DNA from: Bacillus sp. 103mf | GTDB taxonomy: Bacteria; Bacillota; Bacilli; Bacillales; Bacillaceae_G | Direction: 5' to 3' | Length of the DNA: 64,000 nucleotides | NCBI RefSeq assembly: GCF_900116295.1 | Contig: NZ_FPAF01000001.1 | Coordinates: forward strand, 620,001 to 684,000 | Part shown: positions 1 to 64,000 of the stretch, piece after piece | Position numbering within the stretch: position 1 is the stretch's first letter | How the letters are laid out: each line of letters opens with the position of its first letter | Notes under the pieces: model-generated | What the model was told of the DNA's origin: nothing | Seen by the model: the letters and a program-made list of their open reading frames with translations, nothing else | Databases searched by the model: none | Translations under genes and position numbers: made by a program

Positions 1-534
<534 letters not shown>

Positions 535-550
535 TTAATTACAAATAGGC

Positions 551-563
551 GCAAACGTTTTCA
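551..563. promoter_or_regulatory. LacI/CcpA-type operator (cre-like), site 1
   Basis: GCAAACGTTTTC matches the core of catabolite response elements and of MalR-type LacI-family operators. It lies 38 bp upstream of the malL start on the minus strand. The identical 12-mer recurs upstream of ptsG at 30946-30957. Confidence 0.6.
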
Positions 564-691
564 TTAGTGAATGATAACAGATTTTAAATAAAATGAAAAC
601 AGACTTACACCTTTCCTATTATCAAATAATTGTAAAACCAGCGCTCTGCTAATACTAAGAACACAATATTTAAACTACGCTTTCAAAAAAC

Positions 692-705
692 ATGAAAACG
701 TTTTA
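692..705. promoter_or_regulatory. LacI/CcpA-type operator, site 2
   Basis: ATGAAAACGTTTTAA contains the perfect palindrome AAAACGTTTT, the usual core of LacI-family operators in Bacillus. It sits in the malL/msmX divergent interval. Confidence 0.55.
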
Positions 706-751
706 ATTTTTATATTTCTTTTTTTCATGCCTTCATTTATAATAAAACGAA

Positions 752-765
752 AGAAAACGTTTGCA
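752..765. promoter_or_regulatory. LacI/CcpA-type operator, site 3
   Basis: GAAAACGTTTGCAC is a further copy of the AAACGTTT core. It is placed about 27 bp before the msmX ATG, so a bound repressor would block transcription entering msmX. Whether CcpA or a dedicated MalR-like protein binds cannot be told from sequence. Confidence 0.55.
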
Positions 766-791
766 CACTTTTTTTGCTAGGGGGAAAAGTC

Positions 792-1892
792 ATGGCAGAA
801 CTAAAATTAGAAAACATTTACAAAATATATGATAACAATGTAACAGCAGTAACAGATTTCAATTTACACATACGAGATAAAGAGTTTATCGTATTCGTTG
901 GTCCATCTGGATGCGGGAAATCAACAACATTACGAATGGTCGCTGGTTTAGAAGATATTTCAAAAGGTGAATTTTCAATTGATGGCAAGGTAATGAATGA
1001 TGTTCCTCCAAAAGATCGCGACATTGCAATGGTCTTTCAAAACTATGCACTCTATCCGCATATGAGTGTTTATGATAACATGGCATTTGGCTTAAAGCTT
1101 CGTAAAATAACAAAAGATGAAATTGATCGCCGCGTGAAAGATGCAGCCCGTGTTTTAGGACTAGAAGAATATTTAAATCGAAAACCAAAAGCATTATCTG
1201 GAGGACAACGACAACGTGTTGCATTAGGACGTGCCATTGTTCGTGATGCAAAGGTTTTCTTAATGGACGAGCCATTATCAAACCTTGATGCAAAATTACG
1301 TGTAACAATGCGCTCAGAGATTTCTAAGCTGCATCAAAAACTTGGGACAACAACTATTTATGTGACACATGACCAAACAGAAGCTATGACAATGGCATCG
1401 CGCCTTGTTGTTATGAAAGATGGGAAAATACAGCAGATTGGAACACCAAAAGAAGTATATGAAACACCAGAAAATATTTTCGTTGGCGGATTTATTGGCT
1501 CTCCTGCAATGAACTTTTTCCGTGGTCAATTAACAGGGACTCACTTTGTAATAGACAATAAGATAAAAATTAAAGTATCTGAAGGAAAAATGAAACTACT
1601 AAGCGAACAAGGCTACATCAATCAAGAAGTTATTTTAGGAATTCGCCCAGAAGATATTCATGATGAACTCTTATTTTTAGAAGCTTCACAAGATACAACA
1701 TTTACAACAAAAATCGATGTTGCTGAACTATTAGGCGCAGAATCTATTTTATATATGAAACTTGGAGGTCAAGATTTTTCAGCACGTGTCGATGCGAGAC
1801 ATACTTTCACAAATGGTGATCAAATCCAGCTTGCTTTTGATATGAATAAAGCGCACTTCTTTGATGTAAAAACCGAAAACCGCATTCGCTAA
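792..1892 (+). CDS. msmX: sugar ABC transporter ATP-binding protein, MsmX/UgpC type
   Basis: A 366-aa cytoplasmic ATPase that energises carbohydrate ABC importers; in Bacillus MsmX serves several different sugar permeases. Visible motifs are Walker A GPSGCGKST (about residue 37), Q-loop FQNYALYPHM, signature LSGGQRQR, Walker B VFLMDEP and the H-loop THDQTEAM, followed by a C-terminal TOBE-like domain with IGIRPEDI-type sequence. The length matches the family (365-370 aa). The ATG at 792 is chosen over an upstream TTG because AGGGGGAAAAG lies 6-8 bases before it. No permease genes are adjacent, which fits a shared ATPase. It is followed by a terminator hairpin. Confidence 0.93.
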   Translation: MAELKLENIYKIYDNNVTAVTDFNLHIRDKEFIVFVGPSGCGKSTTLRMVAGLEDISKGEFSIDGKVMNDVPPKDRDIAMVFQNYALYPHMSVYDNMAFGLKLRKITKDEIDRRVKDAARVLGLEEYLNRKPKALSGGQRQRVALGRAIVRDAKVFLMDEPLSNLDAKLRVTMRSEISKLHQKLGTTTIYVTHDQTEAMTMASRLVVMKDGKIQQIGTPKEVYETPENIFVGGFIGSPAMNFFRGQLTGTHFVIDNKIKIKVSEGKMKLLSEQGYINQEVILGIRPEDIHDELLFLEASQDTTFTTKIDVAELLGAESILYMKLGGQDFSARVDARHTFTNGDQIQLAFDMNKAHFFDVKTENRIR

Positions 1893-1900
1893 ATACAAAG

Positions 1901-1926
1901 AAACCGTCCATATTCATGGACGGTTT
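1901..1926. terminator. bidirectional intrinsic terminator
   Basis: AAACCGTCCAT-ATTC-ATGGACGGTTT is a perfect 11-bp stem with T-runs on both sides. It separates msmX from the converging decayed SDR gene. Confidence 0.85.
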
Positions 1927-1930
1927 TCCA

Positions 1931-2413
1931 TTATAATACTACTTCTGCTGTCTGAAACGATTGTTGCCTTGCTCCTATAACACCAGAAATCGGTAAATCT
2001 GTTAACATCATTTCTTCTTGCTGCTTCATAAAAGATGACGTCAATTGTTTTATTTTTATCCAGACGTCATTTATACAAAGTGTAGTGGAATCGTTCTCTT
2101 TTTCATGAGAAAAAATCGGATCTATTTTATATAATCCAGCATTATTAAACAACATATCAACCCTATTATAGACTTCAAGTGCAACTTCTAAAACGTGTCG
2201 CCAATCACTTTGCTTACTCATATCGTGAGTAACAAAAATTGCATCTCCACCTAATTCTACAATTTCTTCGACTGTTGCTTGTCCGCCTTCCTCATCAATA
2301 TCTGTCACAATTACTTTTGCACCTCGCCCTGCCAACAAAAGAGCCGTGCTACGGCCAATACCGATGCCACCACCTGTTACAACGACAATTTTTCCTGCTA
2401 GCTTCATCGTCAT
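1931..2413 (-). pseudogene. decayed short-chain dehydrogenase/reductase
   Basis: The first ~95 residues are a good SDR Rossmann half: TGGGIGIGRSTA cofactor loop, a VTDIDEEGG acidic residue after strand 2 (NAD preference) and the NNAG motif. After that the sequence collapses. A segment where helix 4 and strand 5 should be is missing (DVWIKI runs directly into KQLTSSFMKQQ), and ISGVIGARQQS, normally just before the catalytic Tyr, is followed by an unrelated end. The YxxxK catalytic pair is absent and the product is 160 aa against about 250 for the family. The frame is open, so it may still be translated, but the enzyme cannot be active. Likely an internally deleted, 3'-truncated relic. Confidence 0.75.
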
Positions 2414-2504
2414 TACCCCTTCTGGTTAGTCTTACCGTCACAGTATACTCCTTTTTTCAAAACATCTGCAAGCAGGAAAAGATCGATATATAAGATGTAA
2501 TCGT

Positions 2505-2600
2505 TTACTTTTGAACTTTCTCTTTTTTCTTACTATTATATGGATCAAAAGCTAGACCGACAAAAATAAGAGTTCCCCAAAATAATAAACTTCCTCCCAT
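2505..2600 (-). CDS. 31-aa single-pass membrane peptide
   Basis: The product is MGGSLLFWGTLIFVGLAFDP followed by YNSKKKEKVQK: one hydrophobic segment (residues 4-18) and a Lys-rich C-terminal tail, so a small tail-in membrane peptide is likely. The ATG is preceded by GGGGAGGAG at good spacing, an exceptionally strong ribosome site for such a short frame. No function is recognised. It lies directly downstream of a possible small RNA or leader with a terminator-like hairpin on the same strand. Confidence 0.7.
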   Translation of the reverse strand: MGGSLLFWGTLIFVGLAFDPYNSKKKEKVQK

Positions 2601-2654
2601 CAGTTCGCTCCTCCCCAATATAAAATTATTACTCTTTATTATAAATAAAAAAAG

Positions 2655-2722
2655 CGCGCCTTTCCGTGACGCGCCACCAATATGGAGGGTACTATATAGG
2701 AGATGCCTGTCCTATACAAATT
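2655..2722 (-). ncRNA. possible small RNA or leader with terminator-like hairpin
   Basis: On the minus strand a perfect TATAAT (about 2724-2729) is followed by ~50 nt containing two C-rich stretches (CATCTCC and ACCCTCC), then a GCGCG...CGCGC hairpin and seven T residues. C-rich single-stranded patches complementary to Shine-Dalgarno sequences are typical of Gram-positive trans-acting small RNAs. The -35 region is poor (TTTACA at non-ideal spacing). Alternatively this is an attenuator leader of the 31-aa peptide gene that follows. Confidence 0.35.
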
Positions 2723-2833
2723 CTATTATACCAATTAAAAGTATCGAATTTTGTAAAAATTTAGACTTAACAAAAATTTTATTGAAATATTTCCTCTTTA
2801 CTATTATCGTAAAAGAAATTTTACAATAATTAG

Positions 2834-2858
2834 AAAAGAGAAGCAACTGCTTCTCTTT
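2834..2858 (-). terminator. intrinsic terminator of RDD gene
   Basis: GAGAAGCA-AC-TGCTTCTC, an 8-bp stem followed on the minus strand by a T-rich run. Confidence 0.75.
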
Positions 2859-2860
2859 CT

Positions 2861-3316
2861 CTATACAATACTTATAACTCTAGTTTTTACTATGAGATCA
2901 TGAAAACCGCTATTATCACTTCTAAACAGCATTATGTATATATTACATATTACTGGGATTCCAAGAAATAAGATATTTGGTATTAACAATACAATAAACC
3001 TCATTGTTAATATTCCTAACGTTAACTTTTCATTTGTAAGTGATACAAGTTTTGTACGTGTAAATTTTTTCCCTGGTGTATATCCATTCCAAATAAATGG
3101 TAGAACGATAAAATAAAGCGCCATTAATAAACATACAAGTCCAAGATCGTAACGAATATCTCCTGAACTCACATTAAAACGATTCAAAATCGCTTTATAG
3201 TTCCCTGTTGTAATTGAGACAACAGCACCGTACAGAACAGAAATGAAAAACATATCGATAATTGCAGCCCCTATGCGATTCATAACGATCGCTGGACGAT
3301 GTATTTTCAGCTTCAT
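2861..3316 (-). CDS. RDD family membrane protein
   Basis: A 151-aa integral membrane protein. The N-terminal MNRIGAAIIDMFFI contains the Arg and Asp of the RDD family signature, followed by three or four hydrophobic segments; the middle motif WNGYTPGKKFTRTKLV is the conserved 'GKTPGK-like' RDD stretch. RDD proteins are poorly characterised; some have been linked to ion or compatible-solute exchange. AAAGGAG lies 10 bases before the ATG. A GAGAAGCA/TGCTTCTC hairpin at 2836-2856 terminates it. It stands alone, with no operon partner. Confidence 0.85.
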   Translation of the reverse strand: MKLKIHRPAIVMNRIGAAIIDMFFISVLYGAVVSITTGNYKAILNRFNVSSGDIRYDLGLVCLLMALYFIVLPFIWNGYTPGKKFTRTKLVSLTNEKLTLGILTMRFIVLLIPNILFLGIPVICNIYIMLFRSDNSGFHDLIVKTRVISIV

Positions 3317-3462
3317 GTTGTGTCGACTCCTTTTTTCTATCCTATATTAACTGTTTCATCGTATCATGTCTAAAAACAGTTGTAAACAACTCATAAATTG
3401 GTGTTTTACTCTCTTTTCCTGTACAATATGTATCAGTCACATTTCTGAAGGAGGAGCTCATT

Positions 3463-3897
3463 TTGAAACGATTCATCATTTTCTGCTCTTTCATACTTCT
3501 AGCTAGTTGTGCAACAAATTATAATCAATCTCATTACAGCGTTAGCGATGAATATGAACTCATTAACGTTGGCGGTGATGCACTAGAACTATTCCCAAAG
3601 TCAGATGCCCTATATGCTTCTCAATATATCCCAGCAAAAATTGTAGAAATTGCCTGGAATGACGCTTATATTTTAGCAAAACAAATGGAACAAACGGATG
3701 ATCCTAACAATCCTGATGCTTCTCTCACCAATCAAGCAAAAGAGAATTATTGGATTATCGATTTAAAAAATAACCGCCGGTTTGGTCCCTATACAAAAAA
3801 ACAATTTGACGAACAAAAACAAGAATTTCGCATCTCAGAACAACTGCAATTACAGAACGTAAAAACTTACTTTACGAAAGCAAAACAAGAATCTTAA
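3463..3897 (+). CDS. putative lipoprotein, 144 aa
   Basis: A TTG start behind AAGGAGG gives MKRFIIFCSFILLASCATNY, a type II signal peptide with lipobox LASC; Cys16 would be lipidated and the rest displayed outside the membrane. The mature part is acidic and hydrophilic with a 'YWIIDLKNNRRFGPYTKKQFDEQ' region that resembles surface lipoproteins of the genus. No catalytic motif is recognised. It has a private bidirectional terminator shared with the converging membrane protein gene. Confidence 0.75.
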   Translation: MKRFIIFCSFILLASCATNYNQSHYSVSDEYELINVGGDALELFPKSDALYASQYIPAKIVEIAWNDAYILAKQMEQTDDPNNPDASLTNQAKENYWIIDLKNNRRFGPYTKKQFDEQKQEFRISEQLQLQNVKTYFTKAKQES

Positions 3898-3936
3898 AAA
3901 AAGGTCAAATGAAAATATTTCATTTGACCTTTTTTT
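3898..3936. terminator. bidirectional terminator overlapping a stop codon
   Basis: AAAAGGTCAAATG and CATTTGACCTTTTTTT form the arms. The TGA stop of the converging minus-strand gene (3920-3922) lies inside the hairpin. Confidence 0.85.
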
Positions 3937-4297
3937 CCGTATTTTCTTTATAAAACAACATTCCATAAACAATAGCTCCAAACATAATACAAAATAATAA
4001 TTGCAATGCCTGTTGAATCGATACAATATGCAGTTGCAAAATGCCTTGAACACTATCGCTGTAACTATAATATCCCCAGATGTAAAAAAAGATAAATACG
4101 ACTATAAATATATACTTCTTATGTTTATAAAAATAATGTGCACTGCCCATTCCATATCCAAATAGTACTACTATATATATAAATTCACATAGAAGATACA
4201 TAGGAGATATTTGCTCAATTCGTTGTAACATATATAATAAACCTATTTGAAAGCAAGCGACTATAATAAATCCAGCCAAAACCGTGAACATTCTCAC
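3920..4297 (-). CDS. small integral membrane protein, unknown function
   Basis: 125 aa with four hydrophobic segments (about residues 3-22, 33-51, 62-80 and 95-115) joined by short loops; positively charged KHKK precedes the third segment. The GTG at 4297 is preferred because AAAGGAGAG lies 9 bases upstream; an ATG two codons later would be too far. No family recognised. The gene converges on the lipoprotein gene and shares its terminator. Confidence 0.65.
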   Translation of the reverse strand: MRMFTVLAGFIIVACFQIGLLYMLQRIEQISPMYLLCEFIYIVVLFGYGMGSAHYFYKHKKYIFIVVFIFFYIWGYYSYSDSVQGILQLHIVSIQQALQLLFCIMFGAIVYGMLFYKENTEKKVK

Positions 4298-4367
4298 GGA
4301 TTGTCTCTCCTTTCACTCTATTCACTTCATTATATTCATGAAATGATAAAACGAGCGGGGAGTTGTA

Positions 4368-4877
4368 TTATATAAGAAGAATTTTTATATCTTTCCAACC
4401 GTATGCAATTTCTTTTACGTGCAATTCTTCAATATTTTTCTCATCTATAAAAGAACCTTGTACTGCTTCATAAAAATATTTAGAGGGATTATTTGCTACT
4501 ACCCAAACAAGCATAGACTGATAGCCATTCTTATATAGATCCGCTGCTACCGCTTTTAGCAATCTTTTCCCCAGTTGATTACGCTGGTATTCTTTTAAAA
4601 TATATATCGCATATAATTCTCCTTCATATTCATAACTACCTGTTCGCTCTTTCCCACCATCTGCAAAACCGATTATTTTTCCGGCAACTGTTTTAGCAAC
4701 ATAAACATGCGATTGCTGTTCTTGTAATATTTTTCTCCATAGTCCTTCTCGCTGCTCATACGATTTTTTATCTAACACTTCTTTTGGCATAATCCCTTCA
4801 TATGTTTCTCTCCAACTATCAACATGAACATGTGCGAGTGCTTTTGCATCATTTACATTAGCTTTGACAATATACAT
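4368..4877 (-). CDS. GNAT family N-acetyltransferase
   Basis: 169 aa with the GNAT core: an N-terminal DAKALAHVHVDSWRETYEGI block, a central strand ELYAIYILKEYQR and the acetyl-CoA pyrophosphate loop written here as NQLGKRLLKAVAADL (Q/RxxGxG/A type). The 'HVDSWRETYEGIMP' start is common in GNATs that modify small molecules or ribosomal proteins. Substrate unknown. Monocistronic; repeat A follows downstream. Confidence 0.85.
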   Translation of the reverse strand: MYIVKANVNDAKALAHVHVDSWRETYEGIMPKEVLDKKSYEQREGLWRKILQEQQSHVYVAKTVAGKIIGFADGGKERTGSYEYEGELYAIYILKEYQRNQLGKRLLKAVAADLYKNGYQSMLVWVVANNPSKYFYEAVQGSFIDEKNIEELHVKEIAYGWKDIKILLI

Positions 4878-4962
4878 TTTTTCATCTCCCTACTAAACTA
4901 AACACTATATAAATATAAATTCTCTATAAAACGACATATTTCCTATCCTACTATATATATCC

Positions 4963-5158
4963 ATTGTAATTTTTCGACATCTTTGTCTAGCTCTGCTGAA
5001 TACAACATGACCTGTACTCACTTGTTCCCTTTGTTTAATCACGCATGTGGTAGAAAAAAAGCCCTGACCGCTTCTATGCATAGCCAGATGCTCTCGCCCA
5101 CCTAAATAGAAAGAGGATTTTTATGTCGATTTTTTAAATTTGTATTTATATAACAATG
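4963..5158 (-). repeat. repeat A, copy 1
   Basis: A ~190-bp dispersed repeat. Its outer ends carry similar inverted sequences (TTTTTCGACAT at the left, ATGTCGATTTTTT at the right). The core has a hairpin around CTGACCGCTTC / CCAGATGCTCTCGCC and the phrase 'gcatgtggtagaaaaa'. Related copies lie at 5978, 11013, 13545, 26176, 39905, 49358 and 58520. It is probably one of the bcr repeats of the B. cereus group; I cannot assign the number. Confidence 0.75.
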
Positions 5159-5161
5159 AAA

Positions 5162-5190
5162 AAACCATTTCACTATTATAGTGAAATGGT
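5162..5190 (-). terminator. intrinsic terminator of lipoprotein gene
   Basis: ACCATTTCAC-TATTATA-GTGAAATGGT, a 10-bp stem followed by TTTTTTC on the minus strand. Confidence 0.8.
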
Positions 5191-5919
5191 AAATGTTTGT
5201 GGTTCTGCAATTTTTTCATGTATGTCTCCTATTGCAAGTATATCTGTTGTAAAAGAAATCGTTTTTACTTTTTCATTATTATCACTTAATAAAAGACCGA
5301 TTAACCCTTCCCTTGTTTCTCCAGAACTATAATCCTCTCTCGTTACACTTTTTGTACCAACAAGCGTATCTTCTGCATATAAGAAGTTTTTCGTTGGCAC
5401 ATGAAATTGTTGCTTTTCATTTACAGTTACATCATTCATAGAAAAGAACTGCATCTCTTTGTCGCCTGCATTTTCAACCTTATATGTGATTTCAAGATAT
5501 TTAGCAGTATCACCAATATCTTGTCCACTTAGTGATGCATATAATTCTGCCTCTGTTTGCTCCAGTGTCTCTCCTAAGCGGCGTTGTACTTCTTCCGGAG
5601 TTAATTTTGTATACATTTTCAACGTCTCTTTTGTTTCAGATTCCATATTTGATAATGTAATAACTCTTACATTTTCTACATAGATTTTCATCGTTCCAAC
5701 TGTAAATGTTTCATTTACATGTTTGATTTGTTCTAACGTTAAAGTACCCCAGTTTTTTTCTTTAATCTCTTGTCCTACTTTTGTTAATTGTATACCGCCA
5801 TACTCATCTGTTTCTGGAATGGCCTGCTTCCTCGGTTGCTTCACTTTTTCCTGCTGAGTACAACCACTTAAAATGATGACAAAACTACATAAAATACAAA
5901 ATACGTTCCATATTTTCAT
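5176..5919 (-). CDS. putative lipoprotein, 247 aa
   Basis: The N-terminus MKIWNVFCILCSFVIILSGC is a lipoprotein signal with lipobox LSGC (Cys20), so the protein should be anchored on the outer face of the membrane. The mature part contains an extended beta-rich region (about residues 70-235) with 'YLEITYKVENAGDKEMQFF' that resembles the Ig-like DUF4352/DUF5068 lipoproteins of Bacillus; the family is suggested by pattern only. Function unknown. It lies between two copies of repeat A, one of them a deletion form. A hairpin that includes its stop codon terminates transcription. Confidence 0.75.
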   Translation of the reverse strand: MKIWNVFCILCSFVIILSGCTQQEKVKQPRKQAIPETDEYGGIQLTKVGQEIKEKNWGTLTLEQIKHVNETFTVGTMKIYVENVRVITLSNMESETKETLKMYTKLTPEEVQRRLGETLEQTEAELYASLSGQDIGDTAKYLEITYKVENAGDKEMQFFSMNDVTVNEKQQFHVPTKNFLYAEDTLVGTKSVTREDYSSGETREGLIGLLLSDNNEKVKTISFTTDILAIGDIHEKIAEPQTFTISL

Positions 5920-5977
5920 AATCCTTCTCCTGTCAGTACATACTATGAAACTATCATTGCATGTACTATTATACTCT

Positions 5978-6092
5978 ATATATCCATTTAAATTTTTTGA
6001 CCTATAAGTCGCTGCTATGCATGCTTAGATCCTCTCTCTCCTAAAAAAGGGATTTTTATGTCCGTTTTTCAACTTGTATTTACATAAGTTGT
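5978..6092 (-). repeat. repeat A, copy 2 (internally deleted)
   Basis: Both ends of repeat A are present (a left end beginning at TATATATCCATTTAAATTTT and a right end containing TTTTTATGTC), but about 80 bp of the interior is missing, joining 'gctgctatgca' directly to the 'tgcttagatcctctctc' side. Confidence 0.65.
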
Positions 6093-6153
6093 CTATCGCT
6101 TAGCTTTTCTGCTACTTTAGAAATATAATCTACTTTGAAGTGAGGTTCTTATA

Positions 6154-6882
6154 TTGCTAGAGAAACAACCTTTTTTACAAACGATTTTATTAAAAAAAGA
6201 CAAAATCCCATCATTTTCTGTATATCCCTTTTCCTTGCCTGTTGTTCATTCATTACAATCTTTGTCCTTTCATCCAAAGGTTACCTATATTATAGGAGAA
6301 AATGGGACAGGAAAATCCACATTATTAGAAGCAATTGCCACTGCATGGGGATTCAACCCAGAGGGAGGGACAAAAAATTTTCGTTTTTCGACAAACACTT
6401 CTCATTCTGACTTGCATGAATATCTCATACTCAGAAAAGGTTTACAAAAACCGAAAGATGGATTTTTTCTTCGTGCGGAATCTTTTTATAATGTTGCATC
6501 TTATATTGATGAAATTGATGCTATTCGCTCTTATGGGGGTACTTCCCTCCACGAACAGTCCCACGGTGAATCATTTTTCTCTGTATTTATGAACCGTTTT
6601 TCTGGTAACGGACTCTATATTTTAGATGAGCCTGAAGCTGCCTTATCACCAATGCGCCAACTTTCCATGTTAATTCGTATGCACGAGCTCATTAATCAAA
6701 ATGCACAATTTATTATAGCTACACATTCCCCGATTTTAATGGCATATCCAGACGCGATTATGTACTCTTTACATCAAGAGAAAATACAAGAAATTACGTT
6801 AGAAGAAACCGAACATTATCAAACGATGAAACTCTTTTTTGAAGATCGCAAAAGACTATTTCATCATCTCTTCCGTTCATAA
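6154..6882 (+). CDS. stand-alone AAA/ABC-type ATPase
   Basis: 242-aa predicted ATPase with Walker A GENGTGKST (around residue 50), a degenerate signature SHGESF (140), Walker B LYILDEPEAALS (154-165) and switch histidine in ATHSPILM (190). This is the AAA_21/YbjD-like architecture of small OLD/SMC-related ATPases, without coiled coil or nuclease domain. A TTG start with GAAGTGAGG upstream is most likely. No partner gene is next to it, so a defence role is not supported; function unknown. A strong bidirectional terminator separates it from the converging thiolase. Confidence 0.8.
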   Translation: MLEKQPFLQTILLKKDKIPSFSVYPFSLPVVHSLQSLSFHPKVTYIIGENGTGKSTLLEAIATAWGFNPEGGTKNFRFSTNTSHSDLHEYLILRKGLQKPKDGFFLRAESFYNVASYIDEIDAIRSYGGTSLHEQSHGESFFSVFMNRFSGNGLYILDEPEAALSPMRQLSMLIRMHELINQNAQFIIATHSPILMAYPDAIMYSLHQEKIQEITLEETEHYQTMKLFFEDRKRLFHHLFRS

Positions 6883-6919
6883 ACAAAACCAGCTAGTAGA
6901 TACACTAGCTGGTTTTGTT
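6882..6919. terminator. bidirectional terminator
   Basis: AACAAAACCAGCTAGT and ACTAGCTGGTTTTGTT form a perfect 16-bp stem around a 6-nt loop between convergent genes. Confidence 0.9.
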
Positions 6920-6920
6920 A

Positions 6921-8096
6921 TTATAATGCTTCTATAAATAACGCTACTCCCATACCGCCACCGACGCAAAGAGAAGCAATACCCTTTTCTAATCCTCGTC
7001 TTCTTAATTCATGAATCAAGCTTACTGTAATACGTGCTCCTGTACATCCAATTGGATGACCAAGACCTATTCCACTGCCGTTTACGTTTACTTTTTCACG
7101 ATCCAAGCCTAATTCTTTCTCTACTGCTAAATATTGTGCAGCAAATGCTTCATTAATTTCAAATAAATCGGCATCATTTACCGACCAATTTACATTTTGC
7201 AGTCCTTTTTGAATTGCTGGAACTGGCCCAATCCCCATAATTTTAGGATCTACGCCTGCTACAGAGTATCCAACAATTCTCGCTAATGGTTGCAGCCCCT
7301 TTTCTTTCGCTTTCTCTTCACTCATTAAGACTAACGCTGCACTTCCGTCATTAATACCTGATGCGTTTCCAGCAGTTACTGTGCCACCCTTGTGAAAAGC
7401 TGCCTTTAAACCCGAAAGTTTTTCTAACGTAATATCTGCACGAGGATGTTCATCTTTAGAAACGACAACCTCTTTTCTACGTTCCTTTATCGTAATCGGC
7501 ACAATTTGTTCATCAAAATAACCCGCTTCGATTGCATGAAGAGCACGTTGATGACTTAACAGCGCTACTTCATCCTGTTCTTCGCGAGAAATTTCAGATT
7601 GCTTCGCAAGATTTTCCGCAGTTTCTCCCATCATAATATGATGGATTGGATCTTCTAGCACTTCCCACACCATATCACGAATTTCTCCATGTTGTAGTCG
7701 TTGTCCCCAGCGGTTCTCTTTTAATAAATACGGACTAGAGCTCATCGCTTCTACTCCCCCTGCAACAACAACATCACTTACACCTAATTGAATTTGCATT
7801 GCGGCTGAAATTAGCGCCTGCATACCTGAAGCGCATTGACGCTGAATTGTGTAACCAGTAACCGTATCAGGAAATCCCGCCATAAGAGCTGCTGTTCTTG
7901 CTGTATTTGCCTCATCTGTTCGCTGAATACAGTGACCTAAAATCACTTCATCTACTTCACGGGGCGACACACCGCCTCTTTTTACAGCTTCCTGCAATAC
8001 AGGAACTATAAGTTCAGTTGGTTTTACATTTTTGAAAGCTCCTCCAAATGTTCCAATCGGTGAACGAACTGCCGCTGTAACGACTACATTACGCAT
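6921..8096 (-). CDS. acetyl-CoA C-acetyltransferase (thiolase)
   Basis: 391 aa, the full length of type II thiolases. The nucleophile lies in [11 protein letters not shown] (about Cys88), and the C-terminal catalytic His and Cys in [19 protein letters not shown] and [10 protein letters not shown]. The reaction is reversible condensation or cleavage of acetyl-CoA/acetoacetyl-CoA in the cytoplasm (fatty-acid degradation or the first step of acetoacetate/hydroxybutyrate routes). No beta-oxidation genes adjoin it. A 3-hydroxybutyrate dehydrogenase lies 4.6 kb away, so a metabolic link is possible but unproven. MmgA, YhfS or AtoB orthology cannot be settled by eye. Confidence 0.9.
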
Positions 8097-8238
8097 CGTG
8101 TACTTTCTCCTCTCTTATGTATCCTAGTAAAATTCGGATGAAATACCATAAGATGCATATCTATGTCTATTATATTAGAAAGTAACTAAAAAATAAAAAT
8201 ATTTAATAAAATTAAAATAGAAAGATACTTATCTCCTT

Positions 8239-8688
8239 CTATTCTGTTAATGCTAATAAAAATTTTTGAAGAATTTTTTCTGTTGTTGTATTCAATTTCG
8301 GCAACTTATCAATCGGAAAATATTGAATATCCAATCCTTCTTCATCACATTTCATTTCACCATACACATGATGCGCTTGAAATACATTGATTACATTATA
8401 AATTTCGTCTCCGTGAGGATAACGATAATATAAGTCTTGACCAGAGAGCACACCGAGAAACTGTAAGGAATCTGCTTTTAAACTAGTTTCCTCTCTTAAT
8501 TCCCTCTCTGCTGTTTCTTCAATTGTTTCTCCTAACTCCATTGCTCCCCCTGGCAATCCCCAATCATATGTATCAGAACGAAGTTGTAATAATACTTCAT
8601 TCTTTTCATTTAAAACAATAATTGCTGATCCTACTATTATAAGTGGTTTTGTTCCAACTAATTCCCTTAGCTCCTGTATATACCCCAT
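8239..8688 (-). CDS. Nudix hydrolase
   Basis: 149 aa with a complete Nudix box: GGAMELGETIEETAERELREET (residues about 46-67) fits GX5EX7REUXEEXGU except for the last position. The fold starts with a strand IIVGSAIIVLNEKNEVLLQLR. These enzymes cleave nucleoside diphosphates linked to another moiety; 'YNVINVFQAHHV' resembles the MutT/NUDIX proteins of unknown substrate in Bacillus. Monocistronic. Confidence 0.88.
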   Translation of the reverse strand: MGYIQELRELVGTKPLIIVGSAIIVLNEKNEVLLQLRSDTYDWGLPGGAMELGETIEETAERELREETSLKADSLQFLGVLSGQDLYYRYPHGDEIYNVINVFQAHHVYGEMKCDEEGLDIQYFPIDKLPKLNTTTEKILQKFLLALTE

Positions 8689-8816
8689 TATGTAACTCCC
8701 CTTTCTTTTCCCCTCCTATAATAGCAAAATTCCTTCTTTATTTGTTTGATACATATAAAATATTTTTATTCACACAAAAGAGGCTAACTCACATTAGCCC
8801 CTTCCTCTTACATTAT

Positions 8817-9110
8817 CTAGCCTATATGACTTTCGTATTTTACGTCTTCAAATGCTCTTTCAATTTCTTCATCTCGGTAATGTACATATGTAAAACGTCC
8901 TAATTCTACTAAACGTGCAATTTCCCGCAATGCTTTTCCTTGTTCATACCCTTCTTTGACGGAGACATGAACATAAAACTTCATGAGCGGGGGCTCATAC
9001 AACGTTTCACCCACTTCCACATATACATTTTCTACCCCTTGTACAACTTGAGCATAACTCGCAAATTGATAAATAGCTTCACGGTCTGAAACAATTTTAA
9101 GTGTATACAT
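8817..9110 (-). CDS. hypothetical protein, 97 aa
   Basis: A small, acidic, soluble protein predicted to be alpha/beta (MYTLKIVSDREAIYQFASYA; later KFYVHVSVKEGYEQGKALRE). No membrane segment, signal peptide or known motif. A clear AAAGGGGG ribosome site precedes the ATG at 9110. Monocistronic. Function not recognised. Confidence 0.65.
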   Translation of the reverse strand: MYTLKIVSDREAIYQFASYAQVVQGVENVYVEVGETLYEPPLMKFYVHVSVKEGYEQGKALREIARLVELGRFTYVHYRDEEIERAFEDVKYESHIG

Positions 9111-9478
9111 GTTTTTTCCCCCTTTTCTTTTTACTATAACAAAAAATGGATATATAAGCGTGTCGAAGTTTGACTATTTTCTGACTTCTTTTCATCATTT
9201 TTTTATTCTGCTATTTACGAATAGTAAAGCCCCATCCTCAAGTTTCAGAGAAAATGAACAAATTCTTTATCTGAAATACAGCTGCTAATACAAATGCCCC
9301 TATTTTTGTATTAAAACTTTTCACAAATTCATGTAAATATAATAAATTATTATTAACTCACGTTATAACAAAATAAAAAACAACTCAAAGTGATGGTTCA
9401 TTTGTCCATACACTTTCTCTCTTTTTACATAAAGTATCGTATAGACATTTTATGTAGCTACTAAAGGAGAGGATTTTC
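9111..9478. other. intergenic region with degenerate bcr1-like fragment and candidate SigK promoter
   Basis: No gene seen. About 9206-9258 resembles the left half of the bcr1-like repeat (ctgctatttacgaatagtaaagcccc, then 'cctcaagtttcagagaaa'). At 9428-9436 CATAAAGTA fits the SigK -10 pattern CATAnnnTA, with an AC-rich block about 16 bases upstream, suggesting late mother-cell expression of the following gene. Both are weak calls. Confidence 0.4.
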
Positions 9479-9991
9479 TTGTCTTATAGTAATCACGATC
9501 GCGATCGAAAAAGACTCCAGTATACTCAGCCCTATCCCCCAGACGAAGTAACAGAAAGACATGCACACAATCATAACGTTGCTCAAATTTCAGATAGTGG
9601 AAACTCCCACGTAAATTTAAATGTAGACTCTGATATAGATTCTGAAACAGCTTCTTCTAATCGGCAGCCTACTGATGTAGAACAGAATCAGAGACAAGGG
9701 CAATCGAATACAGATGCTACAAACCAACTATTAGCAGCCCTGCTTCCATTCTTAACGAATGCATTAAATAATGCTACTCCATCCCAGCAGAGTAACCAAA
9801 ACCAATTCCAAAACCAAAGCCAAAACCAATTCCAAAACCAAGGCCAAAACCAAGGACAAAACCAATTCCAAAACCAAAGCCGAATCCAAATCCAAAGCCA
9901 AAACAAAAACCAAAGCCAAGGCCAAAACAAAAACCAAAACCAAAGCCGAATCCAAAGCCAAAACAAAAACAAAAATAATTTAAATGAATAG
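9479..9991 (+). CDS. Asn/Gln-rich repeat protein, unknown (candidate spore-surface protein)
   Basis: 170 aa from a TTG start behind AAAGGAGAGG. Residues 1-32 are charged and His-rich. Residues 35-50 carry [13 protein letters not shown], a motif shared with the next gene. Residues 80-95 form a short hydrophobic patch ([15 protein letters not shown]). Residues 103-168 are a low-complexity tract of NQFQNQSQ / NQGQ / NKNQ units encoded by near-repeating 6-bp CAAAAC/CAAAGC words, prone to slippage. There is no signal peptide. The protein is prion-like in composition. A candidate SigK-type promoter element lies upstream. A terminator hairpin directly follows, yet the next gene's ribosome site is immediately behind it. 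Function not recognised. Confidence 0.65.
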
Positions 9992-10014
9992 GCTACTAAA
10001 AGTAGCCTATTTTT
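9987..10014 (+). terminator. intrinsic terminator between repeat protein gene and next gene
   Basis: ATAGGCTAC-TAAAA-GTAGCCTAT followed by TTTTT. The AAGGAGG of the downstream gene starts only 3 bases later, so readthrough would be needed for co-transcription. Confidence 0.8.
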
Positions 10015-10030
10015 GTAAGGAGGGTTGACC

Positions 10031-10324
10031 ATGCGGCGAAATAGCTCCGAAATTTCAAACAGCGGAAATTCTAATGTTAATGTGAACGTAAACGTCGATA
10101 CAAGTTCCCTTGCTTATGCAATGATGTGTTATTGGCACTCGAGTGGTATGATTACTGATGAACAGTTCTCACATATGATCACAAATTTTAGCAGTTTACT
10201 AAATAAAGAGGATGCTATACTTCCGCAACTCTTATCAAATAAAGAATATTCTCCCTACCTAGTTCGACAAAAAAATAATATAAATACATTAAAAACATTT
10301 ATCCCCCCTTTTTTCAATCGTTAA
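10031..10324 (+). CDS. small protein sharing the SGNS-VN motif with upstream gene
   Basis: 97 aa. The ATG at 10031 is chosen because AAGGAGG ends 7 bases before it; an in-frame TTG at 10025 overlaps the ribosome site. Residues 5-21 (SSEISNSGNSNVNVNVNV) mirror residues 35-47 of the upstream protein. The remainder is alpha-helical (AYAMMCYWHSSGMITDEQF; SHMITNFSSLLNKEDAI) with no signal peptide or membrane span. The alternating V/N run suggests a beta-strand that could self-associate. No known family recognised. Confidence 0.65.
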   Translation: MRRNSSEISNSGNSNVNVNVNVDTSSLAYAMMCYWHSSGMITDEQFSHMITNFSSLLNKEDAILPQLLSNKEYSPYLVRQKNNINTLKTFIPPFFNR

Positions 10325-10378
10325 GTTCATTTCCTTTTTATCCAGACAGAAAAATTCACTATATTTGAGGTGCCTCCT

Positions 10379-10996
10379 ATGCGTCCTTATGTTAACATAT
10401 GTATTTGCATTACTCCCGGATCTCATATTGATAAAGAACGTATTGCTAAAGATATTGCAATTGCTGAATATATTTGGCATCCTATCGTATTTAAAATTAA
10501 GGATGTCAACGTACTAGATGAGCCATATCGTTTTCATGATGGTGAGATTAGTTATGTATCTTCGCTAAAATCACAACCAAAGTTGACTTCTTTATTTGCT
10601 GAGTGCAGGGAACTTGCCTCGCAATGTGATATTTATATTTGTTATATCGGCAGTAATTATTTTCAAGAACAATCCATTATCGCTTGCGCATATTCTTTAG
10701 CCATTCACACACAAATTAAAGGTTACATTGTATTAACAAATGCCGCTTCAGCTTCGAGGAACATGTACACACTTGCACACGAACTTGGTCACATTTTATT
10801 CACACGACGTGTACAGGACAAGCTTACAAATGCAGATCCCGAGTGTCCAAACGGTTCCGAACACCATCCTTCTCCTACAAACCTTATGCATTATATCGTT
10901 CCTCCCCCTCATAAATCACAAATAGATTCCTTATTAACAAATACTCAAAGAGAATTATCTTTACAAAGCCCTTTATTGCGTAAAGAAAAAAAGTAA
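10379..10996 (+). CDS. putative zinc metallopeptidase (HExxH)
   Basis: 205 aa. Residues about 118-135 read NMYTLAHELGHILF, an HExxH zinc site preceded by a hydrophobic helix; about 30 residues on, EHHPSPTNLMHY supplies a possible third ligand and a Met-turn-like NLM, as in metzincin-type or ImmA/IrrE-like peptidases. The N-terminal half (NICICITPGSHIDKERIAKD) is a separate alpha/beta region with no assigned role. No signal peptide. The ATG at 10379 has TGAGGTG 7 bases upstream and is preferred over an overlapping GTG. It is the third gene of the unrecognised cluster; a role in processing the two upstream proteins is speculation. Confidence 0.75.
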   Translation: MRPYVNICICITPGSHIDKERIAKDIAIAEYIWHPIVFKIKDVNVLDEPYRFHDGEISYVSSLKSQPKLTSLFAECRELASQCDIYICYIGSNYFQEQSIIACAYSLAIHTQIKGYIVLTNAASASRNMYTLAHELGHILFTRRVQDKLTNADPECPNGSEHHPSPTNLMHYIVPPPHKSQIDSLLTNTQRELSLQSPLLRKEKK

Positions 10997-11012
10997 TTGT
11001 TGTAGGTACTTC

Positions 11013-11206
11013 TATATATACTAGTTAAAAAACCGACATAAAAACTCCTTTCTTTTTAGGGGGACGAGAGCATCTGGCCGCGCATAGAAACGGTCAGATC
11101 CTGCTCCTACCACATGCAAAGCTGAAAACAAAAGAAGAAAACGAGTACATGTCATGTTGTATCCTGCATAGCAGCGACCTATATGTTGAAAAACCACCAT
11201 GAATTT
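11013..11206 (+). repeat. repeat A, copy 3
   Basis: Nearly full-length: begins at 'actagttaaaaaaccgacataaaaactcc', contains the 'gacgagagcatctggcc...gcatagaaacggtcag' hairpin and ends at 'gcagcgacctatatgttgaaaaac'. It occupies most of the 344-bp gap after the metallopeptidase gene; nothing else is seen there. Confidence 0.8.
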
Positions 11207-11340
11207 ATATGAGTAATTCCTCTCTTCTACCCCAAAAGACTTTATATCTTCTTTTATTCCTTTTACCGTTAAATACGCTCCTGTATCTTCTAGAAACTAC
11301 TTTAATTGTTTTGAAAACCTCTAACTCTTTCCTATCTTAA

Positions 11341-12102
11341 CTATCTCTGTACAATATTTTGTCGTTTGGAATCCCACATCATAAGCAGTGCTAAACTTCC
11401 ATACAACAAAATTGGTTCTAAAAATCCCCAATCCGTATTATTAATACCAAGATATTCAAATAAAAACATAATAAAGAGCAAAACAACTAAGGTTAATACT
11501 CCTATCCAGCTATTTAGGCGAAAATTAATTATTATAGCCACCACAAATAATAGAAAGCCTAGAATGTAACTTTGCACTGAGGATAAAGACAAAAATGGTG
11601 TACCATACTGTTTATCTAGTAGCATTAATCCAACAAGCAACACCATTGGAATGACAGCCATTACTACATATATAATGGAAAACTCTCTTAATTTACTCTG
11701 AAAACTAGAGCTTCGAAAAGCAAAAATCATCCCTGCTATCATCAAGAATAGAATGATAGGGTATCCAATTAAACTAATAAGTGATACAGTGACTGGTTTC
11801 TCTGTATTTCGAAATACAAGTTCTGGAATCAACCAATAAGCTGCTGTTGCAATCACGAAAGAAATAAGTAAATTCCAATTTTCTTTCTTATCAACTTCCA
11901 TCTCTTCAGCCAATTCTTGCGCATATTCTTTCGGCGAATCCCCAAAAATATCTGTTACCGTCTTTCCTTCTTTTTCTCCTTCTATTAAATGAAGCTCAGC
12001 ATCTTCTAAAAAACTATTTACATCTTCCTCCTTTATTCCTTTTGTTAATAAATACACTTTCATATCAACTAAAAACTTTTCACCTTCTTTAGAAACTTGC
12101 AT
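11341..12102 (-). CDS. HAAS-domain membrane protein
   Basis: 253 aa. The N-terminal ~70 residues (FLVDMKVYLLTKGIKEEDV...FGDSPKEYAQELAEEM) match the HAAS/DUF1700-like helical domain that is typically encoded beside PadR regulators. Six or seven hydrophobic segments follow from residue 75. The family is thought to act as membrane partner or effector for the PadR regulon; the mechanism is unknown. The gene lies 56 bp downstream of padR on the same strand, so the two form an operon. Confidence 0.8.
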   Translation of the reverse strand: MQVSKEGEKFLVDMKVYLLTKGIKEEDVNSFLEDAELHLIEGEKEGKTVTDIFGDSPKEYAQELAEEMEVDKKENWNLLISFVIATAAYWLIPELVFRNTEKPVTVSLISLIGYPIILFLMIAGMIFAFRSSSFQSKLREFSIIYVVMAVIPMVLLVGLMLLDKQYGTPFLSLSSVQSYILGFLLFVVAIIINFRLNSWIGVLTLVVLLFIMFLFEYLGINNTDWGFLEPILLYGSLALLMMWDSKRQNIVQR

Positions 12103-12158
12103 AATACTCCCCTCTCGTTTAGATTACTTATTTTTGCTTCTCTTTCATCGCGTCAGCG

Positions 12159-12491
12159 TTATCGTTTCCTCCTCTTTCCTTCCAACAAACGCTGTACACT
12201 ACTTTGCATCGCTTCCCACCGTTCCATGAAATCATCTAGTGCACCTTCACCTTTTTCTGTTAATGTGTAATATTTTCTCTTTGGACCAGATGGTGATTCT
12301 TTCATCGTACTCGTAATCAATCCTTCTTTTTGCATGCGAATTAATAGCGGATAAATACTTCCTTCACTTGCCATTGTAAAACCATACTGTGCCAGTTTTT
12401 CACTCATTTCATATCCGTATATTTCTCCTTCAGAAATAATGGCAAGTAAGCATCCTTCCAAAATACCTTTTAACATTTGACTTGTCGACAT
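12159..12491 (-). CDS. PadR family transcriptional regulator
   Basis: 110 aa: a winged helix (LLAIISEGEIYGYEMSEKLAQYGF ... ASEGSIYPLLIRMQKEGLI) followed by a short dimerisation helix (KGEGALDDFMERWEAMQSSVQRL). PadR subfamily-2 proteins are usually autorepressors. The upstream region contains a perfect 18-bp inverted repeat and a third half-site, the likely operator. It is the first gene of an operon with the HAAS-domain membrane protein. Confidence 0.92.
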   Translation of the reverse strand: MSTSQMLKGILEGCLLAIISEGEIYGYEMSEKLAQYGFTMASEGSIYPLLIRMQKEGLITSTMKESPSGPKRKYYTLTEKGEGALDDFMERWEAMQSSVQRLLEGKRRKR

Positions 12492-12540
12492 AATTCAAAT
12501 CCTTCCTCTACCTTGTTTTACAAGATAGATAGGTATAAGT

Positions 12541-12589
12541 ATCTTGCTTTACAAAATAGTATAGCAAACAGTATTTTGTAAAGCAAGAT
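12541..12589. promoter_or_regulatory. 18-bp perfect inverted repeat, putative PadR operator
   Basis: ATCTTGCTTTACAAAATA (12541-12558) and its exact reverse complement (12572-12589) flank a 13-bp spacer. A related half-site, TTGTTTTACAAGATA, lies at 12513-12527, nearer the padR start. No gene ends here that would need a terminator, so an operator is the best reading. The divergent dehydrogenase gene starts 100 bp away and might also be affected. Confidence 0.6.
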
Positions 12590-12689
12590 AGCTTGCGTAT
12601 TTTTTCCAAAAGATTGCAGGATTTTCCACTTTGTTTCTATAAATAGAGCAGTAGAGCTAACTATATTCATAGGGGAGATGGAATAAAAA

Positions 12690-13466
12690 ATGTTTAAAAA
12701 TCGCGTTGTATTTTTAACAGGTGCAGCAAGTGGCATTGGATATGAAATGGGAAAAGCTTTTGCGAAAGAAGGCGCAACTGTAATGATTACGGATCGGTTA
12801 GAGGACCGAGTACAAGAGGCAGTGAAACAATTAGAGAACGAAGGGTATAAAGTATTTGGAATGCAATGTGATGTAACAGTAGAACGTGAGATTGAACAAG
12901 CTATTTCTGAAACGGTTACACGATTTGGTTCACTTGATGTATTAATTAATAATGCAGGCATGCAATACGTTTCTCCAATTGAAGATTTCCCAACTGAAAA
13001 GTTTGAAATGCTTATTAAAATTATGCAAATTGCACCGTTTATTGCAATAAAACATGCATTTCCTATTATGAAAAAGCAAAAATACGGGCGCATCATCAAC
13101 ATCGCCTCTATTAATGGTCTCGTTGGCTTTGCAGGAAAATCTGCATATAATAGCGCCAAGCACGGGGTAATCGGACTTACAAAAGTCGCAGCATTAGAGG
13201 GAGCTGAACATGGCATTACCGTAAACGCACTTTGTCCTGGCTATGTTGATACACCGCTTGTTCGCAACCAACTTCAAGATTTAGCTACAACGAGAAATGT
13301 CCCACTTGAACATGTACTAGAAGATGTCATTTACCCACTTGTACCGCAACAACGATTATTACATACAGAAGAAATTTCAGACTACGCCTTATTTTTAACA
13401 AGCGAAAAAGCAAAAGGGATTACAGGACAAGCTGTTGTCATTGACGGTGGTTATACTGCACAGTGA
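12690..13466 (+). CDS. bdhA: 3-hydroxybutyrate dehydrogenase (SDR)
   Basis: 258 aa. TGAASGIGYEMG cofactor loop at the N-terminus, MQCDVT, NNAGMQYVSPIEDFP, catalytic Ser in NIASINGLVGFAGKSAYNSAKHG with the YxxxK pair, and the C-terminal VIDGGYTAQ are all as in D-beta-hydroxybutyrate dehydrogenases, including the diagnostic NAGMQYVSPIE and GLVGFAGKSAYN. It interconverts 3-hydroxybutyrate and acetoacetate with NAD. ATG at 12690 with AGGGGAGATGG upstream. Single gene with its own terminator. Confidence 0.88.
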   Translation: MFKNRVVFLTGAASGIGYEMGKAFAKEGATVMITDRLEDRVQEAVKQLENEGYKVFGMQCDVTVEREIEQAISETVTRFGSLDVLINNAGMQYVSPIEDFPTEKFEMLIKIMQIAPFIAIKHAFPIMKKQKYGRIINIASINGLVGFAGKSAYNSAKHGVIGLTKVAALEGAEHGITVNALCPGYVDTPLVRNQLQDLATTRNVPLEHVLEDVIYPLVPQQRLLHTEEISDYALFLTSEKAKGITGQAVVIDGGYTAQ

Positions 13467-13503
13467 AATTCAATAAACTATTTTTCTTCTATATCAATTT
13501 TAA

Positions 13504-13535
13504 AAACGGATTGTGCCTATTCACACAATCCGTTT
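13504..13535. terminator. intrinsic terminator after bdhA
   Basis: AAACGGATTGTG and CACACAATCCGTTT form a 12-bp stem. Confidence 0.85.
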
Positions 13536-13544
13536 CTGTTACAT

Positions 13545-13735
13545 ATATAAATCCACTTTGATTTTTCAACACACAAATCGCAACTATACAGAATACAACA
13601 TGCCGGCTACTGGCCTGCTTCTTTTGTTTCAAACCTGGCATGTGGCAGGAAAAGGCCCTGACCGCTACTATACATAGCCAGTCCCTCTCGACCACTCAAA
13701 AAAATGCTTTTCTATCGATTTTTCATAGAGTGACT
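13545..13735 (-). repeat. repeat A, copy 4 (diverged)
   Basis: Contains 'gaatacaacatgccggctactggcc', 'cctggcatgtggcaggaaaaggccctgaccgctactatacatagccag' and 'tctatcgatttttcatag', i.e. the order of repeat A in reverse orientation, with more mismatches than other copies. Confidence 0.6.
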
Positions 13736-13741
13736 GAGTAG

Positions 13742-13927
13742 TTACGTCGTTTTTTCAATTTGCATGTACATATTTTCTTTTGGAGATTCATACCTTTGCA
13801 TTTGCTTTGGTAACTTCTCAATTGCAACAATAACGCTATCTAACTTACTTTCAATTCTATGCAGCAAGTATAGCGTCACAACAATTGGAAAACCAACATT
13901 GCCAATAACGGATATCCATTCCTCCAT
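13742..13927 (-). CDS. YvrJ family small membrane-associated protein
   Basis: 61 aa: MEEWISVIGNVGFPIVVTLY then a Leu/Ile-rich continuation and RIESKLDSVIVAIEKLP. This is the YvrJ family pattern: one N-terminal transmembrane segment with 'GNVGFPI' and a coiled tail resembling small phage holins. GGAGGAG lies before the ATG at 13927; upstream in-frame starts are not supported. It is the first gene after an S-box riboswitch and its terminator, an unexpected context since no methionine gene follows. Confidence 0.82.
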   Translation of the reverse strand: MEEWISVIGNVGFPIVVTLYLLHRIESKLDSVIVAIEKLPKQMQRYESPKENMYMQIEKTT

Positions 13928-13982
13928 CGATGTCTCCTCCCTTCTTATTATAAATAAGCAGAGAGGCAAAAAAGTGGTAACT

Positions 13983-14013
13983 AAAAACCCCTTTCTACTG
14001 CGAAAGAGGTTTG
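13983..14013 (-). terminator. S-box expression-platform terminator (minus strand)
   Basis: AAACCTCTTTCGC-AGTA-GAAAGGGGTTTTT on the minus strand, directly 3' of the SAM aptamer, forms the regulatory terminator. Confidence 0.75.
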
Positions 14014-14029
14014 AAGATTCACTTCTCCC

Positions 14030-14175
14030 CTCTTATCTATCAGAAAGTCTCTCTTTCTGTTGGAATTAGCACCGTGCCTTACTAGGCGCCAATCATGCGC
14101 CCCATTTCACAATGGTATTACGGTCGGTTGCTGGGTTTCATCGGGCCAAATCCCTCCACCTGCTCTTGATAAGAG
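14030..14175 (-). promoter_or_regulatory. SAM-I (S-box) riboswitch upstream of yvrJ-like gene
   Basis: On the minus strand: P1 CTCTTATCAAGAG, then GGTGGAGGGA...GGCCC, GATGAAACCCAGCAACC, a P3 arm, AAGGCACGGTGCTAATTCC and the closing GATAAGAG. All invariant blocks of the SAM-I aptamer are present. A promoter (TTGACA at 14235-14240, TATAGT at 14211-14216, 18-bp spacer) precedes it. SAM binding should favour the downstream terminator. The only downstream gene is the 61-aa YvrJ-like protein; in B. subtilis the equivalent S-box precedes mtnK-mtnA. Confidence 0.93.
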
Positions 14176-14210
14176 TGTATAGTTGTCTGAATTTTTCGTT
14201 TCTGTTTCTG

Positions 14211-14240
14211 ACTATACCAAGAATAAAATTTGTTTGTCAA
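14211..14240 (-). promoter_or_regulatory. SigA promoter of the S-box transcript
   Basis: TTGACA and TATAGT separated by 18 bp on the minus strand, just downstream of the mtnU stop codon; RNA would start about 14204. Confidence 0.7.
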
Positions 14241-14246
14241 CATTTT

Positions 14247-15026
14247 TTATGTGTATAATTCTGGACGCCGATCAAAAAAAACAGGAATCCCTTTACGCAC
14301 TTCAGAAATTTTCTTTATATCTAATGTTCCATACAAAATCGTTTCTGTTTCATCAGCCTCAGTAACAATTTCTCCCCAAGGATCAATAATAAGAGAATGG
14401 CCAGCAAATACATTATTAGGATCACTCCCCGCACGATTGCACGCCACAACATAACATTGATTTTCAATCGCCCTTGCTTGAAGCAATAATCGCCAATGTG
14501 CTAAACGAACAAGCGGCCACTCTGCTACAACAAATAATACCGTTGCCCCATGCGCAGTATGAATACGCATCCACTCTGGAAAACGAATATCATAGCATAT
14601 TGTTCCTGCACACGGTATATCCTCCAATAGAAAATGCCCCGTTTCATTTCCAGCAATCAAATATTTATGCTCATCCATCAGTTGAAACAAATGCACTTTA
14701 CTATATTCAGCCACAATTTTTCCATTTCGATCACTAATATACATCGTATTTGTAACACCATTCTCTGTCTGCTTTGCGATCGAACCACCGACAATATTTA
14801 TACCATGTTGCTTACTCCACTTTGATAATAAACATTTCGTATAATTGCCATCTAGATCAGCAATATCAGGAAGACGTTCTAGATCATAACCTGTTGTCCA
14901 TAACTCTGGCAATACAATAACATCTGGATTTCCCTTCATTGCTTCTCTTATTTTTTTTTCGGCATGTTCTATATTTTTTTCAACATCACCAAAAGTAATA
15001 TTCATTTGAACACAAGCAATTTTCAT
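14247..15026 (-). CDS. mtnU: carbon-nitrogen hydrolase, omega-amidase type (MtnU)
   Basis: 259 aa nitrilase-superfamily amidase. The catalytic triad is visible as Glu in VLPELWTTG (about 42), Lys in EYSKVHLF and Cys in GTICYDIRFPEWMR. In Bacillus methionine salvage, MtnU hydrolyses the 2-oxoacid amide (2-oxoglutaramate) produced when MtnE transaminates with glutamine, pulling the reaction forward. It is divergent from mtnE, 105 bp apart. An S-box promoter lies immediately beyond its stop codon on the same strand. Confidence 0.85.
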   Translation of the reverse strand: MKIACVQMNITFGDVEKNIEHAEKKIREAMKGNPDVIVLPELWTTGYDLERLPDIADLDGNYTKCLLSKWSKQHGINIVGGSIAKQTENGVTNTMYISDRNGKIVAEYSKVHLFQLMDEHKYLIAGNETGHFLLEDIPCAGTICYDIRFPEWMRIHTAHGATVLFVVAEWPLVRLAHWRLLLQARAIENQCYVVACNRAGSDPNNVFAGHSLIIDPWGEIVTEADETETILYGTLDIKKISEVRKGIPVFFDRRPELYT

Positions 15027-15130
15027 TACTTTCTCCCTTCTTCCTTTTTATTTTTTTCCTTTACAAAAAGTTGGAAAAATTATATCATTTGTCACTATAA
15101 TTGTAACAATTTTCAAAAGAGGTGGAAAGT

Positions 15131-16321
15131 ATGAAACATTTTCAAATTTCCGAGATATTAACATCATTACCAACACAATTTTTTGCTTCTCTTGTCACAA
15201 AAGTAAATGGAGTAATGCAAGCTGGTCATGATGTTATTAACTTAGGACAAGGAAATCCAGATCAGCCAACACCAACACACATCGTAACAGCATTACAACG
15301 GGCAGCAGAACACCCTATTCACCATAAATATCCACCATTTCGAGGACATGAAAATTTAAAAGAGGCTGTCGCTACATTTTATGAGCGTGAATACGGTGTA
15401 CAATTAAACCCACAAACAGAAGTAGCTATTCTATTTGGCGGGAAAGCTGGCTTAGTTGAATTACCACTTTGTTTTACGAATCCAGGTGATACAATCCTTG
15501 TTCCTGATCCAGGTTATCCAGATTATTTATCAGGCGTAGCCTTAGCAAAAGCAAAGATTGCTACAATGCCACTGCTAGCAAAAAATCAATTTTTACCTGA
15601 TTATACAAAAATTGATGTACAAACTGCTAAACAAGCAAAATTAATGTTTTTAAACTATCCAAACAATCCGACCGGAGCCGTTGCAACAACAAAATTCTTT
15701 GAGGAAACTATATCGTTTGCGAATGAACATAACATTTTAGTCTGTCATGATTTCGCGTATGGTGCCATCGGCTTTGATGCTAAAAAACCGCTTAGTTTCT
15801 TACAAGTCGATGGAGCAAAAGATGTTGGCATTGAGATTTATACGTTATCAAAAACATATAATATGGCAGGGTGGCGCATTGCATTTGCTGTTGGAAATGC
15901 AAGTGTCATTGAAACGATTAACTTATTACAAGATCATATGTATGTTAGTATTTTTGGTGCCGTACAAGAAGCTGCTTGTGAAGCGTTATTAAAACCGCAA
16001 ACTTGTGTCGATGAGCTCGTAGAACGCTATGAATCTCGCAGAAATGCTTTCATTACTGCTTGTCGCTCTATCGGCTGGAATGTCGCCTCACCAAATGGTT
16101 CTTTTTTTGCATGGCTTCCCGTTCCAGATGGCTATACGTCAGAGCAATTTGCTGATGTACTATTAAACCAAGCACATGTCGCCGTCGCCCCAGGTATCGG
16201 CTTTGGCAAACACGGGGAAGGGTATATTCGCGTTGGCTTATTACATTCAGAGGAACGTCTTCAAGAAGCAGTTCATAGAATTGCTAAATTAAAAATTTTC
16301 AAAAAACCATTGACAACGTAA
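15131..16321 (+). CDS. mtnE: methionine-salvage aminotransferase (class I/II)
   Basis: 396 aa PLP enzyme; the Schiff-base Lys is in IYTLSKTYNMAGWRIAF, with NLGQGNPDQPTP near the N-terminus, NYPNNPTGA and the substrate Arg in EGYIRVGLL. It converts 2-oxo-4-methylthiobutyrate to methionine using glutamine. The ATG at 15131 is chosen because AGAGGTGG (partly overlapping an upstream in-frame GTG) serves as its ribosome site. The next operon's promoter begins inside its last codons (TTGACA at 16310). Confidence 0.88.
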   Translation: MKHFQISEILTSLPTQFFASLVTKVNGVMQAGHDVINLGQGNPDQPTPTHIVTALQRAAEHPIHHKYPPFRGHENLKEAVATFYEREYGVQLNPQTEVAILFGGKAGLVELPLCFTNPGDTILVPDPGYPDYLSGVALAKAKIATMPLLAKNQFLPDYTKIDVQTAKQAKLMFLNYPNNPTGAVATTKFFEETISFANEHNILVCHDFAYGAIGFDAKKPLSFLQVDGAKDVGIEIYTLSKTYNMAGWRIAFAVGNASVIETINLLQDHMYVSIFGAVQEAACEALLKPQTCVDELVERYESRRNAFITACRSIGWNVASPNGSFFAWLPVPDGYTSEQFADVLLNQAHVAVAPGIGFGKHGEGYIRVGLLHSEERLQEAVHRIAKLKIFKKPLTT

Positions 16322-16338
16322 AAATTCTCTGTCAAAAT
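16310..16338 (+). promoter_or_regulatory. candidate promoter of mtnWXBD
   Basis: TTGACA (16310-16315), 17-bp spacer, CAAAAT (16333-16338). The -35 box is within the mtnE coding sequence. Confidence 0.5.
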
Positions 16339-16373
16339 TCAGTTATCAAAAATTTTAAACATTTCCAAATACT

Positions 16374-16481
16374 TCTTATCAAGAGCTGGTGGAGGGACGA
16401 GCCCGATGAAACCCGGCAACCGATCTACTTTATGTAGGCACGGTGCTAATTCTCGCAGCGTTATGCTGACAGATAAGGAGC
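16374..16481 (+). promoter_or_regulatory. SAM-I (S-box) riboswitch of mtnWXBD
   Basis: P1 CTTATCAAGAGCTGGTGGAG followed by GGACGAGCCCGATGAAACCC, GGCAACC, the P3 arm, AGGCACGGTGCTAATTC and the closing ACAGATAAGGAG. A strong terminator follows, and then the mtnW ribosome site, so high SAM should switch the salvage operon off. Confidence 0.96.
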
Positions 16482-16488
16482 TGGTTGT

Positions 16489-16520
16489 AAAAAACCTCTC
16501 CTTAGCTGAGAGGTTTTTTT
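16489..16520 (+). terminator. S-box terminator before mtnW
   Basis: AAAAAACCTCTC-CTTAGCT-GAGAGGTTTTTTT, the expression platform of the riboswitch. Confidence 0.9.
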
Positions 16521-16542
16521 ATTCAACTAGGAGGTTATGAAA

Positions 16543-17787
16543 ATGAGCGGAATAACAGCAACATACTTCATTCATGATGATTCTCATAATTTAAGTCAAA
16601 AAGCAGAGCAAATTGCTCTCGGTTTAACAGTTGGTTCGTGGACACACTTACCCCACTTATTACAAAAACAATTAAAACGACATAAAGGTTCAGTCGTTAG
16701 CGTAGAAAAATTAGAAGATGATGAAAAAACAAACATATATCTTGATAAAAAAGTCACACGCGGACTTATTAAAATTCATTATCCGTCCGCTAACTTCAGC
16801 ACCGATTTACCAGCAATTTTTACAACTGTTTTTGGAAAATTATCTTTGGACGGAGAAATTAAATTACTTGATTTAACATTTTCTGATGATATCAAAAAGA
16901 GCTTTTCTGGCCCAAAATTTGGTATCGATGAAATACGAAACAATTTGAATGTTCACAATCGCCCTCTTCTCATGAGTATTTTCAAAGGAATGATCGGTCG
17001 GAATATCGGTTATTTAAAAACACAACTTCGCGATCAAGCAAGAGGCGGTGTTGACATTGTAAAAGATGATGAAATTTTATTTGATAATCCGTTAACACCA
17101 CTATCAGAACGCATTCACGCTGGAAAAGAAGTTTTGCAATCTGTTTATGAAACATACGGTCATAAAACGTTATATGCCGTTAATCTCTCAGGACGGACTT
17201 ATGATTTAAAAGAAAAGGCAAAACAAGCCGCTTCTGCTGGAGCTGATTTATTACTTTTCAACGTATTCGCATATGGACTTGATGTGTTGCAAGCATTAGC
17301 GGAAGATGATGATATTTCTATCCCAATTATGGCACATCCAGCAGTAAGCGGAACTTACATAGCATCTAAATTATATGGATTTTCTTCTTCTCTATTACTT
17401 GGCAAGCTTCTTCGCTATGCTGGTGCAGATTTCTCACTATTTCCATCACCGTATGGAAATGTCGCTTTAAAGCAAGAAGATGCACTTTATTTAGCAAAAA
17501 CACTTACAGATGAAAACGAACCATTTAAACGAAGCTTTCCTGTTCCATCTGCTGGCATTCACCCGGGACTTGTTCCGCTCCTCATTCGTGACTTTGGTCA
17601 GCAATGTGTTATTAATGCTGGTGGCGGTATTCACGGACACCCCTCTGGTGCACAGGGAGGCGGAAGAGCATTTCGCTCAGCTATCAATGCAGCGCTAACA
17701 AACACGCCGCTTCATGAGGTTGATGATTCTTATTTACAAGCCGCTTTACGTTTATGGGGCGATCCATCTAAAGAGGTGAAAGCATGA
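16543..17787 (+). CDS. mtnW: 2,3-diketo-5-methylthiopentyl-1-phosphate enolase (RuBisCO-like)
   Basis: 414 aa RuBisCO-like protein. [10 protein letters not shown] (about 168-177) carries the lysine that is carbamylated and the Asp/Glu Mg ligands; [18 protein letters not shown] and [17 protein letters not shown] match the phosphate-binding loops. It enolises the diketone in methionine salvage. The first ATG (16537) is only two bases after AGGAGG, so MSGITATY at 16543 is the better start. It overlaps mtnX by 4 bp (ATGA). Confidence 0.95.
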
Positions 17788-18443
17788 GCATCCAAATTTT
17801 TTGTGACTTCGATGGCACAATTACAAATAACGATAATATTGTTGCCATTATGCAAAAGTTTGCCCCACCAGAAGCCGAAACCATTAAACAACAAATTTTA
17901 TCACAAGAACTTTCTATTCAAGAAGGTGTAGGAAAACTTTTTTCTCTATTACCCACAAGTTTACAAGATAAAATTACAGATTTTATAAAAGAAACCGCAG
18001 ACATTCGTACCGGCTTTACAGAATTTGTACAGTTTTTGCGAGAAAACAATATCTCACTTTATATCATTTCTGGAGGAATGGACTTTTTTGTTTACCCTCT
18101 TCTCGAAGGACTTGTTGATTTTGAACAAATTTACTGTAATACAACTGATTTTTCCAATGAAACAATTCGAGTAAATTGGCCGCATTCGTGTGATGAACAT
18201 TGTGAAAATGAATGTGGTCTTTGTAAATCGGCACTTATTCGTAATTTAAGTTCACAAAGCGATTTTAAAATTGTAATCGGTGATTCTATTACAGATTTGC
18301 AGGCAGCAAAACTTGCTGACAAAGTGTTTGCTCGTGACTTTTTGATTACAAAATGTATAGAACATAACATTTCTTATATACCATTTGAAACATTTCATGA
18401 TATACAAAACGAAATAGAGAAATTGTTAGGGGTGATGAAGTGA
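17784..18443 (+). CDS. mtnX: 2-hydroxy-3-keto-5-methylthiopentenyl-1-phosphate phosphatase
   Basis: 219 aa HAD-family phosphatase: nucleophile motif FCDFDGTIT at residues 5-13, SGGMDFFV (motif II) and [11 protein letters not shown] (motif IV). It dephosphorylates the MtnW product. A cysteine-rich stretch ([13 protein letters not shown]) in the middle is a usual MtnX feature. Translationally coupled to mtnW (ATGA) and to mtnB. Confidence 0.94.
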
Positions 18444-19078
18444 AACAACTCTTTCATCAATGGCAGGAACTGAGTGAACTGAAAAAAGAATTAACCGACC
18501 GAAACTGGTTTCCAGCAACAAGCGGTAATATTTCAATAAAAGTGAGTGATAACCCTCTTACCTTTCTCATTACAGCAAGCGGAAGAGATAAAACAAAAAC
18601 AACGCCGGACGACTTTTTGTTAGTTGATCAAAACGGCAATCCTGTTTTAGAAACTGATTTACGCCCTTCAGCCGAAACATTGCTGCACACTCACATTTAT
18701 AACCTTACAAAGGCTGCATGTGTCTTGCACATTCATACAACCGATAATAATGTCATTACAAATATATATGATAAAGAGGTTGTACTCTGTAATCAAGAAA
18801 TTATTAAAGCACTTAACATTTGGGAAGAAGGAGCTTCTATTCAAATTCCCATTATCGAAAATTATGCGCATATTCCCACTTTAGGTAAGGAATTCCGTAA
18901 GCATATTCATAAAGATGAAGGAGCTGTTTTAATTCGAAATCACGGTATTACCGTATGGGGAAAAGATCGCTTTGATGCAAAAAAAAGATTAGAAGCATAC
19001 GAGTTTCTCTTCCAGTTCCATATTAAACTTTTATCAATTAAAGGAGGCGTTCAACATGGCGCAAATTCGTATTCATGA
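18440..19078 (+). CDS. mtnB: methylthioribulose-1-phosphate dehydratase
   Basis: 212 aa class II aldolase-fold enzyme. [22 protein letters not shown], the Zn ligands in LLHTHIYN and [10 protein letters not shown] and the late His in [10 protein letters not shown] are all present. It dehydrates methylthioribulose-1-phosphate, feeding MtnW. A GTG start overlaps the mtnX TGA; the end overlaps mtnD by 23 bp. Confidence 0.94.
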
Positions 19079-19625
19079 AATTAACACACGTATTGAAAAA
19101 GAAATAGACGTACAACAGTTTTTACAAAATGAAGATGTTTTGTATGAAAAATGGGATCTTACAAAACTTCCTGTTTATTTACAAGAAAACTATGTATTAA
19201 CTGATGAAAATAAGAACGAAATTTTAGAAGTGTTTGCTCTAGAAATTACTGATATTTCTAAGCGCCGTGGATATCAAGCAAACGATGTTATTTCACTTTC
19301 TAGTGCAACACCTAATCTAGATGAATTGTTAGTAAACTTTAAACAAGAACACCATCATACTGATGATGAAGTTCGCTTTATCGTTAGCGGACATGGCATT
19401 TTTACCATCCAAGGAAAAAATGGCCGGTTCTTTGATGTTGAACTTAAACCAGGAGATTTAATTTCGGTACCTAAAAATACGAGACATTATTTTTCCCTTC
19501 AAAACGACCGTCAAGTTGTGGCAATACGTATTTTTGTAACAACTGAAGGTTGGGTTCCTATTTATCCCGCATTAACGGGCAGTAAGACCCCCACCTCTAG
19601 ATTGGGAGAGAAGCAAAGAAGATAG
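19056..19625 (+). CDS. mtnD: acireductone dioxygenase with repeat-derived C-terminal extension
   Basis: 189 aa cupin dioxygenase (Fe or Ni) that cleaves acireductone to formate and 2-oxo-4-methylthiobutyrate. Metal ligands are seen in [12 protein letters not shown] and KNTRHYF. The family normally ends at TTEGWVPIY (residue 170 here). In this window the Tyr codon TAT is followed not by a stop but by 19 codons ([19 protein letters not shown]) encoded by an inserted bcr1-like repeat. Removing the repeat and one copy of TTTAT restores GTT-CCT-ATT-TAT-TAA, the expected end. The extension is probably disordered and may be tolerated. Confidence 0.93.
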
Positions 19626-19712
19626 GTGGGGGTATAACTGCCCGTAAAAGCCCGATTGGTTCAACTAACCATCAGTGGGGGATGAAAAAACCCCCACTGA
19701 TGGAAGTTTCAC
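19566..19712 (+). mobile_element. bcr1-like element, copy 1 (147 bp, TTTAT duplication)
   Basis: Flanked exactly by TTTAT at 19561-19565 and 19713-19717. Begins CCCGCATTAACGGGCAGTAA, ends ATGGAAGTTTCAC. Internal arms CCCCCACCT/AGGTGGGGG and CCATCAGTGGGGG/CCCCCACTGATGG predict a strongly folded RNA. Size and target duplication agree with what has been reported for bcr1 of the B. cereus group; the name is my inference. Confidence 0.85.
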
Positions 19713-19734
19713 TTTATTAAGGTAGCATGTTGAA

Positions 19735-19766
19735 TAAAGGGAATTGGTTCCCCTTTTCCTTTCCTT
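19735..19766 (+). terminator. probable original terminator of the mtn operon
   Basis: AAGGGAA-TTGG-TTCCCCTTTT with a T/C-rich tail, now separated from mtnD by the repeat. Confidence 0.5.
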
Positions 19767-19799
19767 TATTCACTCTACATATATACATCCTCCTATGGG

Positions 19800-19842
19800 C
19801 AGGTTTATCTCCTTTTATGAGATAAACCTTCTTTTTGTTGAA
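19800..19842. terminator. second hairpin downstream of mtn operon
   Basis: CAGGTTTATCTC and GAGATAAACCTTCTTTTT form a 10-bp stem with T tail. The 336-bp gap after mtnD holds the repeat and these two hairpins, nothing else recognised. Confidence 0.7.
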
Positions 19843-19961
19843 TATTTTTTTACAAATTTATGAACATTTTATGAATTTTTTCTGAAAATTCTGTTTAAAC
19901 TATGTTATAATACAAATAATAGAAAAAAAGAACGAAATTGTAAAAAGGAGGAAGGGAATAC

Positions 19962-20240
19962 ATGGAGTTAATTTTAGCAATTCTTTTTGGTGTCGTTTGC
20001 GGGTCTATACCTGCTGTTGTGGGTGCTATTATGGATGAGTTAGAAATTGGTATGATTGGCTTCGTCGCATCTACTGTAAGCGCTTTATTTTTTAGTTTAT
20101 ATGGTGCAATTCCTGTTGGTATACTGTTTGCATTATATATATTACGTCACGCTCGCACAAAACGATTTACTCGAAACAGAATGGCTGAAGTAATTCCCTT
20201 TCCAATTGAAAAAGCACGCCGAGCAACAAGCCTTTCCTAA
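19962..20240 (+). CDS. small membrane protein, 92 aa
   Basis: Two closely spaced hydrophobic segments with Gly-rich turns (LILAILFGVVCGSIPAVVG; GFVASTVSALFFSLYGAIPVG) and a basic tail (RHARTKRFTRNRMAEVIPF) that should face the cytoplasm. AAAAGGAGGAAGGG precedes the ATG. Monocistronic with a perfect bidirectional terminator. Function unknown. Confidence 0.7.
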   Translation: MELILAILFGVVCGSIPAVVGAIMDELEIGMIGFVASTVSALFFSLYGAIPVGILFALYILRHARTKRFTRNRMAEVIPFPIEKARRATSLS

Positions 20241-20242
20241 AT

Positions 20243-20270
20243 AAAAAAGTCCTCATATGAGGACTTTTTT
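20243..20270. terminator. bidirectional terminator
   Basis: AAAAAAGTCCTCATATGAGG continuing ACTTTTTT is a perfect palindrome between convergent genes. Confidence 0.9.
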
Positions 20271-20601
20271 ATTTATTCTCTTTTAAAAATTGAAACAACT
20301 CCTGTAAATGAAGTGCATCGTCTCCGTAGCTAACCGAAACATAAAATTTTCCGTCTACTTCTGCATTCATATATAAATCAATGAGATCACGCTCATACTT
20401 TAGCGCTAAATAGAATTCCATTTCTTCTAGCATTTCTTTCGTTGTTCGAATAACATAACGACCTGTTGCATCTCTGCCATATTCAAATACCGGTTCAAAG
20501 TTATACTTCTCTTTAAACGCAGCCATTTGCTTATCATTAATGACAATCGTTTCTGTACACTGTACTGTGCGAATGATATTATCGAATTTTTCTAAACTCA
20601 T
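20269..20601 (-). CDS. conserved hypothetical protein, 110 aa
   Basis: A soluble, acidic alpha/beta protein (MSLEKFDNIIRTVQCTET; RDATGRYVIRTTKEMLEEMEFY) with no signal peptide or recognised motif. It follows the dehydrogenase gene by 4 bp on the same strand and so belongs to its operon. Its role is not recognised. Confidence 0.65.
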   Translation of the reverse strand: MSLEKFDNIIRTVQCTETIVINDKQMAAFKEKYNFEPVFEYGRDATGRYVIRTTKEMLEEMEFYLALKYERDLIDLYMNAEVDGKFYVSVSYGDDALHLQELFQFLKENK

Positions 20602-20605
20602 ACAA

Positions 20606-21490
20606 TCACTCCTTTATGTACTGTTTATACAATGCTTGTGTTCCGCTATTTTCTTCACCATCTTGCATTAATTGCTCATATAATTTCCTTGCAAGAGTTA
20701 GGCCAGGTGCAGATAATCCAAGCTCTTCTGCTTCTTCTAAAGCAATGTTCATATCTTTCATAAAGTGTTTCACGTAAAATCCTGGTTCAAAATCACCTTG
20801 TAACATACGAGGTGCTAAATTACTTAATGACCAACTGCCTGCTGCACCAGTAGAAATACTTTGTAACACTTTTTCTGGATCTAACCCTGCCTTTTTTGCA
20901 TAAGCAAGTGCTTCACATACACCAAGCATATTAGATGCAATAGCAATTTGATTGCACATTTTTGTATGCTGACCGCTACCTGCTTTTCCTTGCAACATAA
21001 TATTTTTACCTAACAGTTCGAATAATAGTAAACATGCTTTATATACTTCTTCGTCTCCACCAATCATGATTGCAAGACGCCCTTCTTTTGCTCCAATATC
21101 TCCGCCCGATACAGGGGCATCTAATACATAAATCCCCTTACTCTTTCCTTCTTCGTAAATACGTTTCGCCAAAGTTGGTGTTGATGTTGTAAAGTCGATC
21201 GTAATTGTTCCTTGTTTTGCGTGAGTAAGAATTCCATTTGCACCTAAGTATACTTCCTCTACATCATGTGGATATCCAACCATAGTCATTACGACATCTA
21301 CTGTTTTTGCAATTTCCTTTGGAGAATCACACCAATGTGCACCTTCTTCAATTAAATCTGCTGTTTTTTCTTTTGTACGATTATATACGTACACCATATA
21401 ACCTGCCTTTAGTAAATGACGTACCATACTCTTTCCCATAACACCGGTACCAACAAAACCAATGGAAGTTGGTGGTAATAACTGCTTCAT
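20606..21490 (-). CDS. 3-hydroxyisobutyrate dehydrogenase-family oxidoreductase (YkwC-like)
   Basis: 294 aa. The N-terminal Rossmann loop IGFVGTGVMGKSMVRHL, the family substrate-binding motif DAPVSGGDIGAKEGRLAIMIGG, and the catalytic Lys in GSGQHTKMCNQIAIASNML are all intact. The beta-hydroxyacid dehydrogenases of this group oxidise 3-hydroxyisobutyrate, glycerate or similar; the closest well-known Bacillus relative is YkwC. The exact substrate is not defined. Its ATG overlaps the stop of the serine hydrolase gene (ATGA), so the two are translationally coupled. Confidence 0.85.
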   Translation of the reverse strand: MKQLLPPTSIGFVGTGVMGKSMVRHLLKAGYMVYVYNRTKEKTADLIEEGAHWCDSPKEIAKTVDVVMTMVGYPHDVEEVYLGANGILTHAKQGTITIDFTTSTPTLAKRIYEEGKSKGIYVLDAPVSGGDIGAKEGRLAIMIGGDEEVYKACLLLFELLGKNIMLQGKAGSGQHTKMCNQIAIASNMLGVCEALAYAKKAGLDPEKVLQSISTGAAGSWSLSNLAPRMLQGDFEPGFYVKHFMKDMNIALEEAEELGLSAPGLTLARKLYEQLMQDGEENSGTQALYKQYIKE

Positions 21491-22635
21491 CTTCCCATCT
21501 CCTCTTTTTCTAATAAATCACTTACAAGTTTGCGAAATTCAGTATTAAACTCATCATTAATTCCATTTTGCACATTTGAAAATACAATGACAAATAATTG
21601 TTTATCCCAATTAAAGTTATTAAATGTATTCCATCCCGAAAGTACGCCATGATTGTGATAATAATCTGGATATATATAAAAGCTAAATGCGTATTTTCTT
21701 TCTGGAGATGGTGTTAACATTAATTTTAAACTTTCAGGCGAAATAAGTTTACCCGCCATAATTGCTTCGTCTAGTTTTTTCATATCATTTACTGTTGTAT
21801 ACATTTCACCGCATCCATATAACCAATTCATGATTAAGTTCGGGGCTAATACAAGCTCATTCTCTTTCTTTTTATATCCTTTTGAAAAATTTGCATCTCC
21901 TTCCGGTGCCTCTCCCATACCTGACTCTGTCATTCCTGCTGGAATAAAGATGTGTTCTCTAACGTATTGTGCTATAGATTGTCCCGAGCTTTTTTCTACA
22001 ATATAAGCTAGCAACATATAATTATAATCTGTATATAACCAGCCATGTCCCGGTTGAAAAGTAGTTGGTTGTTGTCCAAGCCACGTTACTAAATTAAGTC
22101 GAGATGCCGCATTAACTTTCCCTTTCCCGTGTTCAGGAAGTCCTGATGTATGCGTTAATAAATGATATAATGTAATATTTTTATTAACAGGAAAAGACGG
22201 AATATACGTATGCACATTGTCCTGTATATTTAACTTTCCTTGTTCTTGCAACTGTAAAATCGACACAGCAATTGTCGTTTTTGTAATAGAACCAATCCGA
22301 TATTTTGTTTGCGATGTATTTTCAACTTGTTTTTGTACATCCGCATAGCCATACCCTTTATCTAATATTGTTCGATCTTTATCTGAAACAAGGACTGATC
22401 CATTAAATTGTTTATCTTTTAGATACTGATCTAATTTTTGGGTAACAGCAGTATAATCAATTTCTTTTTCTTTTTTTTCTTTTTTTTCTTCTTTTTCTTT
22501 TTCTTTCGTTGTATTAGCAGGGGCAGTTGTTTTTATTGATTGAGCTTCTTTTTTAGCAGGTACTTTAAAAAAGAAATAGCTCCCCACTAATAAAATAGAA
22601 AGTAAAAAAATAATTATACTCCATAACGTCTTCAT
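21487..22635 (-). CDS. membrane-anchored serine hydrolase (beta-lactamase/PBP-like)
   Basis: 382 aa. A single N-terminal membrane anchor (residues 4-24), then a very Lys/Glu-rich linker (about 43-58), then the class C beta-lactamase / penicillin-binding-like domain: SxxK in GSITKTT (about 119), YxN in YTDYNYML and the late HxG in NHGVLSG. The domain should lie outside the membrane. Related Bacillus proteins (PbpE/PbpX type) act on cell-wall peptides or D-amino-acid esters; the substrate is unknown. First gene of a three-gene operon with the dehydrogenase and the 110-aa protein. Confidence 0.85.
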   Translation of the reverse strand: MKTLWSIIIFLLSILLVGSYFFFKVPAKKEAQSIKTTAPANTTKEKEKEEKKEKKEKEIDYTAVTQKLDQYLKDKQFNGSVLVSDKDRTILDKGYGYADVQKQVENTSQTKYRIGSITKTTIAVSILQLQEQGKLNIQDNVHTYIPSFPVNKNITLYHLLTHTSGLPEHGKGKVNAASRLNLVTWLGQQPTTFQPGHGWLYTDYNYMLLAYIVEKSSGQSIAQYVREHIFIPAGMTESGMGEAPEGDANFSKGYKKKENELVLAPNLIMNWLYGCGEMYTTVNDMKKLDEAIMAGKLISPESLKLMLTPSPERKYAFSFYIYPDYYHNHGVLSGWNTFNNFNWDKQLFVIVFSNVQNGINDEFNTEFRKLVSDLLEKEEMGR

Positions 22636-22735
22636 TTCTAAAAATCCTCCATCGCATCTTAAATATTAACTCTCCCCCCCCTTTTCCATTATCCGTCAAT
22701 AAAAAAAAATCGCAACAATTTGTTGCGAAAAAATA

Positions 22736-24046
22736 TTACATTTTTTCTTTTCGATATAAACACACTTGATTTTTCCCCTTCTTCTTCGCTTCATATAGTG
22801 CAACATCTGCTCGATGCATTAACATTTCTTTTGTAATTCCATTTTCAAATGCAGCAACACCAAAGCTTGCTGTGATCTTTGAAATTCCAGAAAATTTTTT
22901 TGTTTCAATAAAAAATCGGAGTGCTTCTGCAATTTGAAATGCTTCTTTTTCTGTTGTTTGAGATAAAAAAATAATAAATTCCTCTCCACCCCACCGTGCA
23001 AAAACATGATGCGTCTGTAATTTTGCTGTTACAAGTTCCGCCAATTGCACCAGTGCTAAATCTCCAAAATCATGACCATATGTGTCATTTACTTTTTTGA
23101 AATCATCTAAATCAAATAAAACAAGAGCAAACGATTGATTCATTCGTATAGCAGTTTCCCAACCTTCTGAAAATAGTCTTTGAAACTTCATCCTATTATA
23201 AACATTTGTCAGGGAATCAATTGTTGCTAAACGCTCCTGCTCTTTATATTCTTCTTCTAGTTCTGTAATATCTGTACATGTAGCGATCAATCTCGAGATA
23301 TCATTAGGCATTGGAGCAATGCGTAACAAGAATACACTCGCTTCTCCAATCTCATTATACATTTTAATTTTTCTCGATTGTGTTAAGCAATCGTCAATCC
23401 ACATTGTATTATTTTCCGCGATATAATACCCACTCTCCTGCGCAAAATGTTCTGCAAATGTCATATGGTTCTCATGATATGACATAAGATCTTCGTATCC
23501 GAAAAAACGTAAAAAATTCGTATTGCAATCTATAATTTCATCATCTTCTACAATAAACAATAAATCATTCTGAAAATCAAATATCATTTGAAGTAATTCT
23601 TGCTGTAATATGACTTGTTTTACTAATGACAACTCATATACACTCTTTTGCACTTCAGCAAGTACAGATTGCGGTGTAATTGGTGGTAAGACGATGTTTC
23701 GTACACCAAGTTTAATTAAGTCAACAAATTGATATGTCACTTCTTCACTCCATACAATGATAAACGAAATATCTGAAGTGAATAGTTCTTTCACAAAATC
23801 AACCTGAGAAGCATTAGAAATGTATATAATCACGATTTGTGGCTGAACTTTTTCAAACAATATTTTCCCTTCTTCAAAACTATGTGCCAAAAACAAGCAC
23901 TTTGGCTTTACCATTGCAACTGTATGCCTCTCGTTATGACCATCTTCAATATACAAAACATTCATATCGAGATCCTGTAATACATTTTGAAAAACTGTAT
24001 GTTCCAATAAAAAATGTAGAATGTTCACCATTAGGCTTTCACTCAC
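22736..24046 (-). CDS. diguanylate cyclase with degenerate receiver and PAS domains
   Basis: 436 aa, no membrane segments. Residues 30-145 look like a response-regulator fold whose phospho-acceptor position is lost (PQIVIIYISNAS instead of the usual Asp). Residues 155-265 form a PAS domain. Residues 275-430 form a GGDEF domain with DLDDFKKVNDTYGHDFGD and the active site RWGGEEF. The RxxD inhibitory site expected five residues before GGEEF is absent (LQTHHVFA), so feedback by cyclic di-GMP through that site is unlikely. A GTG at 24046 or the ATG at 24031 may be the start. Monocistronic. Confidence 0.9.
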   Translation of the reverse strand: MSESLMVNILHFLLEHTVFQNVLQDLDMNVLYIEDGHNERHTVAMVKPKCLFLAHSFEEGKILFEKVQPQIVIIYISNASQVDFVKELFTSDISFIIVWSEEVTYQFVDLIKLGVRNIVLPPITPQSVLAEVQKSVYELSLVKQVILQQELLQMIFDFQNDLLFIVEDDEIIDCNTNFLRFFGYEDLMSYHENHMTFAEHFAQESGYYIAENNTMWIDDCLTQSRKIKMYNEIGEASVFLLRIAPMPNDISRLIATCTDITELEEEYKEQERLATIDSLTNVYNRMKFQRLFSEGWETAIRMNQSFALVLFDLDDFKKVNDTYGHDFGDLALVQLAELVTAKLQTHHVFARWGGEEFIIFLSQTTEKEAFQIAEALRFFIETKKFSGISKITASFGVAAFENGITKEMLMHRADVALYEAKKKGKNQVCLYRKEKM

Positions 24047-24107
24047 TTCATTTATCCCATTCTTACAAACTTAAAAGAACTTGATTTGTTCAACAGACTA
24101 TCACATG

Positions 24108-24123
24108 GTAGCTTCAATTGAAG
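24108..24123. other. 16-bp perfect palindrome in intergenic region
   Basis: AGCTTCAATTGAAGCT lies between the divergent GGDEF and nitroreductase genes; no T-tail, so an operator is more likely than a terminator. Confidence 0.4.
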
Positions 24124-24209
24124 CTCCGTATCATCTTTTATTGTATGTCAACAATAAATAAGACGTCTGTGCGAATATCTTCTTTTTTCTATATCTTTTT
24201 CAAAAGACT

Positions 24210-24267
24210 TGACAATAGAAATGTATATATTATATTCTTTTACAGTACTAACTTACAAAATGTAAGT
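24210..24267 (+). promoter_or_regulatory. nitroreductase promoter with overlapping operator
   Basis: TTGACA at about 24210 and a TATATTAT-type -10 are followed by ACTTAC-AAAAT-GTAAGT (24251-24267), a perfect inverted repeat. Its form resembles operators of quinone/thiol-sensing HxlR-type regulators that control nitroreductases in Bacillus; the regulator itself is not in the window. Confidence 0.5.
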
Positions 24268-24327
24268 AAAGAACGTTATTACATTTAAAATCATTTACAA
24301 ATAGAAACAAAGCTTGGAGGAACTATA

Positions 24328-24945
24328 ATGACAAAGCAAGATTTCTTTACTGTTTTATACGAACGTACATCTAATCGTGCTTTCAACTCTGAAAAAGAAA
24401 TTTCACAAGAGGAACTATATGATATTTTAAAAGCTGCTGGCCAAGCACCATCAGCATGGAATCTACAACATTGGAAATTCCTTGTATTCCAAGGAGAAGC
24501 TGCGCAGCGTCGTTTACATCCAATCGCATATAATCAACAACAAATTCTCGATGCCTCTGCAGTTGTTGCTATATTAGGCGACCTAGAAGCATATAAAAAT
24601 GTTGATTCTGTATACAACCCACTTGTAGAACAAGGACTTATGCAAGAAGAAGCAAAAAATCGTTTAGCCCAAAATATTGAAAGTGCATATCAACGTGAAC
24701 AATATCCGCGTGATGCAGCGTTCTCAAATGCATCTTTAGCAGCAATGCAACTTATGCTTGCAGCAAAAGCAACTGGTTGGGATACATGTGCAATCGGAGG
24801 ATTTAACCCACAGGCGTTAATGGAAGAGTTTAACATTCCTTCTCGTTACATCCCAATCATGTTAATTACAATTGGTGAATCTACATTAGAAGGGCACCCA
24901 GCACCACGCATGAGCGTAGAACAAGTAACAGAATGGGCAAAATAA
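24328..24945 (+). CDS. nitroreductase family FMN oxidoreductase
   Basis: 205 aa. The N-terminal ERTSNRAFN (FMN phosphate binding), QAPSAWNLQHWKFLV, and the C-terminal AKATGWDTCAIGGF and ITIGE are standard for NAD(P)H-dependent nitroreductases, which reduce nitro compounds and quinones. SD CTTGGAGG upstream of the ATG. The TAA stop codon overlaps the ATAAA duplication of an inserted bcr1-like repeat, so the reading frame survived insertion by chance. Confidence 0.9.
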   Translation: MTKQDFFTVLYERTSNRAFNSEKEISQEELYDILKAAGQAPSAWNLQHWKFLVFQGEAAQRRLHPIAYNQQQILDASAVVAILGDLEAYKNVDSVYNPLVEQGLMQEEAKNRLAQNIESAYQREQYPRDAAFSNASLAAMQLMLAAKATGWDTCAIGGFNPQALMEEFNIPSRYIPIMLITIGESTLEGHPAPRMSVEQVTEWAK

Positions 24946-24946
24946 A

Positions 24947-25114
24947 GTGAAACTTTAATCAGTGGAGGTTTTCTTCATCCCCCACTGATTATTAGCCCTC
25001 ACCAATCGGGCTTTTACGGGCAGTTTATCTCCCACCGAACATTCTAGCCACTGGAGCTGGACGATGCTTCCGCTGAATTTTGAGGTGGAAGTATTACTGC
25101 CCACGAATAGCGGG
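24947..25114 (-). mobile_element. bcr1-like element, copy 2 (168 bp)
   Basis: Flanked by ATAAA at 24942-24946 and 25115-25119. Contains the CCCCCACTGATTATTAGCCC, 'caatcgggcttttacgggcag' and 'gaatagcggg' blocks. An interior stretch (about 25033-25083) matches the third repeat family. Confidence 0.8.
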
Positions 25115-25119
25115 ATAAA

Positions 25120-25264
25120 GTGAACCCTCCATCAATGGAGGGTTTTTTCATCCCCCACTAATGGAAAGCTCTCACCAATCGGGCACATTATCCTCTACCT
25201 ATCTTCTTCACTTCTCTCTGAATTTTAAGTGAGAATTACTACTCCAAAATGACAGGTTGGGATC
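25120..25264 (-). mobile_element. bcr1-like element, copy 3 (tandem, degenerate right end)
   Basis: Starts directly after the ATAAA of copy 2 with GTGAACCCTCCATCAATGGA; continues through 'caccaatcgggc' and 'cctacctatcttcttcacttctctctgaatttt'. The right end is eroded ('ggttgggatctaaag' for 'gcgggataaag'). Confidence 0.65.
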
Positions 25265-25331
25265 TAAAGATGCTTTTTTGTTACAATTATGATACAATAG
25301 TAACAAATTGATAACAAGTGAGGGATTTTCG

Positions 25332-25550
25332 TTGAATTTATATGGAAGCTTTATCGCCATATTGTGCTACATAGTCACAGTACTGCTTCTGTACTTCGTT
25401 GGGGATATGACAAATATTGCGATGCTACAGTTTTCAAAAGAAACAACGCTTCAATCAGAAATTAGTCAGTATACCCCTCGCTCCTTTGCACCATTACTGT
25501 TAGCACTTCCTGTATATATCATTGTTTTATATAAAAGCAAAAAAATATAA
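25332..25550 (+). CDS. small membrane protein, 72 aa
   Basis: TTG start with AGTGAGGGA 7-8 bases upstream. Two hydrophobic stretches (LYGSFIAILCYIVTVLLLYF; PLLLALPVYIIVLY) flank a polar loop; the C-terminus is basic (KSKKI). No recognised family. It is followed by a weak hairpin with a TTTTTT tail (25553-25581). Confidence 0.55.
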   Translation: MNLYGSFIAILCYIVTVLLLYFVGDMTNIAMLQFSKETTLQSEISQYTPRSFAPLLLALPVYIIVLYKSKKI

Positions 25551-25552
25551 AG

Positions 25553-25581
25553 ATTGCCTTTAAAAAAGGGGCAGTCTTTTT
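25553..25581 (+). terminator. intrinsic terminator
   Basis: AGATTGCC...GGCAGTCT (one G-T pair) followed by TTTTTT. Confidence 0.6.
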
Positions 25582-25773
25582 TATTTCCATATCAGCTTTT
25601 GTCCAAACTCTCATTTCTCTCTTCTCATATGTTATAAGAAGAATAACAACATTCTACCTAAAACATTTATTCCTTTCCTAAAAATTAGGAAAAAATCTAA
25701 AAAAATTCTTCACTACGTCCAAGCAAAGCATGTACCTAGAGCATATCTTATTAATGTGAAGGGGGTGAGAATT

Positions 25774-26085
25774 ATGTTCGGATGTTTTGGATTTGATGGC
25801 TGTAACTGCGATAGACGTGATCACCATATAAAGCGCGATCACCACATGAAACACGATCACCACATGAAACACGATGATGATCATAGAAATCGTTTATGTA
25901 ATGTTCTTAGAAATCTTTCAATCGGTACTCAAATCGCTCTATTAACAATTAGAGATAACGGTACTTTTAATAACGTTGTATTTGAGGGCTTCTCAAATGG
26001 CGTAGCACTTTTCTCAGGTGGCAATATACCAGGATCTGGTTTATTACGTGTTTGCCCAAATGACGTTGTAGCTATCGTTTTCTAA
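25774..26085 (+). CDS. His-repeat small protein, possible spore/exosporium component
   Basis: 103 aa from the ATG at 25774 (AAGGGGGTGAG upstream; an earlier GTG overlaps that site). Residues 1-14 contain MFGCFGFDGCNC, three cysteines; residues 15-37 are a His/Asp tandem repeat (DHHIKRDHHMKHDHHMKHD) encoded by an 18-bp DNA repeat; the rest is a compact beta-rich domain ending FEGFSNGVALFS...LLRVCPNDVVAIVF. The His/Cys content suggests metal binding. Small proteins of this make-up are common among Bacillus coat proteins, but no family is recognised. Own terminator downstream. Confidence 0.65.
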   Translation: MFGCFGFDGCNCDRRDHHIKRDHHMKHDHHMKHDDDHRNRLCNVLRNLSIGTQIALLTIRDNGTFNNVVFEGFSNGVALFSGGNIPGSGLLRVCPNDVVAIVF

Positions 26086-26101
26086 TAAGAATCAGTACTT
26101 C

Positions 26102-26130
26102 CCAGGAAAGCAATAGCTTTCCTGGTTTTA
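26102..26130 (+). terminator. intrinsic terminator
   Basis: CCAGGAAAGC-AATA-GCTTTCCTGG followed by TTTTA. Confidence 0.85.
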
Positions 26131-26175
26131 TTTATGTACTACTCACAAATATGAAAAGTTAATTAACTCGAAAAC

Positions 26176-26356
26176 AATTAGATATATACAAGTAAAAAAT
26201 CGACATAAAAATCCTCTTTCTTTTTAGACGGACGAGAGCATCTGGCCATGCATAGAAGCGGTCAGGACCTTTTTTTGCCACATGCAGGGTTTAAAACAAA
26301 AGGAGAAAGCGAGTAGCGGTCATGTTGTATTCTGCAGAGCAGTGACTTATAAAGAA
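26176..26356 (+). repeat. repeat A, copy 5
   Basis: Full-length: 'aagtaaaaaatcgacataaaaatcctctttctttttag', 'gacgagagcatctggccatgcatagaagcggtcagg', 'cacatgcagggtttaaaacaaaaggagaaagcgag', 'tcatgttgtattctgcagagcagtgacttat'. Confidence 0.85.
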
Positions 26357-26413
26357 AAGCGGAAGCGGCTCGCTCAGAACAAGAGGAGGCAGAGCTAGAC
26401 AAAGATATCGAAA
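26357..26413. repeat. third repeat family, partial copy
   Basis: GAAAAGCGGAAGCGGCTCGC and the following 'tcagaacaagaggaggcagagct' match 49484-49525 closely. It sits between repeat A and a bcr1-like copy. Confidence 0.6.
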
Positions 26414-26420
26414 AAATAAA

Positions 26421-26510
26421 GTGAAACTTCCATCAGTGGAGGTTTTCTTCATCATCCCCCACTGATGATTAGTTGAACCAATTGGGGTCTTACTGCCCTA
26501 AAGTAGCGGG
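26421..26510 (-). mobile_element. bcr1-like element, copy 4 (90-bp deletion form)
   Basis: ATAAA at 26416-26420 and 26511-26515. Both ends are intact but the central 'acgggcag...ggtggg' arm is missing. Confidence 0.85.
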
Positions 26511-26529
26511 ATAAAAAATGAATTGTATG

Positions 26530-26571
26530 AAAAAAACTGGGACCGATTTCAAATCAGTCCCAGGTTTTTTC
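26530..26571. terminator. terminator of the pts genes
   Basis: AAAAAACTGGGACCGATTT and AAATCAGTCCCAGGTTTTTT form a 17-bp stem immediately downstream of ptsI. Confidence 0.9.
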
Positions 26572-26572
26572 A

Positions 26573-28285
26573 TTAAATACTTTTTACAAGTTCTACTACT
26601 TCTTCAGCAGTTGACATGTTTAAAGCTTTTTGTGCTAATTCTTCCATTTGTACTTTTGAAAGCTTGCGAATTTGTGTTCTCGCTGGAAGAATAGATGTTG
26701 CACTCATACTAAACTCATCTAAGCCTAATCCAACTAACAACGGAATTGCTAGGGCATCTCCTGCCATCTCGCCGCACATACCAGCCCATTTTCCTTCTTT
26801 ATGAGCTGCATCAATAACCATTTTTACAAGACGTAAAATCGCTGGATTATATGGTTGATATAGGTAAGATACGCGTTCATTCATGCGATCCGCTGCCATT
26901 GTGTATTGAATTAAGTCGTTCGTTCCGATAGAGAAGAAATCTACTTCTTTTGCAAATTGATCAGCTAATACCGCAGAAGCAGGAATTTCAACCATCATAC
27001 CTACTTCAATAGCGTCTGAAACAGCTATACCAGCTTGAACAAGTTTCTCTTTCTCCTCTAATAAAATTACTTTTGCTTGACGGAATTCATCAAGAGTTGC
27101 AATCATCGGGAACATAATTTTTAAATTACCGTATACACTTGCGCGAAGTAAAGCACGAAGTTGTGTACGGAAAATATCCTGTTCTTCTAAGCATAAGCGA
27201 ATTGCGCGGTAGCCTAAGAACGGGTTCATTTCTTTTGGTAAATGTAAGTATGGAAGCTCTTTATCGCCACCAATGTCAAGTGTACGAACAACAACTGGCT
27301 GACCTTCTCCTATACCTTCAAGAACAGCTTTGTATGCTTCAAATTGTTCTTCTTCTGTTGGAAGGTTATCACGGCCCATGTACAAGAATTCTGTACGATA
27401 TAAACCAACACCTTCACCACCGTTGTCGATCACACCTTTTACATCTTTCGGTGTACCGATGTTTGCTACAAGCTCAACGTGATGATCATCCGCTGTAACT
27501 GTCGCTTCATTCTTTAATTTTGCCCATTCTGCTTTTTGCTCTTCAAATTGCGCTTTCTTTTCTTCATAAGCACGAAGAGTTTCTTCAGATGGGTTTACAA
27601 TTACTTCTCCGTCTAAACCATCGATAATTACGATATCGCCGTTTTGGATTTTCTCCATAACAACCTTTGTACCAACAACAGCCGGTATTTCCATAGAGCG
27701 AGCCATAATTGCAGAGTGAGATGTACGTCCACCAATATCAGTTGTAAAACCTTTTGCATATTCACGGTTTAACTGAGCTGTATCAGATGGTGTTAAATCT
27801 TCTGCAATGATGATTACTTCTTCAGAAATTGTACTAGGGTTTGAGAAGTTAATGCCAAGTAGATGTGCAATAACACGTTTTGTCACATCGCGAATATCTG
27901 CTGCACGTTCTTTCATATATTCATTGTCCATGCTCTCAAACATAGTAATGAACATTGATGCAACTTCATCCATCGCGAATTCAGCATTTACTTTTTCATT
28001 TTTTACTTTATCTTTCACTGGGTTTACTAGTTCTGGATCATTTAATACTAGTAAATGAGCTTCAAAAATAGCAGCTTTATCAGCACCAAGCTCAGCAAAA
28101 GCATGATTTTTAATTGCTTCTAATTCAGATTTTGATTTCTCAAGCGCAGCTTCTAAGCGTGCGATTTCTGCAGCTTCATCCGAAATCGTTTTCTTTTCAA
28201 TGTTAAATTCAGGATTTTCGAGACGGAATGCCTTTGCAATGGCAATACCGCTTGATGCGGCAATCCCTTTAATGTTAAGAGTCAT
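26573..28285 (-). CDS. ptsI: PTS enzyme I (phosphoenolpyruvate-protein phosphotransferase)
   Basis: 570 aa cytoplasmic protein that transfers phosphate from PEP to HPr. The active His190 is in [12 protein letters not shown]; the C-terminal barrel has [25 protein letters not shown]-type ([11 protein letters not shown]) and the Cys-containing [13 protein letters not shown]. Full family length. It overlaps ptsH by one base (TAATG), so the two are translationally coupled. Confidence 0.98.
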
Positions 28286-28548
28286 TATTCTCCTAATCCT
28301 TCATTTTTCATAGTTTCTTCAATAGCTGCTACTGCTTGAGCTGCATCATCACCGTTTGCAGTAATTTTGATTTCTGCGCCTTGTTGAATACCTAAAGACA
28401 TAACACCCATGATTGATTTTAAGTTTACAGTTTTGCCATTATACTCTAAGTTAATATCCGCACCAAATTTGCTTGCAGTGTTTACAAGTAAAGTTGCTGG
28501 ACGAGCATGAATTCCTGAGTCACTAGTTACTTTAAAGATTTTTTCCAT
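28285..28548 (-). CDS. ptsH: HPr phosphocarrier protein
   Basis: 87 aa. His14 in [10 protein letters not shown] is the catalytic site (equivalent to His15 of B. subtilis) and Ser45 in [12 protein letters not shown] is the HPr-kinase site used for CcpA-dependent catabolite repression. AAAGGAGATAGATT precedes the ATG. A GGCGATG/CATCGCC hairpin lies between ptsG and ptsH. Confidence 0.98.
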
Positions 28549-28627
28549 AATAATCTATCTCCTTTAAACTACAATATATTTTAAGTTGTATAGATGTGAG
28601 TATCACACCATCTATATTGTATATAAT

Positions 28628-28658
28628 AGGCGATGAGCGGTCAACTACATCGCCTTTT
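28628..28658 (-). terminator. hairpin between ptsG and ptsH (possible attenuator)
   Basis: GGCGATG-TAGTTGACCGCT-CATCGCC on the minus strand, 7-bp stem, with no clear T run after it. It may trim ptsG expression relative to ptsHI rather than fully terminate. Confidence 0.45.
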
Positions 28659-28685
28659 ATATTATCAAAATTTTGTGTCTAAATA

Positions 28686-30746
28686 TTAGTGAATGTTAAT
28701 AACGTTTGTTTCACCTTTTTTAACATTATCTTGCTTTTTGATTTCAACTTGTTGTCCTTCTTGTAAATTTGTGAAAACAATTGGCGTAATAATAGAAGGT
28801 GCATTTTCTTTTACAAACGCTATATCTACTTTTAATAACGGTTGGCCTTGTGTTACTTTATCTCCTTGAGAAACTAGTGCTTCAAAACCTTCACCATTTA
28901 ATTTTACTGTATCAATACCGAAGTGAATTAAAATTTCTTTTCCGCCTTCTGATTGAATACCGATTGCATGTTTTGTTGGGAATACGTTCACAATTTCACC
29001 ATTTACAGGAGATACGACTGTTCCTTCTGTCGGTTCGATTGCAAAACCATCACCCATCATTTTTCCAGAAAATACTTGATCTGGAACTTCAGTGATTGGT
29101 AAAATTTTACCTTCAATTGGAATCGCAATTACTTCATTTGTATCTTTTTGAACAGGTGCTTCTACTTTTGCAGGTGCTTCTTTTTCAATATGCACTGCAC
29201 GGCCTGCCATAATATCTTGAATTTGTGATTTTAATGTATCAGATTTTGGACCGAAGATAGCTTGAATGTTGTTACCAACTTCAAGAACACCTGCTGCTCC
29301 AAGCTCTTTTAAACGATCTTTGTTTACATCCTTTTGTTCTTTTACTTGAACACGTAAACGTGTAATACAAGCATCTAAAGAAGCGATGTTTTCTTTTCCA
29401 CCAAGTGCTACTAAAATCTCACCTGGAAGCTCGCCTGCTTCTACTGCTCCTGCTCCATCAGTATCAGCTACTACATCACGACCTGGTGTTTTTAAATCCC
29501 ATTTGCGAATTGCAAAGCGGAATCCGAAGTAGTAAATCACTGCTAGTACAAGACCAACAATAATTACCCACCACCATGCTGTACGGTTTGGTAATACACC
29601 GAATAAAATAAAGTCAATTAAACCACCAGAGAATGTCATCCCGATTTTAACGTTTAAAATTTGCATAGTCATAAATGATAAACCAGCAAATACTGCATGG
29701 ATTCCAAATAGTACAGGTGCTACGAATAAGAATGAGAACTCAATCGGTTCTGTAATACCAGTTAAGAAAGATGTTAACGCAGCAGAAGCTAAAATACCAG
29801 CTGCTATTTTTTTATTTTCTGGACGTGCTTCATGGTACATCGCTAACGCTGCTGCCGGAAGACCGAACATCATGAATGGGAATTTACCAGTTGTAAATGT
29901 ACCAGCTGTTAACTCCACACCATCTTTTAATTGTGCCATGAAAATCTTTTGGTCACCGTGAATGATTTCACCTGCAGCATTTGTATACTGACCAAACTCA
30001 AACCAGAATGGTGCATAGAAAATGTGATGTAACCCAAATGGAATTAAAGAACGCTCAATTAAACCGAATATAAATGCTGCTAATGTTTTATTTGTATCAA
30101 TCATGTGATGCGAGAATGAATTCAAACCGCCTTGAATTGTCGGCCAAATAAAGCACATTACAATCCCTAAAATTAAAGAGAATGTTGCTGTTGCAATTGG
30201 CACGAAACGTTTACCAGCAAAGAATCCTAAGTATGATGGTAATTCAATATTAAAGTACTTATTATAACAATATGCTGCTAATATCCCTACCAGAATACCA
30301 CCAAACACTCCTGTTTGCAGTGTTGGAATGCCTAATACATTTGCATAAGATGGATCTGCAAAACCAGTTTTAATTGGATCTCCAGCTTTGCTTGTTACTT
30401 GAACTAACTTGTCTACTCCTAAGAACACACTCATCGTTTTGTTCATAATCAAATATCCAACGAATGCCGCTAACCCAGCTACTCCGTCTCCATTTGCTAA
30501 CCCAATGGCAACCCCTACTGCGAATAATAGTGCAAGGTTTCCGAAAATAATGTCACCAGATTGTTCCATAATTTTTGCAACTAGAACAAACCAATCTGCT
30601 TTTAACGCAGGGATATGATTTGTTAATTGCGGATTTTGGAATGCATTACCAAATCCAAGTAAAATCCCTGCAGCCGGTAAGATTGCAACTGGTAACATAA
30701 GCGCTTTACCGACTTTTTGAAGAACACCAAAGATCTTCTTAAACAT
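28686..30746 (-). CDS. ptsG: PTS glucose transporter EIICBA
   Basis: 686 aa. EIIC membrane domain at residues 1-415 with [13 protein letters not shown] at 440-515 with phosphorylated Cys460 in [15 protein letters not shown] at 545-680 with phosphorylated His608 in [12 protein letters not shown] and the supporting His593. The order IIC-IIB-IIA and the glucose-type sequence mark PtsG. The ATG at 30746 ([19 protein letters not shown]) with AGGAAGG upstream replaces an 18-residue longer frame. Its leader carries a GlcT antiterminator target and a cre site. Confidence 0.96.
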
Positions 30747-30794
30747 AAATATCCTTCCTCTCTTATATAATTGATACTTTCGACAAACGCCAAA

Positions 30795-30908
30795 AGGCAT
30801 GAGGAAAAAAAGATAGAACGATAGCTATACAAGGGGTAGTATGTCCCTTTCTTTAGCTTACATTCCTAACTTTTCTCCACTCATGCCTGATCGAATCAGT
30901 AACACGTG
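30795..30908 (-). promoter_or_regulatory. ptsG leader: RAT for GlcT and paired terminator
   Basis: On the minus strand GTTACTGATTCGATCAGGCA (about 30903-30884) is the RNA antiterminator motif of glucose-type PTS leaders. Its end AGGCATGAG (30888-30880) can pair with CTCATGCCTTTT (30803-30795), making antiterminator and terminator mutually exclusive. The glcT gene is adjacent, supporting the call. Confidence 0.7.
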
Positions 30909-30943
30909 TCAAAAATAGGTATACATAATAAGTTCACAAATTT

Positions 30944-30960
30944 AAGCAAACGTTTTCTTT
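30944..30960. promoter_or_regulatory. cre-like site upstream of ptsG
   Basis: AAGCAAACGTTTTCTTT; the 12-bp core is identical to the site at 551-562. Near the expected ptsG promoter. The 324-bp ptsG/glcT gap holds only this and the leader. Confidence 0.6.
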
Positions 30961-31070
30961 GTGTACTGTTATTCATTTGTCGAATTTAGTAGAACTTTGT
31001 ATAATTGATTATACATAACAATTGTAAGCGATTCAATAACTTTTTTTAACGTTTACATTTCCGACAAAAT

Positions 31071-31919
31071 TTAAACTTGTTCAACCTTCATTAAACGCTG
31101 TAAGTGCATCGTTAAATAAATCGTTTCTGCTTCATACACAGGCAGTTGTAATTGTTTTTGCATAACTTTTACAAGTTTCCATGCTAAATTATAGCACTCT
31201 GGAAATTCAGCTTTTAAAAGATCCGCAAAGTTTTGTGATTCTTCCACTTTCTCACCATTTTTCACCCGCTCAATTGCATATTGCAGGTGACGAACGAGAC
31301 GTAAATAATGAATGCTCTCTTTGTCTAACACGAGTTGTAAATTTGTTTCAATTAAAGAAACAAGGTGAGCAATTAATTTAGAATTTTGATTAACAGAAGA
31401 TAATTCAGAGTTTGTAACAGAGCTATAAATATGCAGTGCAATAAACCCGATCTCTCCTTCTGGAAGATGAATATTTAAGCGGGAATTGATTAATTCTACA
31501 ACTTCTTCTGCAATTTTATATTCATTTGGATACAACACTTTTGTTTCCACTAAAAATGGATTATCCACTGTAAACCCTTGCTTTAATCTCTTTATAGCAA
31601 AAGCAATATGATCGGTTAAAGCAATATGAATATGCTCATTTAACGGTGTTTCTACTCGATCTTGAATATAAAACATGAGATCGTTCATTAATTCAATCAA
31701 TTTCTCGCTCACATGCGGAACAAGAAGTTTGTATTGTTCACGCTCGCGTTCATTTGTTAATACAAACATTTTTTCAATCTGTTCTACTTGTAACATTTCT
31801 CTTGTTTTTTTCCCAAACCCAATCCCTTTTCCTATGACGACCACTTCTTCGTGTTCTGGATGGGCAGCAATAATGACATTATTATTTAAAACTTTTTTAA
31901 TTTCGAGACAATTATCCAT
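31071..31919 (-). CDS. glcT: PtsGHI operon antiterminator GlcT
   Basis: 282 aa BglG-family antiterminator. Residues 1-60 form the RNA-binding CAT domain (IKKVLNNNVIIAAHPEHEEVVVIGKGIGFGKK); two PRD domains follow with conserved His in NEHIHIALTDHIAFAIKR (PRD1) and YLRLVRHLQYAIERV/TIYLTMHLQRL (PRD2). Phosphorylation by PtsG inactivates it when glucose is absent. It lies directly upstream of ptsG on the same strand, as in B. subtilis. Confidence 0.95.
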   Translation of the reverse strand: MDNCLEIKKVLNNNVIIAAHPEHEEVVVIGKGIGFGKKTREMLQVEQIEKMFVLTNEREREQYKLLVPHVSEKLIELMNDLMFYIQDRVETPLNEHIHIALTDHIAFAIKRLKQGFTVDNPFLVETKVLYPNEYKIAEEVVELINSRLNIHLPEGEIGFIALHIYSSVTNSELSSVNQNSKLIAHLVSLIETNLQLVLDKESIHYLRLVRHLQYAIERVKNGEKVEESQNFADLLKAEFPECYNLAWKLVKVMQKQLQLPVYEAETIYLTMHLQRLMKVEQV

Positions 31920-32083
31920 ACAACACCATCCTTGCGCATAAAACGTCTACTTTCATGTTACAGAACAATCTTATTTTTCGTCAATGTCAAACATCTGCCA
32001 TTTTAGAAATGTCGTTTTTTAGACATGAATGTACGAGATGCGTATAATGTAAAGGCATACGTCTAGTAGAAAGGAGCCATATC

Positions 32084-32899
32084 ATGATTAAAATGTTTAT
32101 AAGCGATATCGATGGCACAATGATGCAACACGGAGGTGTAATCGCTAACCAAGATATAGATGCACTGTGTAGCCTTGCTGATCAAAATATAATTCTTTGT
32201 TTCGCATCTGGAAGGCTTGATAATGAAATTGCTGATTTAATGAACAAAGTTGACATGAAATTTCATCGCATTAGTGTGAACGGTGTATTTGTATATACAC
32301 ACGAAAATAAACAACTATTATCTGCAACATTCGATTCTACTATTTTACCAGAGCTGTTGTCTATAACAAATAAAGAACCATTCTTTCGTTATGTAAGTGA
32401 TGAATATAATTATTACATTGAAGAAAAAACACCATTTATTCATGAACTCGAGAAGCAGGTGAAAATGACTTCCGTTGAAGAACCAAACTTGCTCGAGAAA
32501 ATTGATACAACAATTTTCCCAAATAAAATTTCAGTTGGTGGTACAAAAGAAGAGTTAATTGTTCTTCAAAAGCAAATTGACGAAAATTTTAAAGGAAAGG
32601 TAAGTACTTTTATTTCTGCCGAACAATGTTTAGATGTTATGCCTCCTAACATTAGTAAAGGTTCAGCTATTTCTGTTTTATTAAAGGAATTTAATATTGG
32701 GCCTAATGAAATAGCTTGTATCGGTGATTCTTATAATGATATCCCTATGTTTGCTTTAACACCTCATAGCTTTGCGATGGCGGGTGCAGACGATGAAGTA
32801 AAGCAGCATGCATCACATATTGTTCCCTCTGTTAAAAATGCAATCGAATATGTTCTTCGTTATAATCAAGAACAAAAAAATATGACTCACTCCTTATAA
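32084..32899 (+). CDS. Cof-type HAD-IIB phosphatase
   Basis: 271 aa. Nucleophile motif FISDIDGTMM, ASGR (motif II: FASGRLDNEI), motif III Lys in NISKGSAI and motif IV GDSYNDIPMF, with the type IIB cap between. These cytoplasmic enzymes dephosphorylate sugar phosphates, FMN or PLP; substrate unknown. A paralogue lies at 41738-42523. Followed by a terminator and a bcr1-like copy. Confidence 0.9.
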   Translation: MIKMFISDIDGTMMQHGGVIANQDIDALCSLADQNIILCFASGRLDNEIADLMNKVDMKFHRISVNGVFVYTHENKQLLSATFDSTILPELLSITNKEPFFRYVSDEYNYYIEEKTPFIHELEKQVKMTSVEEPNLLEKIDTTIFPNKISVGGTKEELIVLQKQIDENFKGKVSTFISAEQCLDVMPPNISKGSAISVLLKEFNIGPNEIACIGDSYNDIPMFALTPHSFAMAGADDEVKQHASHIVPSVKNAIEYVLRYNQEQKNMTHSL

Positions 32900-32918
32900 G
32901 GATGAGTCATATTTTTTT
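32880..32918 (+). terminator. intrinsic terminator
   Basis: ATATGACTCA and TGAGTCATAT with TTTTTTT; the 5' arm overlaps the end of the HAD gene. Confidence 0.85.
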
Positions 32919-33039
32919 CCTGCATTAACGGACAATAAAGCCCTCATCTTAAGAAGGTAGATAGAAGATAACTGTCCGTAAAAGCCCGATTCACTCAACT
33001 AGCCATCAGCGGGGATCCCCTCGCTAATGGAAGTATCAC
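32919..33039 (+). mobile_element. bcr1-like element, copy 5 (about 121 bp)
   Basis: CCTGCATTAACGGACAATAA at the left and CTAATGGAAGTATCAC then TTTAT (33040-33044) at the right. The left duplication is degenerate (TTTTT). Confidence 0.75.
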
Positions 33040-33067
33040 TTTATTTCACAACATAAAACTTCGCGTT

Positions 33068-33799
33068 TTACTTATTGCGTGAAATATTCGTAATAAACTT
33101 ATAACGATCGCCTCTGTAAATACATTTTACATATTCCAGCGGCAACTCGCCTTCTGCATATGACCATTGTCTCATTACAAGCACTGGTGCTTTATTCGGA
33201 ATATGAAGGTGCTCTGCCTCTTCGTCCGTTGCAATAGCCGCTTCAATAGATTGCGTAGCACGAATTAGCTTAAAGCCTAGTTTTTTTTCTAAGTGCTCAT
33301 ACAATGATTGTTGCAAAATTTCTTCATTAATATCTTTTACAAGAGATGGTGACAAATATGTTGTCTCAAACGCAATTGGTTCTTCATCAGCTAAGCGAAT
33401 ACGCCTTACCTCGTAAACCGATTCTCCCTCTTGAATTCTAAGCTTCTCTGCTATTTTAGCAGTAGCTGGAACAAGGTGAAAGCTTAATAGCACGCTACTT
33501 GGTTGCATTCCACGAGAGAGCATATCCTCTGTAAATCCTGTCATGCCTTGCAACTTTTGTTCAACCTTTGGAAGTTGCACAAAAGTACCAATTCCACGTT
33601 TTCGATGTAAATACCCTTGTTCAACTAAGTTATTAATGGCCTGTCTGATTGTCATTCGACTTACTTCAAACTTATCACATAATTCATTTTCAGATGGAAT
33701 TTTATCTCCCGGCTTCCATTCACCGTCTTCAATTAGTTGCTTCACCCACTCCTGAATCTGATAATAGATCGGAAATGGTGAATACTTGTCGATATTCAT
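33068..33799 (-). CDS. nagR: GntR/HutC-type repressor of N-acetylglucosamine genes
   Basis: 243 aa: winged helix at residues 5-70 ([45 protein letters not shown]) and a UTRA effector domain with [16 protein letters not shown] and [19 protein letters not shown]. The group (NagR/YvoA) releases its dre operator on binding glucosamine-6-phosphate or GlcNAc-6-phosphate. It is the last gene of nagA-nagB-nagR, overlapping nagB by 71 bp; the ATG at 33799 has GAGG upstream. Confidence 0.9.
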
Positions 33800-34517
33800 C
33801 AGCAATCGCCTCACTGCATAAAGATAGAGCTTCTTGATCTGCGATTATGGTTACATTTGGATGATGTTGTAAAACTGTAGCCGGACACCCCTCGCTTACT
33901 TTCCCTTGTAGCATTTCCTTAATCGCTTCTGCTTTTTTCACTCCAGAAGCGACAAGTAAAATTTGCTTTGCCTTCATAATGCTACCGATCCCCATTGTAA
34001 TAGCATGCGTTGGCACATCTTCTTCTTTTTCGAAGAAACGACGGTTTGCTTGACGGGTAGATTCTGTTAACTTCACAATGCTAGTTACAGAATCAAATGG
34101 TGTTCCCGGCTCATTAAATCCGATGTGACCGTTTTCACCGATTCCAAGAATTTGTAAATCAACTGGATTGGCATCAATAATACTTTCATAACGCTTACAT
34201 TCTTCTTGTAAATCGCCTGCCATTCCATTTGGTACATACGTTTCTTTAAACGGAAGATGGTTAAACAACTGTTCTTGCATAAAATAATGATAGCTGTTTT
34301 TGTCTTCGGGTGGTAAATTTACGTACTCATCTAAGTTTACAGTGGTTACACGGCTTGTATCAAGTTTATTTTTTCTCATTAATGCATAAACCCCTAATGG
34401 AGAGCTGCCTGTAGCCATTCCTAATACTGAATTTTCTTTTGATTTTACAAGGTGTTCAATTAATTTATAGCCCGCTTCTGCTAATTCTTCTGGAGTTTTT
34501 ACAACAACGATATTCAT
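33729..34517 (-). CDS. nagB: glucosamine-6-phosphate deaminase
   Basis: 262 aa isomerase/deaminase that makes fructose-6-phosphate and ammonia. [15 protein letters not shown] (substrate loop), [25 protein letters not shown] and the active-site [10 protein letters not shown] are complete. The ATG directly follows the nagA TAA; the ribosome site GAAGGGAG lies within nagA. Confidence 0.96.
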
Positions 34518-35666
34518 TTATCTCCCTTCTTTCATATGAATCCCTAATCGAACTGTATCTTGTACATATAAATCTTCAGACATAATAACAAAGTCCGCAG
34601 CTTTTCCTGTTTCTAAAACGCCCTTGTTTACTAATCCAAATTCCTCAGCTTGGTTAACTGATGTCATAAGAACAGCTTCTTCGATCGAGCATCCAGTAAA
34701 CGCTATCACGTTACGAAATGCTTCATCCATTTTCAAAATACTTCCTGCTAATGTGCCATCTTCTAATCGTGCACTACCATCTTTTACAATAACCGGTTGT
34801 CCGCCAAGTTCATATAATCCATCTGCTAAGCCTTTTGCACGCATCGCATCCGTAATAACACTCACTTTTTTAGCGCCTTTTAATTTATATGCCAATTTCA
34901 CCATATCCGGATGAATATGGATACCATCTGTAATTACTTCGACCATTACATCTGGATTTAATAACACATGACCAACTACACCTGGCTCACGGTGATGCAA
35001 ACCACGCATTTGATTATAAAGGTGCGTTGCATGTATAATATTTCTCCCTATTAATTGCTCATTCGTTGCATCTGTATGTCCAATTGTACCGATGACACCC
35101 GTTTCTACGAGATATTCTTCAAACTCACGCGCACCTTCTTCTTCTGGAGCATATGTTACGAGTTTAATTAAATTTCCGCTTGCTGCTTGCCATTGCTTAA
35201 ATTGCTTAATATTTGCAGGGACAATATATTCAAGCGGCTGTGCACCTGCACGTTTTTTTGAAACGTACGGACCTTCTAAATGAATATATTCGAAATGCGC
35301 ACCTTTTTCCTTCGCTTCCTTCGCAGCACCCAAAGCCGCTTCAATCGCTTCAGAAGACTGCGTCATTGTTGTTGGAAAGAACGTTGTAACTCCTTCTTGT
35401 AACATCTGTTTACCGAGAGTTACTAATCCGTCGCTATTTGCATCCATTGCATCAATATCGTATCCACCGTGAATATGAACATCAATCATACCTGGAATCA
35501 TAATATTCCCTTTTATATCATGAACCGTTTCATTTTCTTGTGGTACATATTGAGCCATCAATCCAAGTTCTTGAATTTGATCCGTGTAACGAATAAAACC
35601 GCTTTCTAACACTTCATGACCTGTATAAATTTTGGCATTGATGACGACTTGCGTTTTCATTTCCAT
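34518..35666 (-). CDS. nagA: N-acetylglucosamine-6-phosphate deacetylase
   Basis: 382 aa amidohydrolase. Metal ligands are seen in GMIDVHIHGG, HLEGPYVS, GTIGHTDAT and ATHLYNQM, and the catalytic Asp in VITDAMRAKG. It removes acetate from GlcNAc-6-phosphate, first step of the nag operon. The start may be the ATG at 35660 (MKTQVVINAK), 6 bases later. Confidence 0.95.
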   Translation of the reverse strand: MEMKTQVVINAKIYTGHEVLESGFIRYTDQIQELGLMAQYVPQENETVHDIKGNIMIPGMIDVHIHGGYDIDAMDANSDGLVTLGKQMLQEGVTTFFPTTMTQSSEAIEAALGAAKEAKEKGAHFEYIHLEGPYVSKKRAGAQPLEYIVPANIKQFKQWQAASGNLIKLVTYAPEEEGAREFEEYLVETGVIGTIGHTDATNEQLIGRNIIHATHLYNQMRGLHHREPGVVGHVLLNPDVMVEVITDGIHIHPDMVKLAYKLKGAKKVSVITDAMRAKGLADGLYELGGQPVIVKDGSARLEDGTLAGSILKMDEAFRNVIAFTGCSIEEAVLMTSVNQAEEFGLVNKGVLETGKAADFVIMSEDLYVQDTVRLGIHMKEGR

Positions 35667-35730
35667 CGATCCTTTCCCATATAATTCCTAATTCTCTTAT
35701 TACCTATCCCCATCATAATATATATACAGG

Positions 35731-35746
35731 TAGTTGTCTATACATT
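35731..35746. promoter_or_regulatory. dre-type operator for NagR
   Basis: TAATGTATAGACAACTA on the minus strand closely resembles the YvoA/NagR operator pattern TGGTATAGACAACT. Position ~65 bp before nagA fits operon repression. The rest of the 369-bp gap to 36035 shows only an AT-rich stretch and a 14-bp direct repeat unit (35989-36002). Confidence 0.65.
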
Positions 35747-36035
35747 ACGGGTGGGTTTTTGATATAAGAAAAAAGTAATTTTGTTTTTCTTCTCTCATTA
35801 TAATATAGAACTTTCATTTTATTCAAAAGGACTTTCAAAATATTTCCTCATATACGAAACAAAAACGCGACTACACTTGTAGAAATACATCATATTATGT
35901 ATGACTTAAATATTTTATTAAACAAATATCAAGAAACACTCTGGAACGCTACTGTATATAAACGAATTTAACTATACTTATCATTTCAGCAGCTTTGATT
36001 TCTTACATACGCTGCTGAAATGAATGATACATACA

Positions 36036-36938
36036 CTATTTTAACAACGGCAAAGGTAACTGATGCTGAAAAGTAATACACTCACCATCTGTTTCAATTT
36101 CAACATCATTTTTCACGGTAGTATGTACAATCACCCCGTGCCGATATAATCGTTTCACCACACTTCGATGCGGATGGCCATACGGATTTTTTTTATCATA
36201 CGAAATAATAGCAAACTGCGGTGCAACAGCCGTTATAAACTGTTCGCTCGTTGATGTATATGAACCGTGATGGCCAACTTTTAACACATCTGCATGCACA
36301 TCGTACTTCTTCACAATTTCTTCCTCCGTATGTGTATCAGCATCCCCCATGAATAAAAAATCAGCCTTACCATAACGAATTTTCAATACAATAGATGACT
36401 CATTATTTTCTCGTTTTGTTTTTCCATCATTTAATACTTGAACTGAAATATGAGGATCTAAGGGAATATATTGCCCTTCCTTTACACGTAAAAATGGAAC
36501 TCCTCTTTTTTTAATACTTCTTATATACGAATGATATGTAAATGAACTATATAATTTCCCACTATCTAATACAAGTGAAACCGGCATTTGTTCAATAATT
36601 GGAATTAACCCTCCTATATGGTCCATATCAGGATGTGTACCGATAACAACATCTAAGCGTTTAATTCCCTTTTTAATTAATTTATCTATAATAGGCTCCC
36701 CAGCCTCATACGGACCACCATCAATTAAAATTGTTTTCCCGTTTGGTAAGGAAATAATTGTTGCGTCACCTTGCCCAACTCTTAAAAAATTTACAGTCAT
36801 CTTACCTAAATGCGTACGCTGACTTGAAAAGGAGGAAACCATATGTATAGAAGCATACTGACGTATAGGAGTTGCACTATTTAAAGTTATACATAATACT
36901 GCTGAAAATAGAAAAAGAGCGATACGCACATCTTTCAT
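36036..36938 (-). CDS. secreted ComEC-type metallo-beta-lactamase-fold hydrolase
   Basis: 300 aa. An N-terminal signal-like segment (RIALFLFSAVLCITL) is followed by the MBL fold: NFLRVGQGDATIISLPNGKTILIDGG, the metal motif GTHPDMDHIGGL, FLFMGDAD, VLKVGHHGSYTS and a C-terminal His in YGHPHRSVV. This is the same fold as the C-terminal part of the competence protein ComEC and free-standing Bacillus relatives; nuclease or phosphodiesterase activity is possible, not shown. It is flanked by an exact 14-bp direct repeat (see findings), and interrupts the expected scpB neighbourhood. Confidence 0.85.
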   Translation of the reverse strand: MKDVRIALFLFSAVLCITLNSATPIRQYASIHMVSSFSSQRTHLGKMTVNFLRVGQGDATIISLPNGKTILIDGGPYEAGEPIIDKLIKKGIKRLDVVIGTHPDMDHIGGLIPIIEQMPVSLVLDSGKLYSSFTYHSYIRSIKKRGVPFLRVKEGQYIPLDPHISVQVLNDGKTKRENNESSIVLKIRYGKADFLFMGDADTHTEEEIVKKYDVHADVLKVGHHGSYTSTSEQFITAVAPQFAIISYDKKNPYGHPHRSVVKRLYRHGVIVHTTVKNDVEIETDGECITFQHQLPLPLLK

Positions 36939-36991
36939 ACACCTTCTCCTTTTTCTATTTAGTATGACGCAGCTTTGATTTCATATACAAA

Positions 36992-37016
36992 AAAGCTTGG
37001 CAAAATGCCAAGCTTT
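36992..37016 (-). terminator. intrinsic terminator of scpA/scpB
   Basis: AAAGCTTGGC-AAAAT-GCCAAGCTTT, 10-bp stem followed by T residues on the minus strand. Confidence 0.85.
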
Positions 37017-37588
37017 CACTTCGAAATTTCTTGTAAAGAACCAAAGAATAAATCCGCTTCATTCATTCCTTCGCCTTCTTCTGACAGAGCAGGTAATTCA
37101 TCTAATGTTTGCAATGCAAATGTATCTAAAAACTCTTTTGTTGTGCCGTATAAAATAGGGCGTCCCGGCCCTTCTACACGTCCTACTTCTTTAATTAATA
37201 AATGGGATACAAGCGTTTGAAGAGCGCGATCTGTTTTTACACCGCGAATCTCTTCGATTTCGGTTCTTGTAATTGGCTGGCGATAGGCGATAATCGCTAA
37301 TGTTTCTAACGCTGCTTGTGATAAAGATGCAGTTGTTGGCGCATCCATCAATTTTTGATAATACGGTGCGTGCTCTTTTTTCGTTGCAAAACGATACACT
37401 TTTGCAAATTGAACAATCTGCAAGCCGCGTTGCAATTGATCATATTCTTCCTGCAGCTCTTCTACAAGCTTTATTGCATCTTTCACTTCTACCTCTAATA
37501 CTTTTGCAATTTGTTCTGGATAAATCCCTTCATCTCCTGCTACAAACAGCAGCCCCTCTATAACTGCCTTTTGTTCTTGTCTTTCCAA
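37016..37588 (-). CDS. scpB: segregation and condensation protein B
   Basis: 190 aa, the family length: two winged-helix units ([59 protein letters not shown]) and [11 protein letters not shown] near the end. It joins ScpA and SMC to make the condensin complex that organises and segregates the chromosome. A TTG start at 37588 is chosen (AAAGGAG 9 bases upstream) over longer frames that add 15 residues. Confidence 0.95.
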
Positions 37589-37673
37589 CGCTAAAAGCTC
37601 CTTTCTCACATTCTTTGTATCCATATACGTCATAAAGACCGAGCAACAATTTACGGTCGGTCGAACATTACAG

Positions 37674-38405
37674 CTATTGTTTCATTAAAAAGATTTCATC
37701 AAAATTATGCTCTTGCTCAATAACAATTTTCTGATGTTTCATAAGTTCCAAAATTGCTAAAAATGTAACAACAATTACATCTCGGTCATCATCTACAAAT
37801 AAATCGTAAAAACTTTGACGACCTCCTGCAAGTTCCAATTGTTTTAAAACATCGACCATTCGTTGTTCGATTGGGATTTCCTGCCTAGTAACTGTAGCTG
37901 TTACCGGCCGCTGTATTTTCTTTCGACGCATGAGCTTTTGGAACGCTGCTAACATATCATATAACGTCACATCAATCGGCAGCTTTTCAGCCTCCTCTTT
38001 TTGAAACATCATAAAATCAAGAGGAGGCCGTGTATATAACTGCGCTCGTTCTTGTTCTTTTTCTTTTAATTGAGTAGCAACTTGCTTATATTTCTTATAC
38101 TCAATTAGACGTTCCATTAATTCTTGCCGAGGATCTTCCATGAATTCTTCACTGCTATCCTGTACATCTTCTTCATACTTTGGAAGCAACATTTTACTTT
38201 TAATTTGCAATAGCGTCGCTGCCATAACTAAATATTCACTTGCAACATCAAGCTGTAATTCTTTCATCGCATGGATATATGATAAATATTGTTCTGTAAT
38301 TTCCGCTACAGGAATGTTATATATATCAATTTCATAACGATTAATTAAATGTAATAGTAAATCTAAAGGGCCTTCAAATGCCTCAACTTTAAAATTATAT
38401 TGCAC
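37674..38405 (-). CDS. scpA: segregation and condensation protein A (kleisin)
   Basis: 243 aa. The N-terminal [28 protein letters not shown] is the kleisin N-domain signature; an acidic middle region ([12 protein letters not shown]) and a C-terminal winged helix ([22 protein letters not shown]) follow. It bridges SMC heads. It lies 85 bp upstream of scpB on the same strand. Confidence 0.95.
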
Positions 38406-38574
38406 AAATCATCCCACCACATTTTTTCTGTAACACCATAAGTATAGTGTATACTTATGGACTATCCAACCTTTTTCAAAAAATTAATTAAAAATAGACG
38501 TATACCTAGGCCACAATGCCCATCCCATTCATATGATGACAGTGTAATGAGTACATTGTAGGAGGTTACAAACT

Positions 38575-38670
38575 ATGGGTCATGTTTCTGGAGGTTTCCA
38601 CGGCGGATTCGCTTTACTAGTTGTGTTATTTATTTTATTAATTATTGTCGGCGCAGCTTGTTTTTGCTAA
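38575..38670 (+). CDS. YjcZ family sporulation-associated peptide
   Basis: 31 aa: MGHVSGGFHGGFALLVVLFI then LLIIVGAACFC. The Gly-rich N-terminus followed by one hydrophobic span is diagnostic of the YjcZ/YczN-type small proteins produced during sporulation in Bacillus. TAGGAGG at 7-8 bases upstream. Divergent from scpA. Confidence 0.8.
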   Translation: MGHVSGGFHGGFALLVVLFILLIIVGAACFC

Positions 38671-38715
38671 CTGACATAAAGCGACTAGAGTACTCTCTAG
38701 TCGTTTTATATTTAT

Positions 38716-38760
38716 CCTGCTATTCGTGGGCAGTAAGATCCCCACTGATGGAAGTTTCAC
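38716..38760 (+). mobile_element. bcr1-like element, copy 6 (45-bp minimal form)
   Basis: TTTAT at 38711-38715 and 38761-38765 bound 45 bp consisting only of the left end (CCTGCTATTCGTGGGCAGTAA) joined to the right end (CCCCACTGATGGAAGTTTCA). Confidence 0.85.
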
Positions 38761-38807
38761 TTTATGCTACACTATATACAACACTGCTTAGAATTGGAGT
38801 GAAAAGC

Positions 38808-39326
38808 ATGTATCATGAAGCATACATACAGTTTTTAATTCATTTTCATAGTGATTACGACTACTTTGAATGTCACGAAGTTTTAGAAGAACATTGGAAA
38901 ACAAAGCCACGCGGAGAGCGAGAACAGCATTGGGTTGGACTCATTCAAATTGCTGTCGCTTTATACCACCATAGACGCTCTAATTGGAACGGTGCTGAGC
39001 GAATGATGAAGAGTGCCCTATTCATTTTACAGAATGAAAAACAACATATAGAAGCATTAGGTTTAGACTATTTGAAACTACTATTGCTTCTTGAGGAACG
39101 ACTGCACATCATTCAAAATCATGATTCTTATACAACATTATTTCTTCCTTTTGCTGATTCGAATTTAGAAAACATATGTATACAATTATGCAAAACGAAA
39201 AGATTGCCGTGGAAAGAGACTTCTTCTACTCCAAGCGAGGATATTATTCATAAACATTCTCGCCGTAATCGTGAAGATGTGATTAGTGAACGAAATATTC
39301 AATTACAAAAGAGAAAGCAGAGATAA
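38808..39326 (+). CDS. DUF309 domain protein
   Basis: 172 aa. FLIHFHSDYDYFECHEVLEEHWK and the WVGLIQIAVALYHHRRSNWNGAERMM block are the DUF309 signature (conserved His/Glu/Trp). In Bacillus the gene is often beside ribT/scp genes, as here. The ATG at 38808 has GGAGTG upstream; a longer frame would start inside the repeat. Biochemical role unknown. Confidence 0.85.
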   Translation: MYHEAYIQFLIHFHSDYDYFECHEVLEEHWKTKPRGEREQHWVGLIQIAVALYHHRRSNWNGAERMMKSALFILQNEKQHIEALGLDYLKLLLLLEERLHIIQNHDSYTTLFLPFADSNLENICIQLCKTKRLPWKETSSTPSEDIIHKHSRRNREDVISERNIQLQKRKQR

Positions 39327-39343
39327 GGTTATCTCTGCTTTTA

Positions 39344-39904
<561 letters not shown>

Positions 39905-40090
39905 TACCTAATATAAATAAAAAAGCGATATAAAAAACCTCTTTCTTTTAGGTAAGCGAGAGCGTCTGACCATGCATAGAATCGGTCAGATCCTTTTCCT
40001 GCCACATGCGAGGTTTAAAACAAAGGGAGGAAGCGAGTCCAGATCACACTTCTGCATAGTAGCAACTTATATGTTGAAAAAGTTTAAATG
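39905..40090 (+). repeat. repeat A, copy 6
   Basis: 'aaaaaagcgatataaaaaacctctttcttttagg', 'gcgagagcgtctgaccatgcatagaatcggtcag', 'ctgccacatgcgaggtttaaaacaaagggaggaagcgag', 'gtagcaacttatatgttgaaaaag'. Confidence 0.8.
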
Positions 40091-40165
40091 ACACAAATGA
40101 TATGCAAAGTCTTCTATACGTATCTTTTACTTGGCTTACCTTACAAATTCTTTTTTTAATAAAAA

Positions 40166-40190
40166 AAGAGAGAGCATTTTGCTCCCTCTT
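40166..40190 (-). terminator. intrinsic terminator of ppiB
   Basis: AAGAGGGAGCA-AAA-TGCTCTCTCTTTTTTT on the minus strand. Confidence 0.85.
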
Positions 40191-40196
40191 AATATT

Positions 40197-40634
40197 TTAC
40201 TCTTCCCAAACCTTAACTTCTTTCATAACATCGCCTTGACGCATATTTAGTACTGTTTCGATGCCATTTGTTACTTGACCAAACACAGTATGAACGCCAT
40301 CTAAATGCGGTTGTGGCTCATGTACGATAAAGAACTGGCTTCCTCCAGTATTTCTTCCAGCGTGCGCCATAGAAAGTGCCCCTACTTTATGTTTGTGAGG
40401 ATTTCCATCAGTTTCACAAGGAATGGAGTAACCAGGACCACCTGCTCCTGTTCCTGTTGGATCGCCACCTTGGCTTACAAAACCAGGAATTACTCTGTGG
40501 AAAGTAACTCCATTATAAAAACCTTCATTAGCTAATTTTCTAAAGTTTTCCACTGTTTTTGGTGCTTCTTCTGTGAAAAATTCTAATTCGATTTTTTCAC
40601 CGTTTTCCATTAATATGTATCCTAAAGTTCTCAT
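40197..40634 (-). CDS. ppiB: peptidyl-prolyl cis-trans isomerase B (cyclophilin)
   Basis: 145 aa single-domain cytoplasmic cyclophilin. [19 protein letters not shown] carries the catalytic Arg, followed by [27 protein letters not shown] and [12 protein letters not shown], all consensus. AAAGGAGC upstream of the ATG. It assists folding at proline bonds. Confidence 0.95.
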
Positions 40635-40842
40635 GTATAATAAGCTCCTTTCAACAATCTCAGCCTTATATTACCACAATCGCTGTAATAAACAAAAATA
40701 TTATTGTGAAAACCTTTATAAAATCCGACAATCCTGCTATTTCTTTCTAAAATCAATCTAAAGGCGGATGACAAATACAAAAAATATACTATAATTACTT
40801 TGTTGCCCGAAAATTTCAGAAAGAGAAAGGGAGCGATTTTTC

Positions 40843-41709
40843 GTGAAAACGAAATTGTTAGCACTGCTATTAGCTGTTATGGTCTTTTTGATTCCAGCAG
40901 CTTCATATGCAGACGTGATTGAGGGAGAGTCTATTGTTACATTAGGAGAAAATTTAACAGAACAGCAAAAACAACAACTTCTCCAAGAAATGAAAGCGCC
41001 AAAAGATGCACAAATTATTACGGTATCAAACGCGGAAGAACATAAATATTTAGATGGAGTTGTACCAAACGCTCAAATCGGCACAAAAGCAATTTCTTCT
41101 TCTATGATTACGTATACAAAAAAAGGATCTGGTCTTGTTGTACAAGCGCATAATATCAATTGGGTAACAGATGCAATGTATACAAACGCATTAATTACAG
41201 CAGGTGTAAAAGATGCGAATATTTACATTACAGCACCATTTAAAGTATCAGGGACTGCCGCTTTAACAGGCTTAATGAAAGCTTACGAGACAACAGCAAA
41301 AAAAGAAATTCCAGAAGAAGTGAAAAAAGTCGCTAATGAAGAAATGGTTCAAACTGCAAAACTTGGTGACCAAATCGGAAATGACAAAGCTGTACAACTT
41401 GTTGCAAAAGTTAAAGAGGAGATTGCAAAAGAACAACCAAAAACAACAGAAGATTTACGCTCACTCATTAAAAAGATTGCAGATCAGCTTGGAATTACAT
41501 TAACTGATGAACAACTTGATAATTTAGTAGCACTCTTTGACAAAATGAAAAACTTAAACATTGATTGGAATCAAGTTAGTAACCAATTAAATAAAGCAAA
41601 AGAACACGTTTCAGCGTTTCTAGGCTCTGAAGAAGGTCAAGGCTTTTTAGAAAAGTTAAAAGGCGTATTCGCTAGCTTTATTGACTTTATTAAATCGCTA
41701 TTCAAGTAA
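40843..41709 (+). CDS. secreted DUF1002 protein (YpuA-like)
   Basis: 288 aa from a GTG start (AAAGGGAGCG upstream). A Sec signal peptide ends near ASYA-D (residues 1-24), so the product should be exported. The mature protein has the DUF1002 pattern: GVVPNAQIGTKAISSSMITYTKKGSGLVV, TAPFKVSGTAALTGLMKAYE and a helical C-terminus. In B. subtilis ypuA neighbours ppiB, as here. Linked to the cell envelope in general; no catalytic motif. Own terminator. Confidence 0.85.
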   Translation: MKTKLLALLLAVMVFLIPAASYADVIEGESIVTLGENLTEQQKQQLLQEMKAPKDAQIITVSNAEEHKYLDGVVPNAQIGTKAISSSMITYTKKGSGLVVQAHNINWVTDAMYTNALITAGVKDANIYITAPFKVSGTAALTGLMKAYETTAKKEIPEEVKKVANEEMVQTAKLGDQIGNDKAVQLVAKVKEEIAKEQPKTTEDLRSLIKKIADQLGITLTDEQLDNLVALFDKMKNLNIDWNQVSNQLNKAKEHVSAFLGSEEGQGFLEKLKGVFASFIDFIKSLFK

Positions 41710-41710
41710 T

Positions 41711-41738
41711 AAAAAGCTCGTTATTGACGAGCTTTTTT
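41711..41738. terminator. bidirectional terminator
   Basis: AAAAAGCTCGT-TATTG-ACGAGCTTTTTTT between convergent genes. Confidence 0.9.
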
Positions 41739-42523
41739 TATGCTAACAATGGTAGTTTCATAATGGCTTCTTCTACAGAACGAACAACATGACTCGCTTT
41801 TTCTTTCACATATGGATGAGCATGATGTAATGTAAAGGAATGCGGCGTCACAGAAAACATGGAAATATCATTAAAAGAATCCCCAATACATGCTACTTCA
41901 TGTGCTTCTACTTGTAAATGTTCCATTAAAAGCTGCAGTGCACTTCCTTTACTAATCCCAATGGGCATAATATCCACATATCGCTTTCCTGAAATCACGA
42001 CTTCCGCCTTGCCTTGAAATTCGTTTCGCAGCTCTTGATCTAACATTGTAATTTCCTCTTCTTCTCCATAAACAAATAATTTTGCCGGATGAATAGTTTG
42101 TCCGAAGTCTTCCTCTAATGTCTCTACTTCTGCGATTTCTCCTTGAATATATTCTTCAAACATACGATGATGTTCATTTTTCTTTTTTGTATATCGATGC
42201 TCCTTCGCACATACAATATCCGCCATCTTTTTTTTATGTATATATTTATATATTTCCCGGGCAACCTCACCATCAAAAGTTGATTCGTTTAACATTTCTC
42301 CTTCTTTCGTTAATAAAACGGCACCATTTAATCCTGTTGTATAATAAGGGAAAGCGAATTGTTTCACAACAGCATGAATACGGTGAGTAAAACGACCAGA
42401 AGCAAAACAAATATTCGTACCTTTCTCTGCTAACCAGCATAATGCTTTTTCATCGTCACGATGGATCCGATTCACGTTATAAACGAGTGTGTCATCTAAA
42501 TCGCTAACAAATAACTTAATCAT
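41738..42523 (-). CDS. Cof-type HAD-IIB phosphatase
   Basis: 261 aa. MIKLFVSDLDDTLVYN (nucleophile Asp), FASGRFTHRI, GISKGSALQLL and GDSFNDISMF are HAD motifs I-IV with a type IIB cap. The ATG at 42523 has GGGGAG upstream; the longer frame adds 8 residues without a ribosome site. Similar in organisation to the paralogue at 32084. Substrate unknown. Confidence 0.9.
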   Translation of the reverse strand: MIKLFVSDLDDTLVYNVNRIHRDDEKALCWLAEKGTNICFASGRFTHRIHAVVKQFAFPYYTTGLNGAVLLTKEGEMLNESTFDGEVAREIYKYIHKKKMADIVCAKEHRYTKKKNEHHRMFEEYIQGEIAEVETLEEDFGQTIHPAKLFVYGEEEEITMLDQELRNEFQGKAEVVISGKRYVDIMPIGISKGSALQLLMEHLQVEAHEVACIGDSFNDISMFSVTPHSFTLHHAHPYVKEKASHVVRSVEEAIMKLPLLA

Positions 42524-42609
42524 GTAATCTCCCCTTCCATACATCATATTTACTTCTAGTGTACAAAAGAAATGTTATGTTTTTGTTAAAAACAAATAAA
42601 TTTATAACA

Positions 42610-42643
42610 AAAATGAGCAGAATTTATTCTTCTGCTCATTTTT
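42610..42643 (-). terminator. terminator of the spoVA operon
   Basis: AAATGAGCAGAA-GAATAAA-TTCTGCTCATTTTT on the minus strand; the spoVAF stop codon is inside the hairpin. Confidence 0.85.
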
Positions 42644-44108
42644 GCCTCCTTATATTTTGAGGATGGACGATGCTAGGACGTACCTTTAAACTAGAAATAG
42701 ATGGGCGAATTAAAATTTTCACCAATGCTTCCCAATCAAATGGAAGAAACGGCCAAAGATACGGCGTTTGTAAACTTCTAATAGATGCTAAAAATAAAAT
42801 TAACAATGTCATTCCAACAACAAAGCCTATTTCCTGAAATAAAGCTGTACATATAATAAGGAATAATTTCCCGATTTTATTCCCTAATCCTAATTCATAA
42901 CTTGGCGTTGCATATGATCCAATCATAGAAATGGCAGTATATAAAATGACTTCTGGTACAAATAGACCGACATTAATTGCAATTTGACCAATTAATATAG
43001 CCGAAATTAACCCTGCTGCTGATGACAGCGGTGTTGGTGTATGAATCGATGCCATCCTCAGAAATTCCAGCCCTACTTCCGCTAAAATAATCTGCAAAGC
43101 AATCGGTATATTGGTCACTTTATTCGGTCCAATAAACGCTAACTTTTCTGGTAATACAGCAGGATCCATTACAAACACAAGCCAAAGTGGCAATAAGAAC
43201 AGAGAAAATACAACTCCTAGAAAACGAATCCAGCGTAAAAATGTTCCAACAGCAGGATTTTGCCGAAATTCCTCTGCATGCTGTACATGATGAAAATATG
43301 TTGTTGGTGTAATAATTGCACTAGGAGAAGTATCTGTCAGGAGTAAAACATGTCCTTCTAACAAATGATTCGCTGCGACATCTGGTCTTTCTGTATAGCG
43401 AATAAGCGGAAAAGGGTTATATCCTTGTTTCACAAGAAACTCCTCAATTGTTTTATCCGCCATTGTTACACCGTCGATTTGAATATTTGCTATCTCCTGC
43501 TTTATTATTTTCACTAAATCAGGATTCGCAATATCTTGTATATATGCGATACAAAGATCTGTGCGTGACCGCTCTCCCACCCGGATAATTTCATGCCGCA
43601 AACGCGGATCACGAATACGTCTCCGAATAAGAGCTGTGTTTACAATAATATTTTCAACAAATCCATCGCGCGCACCCCTAACAACCTTCTCTGTATCCGG
43701 CTCTGTTGGAGTTCTTCCTGGATAACTACGAACATCAATTACAAATGCTTCTGTCTCTCCCTCAACAAAAATAACGATTAAGCCTGATAAAACTTGCAAT
43801 ATGACATCATCCATCGTCTTTATTTTACTTACTTGCTGATGAATCAGACGATTTTCTAACAACTTTACTGTACCTTCTCCATACCTTTGTATTTCATTCG
43901 TATCAATAGCCTCTTCGAGAATGTGTATGATATAGTTTGTATCACATAAACCATTCACAAACAAAACACCAATTTCTTTATCTAAAATATGAAATTTACG
44001 AATTCCCACATCAAAGGTAACACCAAGTCCAACTGTTTGCTTCAAATAATTTTCATTGTCACTTAAAAATGAAGAAATTGGTATATTAGTCTTTTTTGTA
44101 TTGGTCAT
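42636..44108 (-). CDS. spoVAF: stage V sporulation protein AF (GerA-family)
   Basis: 490 aa. A soluble N-terminal ~250 residues ([30 protein letters not shown], the GerA-A family signature) precede five membrane segments. It is forespore-made, embedded in the inner spore membrane and aids dipicolinic acid release in germination. The ATG at 44108 has GAAAGGAG at 10 bases upstream and overlaps spoVAEA by 23 bp. Confidence 0.95.
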
Positions 44109-44664
44109 AAAACCCACTCCTTTCTAAAATCAATTGAATTGCTTGTTTTGTAATTGGCGACCCGCGTTTCCAGTCATCATTGCCGTACATTTTCCCAATA
44201 TCACCGATTCCAACAATAATAGGAACATGCAATTCGTCTAAACAGTAAACGGTATCACCGTTAATTCTTCCTATTTCAACATCCGCCAATCCAAATTTAT
44301 CAACACCATACTCAGTTAATCGTCCTTCTCGATCAACACTTACATCAACACGTGCCCATTCCCAATGATGCGTATTCGAAGCAACCGCTAACACGCCAAG
44401 CACATCAATTTGTTTGTTCGTTGCCACATATTTTAATGCTTTTTCTCCTGATCCTTCCCCAATATATCCACTATCATCAAACATAACAAAAACAGGGTCA
44501 TGTGGTGTTTGCATGATAAGCTCAACAATCTTTCTCCCTGTTAATTTCGTTGGATTACTTTGCGATGCCGAAATACATCGTCCCCCAAACTCCTTTGCCA
44601 GTAACTCGATTGTTCGCTGCGCATATTCATCTCCGTCTGTCACCAAAATAACCCTTCTTCTCAT
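44086..44664 (-). CDS. spoVAEA: stage V sporulation protein AEA
   Basis: 192 aa soluble protein ([57 protein letters not shown]), the outer-leaflet or soluble partner of the SpoVA channel. Last but one gene in the operon; the channel imports dipicolinic acid during sporulation. Confidence 0.93.
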
Positions 44665-44669
44665 CTTAT

Positions 44670-45020
44670 TTATCCTTTCGGTTTAAAAATAAGTGCTGCT
44701 AAAAATGCAAATAAAATTGCTGCTGAAATTCCAACAGATGTTAACTTAAACATTCCCATTCCAATCCCAAGATAACCATACTTTTCTGCTGCTTCCATCG
44801 CTCCATGCAATAAAGAATGGCCAAAACTTGAAATCGGAACAGTCGCTCCCGCTCCTGCAAACTGAATCAGTTTATCATAAATGCCAAAACCATCTAAAAT
44901 AGCACCCATTACTACGAAAATTGCCATAACATGTGCAGGTGTTAATTTCGCAAAATCTAACAGGAGTTGTCCGATAACACAAATCGCCCCTCCAACTAAA
45001 AACGCATATATAAATTCCAC
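44670..45020 (-). CDS. spoVAEB: stage V sporulation protein AEB
   Basis: 116 aa with four membrane helices ([17 protein letters not shown] ...[30 protein letters not shown]). Similar to SpoVAC in its 'YDKLxQFAGAGxxVPxxxFxxS' core; both are channel subunits for dipicolinic acid. Confidence 0.95.
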
Positions 45021-45023
45021 ATA

Positions 45024-46037
45024 TTACACCCCTTTTATTCTTTCAAATACAATACCGTGTGCAATTGTTGGAATCGATTCTTTTTGTTGAATCATAATCG
45101 GACTTAATAAAGCACCTGTTGCGACGACAAAAATCCGCCTGAGATTCCCCTTTTTCATTTCTTTCATTAAATGTCCATATGTTACAACTGCGGAACAAGC
45201 ACAGCCACTTCCTCCTGCAAATACTTGCTGGTCATCTCTATAAATCATTAAACCGCAATCATTATAGACATTCCCTAGATCATAGCCTTCATCTAACAAA
45301 AGCTGCCGTGCAATCGGCGTTCCTACTGCTGACAAATCTCCTGTCACAATCAAATCGTAATCAGCAGCACTTCTGTTTAAATCCTCAAAATGCTGCCCGA
45401 TTGTATGAGCTGCAGCAGGGGCCATCGCAGATCCCATATCAAACGGATCTGTTATACCTAAATCTTGCACTTTTCCAATGGTTGCTGCTGTTACTTTAAT
45501 TGCACTTCTTTCCCGACTAATTAAAGCTGTACCAGCTCCTGTAACAGTAAATGTCGCTGTAGTTGGCTTTTGTCCTCCGTACTCTGTTGGATAACGAAAT
45601 TGCCGCTCGGCCGTAGCATTATGACTGCTGACTGTTGCTAATACTCGATTTGCAAATCCCCCATCAATAAATGCTGCGCCAACAGCTAACGTCTCCATCG
45701 AAGTGGAACACGCTCCAAACATGCCTAAAAATGGGATTGAAAGTTCTCTTGCAACATAATTTGCCGTAACTGTTTGATTTAATAAATCTCCAGCTAAAAA
45801 AAAATCAATATCAGATGCTTGTATCTTTTCTTTTTGCAATGCTTGTTGAATCGACTCTCGCATTAACCGTCTTTCTGCTAGCTCCCAACTCTCTTCTTTG
45901 CAATGTAAATCATCATATGTAATATCAAAACTATCTCCAAGCGGTCCCTTTGCCTCTTCCGGTCCAACGGCCGTCCCCGTTGCATTCACATATACATCAT
46001 TTTGAAATAGCCACGTTTGCTTCCCAGTTAATCTCAT
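45024..46037 (-). CDS. spoVAD: stage V sporulation protein AD (DPA-binding, thiolase-like)
   Basis: 337 aa of thiolase fold: GMFGACSTSMETLAVGA holds the conserved Cys, and GGSGCACSAVVTYGH and AHGIVFERIKG the C-terminal part. SpoVAD binds dipicolinic acid. Full length; the ATG at 46037 is preceded by GAAGGCAG. Confidence 0.95.
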   Translation of the reverse strand: MRLTGKQTWLFQNDVYVNATGTAVGPEEAKGPLGDSFDITYDDLHCKEESWELAERRLMRESIQQALQKEKIQASDIDFFLAGDLLNQTVTANYVARELSIPFLGMFGACSTSMETLAVGAAFIDGGFANRVLATVSSHNATAERQFRYPTEYGGQKPTTATFTVTGAGTALISRERSAIKVTAATIGKVQDLGITDPFDMGSAMAPAAAHTIGQHFEDLNRSAADYDLIVTGDLSAVGTPIARQLLLDEGYDLGNVYNDCGLMIYRDDQQVFAGGSGCACSAVVTYGHLMKEMKKGNLRRIFVVATGALLSPIMIQQKESIPTIAHGIVFERIKGV

Positions 46038-46074
46038 CTGCCTTCTCCTTTACTTACATTAGCTGAAACTTCCA

Positions 46075-46530
46075 TCATTGGAGGAGCTTCCATGTATACC
46101 GAATGAGACCTACAACATACGCTCCAACAACGCCAAATACAATTACACTTCCAGCAATTTTGAACATATTTGTGGCAATCCCAAGAACAATTCCTTCACT
46201 GCGGTGTTCCATTGCTGCGCTCACCATTGAATTTGCAAATCCAGTAACCGGAATTGCTGAGCCTGCTCCTGCAAATTGTCCAAGTTTATCATATACACCA
46301 AGCCCGGTTAAAATTGCTGATAGTAATATTAATGTTGTAATTGTTGGATTCCCTGCATTTTTCTCCGTAAAATCGAAATAATGTATATACATCTTTGTCA
46401 AGACCTCACCTAATGTGCAAATAAGTCCACCCACAACAAAAGCCTTGATGCAGTTCATCATATAGTTAGGTTTTGGATGATACTCTTTCACTTTATTCGT
46501 ATAATCGTCTTTTAATCTATGCAGTGCCAC
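46075..46530 (-). CDS. spoVAC: stage V sporulation protein AC
   Basis: 151 aa, four membrane helices with GVYDKLGQFAGAGSAIPVTGFANSMVSAAMEHRSEG; SpoVAC is the mechanosensitive dipicolinic-acid channel subunit. The GTG at 46530 lies 7 bases after TAGGAGG and gives the family length; longer frames run into the site itself. The last residues (YTWKLLQ) and stop are encoded by DNA that matches the end of the bcr1-like repeat (see findings). Confidence 0.9.
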   Translation of the reverse strand: MALHRLKDDYTNKVKEYHPKPNYMMNCIKAFVVGGLICTLGEVLTKMYIHYFDFTEKNAGNPTITTLILLSAILTGLGVYDKLGQFAGAGSAIPVTGFANSMVSAAMEHRSEGIVLGIATNMFKIAGSVIVFGVVGAYVVGLIRYTWKLLQ

Positions 46531-46541
46531 TAACATGCCTC

Positions 46542-46958
46542 CTATTTCACAAAATAAATCCAATGAAATAAAGATCCTACTACCTTACCAAGAACAAGTG
46601 CAATAAGAAGAATAACAATTTTCCCATCAACCCCAACACGTTTTGCTAATATTGGAAGTACATTCAGCACTTCTGTTAAAGCAGCAGCAAGCATTCCGAT
46701 AAATGTGCCGCATAACAGTCCAAGTAACAAAAGCCAATACGGTGAAACAAGCAATGTAACATCACGTAAACTGCACCACGCACCGCTTAGTGCACCACTC
46801 ACAACAGCCCATTCATAATATTGAACTCGATGACCACTTTTCGTTAACTGAGCGAGCCTTGGAATCATACCCAATACAGTTAAAAATGCAACGTATCCTC
46901 CTCCAACCGCAATTCCACCAGCAAATCCAATAAAGATAACCTCAATATATTCAATCAT
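46542..46958 (-). CDS. spoVAB: stage V sporulation protein AB
   Basis: 138 aa with four or five membrane helices (EVIFIGFAGGIAVGGGYVAFLTVLGMIPRL...ALTEVLNVLPILAKRV). Required with the other SpoVA proteins for dipicolinic acid uptake. Overlaps spoVAA by 8 bp. Confidence 0.92.
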   Translation of the reverse strand: MIEYIEVIFIGFAGGIAVGGGYVAFLTVLGMIPRLAQLTKSGHRVQYYEWAVVSGALSGAWCSLRDVTLLVSPYWLLLLGLLCGTFIGMLAAALTEVLNVLPILAKRVGVDGKIVILLIALVLGKVVGSLFHWIYFVK

Positions 46959-47571
46959 TTCGAATTTTCTTTATCATTTCTTTATTTTCATTCATCATCA
47001 CATATTGATCGAGAGATTGCTGATATTGAAACATTTCAACTTCTAATGGGCTTGGCTCTTCATTAATGCGCTTTTGAAAAACGTGATTAAAAAAAAGAAT
47101 CATTCCAAGTCCAAGCCCTAACGAATATGGGATTTGAAATAAAAGTGGCTTTCTGTTACTTTCTCCTGTAACCATGTAATATAAACGTTGATGCACTTGC
47201 TGCATACTAACGTCTTCATGAAAATAAATAATCGCAAGAGCCGCTCCCACAAATAACAATAACCATACCATCCCAAAGAGAAATGGATTTACTTCTTTTT
47301 TTTCATATACAATTTCAACAATCGTTTGCGCCGAACCGAGCAAATTAATTTCTAAACTGCTGGAATACTGCCTAATACTCTGAATAACTTTCATCACATC
47401 AATTACAACATGCGTTTTATCTTTCTTTGTAATTTTGTATACAGCCTGTCGTTTTATCTCGTCTACAATATGCGACTCTCCAACCACTTGTGCAACATCA
47501 CCAATTTTAATCTCATAAGCAGGCGACACTTGTAGACGATTCCTCATCTTTACATATATCGTTTGCTCCAC
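46951..47571 (-). CDS. spoVAA: stage V sporulation protein AA
   Basis: 206 aa, an N-terminal soluble domain (IYVKMRNRLQVSPAYEIKIGDVAQVVGE) then two membrane helices. GTG at 47571 with AGAGGTG 6 bases upstream matches the B. subtilis length. First gene of the operon, behind a SigG promoter. Confidence 0.92.
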   Translation of the reverse strand: MEQTIYVKMRNRLQVSPAYEIKIGDVAQVVGESHIVDEIKRQAVYKITKKDKTHVVIDVMKVIQSIRQYSSSLEINLLGSAQTIVEIVYEKKEVNPFLFGMVWLLLFVGAALAIIYFHEDVSMQQVHQRLYYMVTGESNRKPLLFQIPYSLGLGLGMILFFNHVFQKRINEEPSPLEVEMFQYQQSLDQYVMMNENKEMIKKIRND

Positions 47572-47603
47572 TCCAATCACCTCTTAACTATTCCTCGTAG
47601 TTG

Positions 47604-47634
47604 TAGTATGGATATTGGAAAATTTTCTAATACA
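47604..47634 (-). promoter_or_regulatory. SigG promoter of the spoVA operon
   Basis: TGTATT (47634-47629), 18-bp spacer, CATACTA (47610-47604) on the minus strand; the -10 is a perfect SigG box. Confidence 0.8.
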
Positions 47635-47649
47635 ACTTTTTTAAAATAA

Positions 47650-47684
47650 AAAAACGAATAGACTATTCGCCTATTCGTTCCTTC
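47650..47684 (-). terminator. terminator of the spoIIA operon, overlapping sigF stop
   Basis: AACGAATAG-GCGAATAGT-CTATTCGTT followed by seven T on the minus strand; the TAG of sigF is inside the structure. Confidence 0.85.
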
Positions 47685-48421
47685 ATTTGCTTTAATATTT
47701 TCTTTTCTAGCCGTGATACTTGTACTTGAGAAATTCCTAAACGCTCCGCTACTTCCGATTGTGTTTGATCTTTATAATACCGCAAATATACAATCAATCG
47801 TTCACGCTCATCTAATTCACGAATTGCTTCTTTCAACGCAATCTTATCAAACCACTTTGTTTCAGAACGATCCGCTATTTGATCTAAAACAGTAATAGGA
47901 TCACCATCATTTTCATACACCGTTTCATGTATAGATGATGGTGTCCGGCTTGCTTCTTGCGCCATTACAACTTCTTCCGGCGTTAACTCTAACGCCTCTG
48001 CTATTTCGGTAATTGTTGGTGCACGGCCATACTCTTTTGATAATTCGTCTTTCATTTTACGAATTTTATTTCCAGTTTCTTTTAAAGAACGACTTACTTT
48101 CACTGTCCCGTCATCACGTAAAAAACGTTGAATTTCTCCAATAATCATGGGAACTGCATATGTTGAAAACTTTACATCAAAAGATAGATCAAATTTATCG
48201 ACAGATTTCAGTAAACCAATACAGCCAATTTGAAACAAGTCCTCCGGCTCGTAACCGCGATTTAAAAAACGTTGTACAACCGACCAAACAAGTCTCATAT
48301 TATTTTGTATAATTAAATCTCTCGCTCCTTGATCACCATCTTGACTTCGCTTAATTAATTCTTTTAACTCATGATCCTTTAACTGACCTTTTCCTTTTTC
48401 ACTTCTGACCTCTATGTCCAT
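47663..48421 (-). CDS. sigF: sporulation sigma factor SigF
   Basis: 252 aa sigma-70 family factor, first forespore-specific sigma. Region 2 (NMRLVWSVVQRFLNRGYEPEDLFQIGCIGLLKSVDKFD), region 3 and region 4 helix-turn-helix (SEVAERLGISQVQVSRLEKKIL) are present. ATG at 48421 with AAGGAG. Held inactive by SpoIIAB. Confidence 0.97.
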   Translation of the reverse strand: MDIEVRSEKGKGQLKDHELKELIKRSQDGDQGARDLIIQNNMRLVWSVVQRFLNRGYEPEDLFQIGCIGLLKSVDKFDLSFDVKFSTYAVPMIIGEIQRFLRDDGTVKVSRSLKETGNKIRKMKDELSKEYGRAPTITEIAEALELTPEEVVMAQEASRTPSSIHETVYENDGDPITVLDQIADRSETKWFDKIALKEAIRELDERERLIVYLRYYKDQTQSEVAERLGISQVQVSRLEKKILKQMKERIGE

Positions 48422-48433
48422 AGGCAATTCTCC

Positions 48434-48874
48434 TTAATTGCATAGAGCGTTACTTTTTGATAGATGCTTCGTCAAATGGATCGTTGTCCCGAAGGATTTA
48501 TTAGAAATAACCTCTACTTCGTCCATAAAATTTTCCATAATGGTAAATCCCATTCCGGAACGCTCTAATTCGGGTTTTGTTGTAAAAAGGGGTTGCCTTG
48601 CTTCATCTAAATCTAGAATTCCAATCCCTTCATCACGAATCGTTAACTTTACCATACCATCTTCTAAAATAACCGTAATATACACAACGCCATCTGGGTG
48701 TCCTTCATATCCATGAATAATAGCATTCGTTACCGCCTCAGACACAACTGTTTTCACTTCCGTTAACTCTTCCATCGTTGGATCAAGCTGCGCAATAAAA
48801 GCCGCAACTGTAACCCGAGCAAACGATTCATTTTGACTTAATGCTGAAAATTGAAGGTTCATCTCATTTCTCAT
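48434..48874 (-). CDS. spoIIAB: anti-sigma F factor, serine kinase SpoIIAB
   Basis: 146 aa GHKL-type kinase: N-box [18 protein letters not shown]1 IRDEGIGI, G2 RSGMGFTIM. It binds SigF or phosphorylates SpoIIAA. Its ATG is next to the spoIIAA stop codon. Confidence 0.97.
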
Positions 48875-49225
48875 CTATGCCACCCCCAATGTCGCAAGCG
48901 CATGCGCTTCATCTTCTTCTAATCGAATAATTTTAAATAGCCCTGACATCTCAAATAAGCGCTTTACAGCAGGAGAAATTGCACAAACAACCATTTCGCC
49001 GCCTAAGCTTTTGACATGTTTATATCTACCTAATATAACACCAAGACCAGAGCTATCCATAAATGCTAGTTGTTCTAAATTTAAAATAATATGATGAACA
49101 TGATGCGTCTCAATCATATCAGTTACTTTCGCTCGCAACTCTTCGGCAGTATGATGATCTAGTTCGCCCGCTAAACGAACACATAAGACGTCACGCTTTA
49201 CTTCTAAATGGATGGAAAGACTCAC
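48875..49225 (-). CDS. spoIIAA: anti-anti-sigma factor SpoIIAA
   Basis: 116 aa STAS-domain protein. Ser58 in [16 protein letters not shown] is the phosphorylation site used by SpoIIAB and reversed by SpoIIE. First gene of the operon here, because dacF (normally co-transcribed upstream) is separated by 660 bp of repeats. Confidence 0.97.
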
Positions 49226-49279
49226 TCTATTTCCTCCTTACATTCAAAATTCGCGTATACACGCAAAACATATAAGAAG

Positions 49280-49338
49280 TTTTTCTCTAAAATAAATGTA
49301 GAATCCTTCCACCTGACAAAAGAAGTACTATTTCGTCA
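49280..49338 (-). promoter_or_regulatory. SigH promoter and Spo0A box of spoIIA
   Basis: On the minus strand AGGATTC (49307-49301), a 12-bp spacer and AGAGAAAAA (about 49289-49281) fit the SigH consensus with one mismatch; TGACGAA (49338-49332) is a Spo0A box upstream. The repeats begin only ~25 bp beyond. Confidence 0.55.
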
Positions 49339-49384
49339 TAAAATGAACCTTCTATATAAATCCAAATTAAAAAACCGACATAAA

Positions 49385-49651
49385 GTGAAACTTTAATCAG
49401 TGAGGGTCTTCATCCCGCACTGATTATCAGCCCTCACCAATCGGGCTTTTACGGGCAGTTTATCTCCCACTTAACTTCTTAAGAAAAGCGGAAGTGGCTC
49501 GTTCAGAATGTGAGGGGGATAGAGCTTCTGACGTAGAGGTGTTTTTTACCTCTTAGGAAGAAGCGAAGCCACCGAACATTCTAGCCACTGAAGCTAGACA
49601 ATGCTTTCGCCGAATTTTGAGGCGGGAGTATTACTGCCCAAGAATAGCGGG
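49385..49651 (-). mobile_element. bcr1-like element, copy 7 (267 bp, inside repeat A)
   Basis: ATAAA at 49380-49384 and 49652-49656. It carries the usual ends plus an extra ~120-bp insert (about 49481-49620) of the third repeat family, whose parts also occur at 25033-25083 and 26357-26413. Confidence 0.85.
49481..49620. repeat. third repeat family, longest copy
   Basis: GAAAAGCGGAAGTGGCTCGT at one end and 'gccaccgaacattctagccactgaagctagacaatgctttcgcc' at the other, with an internal AGAGGTGTTTTTTACCTCT hairpin. Nested within bcr1-like copy 7. Confidence 0.65.
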
Positions 49652-49861
49652 ATAAAACCATTCTTTTTCGGTGGGCGAGAGCATCTGGCCATGTATAGAA
49701 GCGGTCAGTGCCCTTTCCTGCCACATACAAGGTAAAACAAAGGGAGAAAGCAAGTGCAGGTTCCTTTTCTTCTGCATAGCCGCAATCTATATGTCGAAAA
49801 ATGAAAATGGATTCATATAGAAACATCTCTCACTATCGAAATCATAGCAAAATTACTAAAA

Positions 49862-49890
49862 GAGAAAGCGGCAACTAAATTGCCGCTATT
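49862..49890 (-). terminator. terminator of dacF
   Basis: AGCGGCAA-TTTAG-TTGCCGCT then TTCTCTTTT on the minus strand. Confidence 0.75.
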
Positions 49891-51064
49891 TCGATGTCGA
49901 AAACATCCCAAAACTTCGTTTAAATAATTCCCACCAGCTCGCTGCTGCAACATCTTCTTTTGCAACAATTGTTTGTTTGAGTAACACTTCATTCCCTTTT
50001 TTTATAACAAGTGTACCTAAGGCATCTCCTTTTTTAATTGGAGCTTTCACCTTCTCCTCAGCAACTACTTCTTTTTTGAGATTCTTCATTGTTTCTCCTT
50101 TTTTCATTAACAGAGAAACATTGTCAGAAGCTACTAAGTCGACAGTTTCTTTTTTTCCTTTTCCTACTTTTACCGTTTGAATTTTTTCTCCCCTTGTATA
50201 CATCTTTTTCGTCATATATTGACTAAATGCATAATCAAGAAGCTTCGTTACTTCCGCATTTCGTTCCTTTGATGTTGGAGATCCCATAATAACAGAAATG
50301 ACACGCATGCCATTGCGTTCTGCAGATGCTGTTAAACAATATTTTGCTTCTGTTGTAAAACCTGTTTTTACACCGTCAACACCTGGATAGAAACGAACAA
50401 GCTTGTTTGTATTTACAAGCCAAAATTTCTTATCCGTATCTTCTCGTAAATAATCTTCATATTTCCCTGTATATTTACGGATTAACGGGTATTTCATTAA
50501 TTCCTTTGCCATAACTGCCATGTCATATGCTGTTGAATAATGATTTTCGGCTGGAAGACCTGTTGGATTTTGAAAATGAGTATTTTTAAGTCCTAAATCT
50601 TTTGCTTTTTTATTCATCCTATCTACAAATCCTTCTTCTGATCCAGCAATATGTTCTGCAACTGCAACGGATGCATCATTTCCAGATGCAATGGCAATGC
50701 CTTTTAACATTTCATCGACTGTCATTTCTTCACCAGGCTCAAGGAAAATTTGTGACCCGCCCATAGAAGCTGCATGTTCACTCGTTCTCACTTTATCTTT
50801 CAGTTTTAATTTTCCTTTTTCAATTTGTTCCATAATGAGTAACATGGTCATAATTTTTGTCATACTAGCAGGTGGCAACTTTTCATTTGGACTTTTTTCA
50901 AATAAAACTTTCCCTGTATCCTGCTCAATCACAATTGCTGACGATGCTTGTTCTGCTAGTTTCGGTTTTGTTTCTGCTTCTTTTTTCTCAGACTGTGCAA
51001 AACCGATTGGAACAGCAGAAAGCAATAACATGAAACACACAAGTATTCCTATTAATCGCTTCAT
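49886..51064 (-). CDS. dacF: D-alanyl-D-alanine carboxypeptidase DacF
   Basis: 392 aa with signal peptide (MKRLIGILVCFMLLLSAVPI...FAQ). The active-site motifs are ASMTK (SxxK), SGNDAS (SxN) and VKTGFT (KTG); a C-terminal beta domain and amphipathic anchor (WWELFKRSFGMF) follow. It trims peptidoglycan stem peptides in the forespore. In related genomes it is co-transcribed with spoIIA; here it has its own terminator and a repeat cluster downstream. Confidence 0.95.
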   Translation of the reverse strand: MKRLIGILVCFMLLLSAVPIGFAQSEKKEAETKPKLAEQASSAIVIEQDTGKVLFEKSPNEKLPPASMTKIMTMLLIMEQIEKGKLKLKDKVRTSEHAASMGGSQIFLEPGEEMTVDEMLKGIAIASGNDASVAVAEHIAGSEEGFVDRMNKKAKDLGLKNTHFQNPTGLPAENHYSTAYDMAVMAKELMKYPLIRKYTGKYEDYLREDTDKKFWLVNTNKLVRFYPGVDGVKTGFTTEAKYCLTASAERNGMRVISVIMGSPTSKERNAEVTKLLDYAFSQYMTKKMYTRGEKIQTVKVGKGKKETVDLVASDNVSLLMKKGETMKNLKKEVVAEEKVKAPIKKGDALGTLVIKKGNEVLLKQTIVAKEDVAAASWWELFKRSFGMFSTSK

Positions 51065-51091
51065 GACTAACCCTCCATTCTATATCACACC

Positions 51092-51120
51092 TATTTTTTC
51101 CAAACGAAGGGGTTTTATAC
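51092..51120 (-). promoter_or_regulatory. SigF promoter of dacF
   Basis: GTATA (51120-51116), 14-bp spacer, GGAAAAAATA (51101-51092) on the minus strand, very close to the SigF consensus. Confidence 0.75.
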
Positions 51121-51141
51121 CATAATTTTCTAAAAATATAG

Positions 51142-51200
51142 TTGACAAATCATTATGCACTATATATTGTATTAAGTGTATTACACCTAATAGTACACTT
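51142..51200 (+). promoter_or_regulatory. promoter and operator of the GntR-ABC operon
   Basis: TTGACA (51142-51147), 17 bp, TATTGT (51165-51170), followed by the inverted repeat AAGTGTAtTA-CACC-TAgTACACTT-like sequence at 51174-51200, which fits YtrA-type GntR operators. Autoregulation is likely. Confidence 0.65.
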
Positions 51201-51231
51201 ATACTTTTTTATTAGAAAGGAGACATTGCTC

Positions 51232-51651
51232 TTGCACATTCAACTAGATCCAAGAAGCAACACTCCGATATGGGAACAAATTGTTCATAATGTTAAAGAG
51301 CTAATTTTAAGGGGGATGCTCGAACCTAACGATAAACTCCCTTCCGTTCGTGAACTTGCCTCTTCACTAGTGATTAATCCAAACACAGTGAGTAAGGCTT
51401 ATCAAGAATTAGAGCGGCAAGGAATTATCGAAACGCTGCGCGGCAAAGGAACATTTGTCTCGCAATCCATTACTCCCGCACAAGATGAAAGGAAAATTGC
51501 TATGGTAGAAAAACAATTTCATCAATTGTTACTAGAAGCTTCTTATCTCGGTATTTCAAAAGAAAAAATTCATGATTGGATTGATTCATACTATAAAGAG
51601 TTAGGAGGAAATACTCATGTTAAAAGTGACGAACGTAAAGAAAACAATTGA
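51232..51651 (+). CDS. YtrA-subfamily GntR transcriptional regulator
   Basis: 139 aa. A short GntR protein: LDPRSNTPIWEQIVHNVKELILRGMLEPNDKLPSVRELASSL and NPNTVSKAYQELERQGIIETLRGKGTFVSQ make the winged helix; the C-terminal domain is only two helices, typical of YtrA members, which regulate ABC transporter operons. TTG at 51232 with AAAGGAG upstream is preferred to a 30-residue longer frame. It overlaps the next gene by 35 bp. Confidence 0.92.
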   Translation: MHIQLDPRSNTPIWEQIVHNVKELILRGMLEPNDKLPSVRELASSLVINPNTVSKAYQELERQGIIETLRGKGTFVSQSITPAQDERKIAMVEKQFHQLLLEASYLGISKEKIHDWIDSYYKELGGNTHVKSDERKENN

Positions 51652-52498
51652 TAATCAAACGATATTAGAAGATATTTCATTTACTTTAAAAAAAGGAAGC
51701 ATTACCGGATTACTCGGAAGAAACGGAGCTGGAAAAACAACGTTATTACGTACACTCGTTGGAATCTTAAATCCAGATGAAGGCACTGTTACCTATAACG
51801 AAGTTGACGTGCACAAACACCCTGAAGTGAAACAAACAGTTGTATATGTTCCAGACTCTACAAACGTATTAAGCGGCTATACAGTAAAAGAAATCGTAAA
51901 ATTCTATAAAGCAGTCTATCAAAATTTCAATACAGACTATTTTTATGAGTTACTAGAGCGTTTTAACTTACCAGACAAACGTATTCGCAGCTACTCCCGC
52001 GGAATGAAAGCATTATTAGCAATGATCTTAGCTTTTTCTACTGGCGTAGAATACATTATTTTAGATGAGCCAACAAACGGACTTGATCCAATCGTAAAAA
52101 GACAAATCCTGCAATTTTTAATTGAAGAAGTAGCAGAACGCGAAATTACCATTCTCATTTCTACGCATCACTTAGATGAAATTGAAAAAATCGCAGACAC
52201 AGTCATCATTTTAAAAGATCATACCATTGCATCGATTACAGCTTTAGACGATACAAAATCACGGTATGCAAAAATTCAAGTCGCTTATGAACGTTCACTA
52301 CCACAAAAGCTAGAAAACTTAAGTAATGTAAAAGTATTACAACAAACCGGAAAAGTATACACCGTTTTAATCGAAGGCACTGTAGCAACTACGTTAGAAA
52401 AATTTCATAAAGAACAGCCGCTCTTATTAGAAGAATTACCAATGTCACTTGAGGATGTATTTGTTACGGCTTTTGAGGAGGGGTCACATGTTTCATAG
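51617..52498 (+). CDS. ABC transporter ATP-binding protein
   Basis: 293 aa. Walker A GLLGRNGAGKTT, signature YSRGMKALLAM (a degenerate LSGGQ, common in exporters of the YtrB/BcrA type), Walker B EYIILDEPTNGLDP and ISTHHLDEIE. The C-terminal ~80 residues form the usual regulatory extension. TTAGGAGG upstream of the ATG. Likely powers the permeases encoded downstream, possibly for cell-wall-active peptides or acetoin-like substrates; unproven. Confidence 0.92.
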   Translation: MLKVTNVKKTIDNQTILEDISFTLKKGSITGLLGRNGAGKTTLLRTLVGILNPDEGTVTYNEVDVHKHPEVKQTVVYVPDSTNVLSGYTVKEIVKFYKAVYQNFNTDYFYELLERFNLPDKRIRSYSRGMKALLAMILAFSTGVEYIILDEPTNGLDPIVKRQILQFLIEEVAEREITILISTHHLDEIEKIADTVIILKDHTIASITALDDTKSRYAKIQVAYERSLPQKLENLSNVKVLQQTGKVYTVLIEGTVATTLEKFHKEQPLLLEELPMSLEDVFVTAFEEGSHVS

Positions 52499-53573
52499 GG
52501 CGTTGTGGATGCGAACGTTTAAACAGGGGAAATATGTACTTTTATTATTTTGGTTAAGTAGTTTTTATATGCTTCCTTATCAATATTATAACGGTGCACA
52601 ATCTGAATTATCTCAATCAACAATGAAATTTGATGGTTATGTATATTACTACGCCTATTCTTTTCAAACAGTAGATCCAGTCATGATACAAGGTATTACT
52701 CTCATTGCACTCGCTTGTCTATTGATTGGATGGGAACGAAGCAATCAATCTATTGATTTTCTTTTCTCTATGCCTTTCAAGCGAAAAGATATTTTTCTAA
52801 CAAAATGGTTGTTTGGTATTTTTAATATTATAATCGTAAACATTGTTTGTTGGATTAGTATGTATGGGATTAAAAAGCTCTCTTTTCATGATCAATATCA
52901 AATCTTTAGCCCTTTTCACACTTACTTTTTGTACACTACAATTATACTCATTGCTGTCTATACATTTGCGTTGTTTATTGGCACCATTACAGGAAGTCTT
53001 CTTTCACAAGGTTTCTTAACAGCAAGTATTTTATATCTTCCATACATTTTAATAGTATCATTATTGGGATTTTTTTACGTTCATGTAGGAGATTCAGAGA
53101 AAGAATTATATAAAACAGAACCTAAGTTTATTGACTACATAGAACAGACAAGCGTATTAGCACCATTACACGAATTTTATATTCAATATGATTACCATCC
53201 TATTGAAAATTTTGATCAACATGGGAATAAAATCTCCGAATCACCAAGGTTAAATCCTATGGAAAAGATATCAATACCATCTGCTTGGAATCTCCTCAGC
53301 ACGATTGCTTATATTATCATATTTTTCCCATTAGGAATTACTTTATATACGTATTCTCCTAACGATCAAAACGGAAAAATCCTTTTATTTCCAAAGTCAC
53401 AAAAATGGTTCATTGCTTGTACTGTCATTTGTATTGCGCTGTTAGGTGGACGCATATTGGGAATGCGCCTCTCTATATGGGGATATTATATAAGCGTTTT
53501 TGGAACTGGGATTATTAGTTATATCATATTAACTCGATTGCTGAAATGGAAATTCTCTCTCGGTGGAAGATAA
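52488..53573 (+). CDS. ABC transporter permease 1 (paralogue)
   Basis: 361 aa with about six membrane helices. MFHRALWMRTFKQGKYVLLLFWLSSFY begins all three permeases of the operon; IGWERSNQSIDFLFSMPFKRKDIFLTKWLFGIFNI and SPFHTYFLYTTIILIAVYTFALFIGTITGSLLSQG are the conserved middle, and a large extracellular loop lies between helices 4 and 5. ATG at 52488, GAGGAGGGG upstream, overlapping the ATPase stop by 11 bp. Confidence 0.88.
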   Translation: MFHRALWMRTFKQGKYVLLLFWLSSFYMLPYQYYNGAQSELSQSTMKFDGYVYYYAYSFQTVDPVMIQGITLIALACLLIGWERSNQSIDFLFSMPFKRKDIFLTKWLFGIFNIIIVNIVCWISMYGIKKLSFHDQYQIFSPFHTYFLYTTIILIAVYTFALFIGTITGSLLSQGFLTASILYLPYILIVSLLGFFYVHVGDSEKELYKTEPKFIDYIEQTSVLAPLHEFYIQYDYHPIENFDQHGNKISESPRLNPMEKISIPSAWNLLSTIAYIIIFFPLGITLYTYSPNDQNGKILLFPKSQKWFIACTVICIALLGGRILGMRLSIWGYYISVFGTGIISYIILTRLLKWKFSLGGR

Positions 53574-53621
53574 CGATATTTTTAATCAAGAAGTAAACAC
53601 ATACAAATAGAGGTGAATTAC

Positions 53622-54692
53622 ATGTTCCATAAAGCATTATGGATGCGAAACTGGAAACAAGGGAAATATACCATCTTACTCTTTTGGCTCATTAATTTCT
53701 ATATACTGTCATACAAGTATTATGAAGCAGCCGCAAAAGAGTTTGAAAACTTACAAATGATGCGTCGATGGAAATATCATTTCTATTATCACTATATTTT
53801 CCCTGAAGAAACTATAGTAATACAAAGTGCACTTGTTATTGTCCTAGGTTGTGTACTCATTGGCTGGGATCGTCATAATCAATCTACCGACTTACTTTGG
53901 TCGATGCCATTTAAACGAACACACATCTTTCTTGCAAAATGGATTTTTGGTGTTTCGAATATTATTGGCATGCTTATTGTAAACTGGGGAATTTTCGCTA
54001 TTATGAAAAAAACAACTTTTCATAATAAGTATCAAATATTTTCACCGTTTCACTATTATTTCCTATATGCAACTATCGTACTCATTGCAATCTATACGTT
54101 AACACTATGTATTGGAACAATTGCTGGAAATATTGTATCACAAGGCTTTTTAACTGCAATTGTTCTTATTTTACCGTTCGTATTGTCTATTTTAATTGCT
54201 GGATTCATTTCTGTTCATACGAATAAATCTTATTCCAACACTTACGAACAAGAAAATACATATATGAATAATGCCGGAACACTTACGGCATTTTCACCGA
54301 TGATGTATTTTCAAATTTACTTCAATTATAATCCTAACCTTAATTATAAAGACGACAATGGCAAGCATTTAGACGAGCCTAATTTCACTAAGATTCCTTC
54401 CGCATGGAAGCTTTTAAGTCCAGTTATATATATACTTTTTCTATTACCATTAAGTACGTACTTATATGCTCGGTCACCTAACGAACAAAACGGAAAAATA
54501 CTCCTTTTTCCAAAACTACAAAAGCTCTTTATCGTTTGTACCGTAACGTGCTTTGCCTTACTTGGTGCTCGTTTACTAGGAGGAATCAATTCGTTGGTAG
54601 GCTATTATAGCGGTTTTCTGGGCACAGGAGTTATTACTTATCTCATTCTATCTCGTCTGTTAAAATGGAAATTTTCTTTCGTAGGAAGATAG
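53622..54692 (+). CDS. ABC transporter permease 2 (paralogue)
   Basis: 356 aa; begins MFHKALWMRNWKQGKYTILL and shares IGWDRHNQSTDLLWSMPFKRTHIFLAKWIFG and SPNEQNGKILLFP-LQKLF with its neighbours, over the whole length. GAGGTGAATTAC precedes the ATG at 53622. Divergent in the extracellular loop. It probably arose by tandem duplication. Confidence 0.88.
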   Translation: MFHKALWMRNWKQGKYTILLFWLINFYILSYKYYEAAAKEFENLQMMRRWKYHFYYHYIFPEETIVIQSALVIVLGCVLIGWDRHNQSTDLLWSMPFKRTHIFLAKWIFGVSNIIGMLIVNWGIFAIMKKTTFHNKYQIFSPFHYYFLYATIVLIAIYTLTLCIGTIAGNIVSQGFLTAIVLILPFVLSILIAGFISVHTNKSYSNTYEQENTYMNNAGTLTAFSPMMYFQIYFNYNPNLNYKDDNGKHLDEPNFTKIPSAWKLLSPVIYILFLLPLSTYLYARSPNEQNGKILLFPKLQKLFIVCTVTCFALLGARLLGGINSLVGYYSGFLGTGVITYLILSRLLKWKFSFVGR

Positions 54693-54742
54693 CGATACTA
54701 TTCTAACCAATACAAATATACGTATTAATCGAGGTGAATTAT

Positions 54743-55810
54743 ATGTTCAATAAAGCATTATGGATGCGAAACTGGAAGCAAGGAAAGTATGTCATTGTGT
54801 TATTTTGGATCAGTACATTATGTCTCTTACCATATCGATATTATAGCAACGCACTGCACCAAGCTAAGTACTTACGTGAAACGACGGATACGTATTATTC
54901 CTATCATTTGAGCGGAGATAGTCCTACATTTTTTCCTGCTCTGCTTTTAATTGGATTAGCTGTCATATTAATAGGCTGGGAGCGTCATAATCAAACAAAT
55001 AATTTTTTGTGGTCTATGCCATTTAAACGCTCACACTTATTTTCATCAAAATGGTTATTCGGTACGGTCCATATCGTAAGTGCACTTAGCATAAGCTGGT
55101 TCCTTATGTATATCATCTATAAAACTACGATACACGCCGATTATCAATCATTTACACCGTTTCATCTATACTTTGTATATACAATCATGACATTAATTGC
55201 AGTTTATACATTATCCCTTTTCATCGGAAGCATTACAGGAAATATCGTTTCACAAGGAGCGCTAAGTTATATTTTATTGGTTTTCCCGATTTACATTTCT
55301 CAGCTTGCGTTTCCGTTCTTTGCATTACATGTTGATTTATCAGAAAAAGAATATGACAAGGTCTATCGTAAAAGTTCCGTGTATATAGAAAATACAAGTA
55401 CATTATCCCCTCTTATGCATTTTAATATTAACTATGATTATCAACCGCAAAGAGAAGCTATACAAGATGAATACGGAGAGCTACATGTAGGACCTGCTTA
55501 TCATCATATCCCGTCTACATGGACACTACTAAGTCCGGCAATTTATATACTTATTTGTCTTCCACTAGGAGCTTATTTATATGCATGCTCCCCTAATGAA
55601 CATAATGGAAAGATATTGCTCTATCAAAAACTTCATATCTATTTCTCAGTATGTACTTCCATTTGTTTTGGACTTCTTGGCAGCGAAGTGTTCACTGATG
55701 GCAGTAAATCTGTCCCACTTCACTATATGTATTTTATCGGATTTGGCATTTTGACATATGCCATTTTACAGTGGGTATTAAAGCATAAACTTTCTTTATA
55801 TGCAAAATAG
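54743..55810 (+). CDS. ABC transporter permease 3 (paralogue)
   Basis: 355 aa; begins MFNKALWMRNWKQGKYVIVL and keeps ILIGWERHNQTNNFLWSMPFKRSHLFSSKWLFG, but ends WVLKHKLSLYAK rather than LLKWKFS. Similar ribosome site to permease 2 (GAGGTGAATTATATG). Followed by a strong terminator. Confidence 0.88.
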   Translation: MFNKALWMRNWKQGKYVIVLFWISTLCLLPYRYYSNALHQAKYLRETTDTYYSYHLSGDSPTFFPALLLIGLAVILIGWERHNQTNNFLWSMPFKRSHLFSSKWLFGTVHIVSALSISWFLMYIIYKTTIHADYQSFTPFHLYFVYTIMTLIAVYTLSLFIGSITGNIVSQGALSYILLVFPIYISQLAFPFFALHVDLSEKEYDKVYRKSSVYIENTSTLSPLMHFNINYDYQPQREAIQDEYGELHVGPAYHHIPSTWTLLSPAIYILICLPLGAYLYACSPNEHNGKILLYQKLHIYFSVCTSICFGLLGSEVFTDGSKSVPLHYMYFIGFGILTYAILQWVLKHKLSLYAK

Positions 55811-55838
55811 CCTCCTAGTCAGGAGGCTATTTTCAGAG
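55804..55838 (+). terminator. terminator of the ABC operon
   Basis: AAAATAGCCTCCT-AGTC-AGGAGGCTATTTT, 13-bp stem. Nearly the same sequence occurs at 57910-57937. Confidence 0.9.
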
Positions 55839-56132
55839 TATCGAAAAACAAACTTGTCTCTATACACTTGCTTCTCTTCCCTCCTCTTTACAATTAAAAG
55901 AGGGGTTTTTATATGTACTTTATAAAACAGAAGCTAAAAAAGTGAGCCACACTTCGTTTCTTGCACGGGTTTGGCATAGATTTAACTTATCAAAAAACAG
56001 AAGAAGAAAAGACGGTCTACAATGTGATCACCCTTTATAGTAAAATATAAAAATAGATAAGACTGAATATTTAGATACTTAAACATGAACTAAAGAGCGT
56101 GAAAAAAAACAGATTAGGGGGTGGAGACTTAC
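55839..56132. other. intergenic region with possible gene remnant
   Basis: About 55945-56050 the plus strand reads 32 open codons (TLRFLHGFGIDLTYQKTEEE, then KTVYNVITLYSKI and stop) with no start or ribosome site, looking like the C-terminus of a lost gene; family unknown. 55885-55915 resembles the right end of repeat A ('ctcttt...aaaagaggggtttttatatg'). Confidence 0.35.
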
Positions 56133-57917
56133 ATGAGATACATTGAAAGGGATGCATTGTGGAAACTTATAGAGGTATCAAGGGGGGAACTTCCGGCAAC
56201 AGTTTGGATTACAGGAGGAATTGTGTTTAATGTATACACAGGAGAGCTAGAAAGAAAAGATATCGTTTTGTATGAAGACCGTATTGCTTATGTAGGAATG
56301 CGGGAACCACAAATTGATGAAAAAACACAAATTATAGATGCATCCAACTTTACGTTAGTTCCAGGATACATCGAACCTCATGCACATCCGTATCAGTATT
56401 ATAATCCTGCGTCATTTGGAGAATTCGCTTTAAGCTTAGGCACAACGACTTTAGTGAATGATAATCTAATATTTTATTTAAATGCAGATCAGAAAGGCTT
56501 TGAATATTTAATAGACTATAGCAGTCATTTGCCTGTCAAAAATTATTGGTGGGCAAGGATGGATCCGCAAAGCAACCACCCGGATATGTTAGCGAAATTC
56601 ACGACTGAGTGCTTGGTCAGTTTACTTCGTCATAAGCAGATTATACAAGCCGGTGAATTGACAGCTTGGCCTGCCGCCTTGGCTGGTGATGAAACCATAC
56701 TAGAAGGAATAGCAGAAGCACGGAGGCTCGGCAAAAGAATTGAAGGGCATAACCCAGGAGCCTCTAGTGAAACCTTAAATGCTTTGGCAGCACTCGGTGT
56801 TACGGCTTGTCATGAAGCTATCAATGGAGAAGAAGTAATCAGAAGACTTCGTTTAGGTATGTATGCAACTTTGCGTCACTCCTCCATACGTCCTGATTTG
56901 CCAGGCTTAATTAAAGATTTACAAGAGCTCGACTTTGATTTTTCTTCCGCTTCAAGACTTATGTTAACAACAGATGGCTCTATGCCCCCATTTCTTCAGC
57001 ATGGACTAATGGACTATCTTATTAAGGTTTCTCTCGATAATGGCGTTCCTTTCCATGCCGCTTATCGGATGGCCACTTTAAACCCTGCAACGTATTATGG
57101 ATTGGATCAAGAAATCGGCGGAATCGCCCCAAGACGAATCGCAGATATTCTTTTTCTCGAGGATATAAGCAAACCTTCTCCGATCAAGGTGATGGCAAAC
57201 GGGCAGCTGGTTGCGACAAACAGGCAGCTATTGAACCCGTTTCCTGTATGTGATTGGCAGCAATTGCAATTTGAGCCCATGCACATAGAATGGCGCGTTC
57301 AGCCGGAATGGCTTGATATGACCGCTGAGCATCCGGAAGTTCTTGTAATAGAAATGCTGAATGCGGTCATTACGAAACCAAGTCTAGAAGCATTGTCATT
57401 AAAGCAAGGTATTATTGACTTGGAAGCAAGAGAAGGATATTGTTATGTCAGTCTTATTGATCAAAAGGGGAAATGGGTTACTAACGGCATATTAAAAGGG
57501 TTTGCCGATCACCTAGATGCTTTAGCGACAACCTATACAGCATCTCAAGATATTGTTGTTATAGGGCAAAAGAAAGAGATTATGATACAGGCTGTAAATC
57601 AGCTACTCACTCAAGGCGGCGGTACCATATTAATGGAGGGAGAGGAAACCTTATTCAATTTGGAATTACCGCTTGGAGGGAAAATGAGCAAGTTACCCAT
57701 GCATGAACTGATTTCAAAAACGATAAGACTTGTACAACTTCTGAAAGAGAGAGGACATCAGCATATCGATCCACTATATACGATGTTCTTTTTGACATCG
57801 ACCCATTTACCAGCGGTACGCTTGACAGCTGAAGGAGTATACTCTGTTAAAGAGAATGTGGTTGTTTCTTCGGTTAGGAGAATACAGAGTGACTATCAGA
57901 TAAACAATGTAAAATAG
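56133..57917 (+). CDS. adenine deaminase-like amidohydrolase (YerA-type)
   Basis: 594 aa amidohydrolase: an N-terminal beta domain (TVWITGGIVFNVYTGELERKDIVLYEDRIAYVG), the metal motif PGYIEPHAHP (His-x-His), GHNPGAS, CHEAINGEE, MLTTDGSMPP, and a large C-terminal domain with GGGTILMEGEE. Overall length and layout fit B. subtilis YerA and adenine deaminases, though the substrate for YerA is not established. ATG at 56133 (AGGGGGTGG upstream). Codon use (CGG, CTC, GCC) looks richer in G+C than that of its neighbours, and it is bounded by near-identical terminator hairpins, suggesting a transferred cassette. Confidence 0.82.
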   Translation: MRYIERDALWKLIEVSRGELPATVWITGGIVFNVYTGELERKDIVLYEDRIAYVGMREPQIDEKTQIIDASNFTLVPGYIEPHAHPYQYYNPASFGEFALSLGTTTLVNDNLIFYLNADQKGFEYLIDYSSHLPVKNYWWARMDPQSNHPDMLAKFTTECLVSLLRHKQIIQAGELTAWPAALAGDETILEGIAEARRLGKRIEGHNPGASSETLNALAALGVTACHEAINGEEVIRRLRLGMYATLRHSSIRPDLPGLIKDLQELDFDFSSASRLMLTTDGSMPPFLQHGLMDYLIKVSLDNGVPFHAAYRMATLNPATYYGLDQEIGGIAPRRIADILFLEDISKPSPIKVMANGQLVATNRQLLNPFPVCDWQQLQFEPMHIEWRVQPEWLDMTAEHPEVLVIEMLNAVITKPSLEALSLKQGIIDLEAREGYCYVSLIDQKGKWVTNGILKGFADHLDALATTYTASQDIVVIGQKKEIMIQAVNQLLTQGGGTILMEGEETLFNLELPLGGKMSKLPMHELISKTIRLVQLLKERGHQHIDPLYTMFFLTSTHLPAVRLTAEGVYSVKENVVVSSVRRIQSDYQINNVK

Positions 57918-57945
57918 CCTCCTAGGAGGCTATTTCACATTGTTT
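57902..57945. terminator. 44-bp near-perfect palindrome, shared terminator
   Basis: AAACAATGTAAAATAGCC... runs 22 bp into its own complement with one mismatch and no loop. It contains the last codons and stop of both converging genes. Confidence 0.9.
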
Positions 57946-58475
57946 CGTTTTTCACTATAGTTCTTCTCCTCATCTGTCCCGAATCCATTACCATTTGCCA
58001 CAATTCGATCTGTCGGTGCAACAATACTTTCAGCAATTTTCCAATCTCCATACTCTCGTACAAATACTTGTAAAAAGTAGTTCGTTCCATTTATTTGATA
58101 GGTGTTTTCTTTTTTCACATCATACTGCACAGCTAAATAGTATACTTGTACATTTTCTTTTCCGAATTTTGATACATACTGAGAAACTCGCGGCATATAA
58201 ACCGCAGCTTTCGTTAGTGACATTTGTTTTATACCGACAAGAGAAGAATGTTTTATATTATGTAAAGTATCTTGATGATGAATGCGATCATTGTGATGAA
58301 ATAATACAGACGTTTGCATTGAACGCATCCATAACTTTGAATATAAAACCGTTTTATGATTGGAGAGGTACTCCAGTTCTTTTTGGACAATTTGATTTGG
58401 AGACGCTGCACGTATCTCAGTGCCATAACATAATAAACAGATACCGATAATTCCAAAAGAAACAATACGCTTCAT
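57930..58475 (-). CDS. secreted protein of unknown function
   Basis: 181 aa. A signal peptide (MKRIVSFGIIGICLLCYGTE...IRA) leads an exported domain rich in Tyr/Gln with 'VQVYYLAVQYDVKKENTYQING...YFLQVFVREYGDWKIAE', which resembles NTF2-like DUF4829-type extracellular proteins of Bacillus. TAGGAGG upstream of the ATG. Its last codons (NNVK and stop) are specified by the palindrome. Confidence 0.75.
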   Translation of the reverse strand: MKRIVSFGIIGICLLCYGTEIRAASPNQIVQKELEYLSNHKTVLYSKLWMRSMQTSVLFHHNDRIHHQDTLHNIKHSSLVGIKQMSLTKAAVYMPRVSQYVSKFGKENVQVYYLAVQYDVKKENTYQINGTNYFLQVFVREYGDWKIAESIVAPTDRIVANGNGFGTDEEKNYSEKRNNVK

Positions 58476-58519
58476 TGCCAGCCTCCTATTCCATATACGT
58501 AAAGTATAGGAATTTCAGG

Positions 58520-58694
58520 CTATTTTTATGCAATGCAGAATACAGCATGACTGCTACTTGTTTTCTCCTTTTGTTTTACCTTACATGTGGCAGGAAAAGG
58601 CCCTAACCGCTTCTATGCATGGCCAGATGCTCTCGCCCACCTAAAAAGAAAGGGGGTTTTTATGTCATTTTTTCAATTTGCACATATATTTACA
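58520..58694 (-). repeat. repeat A, copy 8 (left end truncated)
   Basis: 'aatgcagaatacagcatgactgctacttg', 'ttacatgtggcaggaaaaggccctaaccgcttctatgcatggccagatgctctcgcccaccta' and 'gggggtttttatgtcattttttcaatttgcacat'. The left terminus is missing next to the secreted-protein gene. Confidence 0.8.
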
Positions 58695-58732
58695 CATAAA
58701 AAAATAGAAAAGCAATCGTTGCTTTTCTATTT

Positions 58733-59152
58733 TCATAGGACTCTATCAAAGAGCTCTAATGCCATTTCTATTTCCTCGTCGCTCCAGTCTTGAAACTTCT
58801 CTCTATAGTATTCTTTTCGAACATTTTCAAGTTTTTCAGCAACTTCTCTTCCACTATCTGTAATTTCTAAATACACGATGCGCCTGTCTGAATTAGATCG
58901 CTTTCTCATTACAAGCCCCTTACGAGCAAGGCGATCTGTAACTGCTGTAATATGACTGGATGTAACGTTCACTTCACTTGCAATTTGCGATGCCATTTGC
59001 GGGCTTTTCCAATATAACGCACGCAGTACAGAAAACTCATTCCATGGCATATGTTCAGAAAAAAGTTCATTAATATCACTTTGCAATAACCGAAGCATTC
59101 TCCGAAAGGAAGTAGATAAGTTTAAAATAAGCGCTTCTCGTTTTTCGTTCAC
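58733..59152 (-). CDS. MarR family transcriptional regulator
   Basis: 139 aa. Helix-rich dimer ends and a winged helix (EFSVLRALYWKSPQMASQIASEVNVTSSHITAVTDRLARKGLVMRKRSNSDRRIVYLEIT) with the DxRxxxxxLT-like wing DRRIVYLEIT. GTG at 59152 (AAGGGTCG upstream) matches the family start MNEKREAL; the longer frame is unsupported. A 9-bp inverted repeat overlies its promoter. Regulon unknown. Confidence 0.92.
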   Translation of the reverse strand: MNEKREALILNLSTSFRRMLRLLQSDINELFSEHMPWNEFSVLRALYWKSPQMASQIASEVNVTSSHITAVTDRLARKGLVMRKRSNSDRRIVYLEITDSGREVAEKLENVRKEYYREKFQDWSDEEIEMALELFDRVL

Positions 59153-59168
59153 TGTTCTCGACCCTTTT

Positions 59169-59192
59169 TTATAATATTTACACATATTATAA
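59169..59192. promoter_or_regulatory. inverted repeat over the marR promoter
   Basis: TTATAATAT-TTACAC-ATATTATAA, perfect 9-bp arms enclosing the -10 TATAAT of the minus strand; likely the regulator's own operator. Confidence 0.6.
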
Positions 59193-59245
59193 TGCATGAA
59201 TACCTTAATTGTATATATTTTCTTTCTACTTAGATTTTCTGCTAT

Positions 59246-59341
59246 CCCGCATTAACAGGCAGTAAGTCCCCCACCTCAAGATTCAGAGAAAAGCGCGAAA
59301 GATAGGTGGGGGATGAAGCCCCCCACTGATGAAAGTTTCAC
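59246..59341 (+). mobile_element. bcr1-like element, copy 8 (96 bp)
   Basis: CCCGCATTAACAGGCAGTAA at the left, CCACTGATGAAAGTTTCAC at the right, TTTAT at 59342-59346. The left duplication is imperfect (GCTAT). Confidence 0.8.
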
Positions 59342-59414
59342 TTTATATTTCTAAATTTAAGGAAAAAATGGACTCCCTTCTTTCATATACATAAAGAAAG
59401 GAAGGTGAACAATC

Positions 59415-60074
59415 ATGCAAATGGGCATGCCCCCATATTCATATGAATTACGTAACGGCAAAGAGGCAACGATTACTGTACAAGGTGAAGGTGTCGTGAA
59501 AGCAAAACCGGATGTTGTCGTCTTAACAATTGGTGTTCGGACTGAAGATCTAAATCTAAAACAAGCACAAGCAGAAAATGCTGCTCTTTCTACTAATTTA
59601 CTTGCTTCTTTAAAGCAACTTGGAATTACAGAGCAAAATATTAAAACACTTTCTTACACCATTACACCACAATATGAACACGTGAACGAAAAGCCTACCC
59701 TACGGGGTTATCAAGTTGATCATTTATATGAAATTATTGTGCTCAATGTACAAAAAGCAGGCGAAGTATATGAAGCAGCTGTAGCAAACGGAGCAAATGT
59801 CGCCAGAGGACTTGTATTTCGTGTTTCAGGGCCAAATGCTTACTATAAACAAGCATTAGTACTCGCTGTGCAAAACGCTCAAGAAAAAGCAAGGACAATC
59901 GCTAGTACATATAATCTAAATATAAATCCAGTTCCTAATTCTGTCGTTGAAGAGTCTTCTCAGATGCCGCGGGAATTTGTTGCTCATTCTGCTGTTCATG
60001 GCGGCGCTCCTCCTATTCAATCAGGAGAAATGGAAATCATTTCAACTGTACGTGCTGTTTTTACTTATATGTAA
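59415..60074 (+). CDS. SIMPL (DUF541) domain protein
   Basis: 219 aa. ATITVQGEGVVKAKPDVVVLTIGVRTED and the C-terminal SGEMEIISTVRAVFTY frame a DUF541/SIMPL domain (related to oxidative-stress-defence/BP26 proteins). No signal peptide, unlike many relatives, so it is probably cytoplasmic or coat-associated. AAGGAAGGTG upstream. Function unknown. Confidence 0.85.
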   Translation: MQMGMPPYSYELRNGKEATITVQGEGVVKAKPDVVVLTIGVRTEDLNLKQAQAENAALSTNLLASLKQLGITEQNIKTLSYTITPQYEHVNEKPTLRGYQVDHLYEIIVLNVQKAGEVYEAAVANGANVARGLVFRVSGPNAYYKQALVLAVQNAQEKARTIASTYNLNINPVPNSVVEESSQMPREFVAHSAVHGGAPPIQSGEMEIISTVRAVFTYM

Positions 60075-60208
60075 TTGTATATCTAGTAAAAAAGAAACCG
60101 TTCTCATTTTATTGTTGTAAAAAACTATTGTTTTGCTATAATAATAGACGGTGGGCCTTACATAGGGATATCACGGGTGGGAGAGGGATATGAAAAAGAA
60201 GGTTTAAC

Positions 60209-61498
60209 ATGAAAGGAATTCTCGAAAAAACATTTAAATTAAATTTACATCAAACATCACCAAAACAAGAAATACTGGCTGGTGTAACATCATTTTTCAC
60301 GATTGTTTATATTATGATTGTGAATGCATCGATTTTATCAGATGCTGGCATTCCTCTTGAAGCAGGAATTTTAGCAACAGTATTCAGCTCATTTGTCGGA
60401 TGTCTATTAATGGCATTTTGGGCAAATGCACCGGCGATTCTTGTACCAGGTATGGGAGTAAATGCGTTCTTTACGTACACGGCTGTGCATACACTTGGTT
60501 TAACTTGGCAAGAAGCATTAGCAGCAGTATTTATCGCTGGTATTATTTTTGCAATTGCCGCCTTTACACCAATTGCTCGCACACTTTCTGCCGCAATTCC
60601 AACGTCATTAAAAGAAGCCATTACTGTCGGTATCGGACTCTTTTTAGCATTTATCGGCTTACAAAAAGGCGGTCTTGTCGTTGCAAATTCAAATACTGCT
60701 GTTGCATTAGGAAAATTAAGTAGTCCAGTTGTTCTAGCAACACTGCTTACTCTTATTGTTGCATTAGTTTTATTTATTCGTAACGTACGTGGAAATTTTT
60801 TATGGACAATCGCAATCGGAACCGGTATCTCCTGGTTATTTGGTGTTGTTGATACAAGTCAAGTTGGTAATAGTTCATTCTCCTTTGCTAACTATGGTGA
60901 TGTTTTTGGAGCAATGTCGTTTGGGAAACTGACTTCTTTACCATTTTTAATCGCAACGTTCTCATTGAGTATGGTACTCATTTTTGAAAACATGGGACTT
61001 TTGCACGGTTTATTAGAAGATCAGCGTAAATTCCCTCGTGCTTATCAAGCAAATGCAATTTCAGCGATGACGTGCGGTCTATTCGGCACGAGTCCAACTG
61101 TTTCTACAGTGGAAAGTGCTGCTGGTATTACAGCGGGCGGCAAGACAGGTCTGACGTCTATCGTCACTGGTGGATTATTCTTTGCCTCATTATTTGCACT
61201 TCCGTTTGTAAAATTGATTCCAGATAGCGCAATCGCTCCAATTTTAATTATTATTGGCGGTTTAATGATTACAAACATTCAACAAATTCCTCTGAACGAT
61301 TTTTCAGAAGGATTTCCAGCGTTTTTAATCATCGTTATGATTCCGCTCACATATAGCATTGCTGATGGTATCGCTTTTGGATTCATTGCATATCCAATCT
61401 TAAAAGTAGCACTTGGTAAACATAAACAAGTTGCAAAACCGCTTTATGTTATCACATGTCTCTTCTTAGCCATGTTTGTGTTACATGCCATTGGCTAA
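60209..61498 (+). CDS. pbuG: NCS2 family guanine/hypoxanthine permease (AzgA-like)
   Basis: 429 aa with about 13 membrane helices. SFFTIVYIMIVNASILSDAGIP, FWANAPAILVPGMGVNAFFTYTAV, GLFGTSPTVSTVESAAGITAGGKTGLTS are highly conserved in the AzgA/PbuG group of purine permeases. TATAAT (60136-60141) and a -35 TTGTAA lie upstream; I see no purine riboswitch in the leader although B. subtilis pbuG has one. PbuG/PbuO assignment is uncertain. Confidence 0.88.
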   Translation: MKGILEKTFKLNLHQTSPKQEILAGVTSFFTIVYIMIVNASILSDAGIPLEAGILATVFSSFVGCLLMAFWANAPAILVPGMGVNAFFTYTAVHTLGLTWQEALAAVFIAGIIFAIAAFTPIARTLSAAIPTSLKEAITVGIGLFLAFIGLQKGGLVVANSNTAVALGKLSSPVVLATLLTLIVALVLFIRNVRGNFLWTIAIGTGISWLFGVVDTSQVGNSSFSFANYGDVFGAMSFGKLTSLPFLIATFSLSMVLIFENMGLLHGLLEDQRKFPRAYQANAISAMTCGLFGTSPTVSTVESAAGITAGGKTGLTSIVTGGLFFASLFALPFVKLIPDSAIAPILIIIGGLMITNIQQIPLNDFSEGFPAFLIIVMIPLTYSIADGIAFGFIAYPILKVALGKHKQVAKPLYVITCLFLAMFVLHAIG

Positions 61499-61500
61499 AT

Positions 61501-61528
61501 AAAAACGCCGGGAATTCCCGGCGTTTTT
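61501..61528. terminator. bidirectional terminator
   Basis: AAAAACGCCGGGAA continues into its exact complement, a perfect 28-bp palindrome. Confidence 0.9.
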
Positions 61529-61533
61529 ATTAT

Positions 61534-61578
61534 TCCTCCATTCGCGGGCAATAAAACCCCCACTGATGGAAGTTTCAC
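61534..61578 (+). mobile_element. bcr1-like element, copy 9 (45-bp minimal form)
   Basis: CCATTCGCGGGCAATAA joined to CCCCCACTGATGGAAGTTTC, then TTTAT at 61579-61583. Same architecture and size as the copy at 38716. Confidence 0.8.
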
Positions 61579-61579
61579 T

Positions 61580-62530
61580 TTATTTAAACCAGCCCTTCTT
61601 ATAAAACCAGACCATCATGCCTCCACCGATAAAGGCCATTATGGCTAAACAAATATAATAGCCATACTCCCACTTTAACTCTGGCATATTATCAAAGTTC
61701 ATTCCATATACACCAACAATAAATGTTAATGGCATAAAAATGGTTGAAAAAACCGTTAATGTTTTCATAATGTTATTCATATGATGAGAGTTGAGCGAAA
61801 AGTAACTATCGCGAATATCAGCTGTCAGCTCTCGGCTTGCTTCAATCATTTCGGCAAGCTTTAAAAGATGATCGTGAATATCTTTAAAATAAATTTCATG
61901 TTCATTGACACCATAAAAGCGCGTTGAATTCAAAATACGATACAGTAAATCGCGCATCGGTACAATTGTTCGTCGTAATTTTGATAAATCAGAACGAATA
62001 TCAAATACCTCTTCTAATACAACACCGGCTGTATCTCCCGTTAAATTATCATCAATTGCATTTAAATGATCTTCAATATAATATACAGGAGCAAAATAAT
62101 CATCGACAATTTGGTCAATAATCATATGGGTCACATGAAGGGTACTTCTCTTTATGCGCTGTTTTTCTCCCAGTTTATTCCACGCCCGTTCAATCGCCTT
62201 ATTATGCGAAAAGTGAAAAGATACAACAAAATGATCACTAACAAATAAATCAATTTCATGAGGCTCTAGTCCCTCTTCACTAAAAGCATGAAGAACTAAA
62301 AAATTATACCCTTCATAAAAGTCAACTTTCGGCCTCTGTACGTACTCTAAACAATCTTCAATCGCAAGGGGATGGAATTTAAAATAATCTTGTAAAATAT
62401 ATGTATACTCTTCTTTCGTCGGTTTACATAAGTCTAACCAAAACCATACGATATCTTCTCGCTTCGTTTCTTCTAATGATACGTCATATAATACTTCATT
62501 TTCCTTTGTTACTGCACAAATTCTTATCAT
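61580..62530 (-). CDS. corA: CorA family magnesium/divalent-cation transporter
   Basis: 316 aa. A long cytoplasmic N-domain (YVQRPKVDFYEGYNFLVLHAFSEEGLEPHEIDLFVSDHFVVS) and two C-terminal helices, the first ending in the invariant YGMNF (GMN motif) with FDNMPEL in the loop. Functions as a pentameric channel. The ATG at 62530 is chosen by GGGTGA and family start; its stop region touches the minimal repeat. No Mg riboswitch seen upstream. Confidence 0.92.
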   Translation of the reverse strand: MIRICAVTKENEVLYDVSLEETKREDIVWFWLDLCKPTKEEYTYILQDYFKFHPLAIEDCLEYVQRPKVDFYEGYNFLVLHAFSEEGLEPHEIDLFVSDHFVVSFHFSHNKAIERAWNKLGEKQRIKRSTLHVTHMIIDQIVDDYFAPVYYIEDHLNAIDDNLTGDTAGVVLEEVFDIRSDLSKLRRTIVPMRDLLYRILNSTRFYGVNEHEIYFKDIHDHLLKLAEMIEASRELTADIRDSYFSLNSHHMNNIMKTLTVFSTIFMPLTFIVGVYGMNFDNMPELKWEYGYYICLAIMAFIGGGMMVWFYKKGWFK

Positions 62531-62554
62531 AATTTCACCCATTATTATTATATG

Positions 62555-62592
62555 CAAAAAAAGCTAAGGAGAAAACTCCTTAGCCTTTTTAT
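62555..62592. terminator. terminator between pdp and corA
   Basis: GCTAAGGAG-AAAA-CTCCTTAGC with A and T runs either side. Confidence 0.9.
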
Positions 62593-62619
62593 CTCACAAT
62601 TTGTGAACAAATTGTCACT

Positions 62620-63924
62620 TTATTTTTTTACGATGCCGTGTACTAACTTCGGTGCATCTACGTGCTCCGAAGACACTTTCATGTTTTCGTAAATTTTTTG
62701 TTTTACATCTTCTACATTTTCACGGTTTGCGTAAATCGTTACAAGTGATTCACCCTTCTTCACGCTATCGCCAACTTTTTTACGAAGCATTAGACCAACT
62801 GCTAAATCGATTTCAGATTCTTTCGTTGCTCGTCCTGCACCAAGAAGCATCGCTGCTGTACCAATTTCATCTGCTACAATTTCAGATACATAGCCATCTT
62901 CTTTTGCTTCTACTTCAATCATATATTGTGCTTGCGGAAGTTTCGCTGGATCATCAACAACAGATGCATCGCCGCCTTGTGCTGCTAAGAACGTTTTAAA
63001 CGCTTCTAGTGCCTTGCCATTGTTCATCACTTCAATTAGCTTTTCACGTGCATCCTCTAAAGAAGAAGCTTGTCCAGCTAAGTAGACCATTTGACTTCCA
63101 AGTGTTAAACATAACTCTTCTAAATCTTTTGGTCCTTTTCCTTGCAATGTATCAATCGCTTCCTTCACTTCTAGAGCGTTACCGATTGCCTCACCAAGCG
63201 GCTGACTCATATCAGAGATAACAGCCATTGTTTTACGTCCAACATTGTTACCAATACGAACCATCGCTTCTGCTAATTGCTTCGCATCCTCATCCGTTTT
63301 CATAAATGCACCCGCACCTGTTTTTACATCAAGAACGATTGCATCCGCACCAGCTGCAATTTTTTTACTCATAATAGAGCTGGCAATTAACGGGATAGAG
63401 TTTACCGTTGCCGTCACGTCACGAAGTGCATATAACTTTTTGTCAGCAGGTGTTAAATTCCCGCTTTGCCCAATAACAGCAATTTTGTTTTCATTTACAA
63501 GACGAATAAATTCCTCGTTTTCAATTTCTACATGGAATCCTGGAACCGCTTCTAGTTTATCAATTGTACCACCTGTATGTCCAAGACCACGACCAGACAT
63601 TTTCGCAACTGGTACACCTAAAGCAGCTACTAATGGACCTAATACAAGTGTAGTTGTATCACCAACACCACCTGTTGAATGCTTATCTACTTTTACGCCT
63701 TCAATTGCTGATAAATCAATTGTATCTCCACTATTTACCATTGCCATCGTTAAATCAGCACGTTCCTGCTCATTCATATCTTGGAAGAAAATTGCCATTG
63801 CAAGTGAACTCATTTGGTAATCTGGAATATCACCATTTGTGTACCCTTCAATGATAAAATTAATTTCTTCTGTCGTTAATGCTTTGCCATCACGCTTTTT
63901 CGCAATTAGGTCCACCATTCTCAT
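62620..63924 (-). CDS. pdp: pyrimidine-nucleoside phosphorylase
   Basis: 434 aa. [25 protein letters not shown] (phosphate loop) and [22 protein letters not shown] are the thymidine/pyrimidine phosphorylase signature. It splits uridine, deoxyuridine and thymidine to base and (deoxy)ribose-1-phosphate. 7 bp downstream of the preceding phosphorylase gene, same operon. Confidence 0.96.
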
Positions 63925-63931
63925 TGTAAAC

Positions 63932-64000
63932 TCATCCCTTCATTTGTTTTACAATTTCTTTTACAAGTGCTAAGAAGTTTGCTTTTACACGCTCTGTTGT
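63932..64000 (-). CDS. punA: purine-nucleoside phosphorylase, C-terminal end (runs off window)
   Basis: 22 codons and a [23 protein letters not shown] matches the final helix of Bacillus purine nucleoside phosphorylase I (PupG/PunA), and the position directly before pdp is the expected one. The rest lies outside the window. Confidence 0.7.

Follow-up and report, generated by a model that had tools for sequence, protein, structure and literature searches.

The closest described relatives of the locus treated here are sspG and, probably, yurS of Bacillus subtilis. Among the papers listed in our searches, none treats the pair as a family; mentions of sspG and yurS were incidental, and four motif strings had no literature match. 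According to a sentence quoted in PMC5168857, GerE is required for the transcription of sspG. In the passage cited from PMC8431406, SspG goes up after 210 min, while the other small acid-soluble spore proteins (SASPs) do so at 60–105 min. An excerpt of PMC10458515 gives a 175-fold increase of yurS at 15 h relative to 12 h and names it beside cotG, and in a list of PMC2749860 both sspG and yurS stand with cot genes under gerE, spoIVCB and spoIIIC. UV resistance is unaffected by SspG, as stated in a passage of PMC1976550, and both genes were deleted as non-essential in a reduced-genome strain (entry in PMC4893254). SspG is also listed with "protection of spore DNA" (table entry in PMC7352945).

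The window, a stretch of 64,000 nucleotides from Bacillus sp. 103mf, contains three neighbouring genes that a preliminary description had presented as an unrecognised cluster. All three reading frames are real, in the place given and on the plus strand. As a whole, the set can no longer be called unrecognised: genes 1 and 2 form a divergent pair of the SspG/YurS type, that is, they belong to a widespread type with one named member, SspG, which is partly known and mostly overlooked. Gene 3 is a lineage-specific metzincin-like neighbour, and its connection to the pair is uncertain. The genes and the main features of the first two are:

9479–9991, plus strand: gene 1, open reading frame with TTG start, 170 amino acids, SspG-type low-complexity protein
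9587–9625, plus strand: SGNS motif of gene 1, 13 residues, read from the translation
9796–9974, plus strand: N/Q repeat array of gene 1, period 12 bp, 14.9 copies (TRF)
10031–10324, plus strand: gene 2, open reading frame with ATG start, 97 amino acids, YurS-type protein
10052–10090, plus strand: SGNS motif of gene 2, ISNSGNSNVNVNV, from translation and alignment
10100–10198, plus strand: predicted two-helix hairpin of gene 2, residues 24–56 (AlphaFold2 helices 24–37 and 43–56)
10379–10996, plus strand: gene 3, open reading frame with ATG start, 205 amino acids, metzincin-like zinc protease

The link to B. subtilis came from a tblastn search of plasmid records with a gene 2 relative (L073) as query: in B. 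subtilis SRCM103517 (L107) a gene 2-type frame follows directly after sspG. The record annotates SspG (48 amino acids, WP_015384584.1) and has no annotated CDS for the downstream frame. From the B. subtilis gene order, we take this frame to be yurS. SspG combines the motif QNSGNAKVVVNVN with a DQAQAQSQ tail, and the DNA upstream of its gene contains a block similar to that of the pair, TTCGTCCAATC...CGAATATCCTG.

Gene 1 resembles SspG in being the first gene of the pair, in its SGNA/SGNS motif and in a similar promoter block; SspG also has a Q-rich hydrophilic tail and, in the papers' passages cited above, late GerE-linked expression. The differences are nevertheless considerable. SspG has 48 residues and its DQAQAQSQ tail, whereas gene 1 encodes 170 residues with about 15 copies of the 12-bp N/Q repeat and, in the window, a stretch LLAALLPFL that is not shared with SspG and resembles LLASLIPML in Ectobacillus. 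Motif, place and composition are the grounds for the probable kinship of gene 1 to SspG. The TTG start at 9479 sits behind AAGGAGAGG, and a TTG after GGAGAGG is likewise found in Ectobacillus panaciterrae (L001) and in L017. The repeat array is present as the preliminary description had it: its period is 12 bp in TRF, and the 6-bp words can be read directly. The SGNS genes of L001 carry other arrays, 45, 24 and 18 bp among them. In general, the low-complexity part varies by species, being N/Q in the window, of DQ/EQ type in the tails of many relatives and GGAGD in Ectobacillus, and the largest blastp cluster of first genes comprises only 33 of 59 loci. Such variation would be consistent with a hydrophilic shell or brush whose sequence is weakly constrained.

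Gene 2 has in common with the YurS-type frame the core SGNSxVxIxIDTxxIAFAxLC and a probable helical hairpin; the C-terminal tails differ. Alignments and searches find the core SGN[SA]xV...D[TN]..[LI]A[YF] in the window's gene 2, and S11, G12, N13, V16, D23 and A28 are invariant among 13 aligned gene 2 proteins. Its similarity to the member at L087, one of the two loci nearest to B. subtilis sspG, amounts to 35% over 57 amino acids (E 3e-11 in a four-sequence set). AlphaFold2 gives block pLDDT values of 65–82 over the two helices within a model that is poor as a whole (55), and in this poor model there is no strand in the SGNS motif.

Seven pair members were tried along with SspG, and none reached a Pfam or NCBIfam cut-off. 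SHOCT was considered for gene 2 and dismissed, as one relative scored 18.3 bits (E 0.0019) against a cut-off of 27 and the window's gene 2 had no match. By eye, the spore crust proteins of the Coat_X family (PF07552, CotX/CotV) look similar, with a short I-x-x-S-x-x-x-V-x-V stretch followed by DT and a helix; hhalign gave a probability of 0.1 and an E of 0.58, and hence no support for kinship.

The stretch ISxSGNSxVNxNV, said to be common to the products of genes 1 and 2, occurs exactly in both translations. The similarity extends to the families: gene 1-type and gene 2-type profiles match over the motif with an hhalign probability of 88% and an E of 3e-7, a result that is partly circular, the gene 1 rows having been gathered with the gene 2 profile.

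How far does the pair reach? In the order of Ectobacillus, 58 of the 397 genomes were matched at E ≤ 0.01 by a profile built from four gene 2 proteins. When the three weakest matches (E over 6e-3, outside the motif) were dropped, gene 2-type genes remained in 55 of 397. Ectobacillus panaciterrae is placed by NCBI in the Caryophanales, of which Bacillales is the older name. Two genomes that carry SspG-like genes, G370 and G230, are matched by the gene 2 profile with E 4e-8 per genome. A wider gene 2 profile (E ≤ 1e-5) matched 10 of 348 genomes from the class and one of 348 from the phylum, the Ectobacillus panaciterrae genome G001 itself, and because of these counts the family seems, on profile searches, to be limited to Bacilli. 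Relatives of gene 2 were found neither in viral contigs or plasmids with the window's gene 2 as query nor in phages with the L073 relative as query. None of the 55 gene 2-positive genomes is among the 15 without SpoIVA; about two would be expected by chance.

Pairing was assessed at 59 loci, namely the window, L001, L017, L018 and 55 places outside G001, G002 and G004 (L049–L103), all 55 of which hold a gene 2-type reading frame by construction. Directly upstream of gene 2, a reading frame with a strict SGNx motif was found at 55 of 59 loci vs 16 of 310 control frames, and with a loose motif at 58 of 59 vs 22 of 310; the control frames, 310 here and 257 for the promoter counts below, come from the same loci, and some adjoin real pairs. 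By HMM match, the upstream partner was recognised at 50 of 59 loci. The window conforms, having a low-complexity frame with its own SGNx motif directly upstream of gene 2, and some loci have two or three SGNx genes. In the roughly 4 kb flanking the pair on either side, no other gene is a widespread neighbour: the next most common clusters occur at 5 and 4 of the 59 loci, and gene 3 is one of those present at 4. A pair of this kind can be followed across 55 of the 397 genomes of the order by its motif and gene order, in many cases also by its promoter block and hairpin, and along this range its low-complexity part has been altered beyond recognition.

These neighbourhoods bear on one alternative reading, by which SGNS would be an amyloid signalling motif and the set a module of stress or defence signalling with a protease as effector, not a structural device. 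A short N/G/V-rich motif common to two small proteins next to a zinc protease would indeed suit such a module. The motif is, however, absent from gene 3, the protease is found in only 4 of 59 loci, the flanking 4 kb or so hold no other widely recurring gene, and in the passages cited the members from B. subtilis are genes of late sporulation. We regard this reading as very improbable.

Upstream of gene 1, two elements can be distinguished:

9401–9407, plus strand: TTTGTCC box
9410–9436, plus strand: SigK-like promoter, read directly, AC at 9410–9411, 16 bases, then CATAAAGTA at 9428–9436

The SigK-like −10 announced by the preliminary description is thus in place, with AC 16 bases upstream. 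The elements were read against the usual letter consensus of SigK and SpoIIID. GGACAAA, the reverse complement of the TTTGTCC box, presumably fits a SpoIIID-like site; on the gene strand, GGACAAA itself is seen at 6 of 59 loci vs 8 of 257 controls. For SigK, a passage of PMC517825 gives a five-base −35 element and a ten-base −10 element with a gap of 14–16 bases. The TTTGTCC box lies upstream of 20 of 59 pairs and of one of 257 control frames (11 of 31 after dereplication). Joined to a −10-like element as TTGTC[CT], 14–22 bases, [CA]ATANNN[TA][AT], the pattern is found at 23 of 59 loci vs one of 257 controls, and at 13 of 31 after clustering of gene 2 at 65% identity; having been read off the same sequences in which it was later counted, it has an inflated significance. 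The window, L017 and L018 have the combined pattern; it is absent from 36 of 59 loci, among them L001 and the SspG-like L087 and L089. Box plus [CA]ATANNNTA, both present upstream of the first gene in the window, are therefore to be seen as common, not as defining (23 of 59).

Counted singly, [CA]ATANNNTA is found at 41 of 59 loci vs 41 of 257 controls, TTGTC[CT] alone at 35 of 59 vs 13 of 257, GAATANNNTA at 20 of 59 vs 7 of 257, and the strict SigK form AC-N15-17-CATANNNTA at 11 of 59 vs 6 of 257. Seven or more of the 8 positions of TTTGTCCA are matched at 31 of 59 loci vs 20 of 257 controls, and the consensus of these 31 loci reads TTTGTCCAnnCA...TGAATAnAnTA. Judged from these letters, the promoter pattern of the pair looks mother-cell-like. 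A sporulation context, late in the mother cell, is thus supported: in the cited papers SspG, and probably YurS, have been placed at the GerE/SigK stage, and some members of the family share the promoter pattern.

This is also where a core location has to be weighed. Genes 1 and 2 could encode two minor SASP-like proteins that are packed into the core of the spore, with gene 3 unrelated. SspG is, after all, named a small acid-soluble spore protein, and an entry of PMC7352945 lists it with "protection of spore DNA". Its appearance after 210 min is, however, out of step with that of the other SASPs at 60–105 min (passage in PMC8431406), its transcription depends on GerE (sentence quoted in PMC5168857), UV resistance does not change with it (passage in PMC1976550), and the promoter pattern looks mother-cell-like. 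A place in the core is unlikely on this evidence. A possible spore-surface or assembly role, as considered in the preliminary description, is supported by B. subtilis counterparts that the cited passages put in the GerE/SigK stage.

Between the two genes, the RNA can fold:

9987–10011, plus strand: hairpin with an 11-pair stem and a loop of 3, possible attenuator or processing element

The stem had been called a terminator. It exists, but the terminator scan lists it on the minus strand only. Compared with shuffled sequences the window's hairpin is stable (z −4.1). Folds with z < −2 were obtained for 36 of 47 intergenic regions (mean z −3.15) vs 13 of 120 controls (mean z −0.35). The shuffles were mononucleotide, and the controls, 72 bases each from in front of 120 of the 257 control frames, differ from the test set in length and type. 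Dereplication left 17 of 24 regions with stable folds. The 12 of 59 loci outside this comparison had a gap other than 40–180 bases (11) or no partner (1). A hairpin between the pair genes is common, not defining: in L087 and L089, the loci nearest to B. subtilis sspG, there is none because the genes overlap (gap −1).

Taken together, genes 1 and 2 are likely to encode late mother-cell proteins of the spore layers that co-assemble through their common motif; a lineage-specific protease gene lies close by. Both genes would be expressed at a late stage in the mother cell under a single promoter, consisting of the box and the SigK-like −10, and the intergenic hairpin would probably hold down gene 2 expression in relation to that of gene 1. 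Both proteins would probably enter the outer spore layers, where the common SGNSxVxVxV stretch may act as a short beta-prone contact that lets both proteins co-assemble. Gene 2 would contribute the helical hairpin, which may oligomerise; gene 1 would contribute the fast-evolving hydrophilic low-complexity region. If this is true, it offers a testable two-gene system for the assembly and diversification of spore outer layers, accessible in B. subtilis 168.

The third gene is of another kind:

10778–10792, plus strand: HELGH zinc motif, residues 134–138, with H134, E135, G137 and H138 invariant in nine relatives
10862–10888, plus strand: proposed third zinc ligand H162 and Met-turn N168-x-M170, invariant in nine aligned relatives

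The zinc motif of metzincins reads HExxHxxGxxH/D. Gene 3 is like the metzincins (ADAMTS/ADAM, fragilysin, archaemetzincin) in its fold, in HExxH, in a later invariant histidine and in an N-x-M turn. It deviates from them in that its sequence reads HELGHILFTRR instead of the canonical motif, so that the invariant His 162 is proposed as third ligand, about 24 residues after the second histidine and not at the HExxHxxGxxH position. An AlphaFold2 model built from two sequences has a pLDDT of 69 and a pTM of 0.72, with residues 141–205 weak (blocks 36–51) and the region of H162 and the Met-turn unreliable (block pLDDT 42). Foldseek places ADAMTS-1 (E 3e-5), fragilysin and ADAM33 at the top, with E values from 3e-5 to 8e-5 and query TM-scores of 0.45–0.52. 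The preliminary description was right about a zinc peptidase with HExxH; the separate N-terminal domain that it added has to be given up, because the alignment of nine relatives and the fold match span one domain. Alignment and model indicate a single-domain metzincin-like protease.

Gene 3 of the window is below all Pfam cut-offs. Peptidase_M78 (IrrE-like) comes near with 21.1 bits vs 22, over residues 113–146 only and thus local to HExxH, and metzincin is preferred over M78/IrrE. No relatives of gene 3 were found in phages, and viral contigs gave a single 24-residue match round HExxH. No signal peptide was seen by eye. Among the matches listed in a literature search, no title or abstract start joined a metzincin to the spore coat or sporulation; a metzincin active in the mother cell would be unexpected. 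Acting within the cell, it may trim the product of gene 1 or 2 or another spore-layer protein.

Does gene 3 belong to the pair at all? Of the co-occurrence expected for three genes, that of genes 1 and 2 proved near-constant, whereas gene 3 stands beside them only in the window and three examined genomes. Among the 19 genomes of the Ectobacillus family, that of G001, gene 3-type matches (E ≤ 1e-5) occur in five, four strong and one distant (G018), and gene 3 lies beside SGNS genes in three (G001, G002, G004). G003 keeps gene 3 between NUDIX and an mtnU-type gene without the pair; its gene 2-type gene is on another contig. At the level of the order, 12 genomes have gene 3-type matches. Five of them (G001, G002, G004, G018, G314) also have gene 2-type ones, in G018 and G314 on different contigs; the other seven have none, and their gene 3 homologues are distant. 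Moreover, a promoter-like CATANANTG can be seen by eye upstream of gene 3 in L001, L017, L018 and L019; it is absent in the window. Gene 3 may therefore have its own promoter in relatives, at four of five gene 3 loci including the pair-less one of G003, and it may accordingly be a mere neighbour.

That gene 3 is independent and only happens to adjoin the pair in one lineage, with two genes as the functional unit, is thus a serious possibility, to which we give slightly less than even chances. The distribution is not all on its side: in the G001 family, gene 2-type and gene 3-type matches coincide in 5 of the 19 genomes and both are absent from the other 14, and gene 3 is closely spaced to the pair in four genomes including the window. 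Independence of gene 3 would be compatible with our explanation of genes 1 and 2 as co-assembling spore-layer proteins.

A bolder version of this explanation can be formulated, which we consider rather doubtful. It would see a two-protein assembly system of the spore surface across spore-forming bacilli, with the strand motif SGNSxVxVxV as a homotypic amyloid-like joint between a low-complexity shell protein, whose repeats are freely exchanged among species, and a small helical protein. The ratio of the two would be set by an mRNA hairpin in many species, and maturation of the shell would fall, in one lineage, to a dedicated metzincin inside the cell whose third zinc ligand is unusually spaced.

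A genome contig scan with gene 3 yielded one relative, in Ectobacillus panaciterrae (L001, 51% identity), where NUDIX is followed by a 298-residue SGNS protein with 45-bp and 24-bp repeats, a 76-residue SGNS protein, a gene 2-type gene whose repeat measures 18 bp, and finally gene 3. L001 thus preserves the succession of NUDIX, SGNS genes and gene 3, and L017 and L018 preserve that of gene 2, gene 3 and mtn-type genes.

An interspersed repeat of about 150-195 bp occurs in the window in seven copies, at the following positions:

11021-11215, first copy
26193-26351, further copy
58529-58676, further copy
4949-5137, further copy
39918-40081, further copy
49652-49818, further copy
13545-13702, further copy

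The six further copies are 72-82% identical to the first, for which a fold of -41 kcal/mol was obtained, and short fragments of the repeat are also found near 6000. One copy lies just downstream of gene 3, the metzincin-like protease gene. A 92-base match to the repeat is present at 5943-6031 of the Ectobacillus panaciterrae locus (L001). The element is reminiscent of repeats of the bcr type, which belong to the B. cereus group.

The segment 8817-9110 encodes a DUF3928 protein (E 9e-46), which was matched at E <= 1e-5 in none of the 19 genomes of the Ectobacillus family, in a search run without a positive control. A SAM riboswitch is located on the minus strand at 14030-14175 (80.7 bits), near mtn-type genes resembling those of methionine salvage; these genes are kept in relatives.

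Among the fetched loci, ten contain two or three SspG-type genes each (L061, L062, L063, L065, L066, L068, L071, L073, L075 and L098), and the YurS-type gene is sometimes flanked by them on both sides. The Priestia filamentosa plasmid pBEH2 (L105, 2130-2767) carries two adjacent genes for hypothetical proteins, the second of which is of the YurS type.
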